From: a virus
Direction: 5' to 3' (one strand)
DNA length: 38,489 nucleotides
IMG/VR virus record: IMGVR_UViG_3300027967_000233
Span: 1-38,489 of that record
Shown: positions 1-38,489 of the stretch, piece after piece
Position numbering within the stretch: position 1 is the first letter of the stretch
How the letters are laid out: each line of letters opens with the position of its first letter
Position numbers and translations under genes: made by a program
The notes under the pieces: generated by a model
The model's database searches: none
Told to the model about the DNA's origin: nothing
The model's input: only the letters and a program-made list of their open reading frames with translations

Positions 1-1170
1 TTATTCAACTTTAAATAGGTCATCCATTTTAGCTGCGGCCTCCTGATCTGCACGAGTAGTTGCGTGTCCGTAAACCTCTAAAAGCATACGAGCATCTGAA
101 TGTCCAAGTCGTTTAGCAATGGCCTTAATGTTCATACCACTTTCAAGAAGTAAAGTTGCAGAGGAGTGGCGTAGACCGTAAAGAGTGATTCTTGGTAAAC
201 CAATGCGCTCAACGTATTTAGGAAACCATTTCGAAACCGTAGTTGGATGCATTTGAAGTCCATTGTCTTGAATGAATAAATAGCCAGACTCCTGGAAGTT
301 TTTCTTTAGAGACATTGAGTTTGATTTATACTCCTGGTATTGCTTAACTGCATTGACAACAAAGTTGGGTACATATATTGATCGTACAGACTGCTCTGTC
401 TTTGGAGCCTTGGTTATTGATCCAATGGATGCATTAACGTAAGTAGTTGACTCGTTAACATGAATAACTCCAGTTTCTAAATCAAGATCCCTCGATTCTT
501 GAATTGCTATAATCTCACCTGGTCGCATGCCAGTTGCAATCATTATGAGTAAGAAGGCTTTATACTTCAACTCACTTTCCTTAAGAGTGTTCAAGCTCTC
601 CATTAATACCTTAAGTTGATCAAGTTCATAAATTTTAATTTGAGCCTTATTTTTCTTTGGAGCTTTTATGCTTTCAATAGGACTACTCGTTATTAACTGC
701 CAGTTAACTGCTGTTTTGAACATGACAGATAAAAGCTCATGTATTCTTTTCTTAGACGTTCCGGATAGTAGTTCTCCAGTTCGCATATTCTTCATTTCAT
801 TTAAATCGTTAAAGAACCGTTTGCAGAATATAGGGGTTACTTTCTTAAGCTTAATGTCCTTAAAATAAGGCAGTATTCTATTGTTTAAGTGTCCCATGTA
901 ATCTTTTACTGTCTTTGGTGAAAGGTCGGGTTTTGCATAGTCATTAATCCACATTTGAGCAAATTGGTAAAAGTAAAGGTCATGATCCTTTTGCCGACTC
1001 AAAACAGTATCTACATAATGTATAAACTGTGGGATTTGTTTCTCTGCAGCACTTTTGCTTGATGCAATAAAAGGTTCTGAAACAAAACGCTTTGTTCTTC
1101 CTTCAACTGGGTCAAAACGCCTTTCTACGATTCTATATTTGCCTTCACCACGTTTTTCAACATGTGCCAT
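1..1170 (-). CDS. int: Tyrosine-type phage integrase
   Basis: Site-specific recombinase that should integrate and excise the prophage. The 389-residue protein has the usual order: an N-terminal arm-binding domain, a core-binding SAM-like domain (about 65-150), and a C-terminal catalytic domain. Visible catalytic residues are Arg216 (GMRPGE), Arg334 with His335 (YGLRHS), His357 (LGHS) and the nucleophile Tyr367 (EVYGH). The first His of the HxxR box is Tyr331, a substitution I believe is tolerated in some phage integrases. I chose the ATG at 1170 because GGAGG lies just upstream; a longer open frame to 1242 would overlap immA. The immA stop is one base upstream, so the two genes are probably translationally coupled and share a promoter. 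Confidence 0.95.
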   Translation of the reverse strand: MAHVEKRGEGKYRIVERRFDPVEGRTKRFVSEPFIASSKSAAEKQIPQFIHYVDTVLSRQKDHDLYFYQFAQMWINDYAKPDLSPKTVKDYMGHLNNRILPYFKDIKLKKVTPIFCKRFFNDLNEMKNMRTGELLSGTSKKRIHELLSVMFKTAVNWQLITSSPIESIKAPKKNKAQIKIYELDQLKVLMESLNTLKESELKYKAFLLIMIATGMRPGEIIAIQESRDLDLETGVIHVNESTTYVNASIGSITKAPKTEQSVRSIYVPNFVVNAVKQYQEYKSNSMSLKKNFQESGYLFIQDNGLQMHPTTVSKWFPKYVERIGLPRITLYGLRHSSATLLLESGMNIKAIAKRLGHSDARMLLEVYGHATTRADQEAAAKMDDLFKVE

Positions 1171-1171
1171 G

Positions 1172-1684
1172 TTAATCCTCCATTCTGTTGTATATATAGA
1201 CAGACGGCAGACTAGACAAGACAAGTGTACGTGTTTCGTCAATATTCCAATTGCATTGTACTCGATTCATAAACTCGAGCTTTTGCTGAACAAACTCAGT
1301 AGTTACATTATAGTGTTCAGCTATATCTTGTATAGTCCTCATTTTATTCTCTTTAATTTGGTTTAGCAAATCGAGATCAGGAATAGCGTAGTTACAAGCC
1401 CAACGAATGGCTTGTTCCTCGCTTTTGTCTATTCTGAGCTTTTGTGAATAGGACAAGTGCTTTTTAGGTGTGTTGTCTCCAACAGAGGTGAAATAGTGTC
1501 CTAACTCTTCTATGAGTATGGTTTTATATTTCGCAGAACTGGTGTCTAGATTGTTATTCATTATAATCATAGAAACTGTATTGTCTGAGTAAAATGTACC
1601 TCCAACATTTGTTGGTAATGGGCTATGAAATAGTTTAATTTTGCAGTTTTTAATTAAGTCTTTTATGTCGTGCAGTTGCTGCAT
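1172..1684 (-). CDS. immA: ImmA/IrrE-like metalloprotease (anti-repressor)
   Basis: Likely zinc-dependent endopeptidase that inactivates the phage repressor, as ImmA does for ImmR in ICEBs1. The 170-residue protein carries EELGHYFTSVGD at about residues 59-70. This is the family's zinc-helix motif in the form common in Bacillota phages, with Glu where HExxH has its first His. A second acidic helix (KSEEQAIRWACNYAIP) follows and would supply the third ligand. AAGGTGG precedes the ATG. It is immediately upstream of int on the same strand. Its usual partner, the repressor, is about 9.5 kb away (11199-11513) beyond cargo genes, an unusual separation. A LexA box lies 17 bases upstream of the start. 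Confidence 0.85.
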   Translation of the reverse strand: MQQLHDIKDLIKNCKIKLFHSPLPTNVGGTFYSDNTVSMIIMNNNLDTSSAKYKTILIEELGHYFTSVGDNTPKKHLSYSQKLRIDKSEEQAIRWACNYAIPDLDLLNQIKENKMRTIQDIAEHYNVTTEFVQQKLEFMNRVQCNWNIDETRTLVLSSLPSVYIYNRMED

Positions 1685-1700
1685 CGAAACACCACCTTTA

Positions 1701-1714
1701 CGAACGTATGTTCT
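1701..1714. promoter_or_regulatory. LexA (SOS) box upstream of immA-int
   Basis: CGAACGTATGTTCT matches the Bacillus-type LexA/DinR consensus CGAACRNRYGTTYC at 13 of 14 positions. It lies just upstream of the immA ribosome binding site, between it and a TACAAT -10-like hexamer on the minus strand. A bound LexA here would block immA-int transcription until DNA damage. No other comparable box was found by eye in the window. Confidence 0.75.
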
Positions 1715-1761
1715 TATTGTATCATAAACATACAGAAAATGTGATTTTATCTAGTGGTAAT

Positions 1762-1797
1762 TTAATCCTGGATTAATCTAAGAGAATCTGTTATTAT
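1762..1797 (+). promoter_or_regulatory. Candidate methyltransferase promoter with overlapping palindrome
   Basis: TGGATT at 1769-1774 and TATTAT at 1792-1797 are 17 bases apart and precede the methyltransferase gene. The -35 overlaps a perfect 15-base palindrome, TTAATCCTGGATTAA (1762-1776). This could be an operator for self-repression by the methyltransferase or a controller protein. The -35 is weak (3 of 6), so promoter identity is tentative; the palindrome itself is plain. Confidence 0.4.
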
Positions 1798-1815
1798 GTT
1801 AGAGAGGTGAAAAGC

Positions 1816-3195
1816 ATGAAAGCATTGAACAAACAGGAAGTAGAGATCATTAAACAACTGAATATGAAAGTGGAAGATAATCCTGGATATTGGGATTTTA
1901 TTGATGAGAAAGTAACTGATCATATTCATGGTTTGTCGTGCTATCCTGCTAAGATGGTTCCAAAAATGCAATCAGAAATTATAGATTTATTATTGGAATT
2001 TGATCCTACAATAACTAATATTCTTGATCCGTTTATGGGTTCAGGAACAATTCCTATTGAGGGAATGTTGCGTGGACTTGATGTTATAGGTATGGATATT
2101 AATCCCTTTGCGTATTTTATTACTAAAGCAAAATCTAACGTTAGAATACTCAAAACAATTGAAGAAAAAAAAGAGCAACTGTTTAAACGGTTGGATGAGG
2201 ATAGAGTATTAAAAAATTTCCACTTTAATAAAATTGAAAAGTGGTATAGGGAAGATATAATTGAGGATTTAAAACATATTAGAGAATGTATTCTAGATGA
2301 AGAAGATGATGATGTTAGATTATTTTATTGGACAATATTCTTTGATGTGTCTAGATTAGCAAACAATTCTCAGAAGTCCACTTTTAAACTTCATATTAAG
2401 CATGAAGACGTAATTGATTCGTTTGAGTTCAACTCAAAGAAAAAATTTAAGTATGAAATTGAAGATGGTATTAAAAGCCTAAAGGAGTTTTATGATAAGT
2501 TAGGTTCTAAAAACCATTTATCCAAATTTGGAAACTATAAATCGAAAGTTAAGCTTATTTGCGGTGATTCTATTAACGAACTGAATGATTTTAGAAAATT
2601 CAAAGATAACTCAATAGACTTAGTGGTCACCTCACCACCCTACGGAGACAACCATACAACTGTGACGTATGGTCAATTTTCAGTACTTGGGCTTAAATGG
2701 ATGAATGGAGATCCGTTATTTAATGACAGTTTAAAAAGCTCAATAAATAACTTTAATGCGATTGACTCAATGAGTTTAGGTGGAAGCTTTAAAACTTTTG
2801 GAAACATAAATATAGAAGCTCTATTAAGCCGGTCTAAATCATTAGAAGATATGTTTAAAATTCTAGATGAATTAGAAGATAAGAAAAAAGTTAAAAAAGT
2901 TATGATATTCTCTCATGAGTTCGATGAGTGTTTAGAAAAAATTGCACGTAAGCTAAAACCCAATAAGTATGTTGTTATGACGGTTGGAAACAGGCGAGTG
3001 CATGATATGCTTGTACCTTTCAACAAGATTATAGAGGATCTTGGAATAAAACATAATCTTATGTTAGTTCATGAGTTTGATAGAAAAATACCTCGAAAAC
3101 GTATGGCAGAAAAAATCTCAAGGCTGGATAATCAGATGCCAGTTGAGTCGATGAAAAAAGAATTTGTTTTGATTTTGAAGAAAATAGCAGACTAA
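1816..3195 (+). CDS. DNA methyltransferase (N4-cytosine/N6-adenine type)
   Basis: Predicted AdoMet-dependent amino-methyltransferase of 459 residues. The AdoMet-binding motif I is DPFMGSGT (71-78), followed by the acidic strand end GMDINPFA near 92-99. The catalytic motif IV is TSPPYGD (272-278), typical of enzymes that methylate exocyclic amines of cytosine or adenine. Motif I lies about 200 residues before motif IV, leaving room for a target-recognition segment between them, as in alpha-group enzymes. I chose ATG 1816, spaced from AGGTG, over an in-frame GTG at 1807. It is the first gene of a three-gene plus-strand cassette and is AT-richer than the phage structural genes. No restriction endonuclease was recognised next to it. 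Target sequence cannot be predicted. Confidence 0.85.
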   Translation: MKALNKQEVEIIKQLNMKVEDNPGYWDFIDEKVTDHIHGLSCYPAKMVPKMQSEIIDLLLEFDPTITNILDPFMGSGTIPIEGMLRGLDVIGMDINPFAYFITKAKSNVRILKTIEEKKEQLFKRLDEDRVLKNFHFNKIEKWYREDIIEDLKHIRECILDEEDDDVRLFYWTIFFDVSRLANNSQKSTFKLHIKHEDVIDSFEFNSKKKFKYEIEDGIKSLKEFYDKLGSKNHLSKFGNYKSKVKLICGDSINELNDFRKFKDNSIDLVVTSPPYGDNHTTVTYGQFSVLGLKWMNGDPLFNDSLKSSINNFNAIDSMSLGGSFKTFGNINIEALLSRSKSLEDMFKILDELEDKKKVKKVMIFSHEFDECLEKIARKLKPNKYVVMTVGNRRVHDMLVPFNKIIEDLGIKHNLMLVHEFDRKIPRKRMAEKISRLDNQMPVESMKKEFVLILKKIAD

Positions 3196-3207
3196 GGTCT
3201 GCTATTT
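3182..3207 (+). terminator. Hairpin at the end of the methyltransferase gene
   Basis: An 11-base-pair perfect stem (AAATAGCAGAC / GTCTGCTATTT) with loop TAAG spans the methyltransferase stop codon. The following tract is only weakly T-rich, so it may act as a partial terminator or an mRNA 3' end. It separates methyltransferase expression from the next two genes. Confidence 0.6.
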
Positions 3208-3208
3208 C

Positions 3209-3237
3209 TTGTATTTGGAATTATTGTTATGTATTAT
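3209..3237 (+). promoter_or_regulatory. Candidate promoter of the dual-ATPase gene
   Basis: TTGTAT (3209-3214) and TATTAT (3232-3237) are separated by 17 bases, just after the methyltransferase hairpin and about 30 bases before the next start codon. Fit to the vegetative consensus is moderate. It would let the kinase-like and receiver-like genes be transcribed apart from the methyltransferase. Confidence 0.45.
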
Positions 3238-3268
3238 ATTGGTAGGAATATCGAAAGGAGATATAGTG

Positions 3269-5710
3269 ATGTCTTTTGAAGTCAATTTTACAGCTGCAGC
3301 TAGATTGATATATCAGCTAGGTGAACAGTTGATACCAAATGAAATAGTAGCTTTGTTAGAGCTTATTAAAAATGGATATGATGCTGATGCAACAAAAGTA
3401 TCTGTGATTATCGATACTGAATTCGAGTCAATTCATGGAAAAGGATTAGTTGAAATCACTGATACAGGGAATGGCATGCTTCCAAGTATTATTGAAGATG
3501 CATTCTTACAATTGTCAACCAATTTCAAAGAAGTTGAAAAAATATCTCCTTATTTTCGTAGAAGAGTAGTTGGTAGTAAAGGTGTAGGCAGACTATCGGT
3601 TCAGAAACTTGGTAACTATCTTGAAGTTATTACTCAACCACGTGTTAGTAGATTTGATGATAAGTTTCTTGCAGAAAACAGAAATGTTACGTTTGTGAAT
3701 AATGGTTATAATGAGGCAAAAATTTCGATTGACTGGGCACAATTCAAAAATTCTATTAGATTTGATGATGTTCAAGCTTCGGTTCAATATCAAAATACAG
3801 ATGTGAAAAAGTTGGGTACCACTTTAAGAATATATGGAATAAGAAACCCACAAGTATGGAAGTTAACAGGACATGATACGAATAGAATAAGAAATGAAAT
3901 TTTAAGAATGACAAATGTTTTTAATGTTCATAAGCGAGATAAGTTCAGAGTGGATATGGACATTGATGGTAAAAAGTTTAAGAATGTTGAGATAGATGAA
4001 GATCTACTTAGAGACTCTGCACATGTTACTGTAGATTTTAAGTTTAATAATTGGATTCTAGATGTGAATATAAATAGAAAAGAAAGCTACTTTAACTCAA
4101 TTATTGATAAAGAGATTAAAAAGCGCGAAGGCAAGAACTATGAACTTTTAAGTATAAACGAGGAGTGCATTTCTGAGTTAAGTTCTAAGTCTTATAGATT
4201 TGATTTTTTATCAAGTGAGTTTGTCAAAGATCATCCTAGATTTGCCAATATAAAATTTGAAGAAGTAGATGAGCTTGAAACAGACAACAATGAGATCTTT
4301 TACGCATATCCAGGTAGTTTTGAAGGGTCGATTTATGCTATTGACCGCTCAAGTTCTTCAAAGGGGTATTGGACGGATCAGATTTCAGAAGGTGCTCTAA
4401 AAAAATATAACATTAAAATAATGAAGGATTTATATAACTCATGGGATCATGCTAAAGGTGTGTATATGTTTAGAGACCAGTTCAGAATTTTGCCTTATGG
4501 TGAAGATGAATGGCTTGGTTTCAATGATTATAACCAGAGGGTGAATGATGTTATATTTAGAGGCCACAATATTTCTGGTTATATAACTATTGATGGAGAA
4601 TCAAGTGAGAGTATTCTTGAACAAACTAATAGATTAGGATTAGTAGAAAATGAGCATGGTAAGAACTTCTTTGCTGTTGTAAAAGGCGTTTTAGCTGAGC
4701 AGCTGTGTAGAGATGATGATAGTTTTAGAGAAGGATTCGAGAAAAATGTTGTCAATAATGAACTTCTAGTATCAGAAAATAACATATTGGTATTCCAACG
4801 AGCAATGAGCAAAGTAACTAAAAATGAGGTTGCTCAAGATTTGGAAAACATCATAGATAAGAAAATATTAGATTCGAATCTGATATTAGATCAACCAACA
4901 GAAGTTCTCGTTGAAATTAAAGAGAAAGTTAAAGAGTATCGAAAAGTTGAAAGTACTATTGAAACTCAATATATACAACAGGTTTATGAAAAAGAGCTTG
5001 AGCTAGAAGAAATCAGAGACGTGTATCCTCTAGTTGGCCAGGGGATGGTACTTGAGACTTTAACTCATGAGTTAAGTAGAGTTGAGTCCAACATTAAATC
5101 ATATGCAAGTTCAAGTATAAAAGAACTAAAGAAGAAAGAAGCTGATACAAATTATGTAGTTGACAGACAGAATCACATAATTGATCAAACATTCATATTG
5201 AAAAATCACCTTGAACATTTTGAACCGACATATTCAAAAGATTATAAAAATGTTGAGGAGTTTGACATTGCAGATTTTCTAATAAGGACATACTCAAAAG
5301 AAGGACCGATAAAGAACATTCTAGACCAAAATAGCATTGAGCTTAGCATTAGTGGGTACTCAGATATACTTGCAAACAAAGGTCTACTCATTACTGTATT
5401 TGACAATCTATTTCTCAACTCAGTATATTGGTTAAATCTGAATAATGATGATGAAAAAAAGATCATCATAAAAGTTGAGGAGAATGGTAAAGTTAGATTT
5501 ACAGACAATGGTCCAGGAATACATCCTGAGATTGAAAACACATTGTTTGAACCATTCAAGTCTTATAAGGTAAATGGACGTGGTCTTGGATTGTATATCT
5601 GTAAAGAAATATTAGCTTTGAATGAGGGAACGATAAGATTGTCAAGATATAGATATAAAAAAGACGATCGCATAAGAAGTTTCATTATGAACTTTAAGGT
5701 GGGTGACTAA
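3269..5710 (+). CDS. Soluble dual GHKL ATPase: Hsp90/MORC-like plus histidine-kinase-like
   Basis: An 813-residue protein with two ATP-binding modules of the GHKL superfamily. The N-terminal one has the N-box (Glu31, Asn35, Asp38 in ELIKNGYDADA), DTGNGM (65-70) and GSKGVGR (102-108), as in Hsp90, MutL and MORC-type ATPases. The C-terminal part resembles a histidine kinase: an H-box-like THELSR with His600, an N-box (DNLFLNS, 712-718), DNGPGI (746-751), an FEPF box and GRGLGL (770-775). No membrane segment or signal peptide is visible, so it should be cytoplasmic. ATG 3269 is preceded by AAAGGAG at good spacing. GHL ATPases linked to restriction-modification genes are known; phosphotransfer to the next gene's product is my inference. 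Its stop abuts the next start. Confidence 0.8.
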   Translation: MSFEVNFTAAARLIYQLGEQLIPNEIVALLELIKNGYDADATKVSVIIDTEFESIHGKGLVEITDTGNGMLPSIIEDAFLQLSTNFKEVEKISPYFRRRVVGSKGVGRLSVQKLGNYLEVITQPRVSRFDDKFLAENRNVTFVNNGYNEAKISIDWAQFKNSIRFDDVQASVQYQNTDVKKLGTTLRIYGIRNPQVWKLTGHDTNRIRNEILRMTNVFNVHKRDKFRVDMDIDGKKFKNVEIDEDLLRDSAHVTVDFKFNNWILDVNINRKESYFNSIIDKEIKKREGKNYELLSINEECISELSSKSYRFDFLSSEFVKDHPRFANIKFEEVDELETDNNEIFYAYPGSFEGSIYAIDRSSSSKGYWTDQISEGALKKYNIKIMKDLYNSWDHAKGVYMFRDQFRILPYGEDEWLGFNDYNQRVNDVIFRGHNISGYITIDGESSESILEQTNRLGLVENEHGKNFFAVVKGVLAEQLCRDDDSFREGFEKNVVNNELLVSENNILVFQRAMSKVTKNEVAQDLENIIDKKILDSNLILDQPTEVLVEIKEKVKEYRKVESTIETQYIQQVYEKELELEEIRDVYPLVGQGMVLETLTHELSRVESNIKSYASSSIKELKKKEADTNYVVDRQNHIIDQTFILKNHLEHFEPTYSKDYKNVEEFDIADFLIRTYSKEGPIKNILDQNSIELSISGYSDILANKGLLITVFDNLFLNSVYWLNLNNDDEKKIIIKVEENGKVRFTDNGPGIHPEIENTLFEPFKSYKVNGRGLGLYICKEILALNEGTIRLSRYRYKKDDRIRSFIMNFKVGD

Positions 5711-7651
5711 ATGACAACTGAGATGATTGAACACAAAATCAAAAGCCTAGTACAAATAATTAGTGAGCAAGATATTAAAAAGATCATTTGCATTGATGAT
5801 GAATGGGCAAAGCTATTGAATGAAGACATTAAACCTAATTTGGAAAGTGAAGTACACGTAAATGTTGGTGACGATATTTTTTCCGAGTTTATACGACTTG
5901 ATGTTGAACGTGAACAGATAATTGATAATGCTGGATTTACTAGCTTTCAAGAAGTTGTTGATACATTAGATTCAGATGAGGAATATTCAGATGAGGAAGC
6001 TGAGATTTTTAGAGAAATTATTGATTATTTTGGTGGGAAAATAATAAGAAGTCTTTTGTTACCAGAAGAATTAACTGCTCTGAAGTCAATCTGTGATGAC
6101 ATCAGTGACTTATTACCTGACATAACAGTACATTTTATATCAGACGAAAGTGGTAAGACTGATATATTTGGAAATGAAGTAGATTATGCAGAGTCAATTA
6201 TATTTATAGACAGATTGTATAATGAAGGTACAGTAATAGATAAAGAAAAACTGGATAATGTAACCGTACTTACTGCGGATCAAGCGGAAGTGTTGGAACA
6301 CAATGATAAATTGGTGAGCAGGGTTATTGACATATTTGAGAATGAAACAGGTTCTAGCACAAATAACATTGTAATTGTTTACTCATATGAAGGCCTAATG
6401 CAGATTGATTCACACTCAAAAAGATTAGCTTTTCTGGAGAGAAAGAACATCCATGATAAAGACACAAAGTTTTATTTGCTTTACAAACTAGATGGCTTAA
6501 AGAAAAGCGGAGACAAATTTGAGATTGCAAACACGCTAGTAGATCTAATCAATAACGTAGTGTTTAGCAATTCAATTTACAATTACATTAAATCAACAGA
6601 AGAAAGTTTCAAATCAGCAATAGACGATTTGATCAAAATTGATAAAAGTAAGTTTAATTCAGATCTTGATGATTCATTTATTGAAGGAGGATGCTTTGTT
6701 GATTATATAAATAGCTCAATTAAAAATACATATTATGATAGATTTGGGCAACTTATAACACAAAACGGAGCAATAATTAATTCCATTAGAGAGTTCTCGA
6801 AACATGAAGCTAGGCATGGTGCGCAAATCGCTGAGAAGATCAAACGTGATGAAATTAATTATAAAAATTGGTTAGATAATCACCGTGAGATCAAGATGAT
6901 CAACTCTACAAAAAATAATTCAGAGCATCAAGTGGCTGATTTTTCAGTAAACGAAAAGTACTCGAATATCGATATCGGTGATTTGATTCAATTTAAGAAT
7001 CCGCAGCATCAGGAATTGCAAACTGGGATAGTAATATCACAACAGTGTGATAGTGTAATTAGAAATCCTAGTCTGGATTCTTTAGCAAACATACCTAAAA
7101 GAATGACGAATAATTTTGATGTTTTGTTATTAAATGGCAAAGAAATATTGGTAGATAGCCCAGACATCTCTAAAATGGTGAGGAAAATATTCCCGATAAA
7201 AATTGATGATAAGTATTACCAATTCACATTGCCAGATCGATTAAACATAATTCGATTAAACTGTTCTGTCATGGATTTATGTTCATTAAACTCATCTGGG
7301 GAAGCTAAATATGACAACGATCTATTCATCAAAGCTTTAGACTTTAAGAATTATCATTCAAGGCGATATTTCCAGAAGTACTTTAGTAAATGGCCTGACG
7401 TGATGGCTCTGTTGACTAGTCCTTTTTCAGAGACTCTAAATCCTGCTGTTAAAGGAATGAATAAAACTGATAAGGCACAATGGAAAAGAACATTTATACA
7501 AGCTCAATACAAAGTGGAAATGGATGAGTTTGGGTTCAACTTAAGAAGAATATGCAGGGTGAACAAAAACTTTACACTATTAGCACTGCAGAATTATCAC
7601 AATAATGAAGCTGCTATTGGTGGAGAACCAACTGTTGCAAGCGGATGTTAA
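5711..7651 (+). CDS. Large divergent receiver-like protein, partner of the dual ATPase
   Basis: A 646-residue protein whose start codon directly follows the previous stop (TAA-ATG), so translation is coupled. The first 265 residues can be read as an expanded response-regulator receiver: acidic pair Asp29/Asp30 (IICIDDEW), candidate phosphoacceptor Asp167 (IIFIDRLY), a strand ending in Ser225 (VIVYS) and Lys259 (LLYKLDG). About 135 residues, partly acidic, separate the acidic pair from Asp167, far more than the roughly 45 usual. The C-terminal half has a conserved-looking VISQQCD segment near residues 440-447 and a beta-rich stretch; no nuclease or DNA-binding motif is evident. The receiver reading rests on motif order and the kinase-like neighbour, not on an alignment. 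Confidence 0.6.
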   Translation: MTTEMIEHKIKSLVQIISEQDIKKIICIDDEWAKLLNEDIKPNLESEVHVNVGDDIFSEFIRLDVEREQIIDNAGFTSFQEVVDTLDSDEEYSDEEAEIFREIIDYFGGKIIRSLLLPEELTALKSICDDISDLLPDITVHFISDESGKTDIFGNEVDYAESIIFIDRLYNEGTVIDKEKLDNVTVLTADQAEVLEHNDKLVSRVIDIFENETGSSTNNIVIVYSYEGLMQIDSHSKRLAFLERKNIHDKDTKFYLLYKLDGLKKSGDKFEIANTLVDLINNVVFSNSIYNYIKSTEESFKSAIDDLIKIDKSKFNSDLDDSFIEGGCFVDYINSSIKNTYYDRFGQLITQNGAIINSIREFSKHEARHGAQIAEKIKRDEINYKNWLDNHREIKMINSTKNNSEHQVADFSVNEKYSNIDIGDLIQFKNPQHQELQTGIVISQQCDSVIRNPSLDSLANIPKRMTNNFDVLLLNGKEILVDSPDISKMVRKIFPIKIDDKYYQFTLPDRLNIIRLNCSVMDLCSLNSSGEAKYDNDLFIKALDFKNYHSRRYFQKYFSKWPDVMALLTSPFSETLNPAVKGMNKTDKAQWKRTFIQAQYKVEMDEFGFNLRRICRVNKNFTLLALQNYHNNEAAIGGEPTVASGC

Positions 7652-7676
7652 AAAGACCTCTTTGAGGTCTTTTTTA
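7651..7676. terminator. Bidirectional terminator between the two cargo operons
   Basis: AAAAGACCTC pairs with GAGGTCTTTT around a three-base loop, followed by a T tract on the plus strand and by a T tract read from the minus strand as well. It overlaps the stop of the receiver-like gene and lies between convergent operons. Confidence 0.85.
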
Positions 7677-7729
7677 TTGCGCATAGAGAGTTTGCTTTCA
7701 TAAGGCTAAAATAGCATTATTGAGTTATT

Positions 7730-8935
7730 CTAAGATTTTAATTCAATATATTTTTCAGCAAGTTCAACAACTCCATACTCAGCGTTTGTCATTGAAATTG
7801 TTATATTGTTACTCTTTGAAGCTTGCATTCTCGTTTCATAAGTTGGATTAGAGTAAATAGATATGAACTTGCTAAACTCTGTAGTACCATTGGGTTGTAT
7901 TGGATAACCGAATGCTAAGCCGAATGAAAAACCAAGTGTATTACTATTAAGATTTGCAGTTCTCATTAATATGGATTTGTATTGACTAGGATCAATAATT
8001 TTAATCATTAACATTGCAGATATTAGTTCGAGCTGAACAGGTCGTCCCTTCATTGAAGGTAGTATAAATTTAAGAGTAGAATATAATCTGTCAGCATGAC
8101 GCAAAGTAAAGCTAGTAGACATTTTTATTTGCTGACACATATTATCTAGCACTCTATGTGCTGTTGGAATATTTAAATCAATTGTGCTAGTGAGCATTTT
8201 AAAATAGTTGACTACATCAGGCGATGGCAGGTGAACTTCATAATCAAAAAATTTTTTGAAATAGGAGTTACTATCGATATCACCATATACAGCTTGAATT
8301 GATTTTCCTAGCTGATGTAGATCAACAGCAACAATGAAATGTATACCCTCTATATCAAAGAAGTGTTTTATGCGTTCAAGTAGATTTATTGCAAACAAAG
8401 GTTTACAACGATCTAGTTCATCAATAAAGAAATATAGATTATTATTAGTAGTAACAAGTTGTGATAATGCAATCCGAATGTCTTTTTTCTGCTGATACGA
8501 TACTTTAAAATCTGAGTAAGCAAAGTCAGTTCCGTTCTTCATACTATCCTCTATATTTTGAATATCAGCGCCCTTCATTAGCATCCGAATTATCTCATAG
8601 AATGTAGTTTTTATGAGTTTTAATGTTTGGTCTTTGTCTGCAGAGTTTAGGTCAAGATAGTCTGAGAGCTCACCAACAATTGGAATTATTGGATCAGCGA
8701 AATGGTCATTCTCCCATGCATTAAAATATACGACCTTTTGATTTTGAGTGAGAAGTAGTGATGACCATTTTTTAAGAAATGTTGTCTTACCTGAGCCCCA
8801 AACAGAATCAATTGCTAGTACACTATTAGGAAGTGTACTCAAATGTTCAGAGAGCCTTTCGGCTATTTCTTTTCTTTTTAGAAAGTCTTCGTCAGAGAAT
8901 GATGGGAAGTTTTCGAACTGTGTTTCAAGTGTCAT
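7730..8935 (-). CDS. KAP-family P-loop NTPase
   Basis: Predicted STAND-like ATPase of the KAP family, named for Kidins220/ARMS and PifA; PifA of plasmid F excludes phage T7. The 401-residue protein has a Walker A motif SVWGSGKT (44-51), the family's YFNAWEND strand (71-78), and the hallmark Walker B FFIDELDRCKP (170-180). A sensor-like strand IVAVD follows, then a FKKFFDYEVHLP segment. Many KAP proteins carry membrane helices inserted in the ATPase domain; none is evident here, so this is a soluble form. GGAGGAT precedes ATG 8935. It is the last gene of a minus-strand operon with a small ORF, a recombinase-like gene and an Abi-like gene. A defence role is inferred from context. Confidence 0.8.
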   Translation of the reverse strand: MTLETQFENFPSFSDEDFLKRKEIAERLSEHLSTLPNSVLAIDSVWGSGKTTFLKKWSSLLLTQNQKVVYFNAWENDHFADPIIPIVGELSDYLDLNSADKDQTLKLIKTTFYEIIRMLMKGADIQNIEDSMKNGTDFAYSDFKVSYQQKKDIRIALSQLVTTNNNLYFFIDELDRCKPLFAINLLERIKHFFDIEGIHFIVAVDLHQLGKSIQAVYGDIDSNSYFKKFFDYEVHLPSPDVVNYFKMLTSTIDLNIPTAHRVLDNMCQQIKMSTSFTLRHADRLYSTLKFILPSMKGRPVQLELISAMLMIKIIDPSQYKSILMRTANLNSNTLGFSFGLAFGYPIQPNGTTEFSKFISIYSNPTYETRMQASKSNNITISMTNAEYGVVELAEKYIELKS

Positions 8936-8996
8936 GAAGCTATCCTCCTGTTCTAATAATAAAAGATCAAAGAATAATCAACTGTTAGTGGTTACT

Positions 8997-9182
8997 TTAA
9001 GAAAGTATTAACTGCACATTATCAAGATAAGTACCATTATAATCAGTACAAAATCCAACTGCTAATTTCGTAAAAGGAAACATTCGTCTATTGTAATTGA
9101 ATGTTCTATGTAGTTCAGAGAGGAAACTTGCAGTTAAACTAGCTATAGTTCCTTCAACAAAAGCCGGGATCATTTTTGACAC
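8997..9182 (-). CDS. Small ORF of unknown function in the KAP/Abi operon
   Basis: A 61-codon frame lying 13 bases after the recombinase-like gene and 61 bases before the KAP gene. I do not recognise the protein. It lacks a signal peptide or clear motif and ends with a hydrophobic strand. The start is uncertain: GTG at 9182 has no good ribosome binding site and the in-frame ATG at 9173 has only GGTG upstream. It could be a real small component, or the remnant of a longer gene. The intact frame and operon position are the only support. Confidence 0.4.
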   Translation of the reverse strand: MSKMIPAFVEGTIASLTASFLSELHRTFNYNRRMFPFTKLAVGFCTDYNGTYLDNVQLILS

Positions 9183-9195
9183 CTATTATATTAGT

Positions 9196-10200
9196 TTATA
9201 TCCATTTTGATAGTGGATGATTATGTTCAAATAACTCATTTAAGTAATTCGATTTATGTTCAAGCTGTTGAATAAGCTTATTGAGTGAAGCAGGAGTAGA
9301 GTTTGTAATAGTTAAAATAGTTTCAACAGGTGTATTTTGAATTAGAAGACCTTTTATCATGGTGTCACGAATCACCTGGAATGCTAACCCTTTACTATTG
9401 ATATTAGGGCAATTGTTGAACATTTGTTTTAAATCTTCGTTCAATGAGCTTTCTTCTATAGCCGTATACTCTCCCTTAGGTAGATCGTAATTAGAAGGGA
9501 ACAGATATGGAATATCTTGATTTCCGTAATCAGGTAGATTTGATAATGCAGCACGATAATCTAATATCATTCGCATAATTGGATCTGATAGCGGAATACT
9601 CCTAGTTTTCTTTTGGTTACCTAAAGTAATCGATCTTTCATTCTCTAATATGTAATTGGTTACAGTTGTGTGTGTGTTATAAACTAAAAAATCATTGCTG
9701 TTTTTAAAGTAATGCAAGTTACACAACTCATTTTTCTTAGCGCCACTATATAAAGCTAACTTATACAATAATACTCCTCGATTGGCGGATGAGTAGTTGT
9801 TGTTTATGTAATCCTCAATTTGATTTAGCTCTGATGATGAAAGTGTTCTGGTATCTACATTATTTTTGACACGATAATTCCATTCTGTAAATACTTTGTT
9901 ATGATTCAATCCTTCTAACTCTAGATATGTAAAAAATGATTTTACAAATGATAGTTGAGTATTTACATAACTGGGTGTATATTCTTGTTCTAGAACTGAC
10001 TGATATTTTTTAACGTGTATTCTCATAATTTCAGATAGTTTTAAAGAACTATCGTAGCTCTTTTCTATTGATCTTAAAAAACGTTGAATAGCAGATGTTT
10101 TTTGAGTTACTGATTTGTGAGGAGTTTGTTCTTTTTGAAGGTGTTTTATAAACATCTCTAATGTGTGCTTATACTCTGTTGATATTTTCTGCTTACTCAT
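9196..10200 (-). CDS. Tyrosine-recombinase-like protein lacking catalytic residues
   Basis: A 334-residue protein with the fold pattern of XerC-like recombinases: an N-terminal core-binding domain of four helices (about 5-100) and a C-terminal domain starting near residue 115. The usual TGxRxxE motif reads SGAKKNE, with Lys for the catalytic Arg. The HxLRH box reads QVIRDT, with both His lost, and the LGH and final Tyr motifs cannot be found. It is therefore probably a DNA-binding or scaffolding relic rather than a recombinase. GGAGG precedes ATG 10200. It lies 26 bases after the Abi-like gene and 13 before the small ORF, so it belongs to that operon. It is unrelated in sequence to the prophage integrase at 1-1170. 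Confidence 0.65.
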   Translation of the reverse strand: MSKQKISTEYKHTLEMFIKHLQKEQTPHKSVTQKTSAIQRFLRSIEKSYDSSLKLSEIMRIHVKKYQSVLEQEYTPSYVNTQLSFVKSFFTYLELEGLNHNKVFTEWNYRVKNNVDTRTLSSSELNQIEDYINNNYSSANRGVLLYKLALYSGAKKNELCNLHYFKNSNDFLVYNTHTTVTNYILENERSITLGNQKKTRSIPLSDPIMRMILDYRAALSNLPDYGNQDIPYLFPSNYDLPKGEYTAIEESSLNEDLKQMFNNCPNINSKGLAFQVIRDTMIKGLLIQNTPVETILTITNSTPASLNKLIQQLEHKSNYLNELFEHNHPLSKWI

Positions 10201-10226
10201 TTTTCCTCCTTAAAATTTCTCAAACA

Positions 10227-11111
10227 CTAAAGTTGGTCTACTAAAAACCTTATATTACAGGCTGCAAGGTTTAAAGCATATCTAGCATATGATTCACTCA
10301 CTGTAATAATATCTTGACCTTGCCCATGACCAGCATTTTTGTTTCGAACTGTTGGTAAACTTGATGAAAGTATTGTTTTAAGTGAAGCAAAGCTGTTTTT
10401 CATATAACCAGGAATGTATCCGTTATCAAATAGAATGTTGATGAGGCGACTTGCTGTATCCTTATCTTTGCTATAAGGATATCCCTTAATCTCACAAATT
10501 GATTTCATGGTGCTTTCAAATGCTTTGTTAGACTCACTTATGCTAGCTTCATAAGACTTATGGCGATAATGCTCAAAAGCTTTATGGTATTCGTCCTGAA
10601 CACCTTCGAATCTTGGATCAGATATTAGATGCAATACAGGCTTTACAATTTCTTTATGAATGTGCTGGGAGTCAATTTGGATAATTTCAAAACTTACTAT
10701 TTCATATCCAAAAGCGGCTTTTTTAAATCTGTAGTTTATTTCTTTAATGCCATCTTCGAGACTCATCCTAACTTGATAGTAATCAGGTACTCTGTGTTGG
10801 TGAACAAGGACATATTTAAGTGAGAGTTCAAGAATATCTAGTGAATCGCTTATGCTTGCTTTTCGAAAAAAATTAAATATCACATTATCTGTAGACTGAT
10901 AGTGATAATCAGGTAAGTTAGAAAAACCAGCTTCTCTACAGTAGCGATCATGAAGGTCATCCCACATATCCTGATCAGATACACAGTCAACTAATACATG
11001 AATAATTTGCTCTTTTAGCTTTATCGGAAATTCATCATATATATACACATCATTTGGATTGTGAACTTTTAATCGCTGAGATCTTAGTTCAAAATTATTA
11101 TTTAGACTCAT
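10227..11111 (-). CDS. Abortive-infection-like protein (STM4504/CBY_0614 type)
   Basis: A 294-residue protein. The N-terminus (DVYIYDEFP and the following helix with MWDDLHDRYCREAG) matches my recollection of the STM4504/CBY_0614 family. The C-terminal third resembles the Abi C-terminal domain: long helices around YHKAFEHYRHKSYEAS, then VRNKNAGHGQG, the characteristic RNK-HG motif, near residue 265. Such proteins are linked to abortive infection of phage. Their biochemical activity is not established to my knowledge. Two adjacent ATGs exist; I prefer 11111 because AGGAGG is only two bases from the ATG at 11114. It is first in the minus-strand cargo operon. No convincing promoter was seen in the 50 bases upstream. 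Confidence 0.75.
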   Translation of the reverse strand: MSLNNNFELRSQRLKVHNPNDVYIYDEFPIKLKEQIIHVLVDCVSDQDMWDDLHDRYCREAGFSNLPDYHYQSTDNVIFNFFRKASISDSLDILELSLKYVLVHQHRVPDYYQVRMSLEDGIKEINYRFKKAAFGYEIVSFEIIQIDSQHIHKEIVKPVLHLISDPRFEGVQDEYHKAFEHYRHKSYEASISESNKAFESTMKSICEIKGYPYSKDKDTASRLINILFDNGYIPGYMKNSFASLKTILSSSLPTVRNKNAGHGQGQDIITVSESYARYALNLAACNIRFLVDQL

Positions 11112-11162
11112 CATATCCTCCTAAACAATCGTATTTGAAATTAAAAATATTACCTTCTACAT

Positions 11163-11200
11163 AAAAAGGAAGTATATCCCACCTAGGGACATACTTCCTT
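11163..11200 (-). terminator. Repressor gene terminator
   Basis: AAGGAAGTAT (11166-11175) pairs with ATACTTCCTT (11191-11200), and TCCC with GGGA inside it, with one mismatch. Read on the minus strand it overlaps the repressor stop and is followed by TTTTT. It should isolate the cargo operon from repressor transcription. Confidence 0.85.
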
Positions 11201-11513
11201 ATTTATTCTTCTTAAGCATTTCAATCATATTCTTAACAGCAGCAATCTCTTCATCATTGAGCCCTTCAACACTTATAGTATTAAAAGAAAGTGAAAAATC
11301 TTTTTCTCTAAGATCTGTACGACCTAGTAGATAATCAGTAGATACATTGAAGTAATTAGCTAGCTTATTGAGCTTTTCTGTATCAGGATCACGCCGATCT
11401 TGTTCATACATTCCAATAGTGCTCTTAGAAACTTCTAACAAATCAGCAATGTCTGCTTGAACCATATTCTTTTCATCACGTAATTCTTTTAGACGTTGCC
11501 CAAGTGTTGCCAT
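11199..11513 (-). CDS. CI/ImmR-type phage repressor
   Basis: A 104-residue lysogeny repressor. Residues 3-60 form an XRE helix-turn-helix domain (LGQRLKELRDEKNM, then VSKSTIGMYEQ) that ends in the typical YLLGRTD. A short C-terminal helix of about 40 residues follows. There is no S24/LexA-type peptidase domain, so RecA-driven self-cleavage is not expected, and inactivation by the ImmA-like protease is the natural alternative. GGAGGTG precedes ATG 11513; an upstream GTG at 11519 would overlap this site. It is divergent from the Cro-like gene, with the operator region between them. Confidence 0.88.
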   Translation of the reverse strand: MATLGQRLKELRDEKNMVQADIADLLEVSKSTIGMYEQDRRDPDTEKLNKLANYFNVSTDYLLGRTDLREKDFSLSFNTISVEGLNDEEIAAVKNMIEMLKKNK

Positions 11514-11541
11514 AAGCACCTCCGAAGTATTTTCTTTAATT

Positions 11542-11571
11542 AGTGTACCACAATTTGTGTGTTTGTGACAA
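11542..11571 (-). promoter_or_regulatory. Repressor promoter (PRM-like)
   Basis: On the minus strand TTGTCA (11571-11566) and TACACT (11547-11542) are separated by 18 bases, upstream of the repressor gene. Operator copy 1 (11546-11562) covers its -10 and spacer, so the repressor or Cro could control this promoter. Confidence 0.65.
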
Positions 11572-11652
11572 ATACACTAAAAGTGTGCATTAGGTTGCAA
11601 AGCACACAATAAGTGGTTATACTGAGTTTATACAAGACCACAATAAGTGTGC
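11546..11652. promoter_or_regulatory. Operator array, four copies between repressor and cro
   Basis: Four 17-base sites resemble the perfect palindrome at 11850-11866: 11546-11562, 11572-11588, 11602-11618 and 11636-11652. The common core is CACA-ATA-TGTG; each copy keeps at least one good half-site (GTGTG or CACAC). Their centres are 26, 30 and 34 bases apart. In addition TTAGTGTA (11540-11547) and TACACTAA (11573-11580) form an 8-base inverted repeat around copy 1. Copy 3 fills the spacer of the cro promoter exactly. Confidence 0.75.
11595..11623 (+). promoter_or_regulatory. cro promoter (PR-like)
   Basis: TTGCAA (11595-11600) and TATACT (11618-11623) are 17 bases apart, a near-consensus vegetative promoter directed at the Cro-like gene. 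Operator copy 3 occupies the spacer and copy 4 lies between the start point and the ribosome binding site. Confidence 0.8.
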
Positions 11653-11664
11653 AGGAGGTAAGCT

Positions 11665-11850
11665 ATGCTTTCTGAAATAAGAATGAATCTTGGCCTAACA
11701 CAAGAAGAGATGGCTAGTGATCTCAACATTTCAAAATCATATTATCAAAAGATTGAAAATGGGGAGCGATCACCTAGTTTTGATTTTCTTAGAAAGTTCA
11801 AGAAGAAGCATCCAATGCAATCAGTCGATGCAATTTTTTTTGATGATTAG
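11665..11850 (+). CDS. Cro-like helix-turn-helix regulator
   Basis: A 61-residue XRE-family protein made almost wholly of one helix-turn-helix domain (LGLTQEEMASDLNISKSYYQKIENGERSPS). It is divergent from the repressor, as Cro is. GGAGG precedes ATG 11665. Its last base is the first base of another operator copy, so the protein may bind on both sides of its own gene. It likely opens the early plus-strand transcription unit and antagonises the repressor. Confidence 0.85.
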   Translation: MLSEIRMNLGLTQEEMASDLNISKSYYQKIENGERSPSFDFLRKFKKKHPMQSVDAIFFDD

Positions 11851-11866
11851 CACACAATATGTGTGC
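11850..11866. promoter_or_regulatory. Fifth, perfect operator copy downstream of cro
   Basis: GCACACAATATGTGTGC has 7-base perfect arms around ATA. It begins at the last base of the cro stop codon and ends just before the ribosome binding site of the next gene. It is the best match to the array upstream and may act as a roadblock or looping site. Confidence 0.75.
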
Positions 11867-11881
11867 AGATAGGAGTAGACT

Positions 11882-12253
11882 TTGATTTCAACACCAATAT
11901 CAAATCAACTTGAACGATTATTGAAAGTCAGTGACAAGCTGAGTGAAGAAGGTAATGTTGACGCACTATGTAAAGTTACTGACAAGATTGTTGATTTAAC
12001 CAGAGAACTTAATCAGAAAAGGTTACTAAGTAAAGAAGAAGCAATCCAATACACAGGGTTTACACAAACTGCTTTTGACAATCTAGTTCGTGACAAGAAG
12101 ATTAAGTGTGTACGTCCGAGTGGCCATAAAGGAAAGTCATATTTCTCTGTAAAAGCACTTGAAGAGTATATTCAGCAGCAAGAAATGCAGTCAATTATTA
12201 TACAGGATATTGAAAAGTTGGCTCCAACGGGATCGTATGTTCCAGTCACATAA
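11882..12253 (+). CDS. HTH_17/excisionase-like DNA-binding protein
   Basis: A 123-residue protein. Residues 1-45 are helical. Residues 46-98 form a winged-helix domain of the MerR/excisionase type: LLSKEEAIQYTGFTQTAFDN, then a wing (RPSGHKGKSYF) and ALEEYI. Candidates are an excisionase or an early regulator. TTG 11882 is the start, with AGGAG six bases upstream. It follows the fifth operator, so it is probably under repressor control along with cro. It is followed by the hairpin-rich non-coding segment. Confidence 0.65.
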   Translation: MISTPISNQLERLLKVSDKLSEEGNVDALCKVTDKIVDLTRELNQKRLLSKEEAIQYTGFTQTAFDNLVRDKKIKCVRPSGHKGKSYFSVKALEEYIQQQEMQSIIIQDIEKLAPTGSYVPVT

Positions 12254-12490
12254 AGAAAGGGATGGTTTAAACAACCATCCGAAAGCAATTTGGAATAGAC
12301 GAAACGTGACTTGTAGTCCGTCTGTCATTTTAGTTTAGTTTCATATTTTCAAAAATATGAGTCAAAGGAAGGTCGGGAAACCTTCCAGAATTGTGGCACT
12401 TGGGATGTGCCAGGCTATTTAGGAAATGAGTTACATGTTATGGGAAGTAACATGTCAGTCGAGTGGACCGAATAACTCACTGCCTTTCTT
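12254..12490 (+). ncRNA. Candidate structured RNA with serial GGGA-loop hairpins
   Basis: No protein frame fits between 12254 and 12575. Instead there is a run of perfect short stems. They are GGATGGTT/AACCATCC (12260-12280); AGACG/CGTCT (12297-12323); CATATTT/AAATATG (12342-12359); GGAAGGT/ACCTTCC with loop CGGGAA (12367-12386); TGGCAC/GTGCCA with loop TTGGGAT (12394-12412); and ACATGTTA/TAACATGT with loop TGGGAAG (12433-12455). An outer TGAGTT/AACTCA pair (12427-12432 with 12474-12479) encloses the last stem. Three successive loops show GGGA. I do not recognise a known RNA family. No clear promoter or terminator bounds it, so it may be part of the early mRNA. Confidence 0.55.
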
Positions 12491-12575
12491 GTGTTCATTA
12501 TAGCACGTTAAGGTTTGCGGTGACGAAATATGCCACTCGTAATTATTAAGTTTAGGAATATTTGAGGTGTTCTGT

Positions 12576-13127
12576 ATGATTAATCACCGACTAATCGGAA
12601 GTATCGTAAAAACTGAGAGAGATCGATTGAAAATGTCCCAAACGGAGTTTGGTGCTGAAATTGGGATTTCACAATCTATGCTTTCGAAGTATGAGTGGGG
12701 AGGACAAGCCATTCCAGATGATGTTATGGAAAATATCATTGGATTCACTAAGAGTGTGATGTTAATTCAACATTATGCTTTTGAGAAGAAAGCTGCAGCG
12801 TTTAACATTCCACCACTAGATAATATTGACACACATATTATGACGGTGCTTCATGTATTTGAAAAAGAAGCGCTAGATGCAGCTAATGCAGCGCATGAAA
12901 TGAGTGATATCTGTGCCAATAAAATGAGCAAGCATGACTTTAACAATATCGAGCACAGTCAAATGATTTCTTGTATCATGCGCATGGTGGATTTGTATCA
13001 GGCATTGAATTCGTTGGCTTACTCAGTAAAGGAAACATACGACGTAAACCTAGACCAAATATCAGAAGCTCTAACTAAGAAGTATATAGACAAGAGCTAT
13101 ATTTGTAGGTCAGAGGTTGCTGAGTGA
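12576..13127 (+). CDS. XRE-family helix-turn-helix protein with helical C-terminus
   Basis: A 183-residue protein. Residues 5-45 form a helix-turn-helix (LKMSQTEFGAEIGISQSMLSK, then YEWG). The remaining 130 residues are predicted helical and I do not recognise them. It follows the hairpin-rich segment and starts the next group of plus-strand early genes. I chose ATG 12576 with GAGG eight bases upstream over a GTG at 12567. Likely a phage early transcription regulator, exact role unknown. Confidence 0.65.
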   Translation: MINHRLIGSIVKTERDRLKMSQTEFGAEIGISQSMLSKYEWGGQAIPDDVMENIIGFTKSVMLIQHYAFEKKAAAFNIPPLDNIDTHIMTVLHVFEKEALDAANAAHEMSDICANKMSKHDFNNIEHSQMISCIMRMVDLYQALNSLAYSVKETYDVNLDQISEALTKKYIDKSYICRSEVAE

Positions 13128-13167
13128 TATTTTCCGTTGAAACTACAACGTGCTATTGGAGGACAAA

Positions 13168-13626
13168 ATGAATAAAAATTATTTGGAAACATTAAGTATA
13201 GATTCGGTTGAAAGACTGATTGAGGTGAGTTCGGAACGACGCGATGAAATTGATGAAGCATCGAATACATATCATAAACGTGTTAAAGAGCTCCACGATG
13301 TTATAAAAGCAACAAAAAGCAGGATCGATGCTCAGAGGAAGATGATAGCTTTGCAAGCTGATAAGTTAGCTGAATATAGAAAGTTATCAGCTGAGGATTG
13401 TTCAATTGATTGCGTTATTGTTGCTCTTGAAAGAGACATCGACAACAGAATTAAATTGTTAGAACGCGAGCGATCAGATTTGGAAAAATATATAGCTGAG
13501 CTAGATGAAGCGATTGTGCTTAAAGAAGATACTGCAAAGGATGTTATGGCAATGGATGTGATGATTGAATTCTTGAATGTGCTTCTATCAAAAAAGGAGA
13601 AAGATCCTAAGTTCGACATTGCCTAG
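13168..13626 (+). CDS. Coiled-coil early protein of unknown function
   Basis: A 152-residue, highly charged protein made of two long helices with heptad-like spacing (about 25-75 and 90-135), so probably a coiled-coil hairpin or oligomer. It has no cysteines that look metal-binding and no enzyme motif. The start is ATG 13168, with GGAGG close upstream; a GTG at 13150 lacks such a site. It sits among early genes just before the replication initiator. I do not recognise the family. Confidence 0.6.
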   Translation: MNKNYLETLSIDSVERLIEVSSERRDEIDEASNTYHKRVKELHDVIKATKSRIDAQRKMIALQADKLAEYRKLSAEDCSIDCVIVALERDIDNRIKLLERERSDLEKYIAELDEAIVLKEDTAKDVMAMDVMIEFLNVLLSKKEKDPKFDIA

Positions 13627-13711
13627 GACCTCAAGAAATGACTTATCTATATGATAAAAACTCGCTTGATTAATTATAACATTAATAACATTTAATGGAA
13701 AGAGGTATTCT

Positions 13712-13837
13712 ATGGAGCATCCAGATAGATTGCATGTTGAAACTGCAAATCCACGGTTTCATATGGTCTCAAATTTAATAGCAGGTGTAGTAGTTGTTGC
13801 ATCCATAGTATTAATTTGTGTTTACCATTGGGGGTGA
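13712..13837 (+). CDS. Small single-span membrane protein
   Basis: A 41-residue frame with AAGAGGT before its ATG. Residues 1-20 are polar and residues 21-37 are a hydrophobic segment rich in Val and Ile (NLIAGVVVVASIVLICVY), enough for one membrane span. It ends five bases before the TTG start of the replication gene, so it probably belongs to the same transcript. Function unknown. Confidence 0.55.
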   Translation: MEHPDRLHVETANPRFHMVSNLIAGVVVVASIVLICVYHWG

Positions 13838-13841
13838 TCAG

Positions 13842-14720
13842 TTGAACGTTGATAGACCAAGTTACTTTTCTATATTGACAGCAGATGTACGGTATAGCAA
13901 AAACTTAACCGCTGAGGAGAAAATACTCTTTAGTGAAATAACAGCTTTAAGTAATAAGAGTGGGTGGTGCTTTGCAACCAATATCTATTTTGCAAAGTTA
14001 TATAACACGACTGAAAGAACCATAAGTCGCAGAATAAATAGTCTAAAGGAATTTGGTTTTATCGAAGTAATAAATGATAGATCGACTGGATTTAAAAGGC
14101 ATATAAAACCGGTTCTAAATCCATCAGATAGAGTCATAAATGGGGATGAAATACCTAGACAGGATTGTCCACCCCCGGTAGACAAATCTGTCTATCCTCC
14201 TAGACAAGTTTGTCTACCCCCCCTAGACAAATCTGTCCACCATAATAATACAAGTATTAATAATAAATATAATAATAAATCTCTTATAGGGGAATCAGAG
14301 GTCAGAAAAGTCATAAGACACCTGAACTCAAAGTCTCCAAATTTTGATATTGAAGACGATGATGAAATTGCAGTGGGATTAATTTTTCAAAGAACTGAAA
14401 GTGGAATTGCAGTTGAGGACCTAATGCTTATCGTTGATTTTAAACACACAATGTGGAATGGCACAGATACATATCAATACATGACTGTTAATACTTTGTT
14501 TGGGGAGAGGCACTTCAAGAAATACCTAAACGAAGCTAAGAGCTGGGAAAAGAACGGCAGACCAGAGAAGTTAAATGTCAAGAAACAGAGTAACACGAAT
14601 AAGGGTAAGAGTGCTTTTTCAAATCAGAGGAGCAAAGCAAATTTAGGAAAACTGGTTAAAGCGAACAGAATGGCAGATAGGAGGGAAGTCAATGAATCTT
14701 CTACAACACGTAGTTCGTAG
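13842..14720 (+). CDS. Phage replication initiator with embedded origin
   Basis: A 292-residue protein. Residues 1-100 look like a winged-helix domain of the phage replication type (SYFSILTADVRY, then NTTERTISRRINSLKEFGF). Residues about 155-235 match the conserved phage C-terminal domain (Phg_2220_C: VIRHLNSKSPNFDI, then TVNTLFGERHFKKYLNEA). Between them is a low-complexity linker with repeated CPP and DKSV, encoded by the iterons described separately. By analogy with lambda O it should bind these iterons and recruit host helicase-loading proteins. TTG 13842 follows GGGGTGAT. The C-terminal tail is basic. The 3' end overlaps the next gene by 29 bases. Confidence 0.75.
   Translation: MNVDRPSYFSILTADVRYSKNLTAEEKILFSEITALSNKSGWCFATNIYFAKLYNTTERTISRRINSLKEFGFIEVINDRSTGFKRHIKPVLNPSDRVINGDEIPRQDCPPPVDKSVYPPRQVCLPPLDKSVHHNNTSINNKYNNKSLIGESEVRKVIRHLNSKSPNFDIEDDDEIAVGLIFQRTESGIAVEDLMLIVDFKHTMWNGTDTYQYMTVNTLFGERHFKKYLNEAKSWEKNGRPEKLNVKKQSNTNKGKSAFSNQRSKANLGKLVKANRMADRREVNESSTTRSS
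14156..14290 (+). repeat. Iterons plus AT-rich stretch: candidate phage replication origin
   Basis: Four copies of a 16-base near-palindrome start at 14156, 14179, 14201 and 14224, spaced 22-23 bases: TAGACAGGATTGTCCA, TAGACAAATCTGTCTA, TAGACAAGTTTGTCTA and TAGACAAATCTGTCCA. C-rich connectors separate them. Directly after them, about 14240-14290 is almost pure A/T and would melt easily. Position inside the initiator gene, copy number and the adjacent AT-rich block all mirror the lambda origin in gene O. Confidence 0.8.
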
Positions 14721-14850
14721 TGGAGTAAAAGTTAAATCAATATCACCAAAACTAGTTATGAAACCAACGGATCGTATTGATGCTGATTCTAACTCTCGAC
14801 AATTTATGCTTGAGAAGTATGAATCTTTGGCAGCTTTGTTGGAGGTGTAG
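14692..14850 (+). CDS. Small hypothetical early protein
   Basis: A 52-residue frame with GGAGGG before ATG 14692, overlapping the end of the replication gene. The protein is mixed charged with no cysteines or membrane span and I do not recognise it. Its stop is two bases before the next start, so it is co-translated in a tight chain of small early genes. Confidence 0.55.
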   Translation: MNLLQHVVRSGVKVKSISPKLVMKPTDRIDADSNSRQFMLEKYESLAALLEV

Positions 14851-14852
14851 GA

Positions 14853-15017
14853 ATGTCAATAACTTATGAGCTCAAGAAACGAAAGAAGTGTACTGAGTGT
14901 GGACGCATCATGTTGCCTGGGACGAATTGTCTTCAAGTTCAGAAGCCTAAGGAAAATGGCTTTAAGTTGGAGTATAGGCATGCTGATGGGTGTCCGGTTA
15001 TGTTGTTTGAGATATGA
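14853..15017 (+). CDS. Small zinc-finger-like protein
   Basis: A 54-residue protein with CTECG (Cys13, Cys16) followed by Cys26, His43 and Cys47 (HADGC), enough for a structural zinc site. GGAGGTG lies upstream inside the previous gene. Similar tiny zinc proteins are common in early regions of Gram-positive phages; the function is unknown. Confidence 0.6.
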   Translation: MSITYELKKRKKCTECGRIMLPGTNCLQVQKPKENGFKLEYRHADGCPVMLFEI

Positions 15018-15031
15018 AAAGGAGCTTGTTG

Positions 15032-15382
15032 ATGGATAAAGCGATTGAATCCTTAAAAGAAAAAGCAACAGCTGCTATTAGGACTGTTGCTCAACATTTT
15101 GGCAAGGATGGAAACCTTACTCAGGATGAACTTGTTGAGAAAGGTTGTTTACTAAGTCATGTACACAAAGCTTATGTAGTTATAGAACGCGATGCGCATA
15201 TGGTGGATGATGTATCAGAACTGGCATTTATGTCGAACTATATCGATATTTCGCTCGATGTTTTATCAGGTACATCTGCAGAGCATATGTCATCAGTGGA
15301 TGCGATTACTTCAATGATTATGTTAGGGATGGTTAGAGCTAGAAGGAGATATAATGCGGTTAGTAGCGCTCCCACTCGCTAA
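15032..15382 (+). CDS. Hypothetical early protein
   Basis: A 116-residue, mainly helical protein without recognised motifs. ATG 15032 has AAAGGAG eight bases upstream; an in-frame ATG at 15014 would overlap this site and the previous stop. Its 3' end overlaps the convergent gene at 15360-15584 by 23 bases, so only one of the two is likely to be well expressed at a time. Confidence 0.55.
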   Translation: MDKAIESLKEKATAAIRTVAQHFGKDGNLTQDELVEKGCLLSHVHKAYVVIERDAHMVDDVSELAFMSNYIDISLDVLSGTSAEHMSSVDAITSMIMLGMVRARRRYNAVSSAPTR

Positions 15383-15584
15383 TGTGTGTTGGTGGATCCA
15401 CTTCACCATCTAGTAAATCCCATTCATAGCAACCGGTAACATGCATATAAACATCATCGGCAGCAGCAATTGCGGAGTTGTAGTGACCATAACAAGTGTC
15501 ATTGATGATTAGTGCGAAACGGTTAACATTTCTATCTACACCAATGACCATTTTGCCGACTTGACTTTTGTAGATATAGGGCAT
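15360..15584 (-). CDS. Small minus-strand hypothetical protein (moron-like)
   Basis: A 74-residue protein with GGAGG before its ATG and its own promoter at 15601-15629. It runs against the surrounding early genes, so it is probably expressed in the lysogen or independently of the lytic programme. The sequence (VIGVDRNVNRFALIIND, then SAIAAADDVYMHV) suggests a small alpha/beta fold. I do not recognise the family. Confidence 0.6.
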   Translation of the reverse strand: MPYIYKSQVGKMVIGVDRNVNRFALIINDTCYGHYNSAIAAADDVYMHVTGCYEWDLLDGEVDPPTHISEWERY

Positions 15585-15600
15585 AGCGACCTCCTTTAAT

Positions 15601-15629
15601 TATTTAAAGTGTACGAAATGGGGTGTAAA
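15601..15629 (-). promoter_or_regulatory. Promoter of the 15360-15584 gene
   Basis: On the minus strand TTTACA (15629-15624) and TAAATA (15606-15601) are 17 bases apart, about 17 bases upstream of the start codon at 15584. It supports independent expression of this antisense-oriented gene. Confidence 0.6.
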
Positions 15630-15652
15630 GAAACGGTGAAGATAATGAATTT

Positions 15653-16153
15653 CTAGTCCAATTCAGTTGTATTAGTGAGAACAGAGTTGATTAGTTTACA
15701 GAATGCAGTGTTGCCTAATCGGATAGTGTAAAAGATCAATAGGATCAAGGGAGCACGGTCCATCAATGGGCCAGAAAAAGGAATCAAAGCGGATTCTTCA
15801 AGAGTTTCCATTATTGTAAATGAAATTGCATATGGATCACCAGTTAGACTATTTACTTTGGCAAGAGAGTCTGGAGAGTCACAGATTTTTTCCTTGTATT
15901 TTCGGAAGAAGTCATTGCGGAATCTTAAAAACGCTTCATAGTCCTGACTTATTGCCGAGATGAAAAATCGTCTAGTTTCCCTATCGAAATGATATTGTAG
16001 GTACATTGTATGAAGTTCATGAATGTACTCTTCCTTACTTGGATCGTAGAATACAAGGTCAGCGATATCTTTGATATCTAGGTCATTCTCAAAAAATGAC
16101 TGAATTAGTTTTGAAACATTTTCTTTACTAAACTCGATAGGTTGTTCCTTCAT
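15653..16153 (-). CDS. Minus-strand hypothetical protein with hydrophobic C-terminus
   Basis: A 166-residue protein. The N-terminal part is acidic and helical. Residues about 125-157 are hydrophobic (SALIPFSGPLMDRAP, then LILLIFYTIRLG) and might contact membrane or form a helical core. I chose ATG 16153 with GAGGTG upstream; a GTG at 16162 overlaps that site. It has its own candidate promoter and an AGGGTATT leader motif shared with two other minus-strand genes. Family not recognised. Singleton placement suggests a moron gene. Confidence 0.55.
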   Translation of the reverse strand: MKEQPIEFSKENVSKLIQSFFENDLDIKDIADLVFYDPSKEEYIHELHTMYLQYHFDRETRRFFISAISQDYEAFLRFRNDFFRKYKEKICDSPDSLAKVNSLTGDPYAISFTIMETLEESALIPFSGPLMDRAPLILLIFYTIRLGNTAFCKLINSVLTNTTELD

Positions 16154-16173
16154 AATAATCACCTCGAAATACT

Positions 16174-16219
16174 AATACCCTAAATGCGCAATTTTATAGG
16201 ACGTTACTAAGTTTGCAAA
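16174..16219 (-). promoter_or_regulatory. Promoter and AGGGTATT leader motif of the 15653-16153 gene
   Basis: On the minus strand TTTGCA (16219-16214) and TAAAAT (16196-16191) are 17 bases apart. AGGGTATT follows at 16181-16174, near the expected start point and 21 bases before the start codon. The same octamer, or one with a single change, occurs at 16743-16736 and 18194-18187. Confidence 0.5.
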
Positions 16220-16246
16220 GTTAGAAAACTGTGGAGGTTGAACAAG

Positions 16247-16426
16247 ATGGAAAGAGTAGAATTTGCAATGTATAAAGGTGAGAATCTAATTACAACAGGT
16301 ACAGCCAATGAAATTGCTAAGGAACTGAACATTTCTATTAACTCAGTACATGCAATGGCTTCACCAAGAGCTCATAGACGTGATAAGGGTAATAGTCGTG
16401 TTGCTGTCAGATTAAACAGAGACTAA
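16247..16426 (+). CDS. Small helix-turn-helix phage protein
   Basis: A 59-residue protein of a pattern common in Gram-positive phages: a short beta hairpin (FAMYKGENLITTGT), a helix-turn-helix-like stretch (ANEIAKELNISINSVHAM), and a basic tail (SPRAHRRDK, then VAVRLNRD). Probably DNA-binding, with unknown target. ATG 16247 has GGAGG nine bases upstream. It is a plus-strand gene between two minus-strand singletons. Confidence 0.65.
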   Translation: MERVEFAMYKGENLITTGTANEIAKELNISINSVHAMASPRAHRRDKGNSRVAVRLNRD

Positions 16427-16444
16427 ATGATTTTTATACTTGAA

Positions 16445-16467
16445 AATAGCCTCTTTTAGAGGCTATT
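16445..16467. terminator. Terminator between convergent small genes
   Basis: AATAGCCTCT pairs perfectly with AGAGGCTATT around a TTT loop. It lies after the plus-strand gene ending at 16426 and overlaps the stop of the minus-strand gene at 16456, so it can serve both. T tracts after the stem are short. Confidence 0.65.
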
Positions 16468-16713
16468 CAAATCATTAATCATTTTATTGAGTGCTGTTTG
16501 TACTTTGGTAGCGTCATCAGTACCAACTGGATATGATGGACTTCTTCGCCCTGCGAGAACGCGGTCATATTCCATTTGAACTTTGAATACATCAACTTCG
16601 TTATCGCCCCACTTTTCTTTACCAACTGAAACTTTATATCTAGTATTTGGTGGATGGGGCGGGCAAGAAGCTTCAACAAATACAGATTTATCAGGGAAAA
16701 ACACTTTAGACAT
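16456..16713 (-). CDS. Small minus-strand hypothetical protein
   Basis: An 85-residue protein with GGAGG before ATG 16713. The middle (YKVSVGKEKWGDNEVDVFKVQMEYD) suggests beta strands and the C-terminus is helical. Family unknown. The AGGGTATT motif is 23 bases upstream of its start, as in two other minus-strand singletons. A longer overlapping minus-strand frame to 16796 in another phase was set aside. Confidence 0.6.
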   Translation of the reverse strand: MSKVFFPDKSVFVEASCPPHPPNTRYKVSVGKEKWGDNEVDVFKVQMEYDRVLAGRRSPSYPVGTDDATKVQTALNKMINDLNSL

Positions 16714-16796
16714 AAGTTTAACCTCCTAGAGTAGAAATACCCTGTATATATTAGCCTACGCATAAATAAGAGACTACCCGGAGGGAGATAAAACAA

Positions 16797-17543
16797 ATGG
16801 ATTTAAATAAACAAGTACTAGAAATTATGGAGAAACAACTGGCAGAGGGAATTATTGAAAAGGCAATTTCAGAGAAACTTTCAGAAGGCATTAATAAAGC
16901 TGTTGATGACATGTTTGGTCACTGGGGAGAAGCTACCAAGTTGGTTAAAGGTAAAATCGAAGAAGTAATGATACCTCAACTTGAAAGATATGATTACTCA
17001 CAACATATCGTAAAGCTAGATTCGGTTCTAACGGATATTATGAAAGCTACCACAACAGAGAATAAAAAGATTCTTGAGAACTTCAAATTGTTCATGATTC
17101 AGCCAGAGGCTAAAGTCATTAAACTTAGCGAACTCTTCAAGAAGTACACAGAATACCTTGGAGCCAATGTAGATACTGAAAAATTAGAGGTTGTAACTGA
17201 TGACGAAGCTCCTTATTATGAAGGATTTGAAGCGAGTTATGAAGTTGAACGTAATAAGAGTCGTGATTGGTCGAAGTTCCAATATGCAACACTAGTATTT
17301 GAAAATGAGCATGATGACGAGATGAGCTATCAGCTTCAGTTATCTAAATGGGGCGATGATGAAAAATGGGATATTCGTTTCGATCAAAGAGCTGATTTAA
17401 CATCACTTAGAAGAGTTAACAAGTTTGAAATTCTTCTTATGAACCTTGTACAGTGTGGCGTGGATCTTGAATTAGATGAACAGTGGGGCTGTAGTGAAGT
17501 CGAAGTAACCCAAGAACCTGAATGTTCAGTTGAGTATCGCTAA
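16797..17543 (+). CDS. Hypothetical early phage protein
   Basis: A 248-residue acidic protein with a good ribosome binding site (GGAGGGAG) and its own leader. The first 110 residues are helical and partly coiled. The C-terminal half looks beta-rich (ATLVFENEHDDE, then YQLQLSKWGDDEKWDIRFD). No catalytic motif was recognised. It is located between replication genes and ssb, so a role in phage DNA metabolism or host takeover is possible but unsupported. Confidence 0.65.
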   Translation: MDLNKQVLEIMEKQLAEGIIEKAISEKLSEGINKAVDDMFGHWGEATKLVKGKIEEVMIPQLERYDYSQHIVKLDSVLTDIMKATTTENKKILENFKLFMIQPEAKVIKLSELFKKYTEYLGANVDTEKLEVVTDDEAPYYEGFEASYEVERNKSRDWSKFQYATLVFENEHDDEMSYQLQLSKWGDDEKWDIRFDQRADLTSLRRVNKFEILLMNLVQCGVDLELDEQWGCSEVEVTQEPECSVEYR

Positions 17544-17562
17544 AGAGAGAGACGGTGACACC

Positions 17563-17792
17563 ATGAGCAATTTTGTTAAGGCAAAGATACTGGATGGACC
17601 ATGTCGCTATCACAGTTATTCGGCAAGACGCCTAAAGTTACTATGAAATACGGAGCGTGTCGATTTGTATTCGACCATATATGGAGTACATCTGTTGCAA
17701 GTAATAGTAAAACATTAAAAGCGTTATGTCCAAAATGCAATGCTGTCAATGATTCTGGTCTGAAATTAAACTTGCGGAGGGATAGATTATGA
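17563..17792 (+). CDS. Small CxxC protein, possibly frameshifted
   Basis: Two overlapping plus-strand frames occur here. One starts at ATG 17563 (27 residues, stop at 17646). The other starts at ATG 17601 (63 residues, stop at 17792) and contains CPKC and a basic tail, suggesting a zinc knuckle. The first has a better ribosome binding site (GGTG), the second only GGATGG. They may be two tiny genes, or one gene broken by a frameshift near 17600-17640. Coordinates given cover both. No family recognised. Confidence 0.4.
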
Positions 17793-17830
17793 GTTTGTTG
17801 AGTTTGGTTTAGTTGAAATTTAATAAATAG

Positions 17831-17865
17831 GAATATTGCACAAGTGAAATACTTGCGCAATATTC
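17831..17865. terminator. Terminator between convergent genes
   Basis: GAATATTGC pairs with GCAATATTC and, after one A-C mismatch, CAAGT pairs with ACTTG around loop GAAAT. This 14-pair stem lies between the plus-strand gene ending at 17792 and the minus-strand gene ending at 17864. No strong T tract follows, so strength is uncertain. Confidence 0.65.
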
Positions 17866-18166
17866 AATCTGAAAAAATGAAATGATTGAAGAGTGTGGTT
17901 TGTTCGTCAGGATGGTTTTCAATTTCAATCTTGTATCCATCAGGCCCGTGTGAGCATTTGATTGAATCACCTGGCATACAAATCGTAGTGAACTTACATA
18001 TGCCTAGAGGGTGATCAGGAACAATGTAGTTGAAACTAATAGTATTCGTGTCTTTGATAACCAGCCAAGTTTCAATCCCCCAATCTTTTGTAATGTTTCC
18101 ACGATCAATTTGAGTTAATTTCCTAGGTTTATATTTCACTTCTGATCTGAATACTTTAAGATTCAT
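17864..18166 (-). CDS. Small minus-strand hypothetical protein
   Basis: A 100-residue protein with GGAGGTG before ATG 18166. It appears beta-rich with two cysteines (ICKFTTICMPGD) and one SIKCSHGPDGYKIEIE segment. Not recognised. AGGGTAAT lies 21 bases upstream of its start, matching the leader of the 16153 and 16713 genes. It is another singleton running against the early genes. Confidence 0.6.
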   Translation of the reverse strand: MNLKVFRSEVKYKPRKLTQIDRGNITKDWGIETWLVIKDTNTISFNYIVPDHPLGICKFTTICMPGDSIKCSHGPDGYKIEIENHPDEQTTLFNHFIFSD

Positions 18167-18224
18167 ATAGTCACCTCCGTCATAATATTACCCTTTATTT
18201 GTAGGAACACACTAAATTGAAAAA

Positions 18225-18244
18225 CTACGCAGATTATTGCGTAG
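18225..18244 (-). terminator. Terminator of the small membrane protein gene
   Basis: CTACGCA pairs with TGCGTAG around a six-base loop. Read on the minus strand the stem is followed by TTTTTC, giving a typical intrinsic terminator just downstream of the gene ending at 18256. Confidence 0.7.
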
Positions 18245-18255
18245 CTTTTCAAGTT

Positions 18256-18435
18256 CTATTGAGTTTTGCTAATAACATCTTGTACAAAAATCAGAAGACT
18301 GTAAATTACATACAAGATGCAAAGTGCACCGATAACTAATGAAGCAATCGCGGCTTTTATATTTCCATTTATGTACATCAATTTAGCGATGCTTAAAGTA
18401 ATTACTGCAATCAAAATAATAATCATTGATAACAT
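18256..18435 (-). CDS. Two-span small membrane protein
   Basis: A 59-residue frame with TGGAGGTG upstream of its ATG and a terminator after its stop. It has two hydrophobic segments, about residues 2-20 (LSMIIILIAVITLSIAKLM) and 29-51, with a short polar loop containing NGNIK. The opposite strand also has an open frame here (18317-18499), but that one lacks a ribosome binding site. Probably a lysogen-expressed membrane protein, for example superinfection exclusion; that function is a guess. Confidence 0.65.
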   Translation of the reverse strand: MLSMIIILIAVITLSIAKLMYINGNIKAAIASLVIGALCILYVIYSLLIFVQDVISKTQ

Positions 18436-18540
18436 TTTTCACACCTCCATTGTGGGGTATATTACAATAATATTTTTAAAAATTCCACTATATAAATAAA
18501 GAAAATCGTTTTAGGCGTAAAAAGTTTGAAAGGAAAACTC

Positions 18541-18981
18541 ATGAATCATGTAGTGTTAATAGGACGCTTAGTCCGTGATCCTGAGCTAAGATTTATCGCT
18601 GGATCAGGAAGAGCGGTTGCAAATTTTACCATGGCAGTTGATAAAGGTATGTCAAAAGACAAGAAAGCTGAGCTCCAAGCACAAGGAAAACCAACAGCTG
18701 ATTTTATCAGAATTGTAGTATGGGGCAAAACTGCTGAACTGTGTGCTGATTATTTGAATAAAGGTTCTCAAGTAGCCGTTAATGGATCCATCAACACAGG
18801 TCAGTATAAAACACCGAATGGTGAAACAAGATATACTACTGATGTAGTTGCGAGGAATGTTGAATTCATTGGTGGCCGTAACAGTAACAAACAACTTGGG
18901 CTAAGCGACGACTTAAGTATGGGTGGTATAGATACATCAGATTTTCAGAGCATAGAAGACGATGACGATATTCCATTTTAG
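18541..18981 (+). CDS. ssb: Single-stranded DNA-binding protein
   Basis: A 146-residue SSB. The OB fold covers residues 1-108 with the usual signatures: MNHVVLIGRLVRDPELR at the start, ANFTMAVD, ADFIRIVVWGKTAE, and GETRYTTDVVARNVEF. The acidic C-terminal tip DDDDIPF is intact, so it can recruit replication and repair partners. ATG 18541 is preceded by GAAAGGA. It protects single-stranded DNA during phage replication. Upstream lies an AT-rich leader shared with the divergent membrane protein gene. Confidence 0.95.
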   Translation: MNHVVLIGRLVRDPELRFIAGSGRAVANFTMAVDKGMSKDKKAELQAQGKPTADFIRIVVWGKTAELCADYLNKGSQVAVNGSINTGQYKTPNGETRYTTDVVARNVEFIGGRNSNKQLGLSDDLSMGGIDTSDFQSIEDDDDIPF

Positions 18982-18992
18982 GCGGTGAACGA

Positions 18993-19145
18993 TTGGTTAA
19001 GTACATATCAGAAAAAGAAGCTAGAAAAGCTAAGTTAGAACCCGTTAAGTGTAAGGAATGTGCTAAAATGTTAGCAGAAGCGAAGGGAATCGTTTCTAAG
19101 ATTTGTCCTAATTGTGGACATGTAAATATCGTTGAAGTTACATAA
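18993..19145 (+). CDS. Com-like zinc-finger protein
   Basis: A 50-residue protein starting at TTG 18993, with GGCGGTGA upstream, eleven bases after ssb. It has CKEC (Cys20, Cys23) and CPNC (Cys38, Cys41) followed by GHVN. This is the four-cysteine pattern of the Com family, whose Mu member activates translation of the DNA-modification gene mom. Here no mom-like gene is adjacent, so the target is unknown. A strong terminator follows. Confidence 0.6.
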   Translation: MVKYISEKEARKAKLEPVKCKECAKMLAEAKGIVSKICPNCGHVNIVEVT

Positions 19146-19164
19146 CAGACACTAGGCGGATCAG

Positions 19165-19199
19165 GCATCCCAGTTAAACACTGGGGTGCTTTATTTTTT
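19165..19199 (+). terminator. Intrinsic terminator after the ssb-com unit
   Basis: GCATCCCAGT pairs with ACTGGGGTGC (one G-U) around loop TAAAC, followed by TTTATTTTTT. Clear rho-independent terminator closing the early unit. Confidence 0.9.
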
Positions 19200-19225
19200 G
19201 GGAAGAAACAAGGAGGCTATTTGGG

Positions 19226-19810
19226 ATGCAGATCAACAAAAATGAAAGACAAAAGACAGAAGATGCTATAAAGCGTCATTTTATCAGAGCTCGAAGATTA
19301 CAGCGAATGGCCCGAAGAAAAGAAGGCCTTCAAGAGTTTATAGACGAGCTAAACAAAAGAGTTCAAGACTGCAATTATGATTTAGAAACTAAGCTTAAGG
19401 CTATTCGATACGACAAAGAAAGGGTACAGACTAGCAATGTATCCAATGAAATTGAGCAGGCATTAATGAATGCTCATGAAAATACTATGAGAGAGTTAAC
19501 ATATGCAGATATTGAAAACCAGGAGTTATCAAGTACGATTCTTAGGCTGACAATTGAAGTCAAAGAAATGGATTCAATTATTGAATCTTATGATGACCAA
19601 GAAGCTCTTGATTTGTTTGTTGAGTACTATCGGGATGGAAAGTCCTTTAGAACTCTTGCCGGTGTAACGGGGTTGGATCATTCAGTAATTAGGGACATGA
19701 TCTATAAAGCTGTTGAGTATGTTCACATTGAACTTGGAGATTGTACCCCACAGAATCCCCACAAAAACCCCACAGATTCCCCACAAATTCCCCACCAAAA
19801 CGAAGAATAA
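19226..19810 (+). CDS. ArpU/RinA-like late transcription regulator
   Basis: A 194-residue basic, helical protein. The N-terminal 100 residues look like coiled helices. Residues about 125-175 form a sigma-region-4-like helix-turn-helix (LFVEYYRDGKSFRTLAGVTG, then DHSVIRDMIYKAVEYV), as in phage ArpU/RinA-type activators of late genes. Position just before the packaging region fits this role. AAGGAGG precedes ATG 19226. The last 20 codons are made of a proline-rich repeat encoded by the CCCCACA array. Not recognised closely enough to give a gene symbol. Confidence 0.65.
   Translation: MQINKNERQKTEDAIKRHFIRARRLQRMARRKEGLQEFIDELNKRVQDCNYDLETKLKAIRYDKERVQTSNVSNEIEQALMNAHENTMRELTYADIENQELSSTILRLTIEVKEMDSIIESYDDQEALDLFVEYYRDGKSFRTLAGVTGLDHSVIRDMIYKAVEYVHIELGDCTPQNPHKNPTDSPQIPHQNEE
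19746..19800 (+). repeat. Five 11-bp CCCCACA tandem repeats
   Basis: CCCCACAGAAT, CCCCACAAAAA, CCCCACAGATT, CCCCACAAATT and CCCCACCAAAA start at 19746, 19757, 19768, 19779 and 19790, each exactly 11 bases apart. This phase puts each copy on nearly the same face of the helix. They form the last codons of the regulator gene, upstream of the packaging and late region. Confidence 0.8.
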
Positions 19811-19839
19811 ATAAGTTAATATGTTAATTAAGAAAAACT

Positions 19840-19868
19840 GGCACTCGTGATGACGCGGGTGCCTTTTC
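19840..19868 (+). terminator. Intrinsic terminator after the regulator gene
   Basis: GGCACTCG pairs with CGGGTGCC (one G-U), followed by TTTTCT. It lies between the regulator gene and the next small gene. Confidence 0.75.
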
Positions 19869-19888
19869 TATTGAGAGGATGTGAGAAC

Positions 19889-20092
19889 ATGAATCATGAG
19901 GTTGTCTGGAAAGATACCCGATCAAAAGAGAAGGAAAAACTTGAAATGAGAAAAGAGATTGTGCAGGAAATCCAGGAGTCATGTGATTGTGAATCATGTC
20001 CTAAGATAAAGCGTTATCTAAAGAACTTTATTGAGAAACAAGAGAAGAAGCATGGCCGTCATTGCGAGTGCCGGACGAAGAAGGTGTTGTAG
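19889..20092 (+). CDS. Small cysteine-rich early protein
   Basis: A 67-residue charged helical protein with CDCESC in the middle and CEC near the end, plus a His, which could bind a metal. ATG 19889 follows GAGAGG. An earlier in-frame ATG at 19847 lies inside the preceding terminator and is unlikely. The stop directly abuts the TTG start of the next gene, indicating coupled translation. Function unknown. Confidence 0.6.
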   Translation: MNHEVVWKDTRSKEKEKLEMRKEIVQEIQESCDCESCPKIKRYLKNFIEKQEKKHGRHCECRTKKVL

Positions 20093-20683
20093 TTGGCAAA
20101 TACAATGGAGCCTATAAGAGAAATCGAGACAATTAGAGATGTAGCAGCATTCCTTAAGAGTACACCTAAAAACCCCAGGATAGGAGATAGAGATCATCTG
20201 CTATTTATGATGGGTATATTTATGGGTTTACGGATAACACATCAATTGAGTTTGAGAGTTAGGGATTTCAGAAAGAAGGACGGCCGGATTATTCAGTCCT
20301 TTCATAGGAGAGATTTGAAACGTACTCGAGAAAGAAAAATAGTACTGAACGTGGAGTTGAGAAACCTTATATCAGAGTATGTAAAAGACATGCAAGATTA
20401 TGAGTACTTGTTTCAATCTTCCAAAGGCAGTAACAAAGCATTGAAACGCGAGTCTGTTTATTCAATCCTAAAGAGAGCTGCTGATGCATTCGATCTTGAA
20501 TCAATTGGTTGTCACTCTCTGAGGAAAACATTTGGTTGGCTTATATATCAGGAGACCAAAAGTCCAGTAGCTGTAATGAAAGCACTTGGAAAACCAAGTG
20601 TAGCTGATGCTATGGAGTATATAGGTGAGACCCAGGACACAGTAAATAAGGCCTTAGGGAATCTGAGGATAATGCGAGCATAA
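20093..20683 (+). CDS. Integrase-like protein of the late-early region
   Basis: A 196-residue protein resembling only the catalytic domain of tyrosine recombinases. GLRITHQLSL holds the first Arg (about 48), CHSLRKTFG holds His and the second Arg, and MEYIGE could hold the Tyr. The LGH motif is LGKPS, with Lys for His. Such core-only integrase-like genes recur beside ArpU-like regulators and terminase genes in Gram-positive phages; their role is unknown to me. TTG 20093 follows the previous stop directly with AAGGTG six bases upstream. It is distinct from the true integrase at 1-1170. Confidence 0.65.
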   Translation: MANTMEPIREIETIRDVAAFLKSTPKNPRIGDRDHLLFMMGIFMGLRITHQLSLRVRDFRKKDGRIIQSFHRRDLKRTRERKIVLNVELRNLISEYVKDMQDYEYLFQSSKGSNKALKRESVYSILKRAADAFDLESIGCHSLRKTFGWLIYQETKSPVAVMKALGKPSVADAMEYIGETQDTVNKALGNLRIMRA

Positions 20684-20789
20684 ACGGAAATGATTTTCTT
20701 TCATTTTCAAAAATGCTATTAAAAATATAGTTGTAAGATTATTGTTACAAGAATTGAGTGCATTATAAGAAGAAACACGTTAAGAAAAA

Positions 20790-20822
20790 ACCTAACAGAA
20801 TCCCCTGTTTTGTTAGATTTAT
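20790..20822 (+). terminator. Probable terminator before the packaging site
   Basis: CTAACA (20792-20797) pairs with TGTTAG (20811-20816), preceded by an A tract and followed by ATTTATTT. An alternative inner pairing ACAG/CTGT exists. Likely end of the integrase-like gene's transcript. Confidence 0.45.
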
Positions 20823-20837
20823 TTGACCATAATCAAC

Positions 20838-20897
20838 ATGGGTCCTTCTGGAGCTTCTAGACAGCCTGCGGGTGCTCGCGACCCCAAAAGAGCGCTA
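20838..20897 (+). other. Candidate cos packaging site
   Basis: A 60-base GC-rich island in AT-rich, gene-free DNA (20684-20963). GGGTC (20840-20844) and GACCC (20880-20884) are inverted arms; a nested GGGT/ACCC pair (20870-20873, 20881-20884) flanks GCTCGCG. The GGGTCC-to-GCGGGTGC-to-ACCCC arrangement resembles, from memory, cohesive-end regions upstream of Nu1/GpA-type terminases. Location upstream of the terminase genes fits. Exact nick positions cannot be given. Confidence 0.5.
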
Positions 20898-20963
20898 GTT
20901 ACAAAAAAATTATGATTGCCATTTCCGTTTCGATTTGAAATAATTGGGATTGGAGGTGGTTCT

Positions 20964-21944
20964 ATGGAATTTGAGAAGTTTTTGACTGAAGGTTCTTCTA
21001 AAAAGTTATTTGAGTTAATAAAAAGTAGTAAAGAACAATTTGAAACTAAAGAAGAGTTTTTAGGTGCTATGGAAGAAATGAGTAATAAGTTTCCTAAGGT
21101 TGATGTGTTGGATCAAGAGGATATTGAGAATTTACACAATCGGTTTTATGAGTTTATTCAAGACGAAGTAGATGAGTTGGATCCAACCACAGAAACGGTA
21201 TATTTTGAAATGAAGGAATTAGAAAAATCATTGTATTTTGGTGATGTTATTGAGGATGTTGAACTTGCATCGATAGAGTTAATACAATACTTGATATTTG
21301 TAGGTGATGTTACATGCAACACTTTGGACAAATACTTTAAAGATGATCTTACAAAATGGCTTAGAAAAGAGTTCGAAGTAAATTATTTTGAGATTAAAGA
21401 TTTTTTTGAGCAGCTAGAGAATGTTCTAACATGGAATAGAAAAACTGGTTATGGTCTAACACAAAATGGTCATGCGACAGTGTCTTATTTAAAATTCGAA
21501 AAATTGTCATCGGAATTGGATAATCAATTAGAAATGATGAAGAAAAATAACAAGAAAGTGAAGAACAAGCATAAAGCTCTGAAAACTACTATCGTTGAAT
21601 CTAAGTCTAGTATCGATGCGCTAAGTCTCAAATATAATAAGGAAGTAGAAGAAATTACTACTGAAATTGAGAATTTTAACAATAATATTATATCAATTAT
21701 GGGGATAATGGTTACAGCATTTTCAATAATTGGCTTCAATATCTACTCATTAGAAAATCAGTTTACTATCCCAAGAATGGTAGTAGCTAACACATCGTTG
21801 GCATTTACTTTAGCGATTGCATTCAACATGCTTGATCATGTCATTTTTAAGAGGAAATCAACAATGATAGGTATTGTTGCATTTATAATTGGCCTCCTTC
21901 TTATGATAGAGATTAGTGCATTTACAAGTCGAGGGTGGTTATAA
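20964..21944 (+). CDS. Membrane-anchored coiled-coil protein between cos and terminase
   Basis: A 326-residue protein. The first 180 residues are acidic and helical without a known motif. A coiled coil follows at about 185-235, then three hydrophobic spans (about 239-260, 268-287 and 295-316). The order soluble domain, coiled coil, C-terminal membrane bundle is common in uncharacterised defence and exclusion proteins, including the phrase NNNIISIMGI before the first span. GGAGGT precedes ATG 20964. It separates the candidate cos site from the terminase genes, an odd place for an essential gene, so I infer a moron. No close family recognised. Confidence 0.6.
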   Translation: MEFEKFLTEGSSKKLFELIKSSKEQFETKEEFLGAMEEMSNKFPKVDVLDQEDIENLHNRFYEFIQDEVDELDPTTETVYFEMKELEKSLYFGDVIEDVELASIELIQYLIFVGDVTCNTLDKYFKDDLTKWLRKEFEVNYFEIKDFFEQLENVLTWNRKTGYGLTQNGHATVSYLKFEKLSSELDNQLEMMKKNNKKVKNKHKALKTTIVESKSSIDALSLKYNKEVEEITTEIENFNNNIISIMGIMVTAFSIIGFNIYSLENQFTIPRMVVANTSLAFTLAIAFNMLDHVIFKRKSTMIGIVAFIIGLLLMIEISAFTSRGWL

Positions 21945-21968
21945 CATCTGAGAGTGAAGGTCGTAATA

Positions 21969-22532
21969 ATGAATCAAAAGTTAACAGATATTGATATGAT
22001 ACCGGTCTCAGCTTCCGTACTAAGTGATTTGATCGGTGTAGGTGACAGACGAATAAGACAACTCGCAGACGAAGGTGTAATAGTTAGAATTAAAAAAGGC
22101 CGTTATGACCTAGCTGCAAGCATGAAAAATTACATAAAATACCTCAAAGTTTCTGAAGGTTTGCAAGATAGCCCAAAGAACGAACAAGAAGAACTGGACC
22201 ATGAGAAAATGCTTCATGAAAAAGCGAAGCGCGGAATGGCGGAGTTAAAACTTGCTGCAATGAGAGGTGAAATGCATAAGGCCGAGGATGTTGAACGGGT
22301 AATGACCGATCAACTCTCGGCCTTTCGTTCTAAAGTGCTTAATATACCTACCAAGATTGCAGCACCTCTTAGCGTTATGACTGACAAAGGCATGATCATG
22401 AGTTTTCTTGAAAATGAAATGGTAGAAGCACTTAATGAGGTGACAGTTTACTCATCTACGCTCTTCTATAGTGATGAGTATGTTGATATTGAAAGTGAGG
22501 TGGAATCAATTGAAGGTAGTGAAAAGGCTTGA
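21969..22532 (+). CDS. Terminase small subunit (Nu1-like)
   Basis: A 187-residue DNA-recognition subunit of terminase. Residues about 10-50 form a winged helix-turn-helix (VLSDLIGVGDRRIRQLADEG, then GRYDLAAS), as in lambda Nu1. A charged helical region (KMLHEKAKRGMAELKLAAMRGE) and a C-terminal terminase-interaction segment follow. ATG 21969 has AAGG eight bases upstream. It overlaps the large-subunit gene by 23 bases. It should bind near cos and position the large subunit for cutting. Confidence 0.85.
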   Translation: MNQKLTDIDMIPVSASVLSDLIGVGDRRIRQLADEGVIVRIKKGRYDLAASMKNYIKYLKVSEGLQDSPKNEQEELDHEKMLHEKAKRGMAELKLAAMRGEMHKAEDVERVMTDQLSAFRSKVLNIPTKIAAPLSVMTDKGMIMSFLENEMVEALNEVTVYSSTLFYSDEYVDIESEVESIEGSEKA

Positions 22533-24390
22533 AGGTGTTGATCCAAAGACTATAAGACTCTTTCAAAAGATAAGCCAGGTTTTAAAACCTCCACCGAAAA
22601 TGACTGTATCACAGTGGGCAGAAGCTGAAAGGCGACTTCCTGCTGAAGACTCAGCTGAACCTGGTCGTTATCGAACATCAAGAGCACCATATCAAAGACG
22701 GATGCAGGATGTAATAAACGATCCCTATATTGATACGATTGTATTCATGACATCAGCTCAGATTGGTAAGACAGTGATCATACTAAACTCAGCTGGTTTT
22801 TTTATGGACCATGATCCATCACCTATTATGATCATGCAACCGACTCTCGAAATGGCTCAGACTTTTTCGAAGAAGAGATTATCTCCTATGATAAGAGACA
22901 CACCAGTATTAAGAGATAAAGTCAAAGATGCTAAGAGCAGAGATTCTGATAACACGATACTTGAGAAAGGTTTCCCAGGTGGCTATGTTGTTATGGTGGG
23001 AGCCAATTCTCCATCAAGTCTTGCGTCCAGACCTATGAGGGTCTTACTTGCTGATGAAATTGATAGGTTTCCAGAGAGTGCAGGTAATGAAGGTGATCCA
23101 CTTAAGCTAGCTGAGAAAAGAACTAAGACGTTCTGGAATAAGAAAAAGGTTTATGTTTCTACTCCAACGATCAAAGGCAAGTCGAGAATAGAAAAAGAGT
23201 TTAATTCATCATCTCAAGAGGAGTGGCATGTACCTTGCCCTGAATGTGATAAGTTACAGACTTATGCATGGCCTCAGATTAAGTTTAGTCATGAATCGGA
23301 AGGTGATATACATTCTGTCTCAGACGTGGGCATGGTCTGTAAGTATTGTGGTGTTATCTCAGAAGAAGTCCAGTGGAAACTTAGGGAAGGTAAGTGGATA
23401 GCCAAGTACCCTGAGGTTAAGAAGAAGGGCTTCCATATCAATGCATTTGCAAGTCCATGGGAAACGTGGGAGTCGATAATTGAGGATTTCCTCGATGCCA
23501 AAGGTGACAAAGAGCAGCTTAAGGTATGGGTAAATACAATGCTTGGTGAGACATGGGAAGAAGAAGAAGGCGAAAAACTTGACCATGAACACCTATACAA
23601 ACACAGAAGAGAAGAGTACCATGCAGAAGTTCCATCAGGTACCTTAGTACTTACAGCTGGTGTAGATGTTCAAGATGATCGTCTCGAAGTTGAAGTTGTC
23701 GGTTGGGGCGTTGAAATGGAATCTTGGGGGATTGAGTACCGTAAGTTTTATGGTGATCCTGATAAAGTTGATGTTTGGAATGCGCTTGATAACTTCTTAC
23801 TCAAAACCTATGAGTCAGAAGATGGTCATAGCTTGAAAATAGCATCAACCTGTGTTGATTCTGGTGGTCACTTTACACAAGAAACATATCGATTTACTAA
23901 GGCTAGGGAACATAGGCATGTTTATTCGATAAAAGGTATTGGTGGCCCAGGTAGAGCTTTAGTACATAAGCATTCAAGAAACAACCGAGAGAAGGCACTT
24001 TTATTCTCACTTGGTGTTGATGACGGCAAGGCTAAGATATATTCAAGGCTTAAGACTGAAACCATTGGTCCTGGTTATTGTCACTTCCCAAGGGATCGTG
24101 AAGATGAAACTGGCAGAGGTTACACAGAAGAGTACTTCAAAGGCTTGCTTGGTGAACGTTTTGTAAAGGAACACAAGAATGGAAAAATGCAGATGCGGTG
24201 GGTTAAAAAAAGCGGGGTAAGAAATGAGCCTCTTGATTTACGAAACTATGCAACTGCTGCATTTGAGATTGCTTTTCCGGATCCAGATTATTTGTATAGG
24301 TTACAAGATCGTGTTATTAGTCCAACTAGTAAACCGATAAGAAGTAAAAAACGGAAGAAGGGACGTAAGGTTCATTCAAGTGGTGTATAG
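22510..24390 (+). CDS. Terminase large subunit (lambda GpA family)
   Basis: A 626-residue packaging ATPase and cos endonuclease. The ATPase centre has the GpA-type Walker A TSAQIGKT (81-88) and Walker B LLADEID (179-185). The nuclease domain shows VDVQDD (385-390) and VDSGGH (449-454) acidic motifs. CPECDKLQTY and CKYCG suggest a zinc site near 245-285. TTG 22510, seven bases after GAGGTG, fits the spacing best; the longer frame from 22471 has no site. The family makes staggered ends at cos, supporting a cos-type phage. Confidence 0.93.
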   Translation: MKVVKRLEGVDPKTIRLFQKISQVLKPPPKMTVSQWAEAERRLPAEDSAEPGRYRTSRAPYQRRMQDVINDPYIDTIVFMTSAQIGKTVIILNSAGFFMDHDPSPIMIMQPTLEMAQTFSKKRLSPMIRDTPVLRDKVKDAKSRDSDNTILEKGFPGGYVVMVGANSPSSLASRPMRVLLADEIDRFPESAGNEGDPLKLAEKRTKTFWNKKKVYVSTPTIKGKSRIEKEFNSSSQEEWHVPCPECDKLQTYAWPQIKFSHESEGDIHSVSDVGMVCKYCGVISEEVQWKLREGKWIAKYPEVKKKGFHINAFASPWETWESIIEDFLDAKGDKEQLKVWVNTMLGETWEEEEGEKLDHEHLYKHRREEYHAEVPSGTLVLTAGVDVQDDRLEVEVVGWGVEMESWGIEYRKFYGDPDKVDVWNALDNFLLKTYESEDGHSLKIASTCVDSGGHFTQETYRFTKAREHRHVYSIKGIGGPGRALVHKHSRNNREKALLFSLGVDDGKAKIYSRLKTETIGPGYCHFPRDREDETGRGYTEEYFKGLLGERFVKEHKNGKMQMRWVKKSGVRNEPLDLRNYATAAFEIAFPDPDYLYRLQDRVISPTSKPIRSKKRKKGRKVHSSGV

Positions 24391-24410
24391 AGCTGAGGGC
24401 TCTTTTTTTT
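24389..24410 (+). terminator. Weak hairpin after terminase large subunit
   Basis: AGAGC pairs with GCTCT (5 base pairs), followed by eight T residues, starting inside the terminase stop codon. It could reduce transcription into the head genes slightly. The short stem makes it weak. Confidence 0.45.
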
Positions 24411-24423
24411 ATGGGGTGATTTG

Positions 24424-24660
24424 ATGAGTGGTATCACACTTGAAAATGCACAAGAGCATTTAGCAATTTGGTTGAAAGCTGAAAAGGCTGTGTCATTAGG
24501 ACAATCTTACCGCATTGGTTCACGAGAAATGCGAAAAGCTGATCTTGGTCTTATTGCAGAACGTATTACGTTTTGGAATAACAAGGTCATTAGGTTAGAA
24601 CGTGCTAGAAACAAGGGCAGTAAACGAAGAATCAGGAATGTTATCCCTATTGATATCTAG
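24424..24660 (+). CDS. gpW-like head protein (DUF6148 type)
   Basis: A 78-residue protein with the pattern ITLENAQEHLAIWLKAE, then GQSYRIGSREM and ITFWNNKVIRLE, matching DUF6148 and the general form of lambda gpW. gpW stabilises filled heads and makes the tail-joining site. GGGGTGAT precedes ATG 24424. It lies between terminase and portal genes exactly as W does in lambda. The basic C-terminus fits contact with DNA or portal. Confidence 0.8.
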   Translation: MSGITLENAQEHLAIWLKAEKAVSLGQSYRIGSREMRKADLGLIAERITFWNNKVIRLERARNKGSKRRIRNVIPIDI

Positions 24661-24675
24661 GAAGGTGGTGAACAA

Positions 24676-26220
24676 TTGAATCCTTTTAATATGGTTGCAG
24701 ATGCAGTTGCTGATAAAATCACCGACTTTGTCATTAAATCAAATCGGCGAAGAGACATTCGAAACCATGGATACTCTCATCATGGTGCCAGTCGGTCAAA
24801 AAAGAGTTTGAAAGGTTGGGATGCTTCAGGTGGATCCACTAAAGAAGATATCGATGACAACCTGGATACTCTTAGAAAACGATCAAGGGATTTGGCTATG
24901 GGAACGCCTCTGGCTATTGGTGCACTTAGGACAATTAGAACCAATGTTGTTGGCCCTGGTTTGAAGCCGGCACCTAATATTGATTACAAGTATCTCGGTT
25001 TGTCGGAAGAAGAGGCAGATGATTTAGAAGAGCAAATATCTCGTGAATGGAGTCTATGGGCTGAATCAATTCACTGTGATGTTCAGAGAATGAATGATTT
25101 CTATGAATTACAGCAATTAGCTTTTATGGCATCACTAATGAGTGGTGAAAGCTTTGCTATTCTTCCCACAATACCAAGACCAAATATGCCATATGATTTG
25201 CGCGTTATGGTCCTTGAAGCTGACAGATGTTGCTCACCAAGTGGGGAACGTAAAACTGGTGGAAACAAAATCATTAATGGTGTTGAAGTGAGTTCTCTCG
25301 GTGAGACATTAGCATACTGGATATGTGACCGCCATCCTGGAAGTTCAAATATTTATGAGATGGGTGGACGAAAGTGGACACGTATTAAAAAGTTCGGTTC
25401 TAAAACTGGACGTCCGAATATCCTTCACATCATGGAATCAGAAAGACCTGAACAAAGAAGGGGTGTTCCACTACTTTCTCCAGTTATTGTGGCACTAAAA
25501 CAATTATCAAGATACACAGAAGCGGAGCTCATGGCTGCTGTTGTAAGCGGGCTATTTACAGTATTCATCGAACAAAAGGAAGAAGAAACAGACGCTCCAT
25601 ATGTTGGACAATATGAAGAGCAAGAAGATGGTGTAGTCGAAAGTGATGAAGGTGAGCGTAATCTACGCTTAGGTGCAGGAGCTATTGTTGAGCTGGGTGA
25701 AGGGGAGACTGTAAAAGATGCAAACCCCGGAAGACCAAACACTGCTTTCGATGGGTTTGTTCAAGCTATATGCAGACAGATTGGTTCAGCATTAGAAATA
25801 CCATATGAGTTACTAATTAAGCACTTTACAGCATCATATTCTGCTAGTCGTGCAGCGCTTCTAGAAGCATGGAAAATGTTCAGAATGAGGCGTTCGTGGC
25901 TAGCTTCTGATTTTTGTCAGCCAATTTATGAAGAGTGGTTTTCAGAAGCTGTTGCTAAAGGAAGAATTAAAGCACCTGGATTCTACAGTGATCCAGCAGT
26001 TAGAAAAGTATATTGTAGAGCTGACTGGCATGGTCCTACTCAAGGTCAGTTGAATCCGAAGCTTGAAGTTGAAGCGGCAGCAACACGAGTGAAGGAAGGT
26101 TTTTCAACTCGCCAACGCGAGACTGTTGAACTTACTGGTGGGGACTTTAATAGAAACCATAGGCAGAGAATTAAAGAAGAAAAAATGATGAAGGAGGGCA
26201 GTTTACAAGAAGATGAATAG
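24676..26220 (+). CDS. Portal protein (lambda gpB family)
   Basis: A 514-residue portal subunit, the dodecameric ring through which DNA is packaged. Typical features are the N-terminal GWDASGGSTKEDI region, RSRDLAMGTPLAIGALRTIR, a VVGPGLKPAP turn, and near the C-terminus EIPYELLIKHFTASYSASRAAL followed by a helix-rich clip. TTG 24676 has GGTGGTGA upstream. The stop overlaps the protease start (ATGAATAG), a coupled arrangement as in lambda B-C. Confidence 0.93.
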   Translation: MNPFNMVADAVADKITDFVIKSNRRRDIRNHGYSHHGASRSKKSLKGWDASGGSTKEDIDDNLDTLRKRSRDLAMGTPLAIGALRTIRTNVVGPGLKPAPNIDYKYLGLSEEEADDLEEQISREWSLWAESIHCDVQRMNDFYELQQLAFMASLMSGESFAILPTIPRPNMPYDLRVMVLEADRCCSPSGERKTGGNKIINGVEVSSLGETLAYWICDRHPGSSNIYEMGGRKWTRIKKFGSKTGRPNILHIMESERPEQRRGVPLLSPVIVALKQLSRYTEAELMAAVVSGLFTVFIEQKEEETDAPYVGQYEEQEDGVVESDEGERNLRLGAGAIVELGEGETVKDANPGRPNTAFDGFVQAICRQIGSALEIPYELLIKHFTASYSASRAALLEAWKMFRMRRSWLASDFCQPIYEEWFSEAVAKGRIKAPGFYSDPAVRKVYCRADWHGPTQGQLNPKLEVEAAATRVKEGFSTRQRETVELTGGDFNRNHRQRIKEEKMMKEGSLQEDE

Positions 26221-27298
26221 ACTTTCATGGGAGTTTAAAAACCAACAAGAAAATGGGTCTGCATCACTTTATATATATGGTGATATTGAACAGTATAAAT
26301 GGATTGAAGATGATGTAACGGCTCAGGAATTTGCTCGCGATTTATCAGCACTTGGCGATGTTGATGAACTTGAAGTTCGGTTCAACACAAATGGAGGTTC
26401 AGTCTTTGCAGCTAGATCGATTGCAAGTTTACTGAAATCACATTCAGCAAGAGTGATTGGTATAGTGGATGGACTCGCAGCATCATCAGGAACAATTATT
26501 ACATCGGCTTGTGATGAACTAAGAATATTCCCAGGTGCAATGATGATGGTACATTTACCACTTGCAGGTATGTGTGGTTATTTCAATGTTCCTGCATTAC
26601 AAAAGCATATTGACCGTTTAGAGGCTGTAAAAGGCGCTATTGTGGAAACATACAAATCGAAAACCAACAAATCAGAGGATGAGTTGGTTTCTTTAATGGA
26701 AAAAGAAACATGGATGACTGGTCGCGAAGCTGTTGAACTTGGCTTTGCTGATACTTTGATCGAAGATGCAGATGACATTAATGCATCACTAAGTGGTGAC
26801 AAACTAATTATGAATGGTGTTGAGTTTGACACTAGAAACTTTAAGGCCTTCAGTAAAGAAAAAGTACCGAACTTAATGAAGTTACAAATGGGTAGTGGTG
26901 GTGTTGTTAATCATGTTGATTCAATAAATATGAATGAAGAGGAGGACGAAATCGTGACAATCGAGCAAATCAAGAATGGACATCCTGAACTGTATAAGCA
27001 AATCAAAAATGAGGGTGCTCAAGAAGAACGAAATCGCATCAAAGACATCAAGGACATGACTCGCCAAGGTGATGAGTCTATGGCAGACAAGGCCATGTTC
27101 GAAACAGGGATTTCCGCTAGAGATTATGCAGTTGAAACACTTAAGGCGGACGCTACTAAGGGAAGTAAATTCCTGTCTGATAGAGCTGAAGACGTTCAAG
27201 ATTCAAACTTGGATGATGTAACAGGTGACACAACTCCTCAAAATGATGAGGATATACGTAACGAACTGGCAGATATGATCGCTGGTACAACTAAGTAA
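26213..27298 (+). CDS. Prohead protease with C-terminal scaffold (lambda gpC-like)
   Basis: A 361-residue ClpP/SppA-type serine protease fused to a scaffolding tail. The ClpP-like core spans about residues 10-190: NTNGGSVFAA, the nucleophile Ser91 in GLAASSGT and His114 in MMVHLP. From about 240 the protein is acidic and helical, as expected of scaffold. ATG 26213 overlaps the portal stop. A nested start at 26954 would make the scaffold alone. The protease should process prohead proteins during capsid maturation. Confidence 0.9.
   Translation: MNRLSWEFKNQQENGSASLYIYGDIEQYKWIEDDVTAQEFARDLSALGDVDELEVRFNTNGGSVFAARSIASLLKSHSARVIGIVDGLAASSGTIITSACDELRIFPGAMMMVHLPLAGMCGYFNVPALQKHIDRLEAVKGAIVETYKSKTNKSEDELVSLMEKETWMTGREAVELGFADTLIEDADDINASLSGDKLIMNGVEFDTRNFKAFSKEKVPNLMKLQMGSGGVVNHVDSINMNEEEDEIVTIEQIKNGHPELYKQIKNEGAQEERNRIKDIKDMTRQGDESMADKAMFETGISARDYAVETLKADATKGSKFLSDRAEDVQDSNLDDVTGDTTPQNDEDIRNELADMIAGTTK
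26954..27298 (+). CDS. Nested scaffold protein (lambda Nu3-like) by internal start
   Basis: In frame inside the protease gene, GTG 26954 is preceded by GGAGG at eight bases. It would give a 114-residue acidic helical protein identical to the protease C-terminus, the same arrangement as Nu3 within C in lambda. The ribosome binding site is the main evidence; Met from the preceding in-frame ATG at 26930 is another possible start. Confidence 0.65.
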   Translation: MTIEQIKNGHPELYKQIKNEGAQEERNRIKDIKDMTRQGDESMADKAMFETGISARDYAVETLKADATKGSKFLSDRAEDVQDSNLDDVTGDTTPQNDEDIRNELADMIAGTTK

Positions 27299-27315
27299 GA
27301 AAGTGAGGCTAAAAC

Positions 27316-27660
27316 ATGATTGGAAAAACAGGTACTTATACTTATGACCCAAGTGAGAAAATCGCTGGTTTGTCCGACGTTATAAGGGGGGAAGGCACCC
27401 TTGATCAAGAACAGGATATCAAGGTACTTCAAGTCCTAAAGAAAGTCGGAGGAAAACATTTGGCTATCGAAGCAGCAGACGATGGATCTCTTGCTGATGC
27501 ACTATCTATTGTAGATATTTCTACTGGTACTGGTGAAACGAAACCCTTCCCGATTTATCTAGCTGGTGAGTTTGTAATGGCAGAAGTTGTGGTGCCAGAC
27601 ACAAAAACAGCAGCTGACTACAAAGATGCTCTACGAGCAAAAGGTATTATTTTAAAGTAG
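27316..27660 (+). CDS. Head decoration protein (lambda gpD-like)
   Basis: A 114-residue capsid-stabilising protein. The GTLDQEQDIKVLQVLKKVGG segment, LADALSIVDISTGTG and AGEFVMAEVVV are in the order seen in gpD relatives, though this one has an N-terminal region specific to Gram-positive phages. It lies between scaffold and major capsid genes as D does in lambda. It would bind capsid three-fold positions after expansion. Confidence 0.8.
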   Translation: MIGKTGTYTYDPSEKIAGLSDVIRGEGTLDQEQDIKVLQVLKKVGGKHLAIEAADDGSLADALSIVDISTGTGETKPFPIYLAGEFVMAEVVVPDTKTAADYKDALRAKGIILK

Positions 27661-27669
27661 GAGGAAACT

Positions 27670-28716
27670 ATGACTGTATCAATTTTTGACACGATGACAA
27701 TGAGAGCTGCTATCGAAAGAAAACCACCTCTTAGAACAGCTCTAATGGACACTTATTTCAGTGATTTCAATACACATGACACTGAGAAGGTCCTTGTAGA
27801 CATTAAAAAGGGCAACCGAAAGCTTGCGCCATTTGTACATCCTTTAATAGGTGGACAAATCATTTTTGATTCAGGTTACAAGACTGAGGAATACAAACCA
27901 CCATTGATTGCTCCTGAAAATGTAACTACCGCCGACCAACTTTTAAAAAGACAGCATGGGGAAGTTATTGGATCTTCCACATCACCTGTTCAACGAGCTG
28001 CTAAGAAACTAGGCTCTGACCTACAAAGACAAACTGAGCAAATCATCCGCAGAATTGAGTGGATGTGTTCTAAAGCAATCTTTGATGGAGTTATCCCTGT
28101 TGTCGGTAAAGGAATCAATGAAGTCATTGATTTTGAGTTTACAAATAAAGAAACGCTTCTGGGTTCTGATCGTTTCAGCGATCCGTCATGTGATCCTATT
28201 GCCTGGATTGATGAAAAAGTGAAGGTTGTTCAAAAAACGGGCTTTGTTAATCCAACAGATGTACTAATGGCGGATGATGTCATGAGTGCATTTCTCAACA
28301 ATCCAAAAGTAAAAGATCAATTTGATAATAGAAGAATTAAATCTGGTGAAATTGATCCTAAGCAGCTTCCAAATGGTATGACGTACATGGGCACACTTAG
28401 TAAGTCTGGTCTTGACTTATTCACATATAACGAATGGTATCAAGATGACTGGACTGATCCTGAAAATCCTGTTGAGAAACCCCTGGTTCCAGATGGACAT
28501 GTTGCTATTATGTCTAGACGATCAACGAACAGTATTGAGTATGGTGCAATCACACGTATCAATTCTAAGACAGAAGAGTGGGAAACTCATGAAGGAAAAA
28601 TCATTCCTGATTCATGGGTGAAGAAAGACCCTGATGGAAGAATGCTTAAGTGTGAGTCAAGACCTCTACCAATTCCCCATGAGGTTAACAGTTGGTTTGT
28701 TGGAAAGGTACTATAG
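27670..28716 (+). CDS. Major capsid protein (lambda gpE family)
   Basis: A 348-residue capsid subunit of the lambda E family with HK97 fold. Features are an N-terminal DTMTMRAAIERKPP, FVHPLIGGQIIFDSGYKTEEYKPP split by the family's E-loop region, a long central helix (KKLGSDLQRQTEQIIRRIEW), TDVLMADDVMSAF, and a C-terminal SWVKKDPDGRMLKCESRPLP. AGGAGG precedes ATG 27670. Length matches lambda E (341). Confidence 0.92.
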   Translation: MTVSIFDTMTMRAAIERKPPLRTALMDTYFSDFNTHDTEKVLVDIKKGNRKLAPFVHPLIGGQIIFDSGYKTEEYKPPLIAPENVTTADQLLKRQHGEVIGSSTSPVQRAAKKLGSDLQRQTEQIIRRIEWMCSKAIFDGVIPVVGKGINEVIDFEFTNKETLLGSDRFSDPSCDPIAWIDEKVKVVQKTGFVNPTDVLMADDVMSAFLNNPKVKDQFDNRRIKSGEIDPKQLPNGMTYMGTLSKSGLDLFTYNEWYQDDWTDPENPVEKPLVPDGHVAIMSRRSTNSIEYGAITRINSKTEEWETHEGKIIPDSWVKKDPDGRMLKCESRPLPIPHEVNSWFVGKVL

Positions 28717-28724
28717 GTGATCAA

Positions 28725-28925
28725 ATGAGAGTAAAAGTTATTACAGATCAGGGAACTATTCGTTATGGTGGAAAACCATATAAAAAAGGTGATGTTCTTG
28801 ACATGAAAAAAGATGTTGCTGCTGAGGCCATCAAAGATAAACTCGTTGAAGAGCTAACTGATACAAACTCAAATAAGGACGACTCAGATGACTCTGATGT
28901 AAAAAAGCAAAACACCACCAAATAA
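28725..28925 (+). CDS. Small head-region protein
   Basis: A 66-residue protein with a small beta domain (ITDQGTIRYGGKPYKKGDVLDM) and an acidic, Asp/Ser-rich tail ending in lysines. Similar short proteins follow major capsid genes in many Gram-positive phages and may help head completion. ATG 28725 follows GGTGA; a longer frame from 28692 overlaps the capsid gene without a site. Function unproven. Confidence 0.6.
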   Translation: MRVKVITDQGTIRYGGKPYKKGDVLDMKKDVAAEAIKDKLVEELTDTNSNKDDSDDSDVKKQNTTK

Positions 28926-28970
28926 AACACAGGTTTAGATTCAAAGCCCGAGCAGAGGAGGCCTATTTAT

Positions 28971-29285
28971 ATGGACTTTAAAACTCTCATGGAAGCGGAT
29001 CAGTCTGTGTTTTTTAATTGCGACGAATTTGCTGAGCCTCATGTGGTTAATGGGAAATCCATGGATATTATCATTGATCATGAAAAGGCAAAAGAACTAA
29101 ATGACACTGAGTTTGAGGGCGACGCAGTTTGTGACGTCCTCTTCTTTGTTAAAGCTTCTGAGTACGGGAATCTTCCCGTTTATGGTTCTCCATGCAAGTT
29201 CAAGGGAGATACCTATAAAGTTATTCAAGCAGGTGATCTTGGTGGAACTTATGAAATTGCGATCCAAAGAGTTGATTTTGCATGA
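28971..29285 (+). CDS. Head-tail joining protein (gpFII-like)
   Basis: A 104-residue protein in the position of lambda FII. It has an acidic N-terminus and a beta-rich C-terminus (GSPCKFKGDTYKVIQAGDLG, then YEIAIQRVDF), the usual shape of head-tail attachment proteins of this class. GGAGG precedes ATG 28971. The stop overlaps the next start by four bases. Confidence 0.65.
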   Translation: MDFKTLMEADQSVFFNCDEFAEPHVVNGKSMDIIIDHEKAKELNDTEFEGDAVCDVLFFVKASEYGNLPVYGSPCKFKGDTYKVIQAGDLGGTYEIAIQRVDFA

Positions 29286-29887
29286 TTAATATAGATATTG
29301 ATACTCGTGATCTGCTAAGAGTTGTAAATGAGCTCGATAAGGTGCAAAGAAAAGTGCCGGCAATTACATCACGTGCTCTTGGAAGGACAATCACGCATGC
29401 CAATAAGGTTATGAGTCAAGCCATTCGTGAAGAGTATGTTATCAAAGCGGGAGATATCAAAGAGCATACAGAGCTTAAAAAGGCATCAAAAACTGATCTA
29501 AATGCTTTTATCAAAGTAACAGGTCGACCTCTAGCATTATCTAGATTTCAGTTAACGCCTAAAAAACCTCAGTCTGGAAATCGTCGTAGGAAAGTTAAAG
29601 TCAAAATCAAACGTGGTGGAAGAAAGACAGAGGTGCGTACTGATCCTGGTGCATTTATTCAAGAAATGAATGGTGCAGTAACTGCATTTAGACGTGTGGA
29701 TAAAAGACGTTTTCCGGTTGTGCCTATTAAGACACTCTCAATTCCGCAAATGGCTTCTAATGACGGTGTTCTTTCTAAAGTTGAAAGTAAAGCTCAGGAA
29801 AAATTGATTGAAAGAATGAATCATGAGATTAGTCGTGAAGTCAGACGCGCTCAAAGAAATCATAACTCAAGGAGAGTGAGAAGCTAG
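29282..29887 (+). CDS. Minor tail protein Z-like (tail completion)
   Basis: A 201-residue basic protein matching the lambda gpZ type: an N-terminal helix with RALGRTITHANKVM, then EYVIKAGDIKEHTEL, a beta segment with FIKVTGRPLALSRF, PKKPQSGNRRR, and a C-terminal VPIKTLSIPQM followed by a helix. gpZ-like proteins act in joining the head to the tail. The gene overlaps its neighbours by four bases and one base. Its presence beside a contractile tail reflects the lambda-head/P2-tail mosaic. Confidence 0.75.
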   Translation: MINIDIDTRDLLRVVNELDKVQRKVPAITSRALGRTITHANKVMSQAIREEYVIKAGDIKEHTELKKASKTDLNAFIKVTGRPLALSRFQLTPKKPQSGNRRRKVKVKIKRGGRKTEVRTDPGAFIQEMNGAVTAFRRVDKRRFPVVPIKTLSIPQMASNDGVLSKVESKAQEKLIERMNHEISREVRRAQRNHNSRRVRS

Positions 29888-30399
29888 TGGAAGTTAAAAC
29901 CATTGACCAAATGCTAGACGCTGTAGAACTATTCATTAAAGAAAATGTTGTATCAGGTCTAAAACTTAAAACACCTAAGGGTGAGTATGTTGAGCCAAAT
30001 GTCTTTAAGGGTGTTTTACCCTTTAAACACTCATTACCTGATGATAAGAAGGAACTTGTTCCATGTATATTGGTGGGCATGGGTAAGGGCAGAGATAATG
30101 ATGACGATGGAGACATTAACATTAAGTTGACCATTGTTACATTTGATTCAGGGTTTAATGATGGTGAGTCCGAAGTGCAAGATATGAATGGCTACACTGA
30201 TCTTTTGATTGTAATTCAAAGACTTAGGGCAAGTCTACTTGGTTCGGTAGATGTAGGTGGCCTTGGAGAAGTGCAGAGACCCTATGACTTTGGTATGTAT
30301 GAAGAGCAATCATATCCGTTTTGGTATGGATATTCAATGTTTGGATTCGAAATGGACCCAATCAAACCTATAAGTAGTGAATTAGAAAATTGTCTGTAA
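29887..30399 (+). CDS. Tail completion/connector protein, hypothetical
   Basis: A 170-residue acidic protein starting at GTG 29887, which shares a base with the previous stop. Its pattern (helix, KVVSGLK-like strand, long beta segment IKLTIVTFDSG, helix with DLLIVIQRLRASLL, and YPFWYGYSMFGFEM) resembles tail terminator or completion proteins found just before sheath genes. Assignment rests on position and predicted fold only. Confidence 0.55.
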   Translation: MEVKTIDQMLDAVELFIKENVVSGLKLKTPKGEYVEPNVFKGVLPFKHSLPDDKKELVPCILVGMGKGRDNDDDGDINIKLTIVTFDSGFNDGESEVQDMNGYTDLLIVIQRLRASLLGSVDVGGLGEVQRPYDFGMYEEQSYPFWYGYSMFGFEMDPIKPISSELENCL

Positions 30400-30406
30400 G
30401 GAGGGA

Positions 30407-31852
30407 ATGACCATTACAGTATATAAACATGGTACACATGGAGCTGTACTTCCAGCTGAACCGCTTCCCGCGGTAATAGGAACTAGCATACCCGTCTATA
30501 TTGGGACAGCCCCAATTCAAATGGCAAGTGAACCTACTGCAGCTGTTAATAAACCGATATTGCTAAAATCGATGGAAGAAGCAAAGAAGCACTTTGGTTA
30601 TAGTGATGACTGGAAAACCTTCACACTATGTGAGGTTATGAAAGCTCACTTTGATAATCAGTATGGCAGTGTTGGACCTATTGTGCTAATCAATGTATTT
30701 GATCCTGAAAATGACAAAACTGCTGGAACTATAGAAGTAGAATTTGCATCTGACATAGCATATATTGATGAACCTGTAATTCTGAGTAGCATTGCAATAA
30801 CAGATAAAATCCTAGATGAGGATTTCTCAGTTGAGTACGCGGCTGATGGTCGAATCTTAATAAAGGATTTAAAAAGTGCGTTGGCTGGAACTATTAGTAT
30901 TGAATTCGATAAAATGGACATCACAAAAGTAACCGCTTCTGATATTGTTGGTGGCTTAGATTCTGAAACAGAAGTTCTAAGAGGTATTGGCTGTGTTGAT
31001 TTAGTTAATCAAATAACTGGTCAACTTCCAACAATCTTAGCTGCACCAGGCTGGTCTGATGTCGAGTCAGTTAGAGAAGCATTATATGGTAAAGCAGAAC
31101 TCATTAATGGTAGTTTCAAGGCAGTTGCTGTTGTGGATCTACCTTCAGATGCTGCACATCGAACCATAGCTTCAATTAAAACATGGAAATCCGACAACAG
31201 TGTTATTCAGGAAAATGTCAAAGCATGTTGGCCGATGGCTAAAATAGATTCAACGCTTTATCATTTATCAACAATTGCAGTGTGGCGTATGATGGTCACA
31301 GATCTTGAAAATGAAGGACCAAGTAAATCACCATCAAATAAAAAAGTGCCAGTTCTTTCACTTTGTGATGAGGATGGAAAAAACATTGAGTTTGACAAAG
31401 AACAGGCCAATAAGTTAAATGCTGTTGGAATTACAACTGCAGCATACTATGGTGGTGCCTGGAAACTATGGGGTCCCCATATGGCAAATTTCAATGTGGA
31501 TGCTGTTATTAATCCTGATAAGATATTTGATTCATCAATCAGAATGATGCATTATCTACTAAATATGTTCCAACTTAGAAACCAGGATAAAGTAGATGAA
31601 TCAATGAACCGCAGACTGGTTGAGAACATTCTGCAATCAGAGCAAATCGAACTTAATACACTTGTGTCTGATGGGAAACTACTCAGCGCAAATATCGAGT
31701 TTAAAGCGAGTGAAAACACAACTTCAGATATGGTGTCTGGTGATTTCGTATTTAGTGCTAAGACAACTACAACACCTGTTGCTAAATCAATTGGTATTGA
31801 GGTCCAGTATTCAACGAGCGGACTCTCAAAATTAATGGGAGGTGATCAGTAA
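30407..31852 (+). CDS. Contractile tail sheath protein (P2 FI-like)
   Basis: A 481-residue sheath subunit. The N-terminus has the sheath signature (VIGTSIPVYIGTAPI) and PILLKSMEEAKKHFGY. The middle has VNQITGQLPTILAAPGWSD, AVVDLPSDAA, and SCWPMAKI-like residues followed by the DENEGPSKSPSNK-like loop. The C-terminus ends in GLSKLMGGD. A contractile tail means myovirus morphology. GGAGG precedes ATG 30407 and the gene ends one base into the tube gene start (TAATG overlap). Confidence 0.92.
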   Translation: MTITVYKHGTHGAVLPAEPLPAVIGTSIPVYIGTAPIQMASEPTAAVNKPILLKSMEEAKKHFGYSDDWKTFTLCEVMKAHFDNQYGSVGPIVLINVFDPENDKTAGTIEVEFASDIAYIDEPVILSSIAITDKILDEDFSVEYAADGRILIKDLKSALAGTISIEFDKMDITKVTASDIVGGLDSETEVLRGIGCVDLVNQITGQLPTILAAPGWSDVESVREALYGKAELINGSFKAVAVVDLPSDAAHRTIASIKTWKSDNSVIQENVKACWPMAKIDSTLYHLSTIAVWRMMVTDLENEGPSKSPSNKKVPVLSLCDEDGKNIEFDKEQANKLNAVGITTAAYYGGAWKLWGPHMANFNVDAVINPDKIFDSSIRMMHYLLNMFQLRNQDKVDESMNRRLVENILQSEQIELNTLVSDGKLLSANIEFKASENTTSDMVSGDFVFSAKTTTTPVAKSIGIEVQYSTSGLSKLMGGDQ

Positions 31853-32370
31853 TGAAACATGCTGATAAAACAATCAATTATCGGATTTATGCCAAGATTG
31901 ATGAAAAAATAAAGCCTCTTGGAAACACTAAGACAGCTCAGCTTCCGGCTTTTGAGTTTGGCACTGAGACAATGTCGGGTCCTGGTATCATAGGAGAAAT
32001 TGAGATTCCTGACCCGTTTGCTATAGGTTCTATGACTTTCTCACCTTCAGTTAGTTTGATGCAAAAAGATCATATTAAATTGATGGCACCAGGTATTCAC
32101 GACTTTGAAGTGCGCTGGGCTGTGAATGTCTTAGATTCATCAGGTAAAACAAAACTACAAGGCCATAAAATGGTTATTCGTGGCATGGTTAAGAAGTTTG
32201 ACCAGGGTAAAGTTGAGAATGCATCACCAATGGATGGCTCTGGAGAATGGGAAGTAATCTACTGCAGATACTTCATTGATGGTGAAGAACAATATGAAGT
32301 AGACAAGTTGAATGGAAAACTTGTAATCGCTGGTGTGAACTACGGCGATCAACTTAATAACTTACTTTAA
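31852..32370 (+). CDS. Tail tube protein (P2 FII-like)
   Basis: A 172-residue major tube protein. Key segments are KTAQLPAFEFGTETMSGPGI near the N-terminus, EIEIPDP, MTFSPSVSLM, VRWAVNVLDSSGKT, KMVIRGMVKKFDQGKVENAS, and WEVIYCRYFIDGEEQYEVDKLN, which match P2-type tube proteins. The start overlaps the sheath stop. A terminator directly after it should keep sheath and tube more abundant than the following tail genes. Confidence 0.92.
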   Translation: MKHADKTINYRIYAKIDEKIKPLGNTKTAQLPAFEFGTETMSGPGIIGEIEIPDPFAIGSMTFSPSVSLMQKDHIKLMAPGIHDFEVRWAVNVLDSSGKTKLQGHKMVIRGMVKKFDQGKVENASPMDGSGEWEVIYCRYFIDGEEQYEVDKLNGKLVIAGVNYGDQLNNLL

Positions 32371-32396
32371 GACAGCTAATCTAGCTGTCTTTTTCT
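32371..32396 (+). terminator. Terminator or attenuator after tail tube gene
   Basis: GACAGCTA pairs perfectly with TAGCTGTC around ATC and is followed by TTTTTC. In the middle of the tail operon it probably acts as an attenuator that favours sheath and tube over downstream genes. Confidence 0.85.
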
Positions 32397-32411
32397 ATGG
32401 AGGAAAACATA

Positions 32412-32750
32412 ATGAAGGACACAAATTCAAGTGTTGGTTCGATAAAACTACCAGCTAATTTCAAAATTGATGGGACGATTGTCAAAGTTCTTAACTACAA
32501 CTTAGATGATCTACAAGGTGATGCAGTTGAAAACGCAACACGTGCGCTGACTGCTACTGGATATGTAGTTCAAGTAGCAGACCTTGATACACAACTTCAT
32601 GCATCACTTTTTGCAGAGGCTGCTGGTGTCACTTTTGAAGATATTAAACGTCTTCCAATGAAAACTTATATGAAAACAGCGCGTATCACACGAGATTTTT
32701 TGTTGAACGACTCGGAGGAATCCCAGAAGGAGAATACATCCGAAGAGTAA
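32412..32750 (+). CDS. Tail assembly chaperone, short form (gpE-like)
   Basis: A 112-residue chaperone that should coat the tape measure during tail assembly, as P2 gpE does. Features are LPANFKIDGTIVKVLNYNL and GDAVENATRALTATG. ATG 32412 has GGAGG upstream; an in-frame ATG at 32397 lies on that site. A slippery heptamer near its end (32696-32702) allows a longer frameshifted form. Location between tube and tape measure is diagnostic. Confidence 0.8.
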   Translation: MKDTNSSVGSIKLPANFKIDGTIVKVLNYNLDDLQGDAVENATRALTATGYVVQVADLDTQLHASLFAEAAGVTFEDIKRLPMKTYMKTARITRDFLLNDSEESQKENTSEE

Positions 32751-32890
32751 GAACACTGATCACGCTCCATACGAGCACAACGTATAGAGAATGTTGCGAC
32801 ATGAGGCTCAGTGAACTGCTTGACTACTATGATGATTTAGCTGAAGTAACAGCTGAATCATCACAGAAGGGAGGTGAAGCAAGTCCGTAA
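32412..32890 (+). CDS. Tail chaperone, -1 frameshift form (gpE+E'-like)
   Basis: T-TTT-TTG at 32696-32702, in the correct phase, permits -1 slippage from the E-like frame. The -1 frame then stays open from 32702 to the TAA at 32888-32890, adding about 62 residues including VERLGGIPEGEYIRR, then MRLSELLDYYDDLAEVTAE, to give a 159-residue fusion. This extension has no start codon with a ribosome binding site of its own. The same strategy is established in P2, where E+E' is made by a -1 shift, and in many other tails. Confidence 0.8.
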
Positions 32891-34916
32891 TAATGGATTT
32901 CAAACCACTATTGTCATTGGTGGTAGAATGTCAAGATCGCTCAGAAATGCATTTAGAAGTACTCAAAGTGGAGCGACTGCAACTGCCAGAGTAATGAAAA
33001 CCTCAGCAAAAGTTGTTGCAGCAGCAAGTACAGCAGTAGGAGCTGCATCCGCTGCGGGTATGGCTGTTGCAACAAAGTCGGCAGTAGAATATCAAGATCA
33101 ATTGGCTGACACGTCAACCCTTCTTGATGGTGATGTTGCGAGTAAGGTATCGAAACTATCAAAGAATGTAAAAAGTCTCAGTGTTGTCACGGGTAAAACG
33201 ACAACGGATATGAATGCAGGTTTATATCAAGTCGTTTCTGCTTTTGGTGACACAGCTGATAGTGCAAGATACCTTGAAGTAGCATCGAAAGCTGCCGTTG
33301 GAGGTAACGCTGAAATAGCCAGTTCTGTAAGTCTTCTCTCAAGTGTCACAAAAGGTTATGGTGATACAACTGTTGAAGCAACCCAAAAGGTTTCTGACTT
33401 AGCTTTTAAGACTGTTAAGTTGGGTGAGACCACTTTCCCGGAACTGGCTGCAAACATGGGAAAGGTTATACCGATTGCGAGTGCACTTGGGTCTAGGCAA
33501 GAAGAACTCTTTGGTTCTATGGCAACCCTTACAGGAGTTACAGGTAATACTGCTGAAGTTTCAACGCAGCTAAGAGCAACATACCAAGGGCTTTTACAAC
33601 CAACAGGCAATATGCAAAAGGCTCTAGAGGCTCTGGGGTACGCCAATGGTAAAGCTGCAATAGAGAGTGAAGGACTGGGTGACTTATTAATCAAGCTTAG
33701 AAAGCTCGTAAATGATGATGAAGTAGCATTCTCAAGTCTATTTGGATCTGTTGAAGCTAAATCTGCTGTACTTGCATTAACTGGCAGTCAGGCAGAAAAC
33801 TTTGCAAAGAAAACAGCAGAAATGGCTACTGCTTCTGGAACAGCTGAAGCAGCTTTCTTAGCTAAATCCAAGACTGCAAAAGGTTTATTTAATCGACTGA
33901 AATCAGTTGGTAATGTCATAGCTATTAACATAGGTGAAAAAGCGCTTCCAACACTCGTTCGAATGAGTGAGTATTTACTTGACGCATTCGAAACACATCA
34001 ACCTGAGATCAATACATTTATAGATTCTGTTGCATCTATTGCCGGTGTTGTGTTTCCTGCTCTGATAAGTTCAGTCCAAGTAGCATGGGAAAAGTTGACG
34101 GGTGTATACAGGTTCTTGTCAGGGAACTGGAATAAAATTGAGCCAATTGTCGTTGGTGTGACTGCTGCGTTTTTAGCATTCAAAGTTATGACCAGTGCCA
34201 TAAACATTGCGATGGGTGCATACCGAATTGCGATGCTTGTTGCAACTGCAGTTACTACTGGTTTTGCTTCTGTTATGGCAGTTGTTACAAGTCCAGTATT
34301 TTTAGTGGCTGCAGCAATAGGTCTAGTCATTGGAGCTGGATGGGCTCTTTATAAAAACTGGGATACGATAACTAAGGGGTTGTCAGCCTTTTGGCAGAAC
34401 AACGTAATGCCAGTCTTTGCAGGTATTGGTGAGTGGTTTAGTGGAATTTTTGAAGGTGTCGTTAAGATATTTAAAGGCTATGTGAATATTTATGTGAACA
34501 TAATCAACTTAATTGTAGACAAACTCAATGGTATTAATATTGATATTCCAGACTGGGTACCTGGCATTGGTGGTGAAACCTTTGGTATTTCGATTCCGAA
34601 ACTACCAACATTCGCACTAGGTGGCGTTGCCACTGGACCATCCATCTTTGGTGAAGCGGGACCTGAAATGGCGATTCCGCTTAAACGAGGAAACAGACGA
34701 AGTTTAGACTTATTAAATCAAACGGCTCAAATGCTTGGGGTGTCATCTCCTAAAGGTGGAACAGTCGAAGAACTTCATTATCATTATAGTCCGGTAATCC
34801 AAGGTGGAGAACCTAGTAAAGTCGATAGAGTACTCAAAGATAATTTCGAGGAGTTTAAGAAGTTTACTCGTCGAGATAGGAAGCAAAGAAGAAGGGTGGC
34901 ATTTAGTGATGGATAA
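32874..34916 (+). CDS. Tail tape measure protein
   Basis: A 680-residue length-determining protein. The N-terminus (TTIVIGGRMSRSLRNAF) is followed by the phage TMP domain near residues 75-300 (EYQDQLADTSTLLDGD, TGKTTTDMNAGLYQVVSAFG, FPELAANMGKVIPIASALG). Hydrophobic segments lie at about 420-485. Near the end is the common GGVATGPSIFGEAGPEMAIP motif. At the usual 0.15 nm per residue the tail would be roughly 100 nm long. GTG 32874 is the earliest plausible start and overlaps the chaperone extension. The stop overlaps the X gene. Confidence 0.92.
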   Translation: MKQVRNNGFQTTIVIGGRMSRSLRNAFRSTQSGATATARVMKTSAKVVAAASTAVGAASAAGMAVATKSAVEYQDQLADTSTLLDGDVASKVSKLSKNVKSLSVVTGKTTTDMNAGLYQVVSAFGDTADSARYLEVASKAAVGGNAEIASSVSLLSSVTKGYGDTTVEATQKVSDLAFKTVKLGETTFPELAANMGKVIPIASALGSRQEELFGSMATLTGVTGNTAEVSTQLRATYQGLLQPTGNMQKALEALGYANGKAAIESEGLGDLLIKLRKLVNDDEVAFSSLFGSVEAKSAVLALTGSQAENFAKKTAEMATASGTAEAAFLAKSKTAKGLFNRLKSVGNVIAINIGEKALPTLVRMSEYLLDAFETHQPEINTFIDSVASIAGVVFPALISSVQVAWEKLTGVYRFLSGNWNKIEPIVVGVTAAFLAFKVMTSAINIAMGAYRIAMLVATAVTTGFASVMAVVTSPVFLVAAAIGLVIGAGWALYKNWDTITKGLSAFWQNNVMPVFAGIGEWFSGIFEGVVKIFKGYVNIYVNIINLIVDKLNGINIDIPDWVPGIGGETFGISIPKLPTFALGGVATGPSIFGEAGPEMAIPLKRGNRRSLDLLNQTAQMLGVSSPKGGTVEELHYHYSPVIQGGEPSKVDRVLKDNFEEFKKFTRRDRKQRRRVAFSDG

Positions 34917-35127
34917 TCAGTTGTATTATAAATATGTCACTCTGCAGGGCGATACGTATGATAGTATCGCCCTTGATTTTTATACTGATGAATTTAAAGC
35001 GGATCTGATTATTAAAGCAAATCCTTTAAGTGTTGGAACATTGGTCTTTGATGCTGGTGTTGAGCTGTATATACCTATAGTTAACACAGTTGATCAATCC
35101 AAACTGCCACCATGGAGACAAACGTAA
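34909..35127 (+). CDS. Tail protein X-like (LysM-type baseplate protein)
   Basis: A 72-residue protein of the P2 gpX kind: YVTLQGDTYDSIALDFYTDE, then LIIKANP and ELYIPIV, a LysM-like fold thought to fix tube to hub. ATG 34909 overlaps the tape measure stop by eight bases and follows AAGGGTGG. In P2 the order is T, U, X, D; here U-like comes later. Confidence 0.85.
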   Translation: MDNQLYYKYVTLQGDTYDSIALDFYTDEFKADLIIKANPLSVGTLVFDAGVELYIPIVNTVDQSKLPPWRQT

Positions 35128-35138
35128 ATGAGGTGCTT

Positions 35139-36050
35139 ATGCAGATTATTATTGATGACGTAGATATTACACCTAGAATCACATCTGCTGGTGTTGTTTA
35201 CTCAGACAATGCAGGTGGTTCTGCTGATACTATTGATCTAATTTTTGATGATACAGAAAGATTATGGGAGAAGTGGAGACCAAAAAGGGGGCAGGTTATT
35301 CAGTTTATTGATGAGAAATTGAATACAGGTAAGATGTATCTTGATCAAAGAGAACAGTCCTCGGGCATGTTTGTTGTAGGTGCTAGATCAACACCTCAGA
35401 ACAAAACGAACGTGTTCAAAAGTTGGGAGCATATAAGGTTTAAGCTCCTTGCTAAAAATCTAGCTGAATCAGTTGGACTACAAGTTGAATTTTATGATAT
35501 TGAAGATTACCTGTATGAGTCTGTGATACAGTCCGATGAAACATCGTTAGAGTGTTTGAATAGACTCTGCATACGTGAAGGATATTCATTAAAAGTTTAT
35601 GATGGAAAAGCAATCATTTACGATGTGAAGTCTCGAGAAAACTCGAAACCAGTTTTAAAGATACAAAGGGATGAAGTGTTAGGTGAACCAGAGTACTTCG
35701 AAGATGCAGAAACAAAATCACTTTGTATCGTTAGGCATGCAACCTCAAATGGAGCTTACCATAGAGCAGAAGCTTATGCAGATGTACCTGGTGGAATCCT
35801 CAAAATTGATGAGGTTGTTTCCAGTCAGGCAGAAGCATATAGATATGCAGTGAACCATCTCAATAACTGGAATTGCGACAGTAAAAAAGGATATATTGCA
35901 GTCGAATTGAATAAGTCTCTGACATCGGGACAAATGATTGAACTTGAGAATTTTGGATTAGCTGATGGTGTCCATTTTATTAAAAGTGTCGTACATGACT
36001 ATCAAGATGGTGCTTCATATATAAGTTTTAGACGTAAACGAGGTGAGTAG
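35139..36050 (+). CDS. Tail hub protein, P2 late control D-like
   Basis: A 303-residue baseplate hub protein of the gpD/gp27 type. Features are IIIDDVDITPRI at the start, GGSADTIDLIFDDTERLW, SWEHIRFKLLAKNLAES, SDETSLECLNRLCIREG, and a C-terminal DGVHFIKSVVHDY followed by YISFRR. I chose ATG 35139, which has GAGG five bases upstream and follows the X stop; an earlier ATG at 35112 overlaps X. In P2 gpD is called late control because it affects Ogr. Confidence 0.85.
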   Translation: MQIIIDDVDITPRITSAGVVYSDNAGGSADTIDLIFDDTERLWEKWRPKRGQVIQFIDEKLNTGKMYLDQREQSSGMFVVGARSTPQNKTNVFKSWEHIRFKLLAKNLAESVGLQVEFYDIEDYLYESVIQSDETSLECLNRLCIREGYSLKVYDGKAIIYDVKSRENSKPVLKIQRDEVLGEPEYFEDAETKSLCIVRHATSNGAYHRAEAYADVPGGILKIDEVVSSQAEAYRYAVNHLNNWNCDSKKGYIAVELNKSLTSGQMIELENFGLADGVHFIKSVVHDYQDGASYISFRRKRGE

Positions 36051-36051
36051 C

Positions 36052-36300
36052 ATGGTTCTTAATGGCATGCACAGAGCTAAAGTAACTGAAGTTGATTTAG
36101 ATAAAAGAGTAGGAAAAGTTACCCTTCCACTGCTTGATGATGCTGTTTCTCCTTATTTACCAGTTTTGCAACCATTTTTTAGTATTCCTGAAGACATGGA
36201 CATTCAGTTTCTAATAGAAGTAAACACAGATGTTGTTGTCCAGTTCTTTGGGAGTATTAGTAATGGTGTGATCATTGGAAAAGTAGGAGGTGGGGCATAA
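36052..36300 (+). CDS. Baseplate spike-like protein (gpV-like OB domain)
   Basis: An 82-residue protein with the OB-type beta pattern at the base of gpV/gp5-type spikes: HRAKVTEVDLDKRVGKVTLP, then PYLPVLQPF and VVVQFFGSISNGVIIG. It lacks the long beta-helix tip of P2 gpV, so it would form only the spike base or needs a partner. ATG 36052 follows GAGGTG. The stop overlaps the next start (TAATG). Confidence 0.65.
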   Translation: MVLNGMHRAKVTEVDLDKRVGKVTLPLLDDAVSPYLPVLQPFFSIPEDMDIQFLIEVNTDVVVQFFGSISNGVIIGKVGGGA

Positions 36301-36851
36301 TGCAAGTAGCTGCATTTGGTACTAAAGTGTTTTCGGGGAGTGTTAATCGAACTCTGGTACCTGAATCGATGGATGGCTCTCTAGAGCTTAAGCGACAAGT
36401 CCAAGACAATGTTAGTGGCAAACCTTCAACTTATATAAAAGGTGCAGGGCTTAGACAACTCAATTTTGTTATCAAGCTTAAACGAGTGTTAGGTGTGGAT
36501 GTTGCTGCTGAAATAAAATCATTCGAGTCGATGTTAGAAGATGCTAAACCACTGCCCCTCACCATTGGAGGTGTGAAAGAAGGGAATAACAACTTTCTTC
36601 TTGTTAATGTGAGTAAAAGTAAAATCAAAATGCTTGGTACTACATTAATATCTGCTGAGGTCTCGTTGACGTTTGAGGAGTTTTATAAAAAGGGATCCGC
36701 AAAGGATCCTTCATCAAACGGTATGAACTTCAATTTGGATAATGTTATATCCGATAAATTTCATTATGTCGATAAGCTTGATGAAAAACGTTCAAATCCT
36801 AATGCGGAAGCTGCACTAAAAAACGGGCCGATGACTAGATCAATGTTATAG
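36300..36851 (+). CDS. Baseplate/tail protein, gpU-like
   Basis: A 183-residue protein. The arrangement TYIKGAGLRQLNFVIKL, KPLPLTIGGV, NNFLLVNVSKSKIKMLG and ISAEVSLTFEEFY resembles the P2 gpU family and its Gram-positive relatives that contact the end of the tail. It starts at the ATG overlapping the previous stop. In P2 gpU is between T and X; here it is between V and W, so this could be a functional relative instead. The last 40 residues look like a flexible tail. Confidence 0.6.
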   Translation: MQVAAFGTKVFSGSVNRTLVPESMDGSLELKRQVQDNVSGKPSTYIKGAGLRQLNFVIKLKRVLGVDVAAEIKSFESMLEDAKPLPLTIGGVKEGNNNFLLVNVSKSKIKMLGTTLISAEVSLTFEEFYKKGSAKDPSSNGMNFNLDNVISDKFHYVDKLDEKRSNPNAEAALKNGPMTRSML

Positions 36852-36859
36852 GAGACGAT

Positions 36860-37165
36860 ATGGTTATTGAAATTAACACAATTGATCCACCTGAAATTGA
36901 CTGGAATGCTGTGGGTAAGGAACGCATCATACAAAATGTAAGAAATCTTTTGCAAACAGTTCGGTATGATGTGCCATATGATAGAACACTTGGACTCAGT
37001 GCAGATTTACCAGATGAATCAGGTGAAGGATTATCTGCTGTTCTGCTCAATCTTGTTTCTGAACTTATCAGCAGAAAAGAACCTCGGGCAACTGTTCTGA
37101 GTGTGGTTGTAAATGCTATTGATGCAAGTGGAAATCTAATAATGAAAGTAGAGGTAGATGTATGA
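36860..37165 (+). CDS. Baseplate protein gpW/gp25-like
   Basis: A 101-residue wedge protein. The family signature is visible as RNLLQTVRYDVPYDRTLGL near the N-terminus, corresponding to the gp25 region that aligns with tube and sheath initiation. The C-terminus has a beta segment (VVVNAIDASGNLIMKVEVD). GGAG precedes ATG 36860 and the stop overlaps the next start by four bases. Confidence 0.85.
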   Translation: MVIEINTIDPPEIDWNAVGKERIIQNVRNLLQTVRYDVPYDRTLGLSADLPDESGEGLSAVLLNLVSELISRKEPRATVLSVVVNAIDASGNLIMKVEVDV

Positions 37166-38265
37166 GTGAGTTTAACTTTTTTGATATCGATTCTGCAGCT
37201 ACCTTTGAGAAAATGTTAGCTGATTTTGAAAACAACCGTGGCATAACCCTTTATCCAGGTGATGAAAGACGCAGTATGCTACTTGCTATGCTCCCAGTGA
37301 TTATTCAGTTAAAAGCTAAGATAAATGAAACTGCAAAAAGAAATCTTATCAAGTATGCGGATGGAGAGCTACTAGATGAACTTGCATGGCAGTTTTATAA
37401 AGTTACTAGAATCCCTGCAATGAAAGCAGAAGTTCCCGGTCGCGTTGAGTTAACGGCTATTCAGTCTGTAGATGTGCCGGTTGAAGCAGGAGAGTTAGTT
37501 ACTGGTGATGGAACACTATATTTTGTTGTTAAAGATTCAGTACTTGTGCCAGCTGGAGATGAATCTATTGCTTGCAGTCTTATTGCATATGACACAGGAC
37601 CAGAGTATAACGACCTTACAGCAGGTCAGATTAAATCACTAGTAAAGCCACTACCATTTGTAAAGCAGATTGTGAATATGGCTGTTTCGTCAGGTGGATT
37701 CAATGAGGAGTCTGATCAGAAGTTCAAAGATAGATTACTTTCTGCACCTGAGGGGTTCAGTACCGCTGGTCCTGAGGGGGCATATATTTTTCATGCTATG
37801 TCAGCAGATGTGTCGATTGTTGATGTTCGAGCAGTTTCCCCAAACCCATGTGAGGTTGATGTTATTGTTCTATGTGAGAACGGAGTGTTACCTGATCAAG
37901 TCATACTTGATCGTGTCACTGATGCTCTGTCACCAAGGCATATTCGACCACTTTGTGATCTAGTTACAGTTAAACCACCTACTCAAGTTTCTTACAATAT
38001 TGAACTTGAGTATTTTATTGCCAAGGAAAATGCCTCGAGAGAAACGGACATCAGGGCAAGTCTTGAGAATGACGTTGTTGATGGATATAAGGCTTGGCAA
38101 TGTGATGCACTTGAGAGAAGCATTAATCCAGATGAGTTAAGAGGTAGAATGAGGGATGCTTCAGCATATCGTATTGATATTACCTGGCCAGTGTTTACTC
38201 AGTTGAGTGAGTCACAAGTGGCAAAGGTTGGCACAGTGACCTTAAACTATGGGGGATTGATCTAA
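37162..38265 (+). CDS. Baseplate protein gpJ-like
   Basis: A 367-residue wedge protein of the P2 J/Mu gp47 family. Features are YPGDERRSMLLAMLPVIIQL, KYADGELLDELAWQF, PVEAGELVTGDGTLYFVV, the ESDQKFKDRLLSAPEGFSTA motif and GPEGAYIFHAMSADVSIVDV, then the strands DVIVLCENG and a C-terminal NIELEYFIAKENA. The stop overlaps the start of gene I by one base. It forms the outer baseplate ring that binds tail fibres. Confidence 0.9.
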   Translation: MSEFNFFDIDSAATFEKMLADFENNRGITLYPGDERRSMLLAMLPVIIQLKAKINETAKRNLIKYADGELLDELAWQFYKVTRIPAMKAEVPGRVELTAIQSVDVPVEAGELVTGDGTLYFVVKDSVLVPAGDESIACSLIAYDTGPEYNDLTAGQIKSLVKPLPFVKQIVNMAVSSGGFNEESDQKFKDRLLSAPEGFSTAGPEGAYIFHAMSADVSIVDVRAVSPNPCEVDVIVLCENGVLPDQVILDRVTDALSPRHIRPLCDLVTVKPPTQVSYNIELEYFIAKENASRETDIRASLENDVVDGYKAWQCDALERSINPDELRGRMRDASAYRIDITWPVFTQLSESQVAKVGTVTLNYGGLI

Positions 38266-38489
38266 TGAGTATGACTTTAGATAATTTAGAACTGATAAAA
38301 CTGTTCCCTTCATACATGAAAGACAACCTTGATGTATTGGCATTTTGCGCAGCATTAGAACCACAGTTTCGAGAACTCAATGAAATGAGTCAGTTAGTTT
38401 TGATTTACTCAAGGCTTGATGAGTTGGATCATGAAGCACTGGATATTATTGCAGTGGATTTATCAGTTGATTTTTATATGACAAGTCTT
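38265..38489 (+). CDS. Baseplate protein gpI-like (partial, runs off window)
   Basis: The first 75 residues of a protein in the position of P2 I. It starts at the ATG overlapping the J stop and shows LIKLFPSYMKDNLDV, then ALEPQFRELNEMSQLVLIYSR and LDHEALDIIAVDL, as in the N-terminal region of gpI-type proteins. The gene continues beyond 38489; fibre and lysis genes are expected beyond it. Confidence 0.8.
   Translation, partial: MSMTLDNLELIKLFPSYMKDNLDVLAFCAALEPQFRELNEMSQLVLIYSRLDELDHEALDIIAVDLSVDFYMTSL

What the first reader, a model, noticed from the sequence alone, without database searches (positions are those of the whole stretch)
1816..7651. Methyltransferase, dual GHKL kinase-like ATPase and receiver-like protein form a possible modification-linked phosphorelay defence system
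Three plus-strand cargo genes lie between phage immunity genes: a DNA methyltransferase (DPFMGSGT, TSPPY), a soluble protein with an Hsp90/MORC-like ATPase at one end and a histidine-kinase-like module at the other, and a receiver-like protein whose start abuts the kinase stop. No restriction nuclease is recognised. GHL ATPases near restriction-modification genes are established; a methyltransferase tied to a cytoplasmic two-component-style relay is not a system I can name. Inference: methylation marks self DNA, the MORC-like clamp senses foreign DNA, and phosphotransfer arms the third protein.
Basis: partly seen in the sequence, partly recalled or inferred. Interest (0 to 1): 0.85.

Follow-up and report, generated by a model that had tools for sequence, protein, structure and literature searches.

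The report
Phage-borne methylase-kinase-receiver gene cassette
A temperate phage carries a recurring three-gene unit in which a DNA methylase sits beside a double-ATPase histidine kinase and a receiver protein instead of a restriction enzyme, which suggests a restriction system switched on by protein phosphorylation; the general arrangement has been predicted before, but this branch and its likely toxin-like output domain have not been described as far as I could find.

Summary
Window 1816-7651 encodes a SPPY-type DNA methylase, a protein with a paraMORC-type GHKL ATPase at the N-terminus and a histidine-kinase core at the C-terminus, and a receiver protein whose ATG abuts the kinase stop.

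Relatives confirm a unit. His600 is invariant in 61 kinases and Asp167 in 73 adjacent receivers. The same trio, with the same methylase subfamily, recurs in 12 loci from several phyla, phages and plasmids, with changed gene order and correlated divergence (Mantel r 0.86-0.93). Elsewhere this methylase is paired with an MvaI/BcnI endonuclease, never with both, so the kinase-receiver pair seems to stand in for the nuclease.

The window proteins do not match those Pfam models and form a separate lineage.

New here: the receiver's C-terminal domain. A confident model of a homologue's domain most resembles MazF/CcdB-fold toxins (moderate scores, no sequence similarity), which hints at a phosphorylation-gated toxin. 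Defence activity, phosphotransfer and methylation are untested.

The parts
1816..3195 (+). DNA methylase (SPPY type, predicted N4-cytosine), same subfamily as the methylases paired with MvaI/BcnI endonucleases
   Evidence: Pfam N6_N4_Mtase E 6e-10, PADLOC MTase_II E 1e-77; relatives beside MvaI/BcnI endonucleases; N4-cytosine is inferred from SPPY and from established knowledge of MvaI/BcnI methylases
3182..3207 (+). terminator-like hairpin overlapping the methylase stop
   Evidence: one such site found, 2.0 expected in shuffles, so weak
3269..5710 (+). dual GHKL sensor histidine kinase
   Evidence: H600 invariant in 61 relatives; profile matches ThkA (3a0r) E 5e-43 over the DHp+CA region
3347..3643 (+). 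N-terminal HATPase_c_3 (paraMORC-type) ATPase; E31, N35, D38, D65, G67, G69 conserved
5066..5068 (+). His600, predicted phosphorylated histidine (H-E/D motif)
   Evidence: invariant 61/61 and 11/11 in the close clade
5384..5644 (+). C-terminal HATPase_c kinase ATP-binding domain
5711..7651 (+). receiver protein with C-terminal 'CD' domain
5795..5800 (+). D29-D30, receiver acidic pair
   Evidence: 11/11 in the close clade
6209..6211 (+). Asp167, predicted phosphoacceptor (S225 and K259 complete the receiver site)
   Evidence: invariant in 73 relatives; S/T225 11/11, K259 10/11
6917..7639 (+). C-terminal 'CD' domain (GD...QxCDxxxR), MazF/CcdB-like fold by model of a homologue
7650..7674 (+). hairpin with T-rich arm directly after the receiver gene
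   Evidence: read from the sequence; not flagged by the scan

Best explanation
It is a restriction-modification-like defence cassette carried as cargo by a temperate phage. The methylase marks self DNA (predicted N4-methylcytosine). The kinase senses incoming unmarked DNA or a foreign DNA complex through its N-terminal MORC-like ATPase clamp and autophosphorylates His600. The phosphate passes to Asp167 of the receiver. Phosphorylation releases or dimerises the receiver's C-terminal MazF-fold domain, which takes the place of the restriction endonuclease, most likely as a toxin or nuclease that stops phage growth. Shown here: architecture, invariant catalytic residues, gene linkage, correlated divergence, replacement of the endonuclease in the same methylase subfamily, and the fold of a homologue's output domain. 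Inferred: the sensed signal, phosphotransfer, the output activity and anti-phage function.
For: His600 and Asp167 invariant across very divergent relatives. Receiver and kinase profiles match solved receivers and kinases, including both partners of the ThkA-TrrA complex 3a0r. The trio is conserved in 12 loci over Bacteroidota, Actinomycetota, Pseudomonadota and phages/plasmids, in three gene orders. Correlated divergence, Mantel r 0.868, 0.926, 0.856, p 5e-5. Kinase clade of 11 (support 98) coincides with the methylase subfamily. 0 loci with both kinase-receiver and MvaI/BcnI endonuclease, against 14 and 8 with one (p 0.003). CD-domain model pLDDT 81.5, nearest solved folds all MazF/Kid/CcdB/CptN. 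Neighbouring defence-type genes.
Against: No experiment exists for this lineage that I could find. The fold match is moderate (Z 6.9, Foldseek E 0.01) and a profile comparison with MazF found no sequence similarity, so toxin catalysis is not shown. Many wider relatives have short receivers of about 210 aa without the CD domain, so the output domain is not general to the whole family. A possible terminator separates methylase and kinase. The exclusivity counts are small and not corrected for relatedness. Co-divergence may partly follow shared transfer of the whole unit.
Confidence: 0.5

Rival explanations
1. The kinase-receiver pair is a regulator that tunes expression or activity of the linked methylase or of restriction enzymes elsewhere, as Bellieny-Rabelo et al. 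suggested, and is not itself the restricting arm.
For: Proposed in PMC8011034; two-component systems normally regulate; some relatives lie beside complete R-M sets with Vsr and endonuclease (L004).
Against: No DNA-binding output domain is recognised; in this methylase subfamily the pair occurs instead of, not with, the endonuclease; the window has no endonuclease to regulate.
Confidence: 0.2
2. The cassette is mainly a selfish or superinfection device: the methylase protects the prophage DNA and the kinase-receiver is a dormant toxin released if the methylase is lost, stabilising the element.
For: Carried on phages and plasmids; output domain resembles toxin-antitoxin toxins; R-M systems are known addiction modules (established knowledge).
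Against: Does not by itself explain the MORC-like sensor; cannot be told from defence by sequence.
Confidence: 0.2
3. The kinase works only as a GHKL clamp with its C-terminal half as a dimeriser, and no phosphorelay takes place.
For: Single GHKL proteins without receiver accompany the same methylase in other loci (L010, L202, L203, L207, L210, L211).
Against: His600, all kinase ATP-site boxes and the receiver's D29/D30/D167/S-T225/K259 set are kept.
Confidence: 0.08

Closest known systems
HEF_HK (PF19191) / Response_reg_2 (PF19192) two-component-like system beside R-M genes (Bellieny-Rabelo et al. 2021, PMC8011034)
   Same: Same three-part order methylase - dual GHKL kinase - receiver; kinases homologous over full length (hhalign probability 100, E 2e-47); receivers of like size, and the iterated CD-domain profile finds all six genuine PF19192 receivers fetched.
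   Different: Neither Pfam model matches the window proteins; methylase is SPPY type, not C5; kinase about 810 aa rather than about 990; the kinases form separate clades; full-length receiver profiles barely align.
Type II R-M systems of MvaI/BcnI type
   Same: Same methylase subfamily.
   Different: Endonuclease and HTH controller absent, replaced by kinase and receiver.
paraMORC/MORC ATPases of R-M operons (Iyer et al. 2008, PMC2292703)
   Same: N-terminal GHKL ATPase, linkage to methylases; proposed DNA looping role.
   Different: Here fused to a complete histidine-kinase core and paired with a receiver.
PorX (REC - helical bundle - PglZ) and Detocs (kinase-receiver defence; from memory)
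   Same: Receiver coupled to an enzymatic or effector output; the family receiver profile aligns with PorX-like chains (8ted, 7pv7).
   Different: Output domain here is not recognised as PglZ and is not the Detocs effector; no methylase in Detocs (from memory).

Membership tests
HEF_HK / Response_reg_2 system | kinase carries HATPase_c_3 + DHp-type His helix + HATPase_c | tested here: met
HEF_HK / Response_reg_2 system | kinase matches PF19191 | tested here: not met
   no match at E<=10; 4 of 61 relatives weakly
HEF_HK / Response_reg_2 system | receiver matches PF19192 | tested here: not met
   no match at E<=10; 1 of 73 relatives at E 0.06
HEF_HK / Response_reg_2 system | kinase and receiver genes adjacent, methylase nearby | tested here: met
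HEF_HK / Response_reg_2 system | homology of the kinases outside the ATPase domains | tested here: met
   hhalign 763 columns, E 2e-47
Canonical two-component pair | phosphorylatable His with N, G boxes; receiver D-D, D, S/T, K | tested here: met
Canonical two-component pair | phosphotransfer | not testable with these tools
   needs purified proteins
Type II R-M system | DNA methylase | tested here: met
Type II R-M system | cognate restriction endonuclease | tested here: not met
   no MvaI/BcnI-like ORF in the window and no nuclease domain recognised in the trio
MazF/PemK toxins | MazF-type fold | tested here: inconclusive
   model of homologue L011: best Z 6.9 over 101 residues; the 50 listed entries are MazF/Kid/CcdB/CptN-type
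MazF/PemK toxins | sequence similarity to PF02452 | tested here: not met
   hhalign probability 0.8; no Pfam match
Detocs | kinase, receiver and Detocs-type effector proteins | not tested
   no Detocs sequence was fetched; considered from memory only

The most novel reading that the evidence does not exclude
A restriction system in which the nuclease has been replaced by a phosphorelay: a MORC-like DNA clamp kinase reads methylation status and phosphorylates a receiver whose MazF-fold domain is a toxin activated by phosphorylation, a toxin control mode without an antitoxin that has not been described to my knowledge.
Probability: 0.25. Interest if true: 0.88.

Novelty: new variant of a known kind. 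Interest (0 to 1): 0.62.

Why it matters
If the reading holds, bacteria and phages use two-component signalling, known for gene regulation, as the decision step of self/non-self DNA discrimination, with an effector domain of toxin-antitoxin type. It also gives a function and a test to a family that was predicted in 2021 and, in the literature I could search, has not been examined experimentally, and it explains how a methylase can be kept in mobile elements without a restriction enzyme.

Tried and rejected
AlphaFold of the whole receiver protein (A12, 9 sequences) gave pLDDT 46 and was not used for fold search; only its strand order was noted. PF19191/PF19192 do not match the window. Profile comparison of full receivers with PF19192 receivers aligned only 28 C-terminal columns, so receiver homology to that family rests on the iterated CD-domain profile, which could drift; all hits of that profile at E<0.01 were nevertheless receiver ORFs or fragments or fusions of them. 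Profile comparison with MazF found nothing. Foldseek against viral models found no clear match. tblastn of the receiver in phages and plasmids found nothing. Single-protein scans of viral contigs with the receiver and kinase failed; alignments worked. A motif count of methylases within 4 kb of the kinases gave 47 of 79, an undercount, since it missed L114, which has one. A sample of 398 genomes of one phylum held only two strong kinase matches, which were not followed. The full-paper searches found no experimental work on this system; subscription papers and preprints were not searchable.

Full report
What is there. The window is a 38.5 kb IMG/VR virus record with a gpA-type terminase and an E-type capsid gene; the terminase is nearest, at 51-55%, to phages of Faecalibacterium, Exiguobacterium and Paenibacillus, so the host is probably a member of Bacillota. 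At its left end lie an integrase (1-1242 -) and an ImmA-like protease (1172-1684 -), then the trio on the plus strand, then on the minus strand a KAP NTPase, a second tyrosine recombinase, an AbiJ-like protein and a repressor-like HTH gene. The interval 1500-12000 has 31-34% G+C against 34-42% (mostly 36-41%) in the rest of the phage, as expected for acquired cargo.

The three proteins. The methylase has DPFMGSGT and TSPPY. Its kinase neighbour has two GHKL ATPase domains, HATPase_c_3 at residues 27-125 and HATPase_c at 706-792. The third protein has no family match on its own. With 72 relatives it forms a profile that matches solved receiver domains with E 1.9e-10, and 18 of 73 members match Pfam Response_reg individually. 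In the close clade of 11, D29, D30, D167 and S/T225 are present in 11 of 11 and K259 in 10 of 11, the five-residue site of a working receiver. Across 61 kinases H600, N713, N717, G770, G772 and G774 are invariant. The kinase profile matches solved histidine kinases over the His helix and ATP domain with E 5e-43.

The unit is conserved. Kinase relatives were collected from viral contigs, genomes and plasmids. In 72 of 79 distinct loci an ORF follows directly; 65 of the 72 start with a receiver-type motif against 53 of 482 control ORFs. The window's own type, with the same methylase subfamily and a receiver of 500-680 aa, was found in Rhizobium and Hymenobacter plasmids, Mucilaginibacter, Chitinophagaceae, Vibrio, Nocardioides, a Corynebacterium-like genome and phages. 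Gene order differs: methylase-kinase-receiver in most, methylase convergent to receiver-kinase in Nocardioides L015 and in L018, and kinase-receiver-methylase in L104, the closest relative. Distances between the three proteins correlate (Mantel r 0.868, 0.926, 0.856; p 5e-5), and the kinases of these loci form one clade with support 98. Whole-unit transfer would give the same correlation, so this shows co-inheritance rather than contact.

What the pair replaces. The nearest plasmid methylases were read in context. Those of Macrococcoides, Liquorilactobacillus, Lactococcus, Methanobacterium and Parabacteroides stand beside an annotated MvaI/BcnI endonuclease, and Geobacillus beside an ORF that matches the profile made from them. 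An archaeal genome locus, L019, has one too (Pfam MvaI_BcnI E 8e-53). In 35 loci (two contigs are represented twice) of this methylase subfamily, counted by profile, 14 have the kinase (12 with complete receiver, 2 cut by the contig end), 8 have the endonuclease (one split), 6 have a single GHKL protein and no receiver, and none has both kinase-receiver and endonuclease. MvaI and BcnI methylases make N4-methylcytosine (established knowledge), and SPPY fits this, so the window methylase is predicted to make N4-methylcytosine.

The output domain. Behind the receiver lies a helical stretch and a C-terminal domain with GD...QxCDxxxR. A profile of it, iterated over 9002 ORFs of all loci, found 42 ORFs at E below 0.01, all of them receivers next to the kinases or fragments and fusions of them, including the genuine PF19192 receivers. 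A model of the domain from L011 (18 sequences) reached pLDDT 81.5 and pTM 0.81. The first 14 Foldseek rows are MazF toxins (best E 0.010, probability 0.97), and the 50 entries listed by VIA-align are MazF, Kid, CcdB or CptN-type, best Z 6.9 with 3.1 A over 101 of 113 residues. Z below 8 can mean only a common arrangement, and hhalign against PemK/MazF sequences gives probability 0.8. The fold is therefore a lead to a toxin-like output, not a proof. The window's own domain was not modelled alone.

Relation to known work. Bellieny-Rabelo et al. 2021 reported kinases with HATPase_c_3 + HEF_HK + HATPase_c linked in 91.6% of regions to Response_reg_2 receivers near methylases and R-M genes, and suggested control of R-M. 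Six genuine PF19192 loci were fetched: C5 methylase, kinase of 987-1012 aa, receiver of 542-634 aa, all with a similar CD box. The kinases are homologous to the window's over the full length, but the window lies outside both Pfam models and in a different clade. It is therefore a separate lineage of the same kind of system. Iyer et al. 2008 had already tied MORC-like ATPases to R-M operons and proposed DNA looping. A GHKL-nuclease fusion (VcSduA) that protects against phages is known (PMC12137116).

Mechanism and verdict. The best reading is a methylation-gated phosphorelay that arms a toxin-like receiver in place of a restriction enzyme. The linkage, catalytic residues, replacement pattern and homologue fold are shown. 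DNA sensing, phosphotransfer, toxicity and phage defence are inferred.

Noticed in passing
window 7730-8935 (-): KAP-family P-loop NTPase (Pfam E 3e-35), matches the PADLOC candidate defence family PDC-S20 (E 1e-75); lies next to the trio in opposite orientation.
   Followed up: partly
window 10227-11114 (-): AbiJ_NTD4 + DUF7014 protein (STM4504/CBY_0614 family, PADLOC PDC-S32), a further candidate abortive-infection gene in the same cargo interval.
   Followed up: partly
window 9196-10200 (-): Second tyrosine recombinase (XerC/D-like) inside the cargo interval, besides the phage integrase at 1-1242; the cargo may have its own mobility.
   Followed up: no
L010, L202, L203, L207, L210, L211: The same methylase subfamily beside a single GHKL protein of about 620-780 aa with no receiver: a third type of partner, possibly like BbrUII/HgiDII restriction enzymes.
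   Followed up: partly
L017:7563-9830: One open frame joins the methylase (without its last 60 residues) directly to the CD domain; kinase and receiver are missing. Looks like a deletion remnant.
   Followed up: partly
L123:11919-12176: The receiver's C-terminal part continues in another frame, so this copy is interrupted or the contig has an error.
   Followed up: no
L003:7563-9359: A receiver homologue is annotated 'cytochrome P450' (WP_243520915.1), apparently a wrong product name.
   Followed up: no
L151, L153, L156, L159, L161, L163-L167: Wider relatives have receivers of only about 210-230 aa without the CD domain, most with a methylase-like ORF upstream; where their output lies is unclear.
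   Followed up: no
L008:3054-6275: A kinase-receiver pair stands next to a PAPS-reductase-family gene, which recalls DNA phosphorothioation; the mark may not always be methylation.
   Followed up: no
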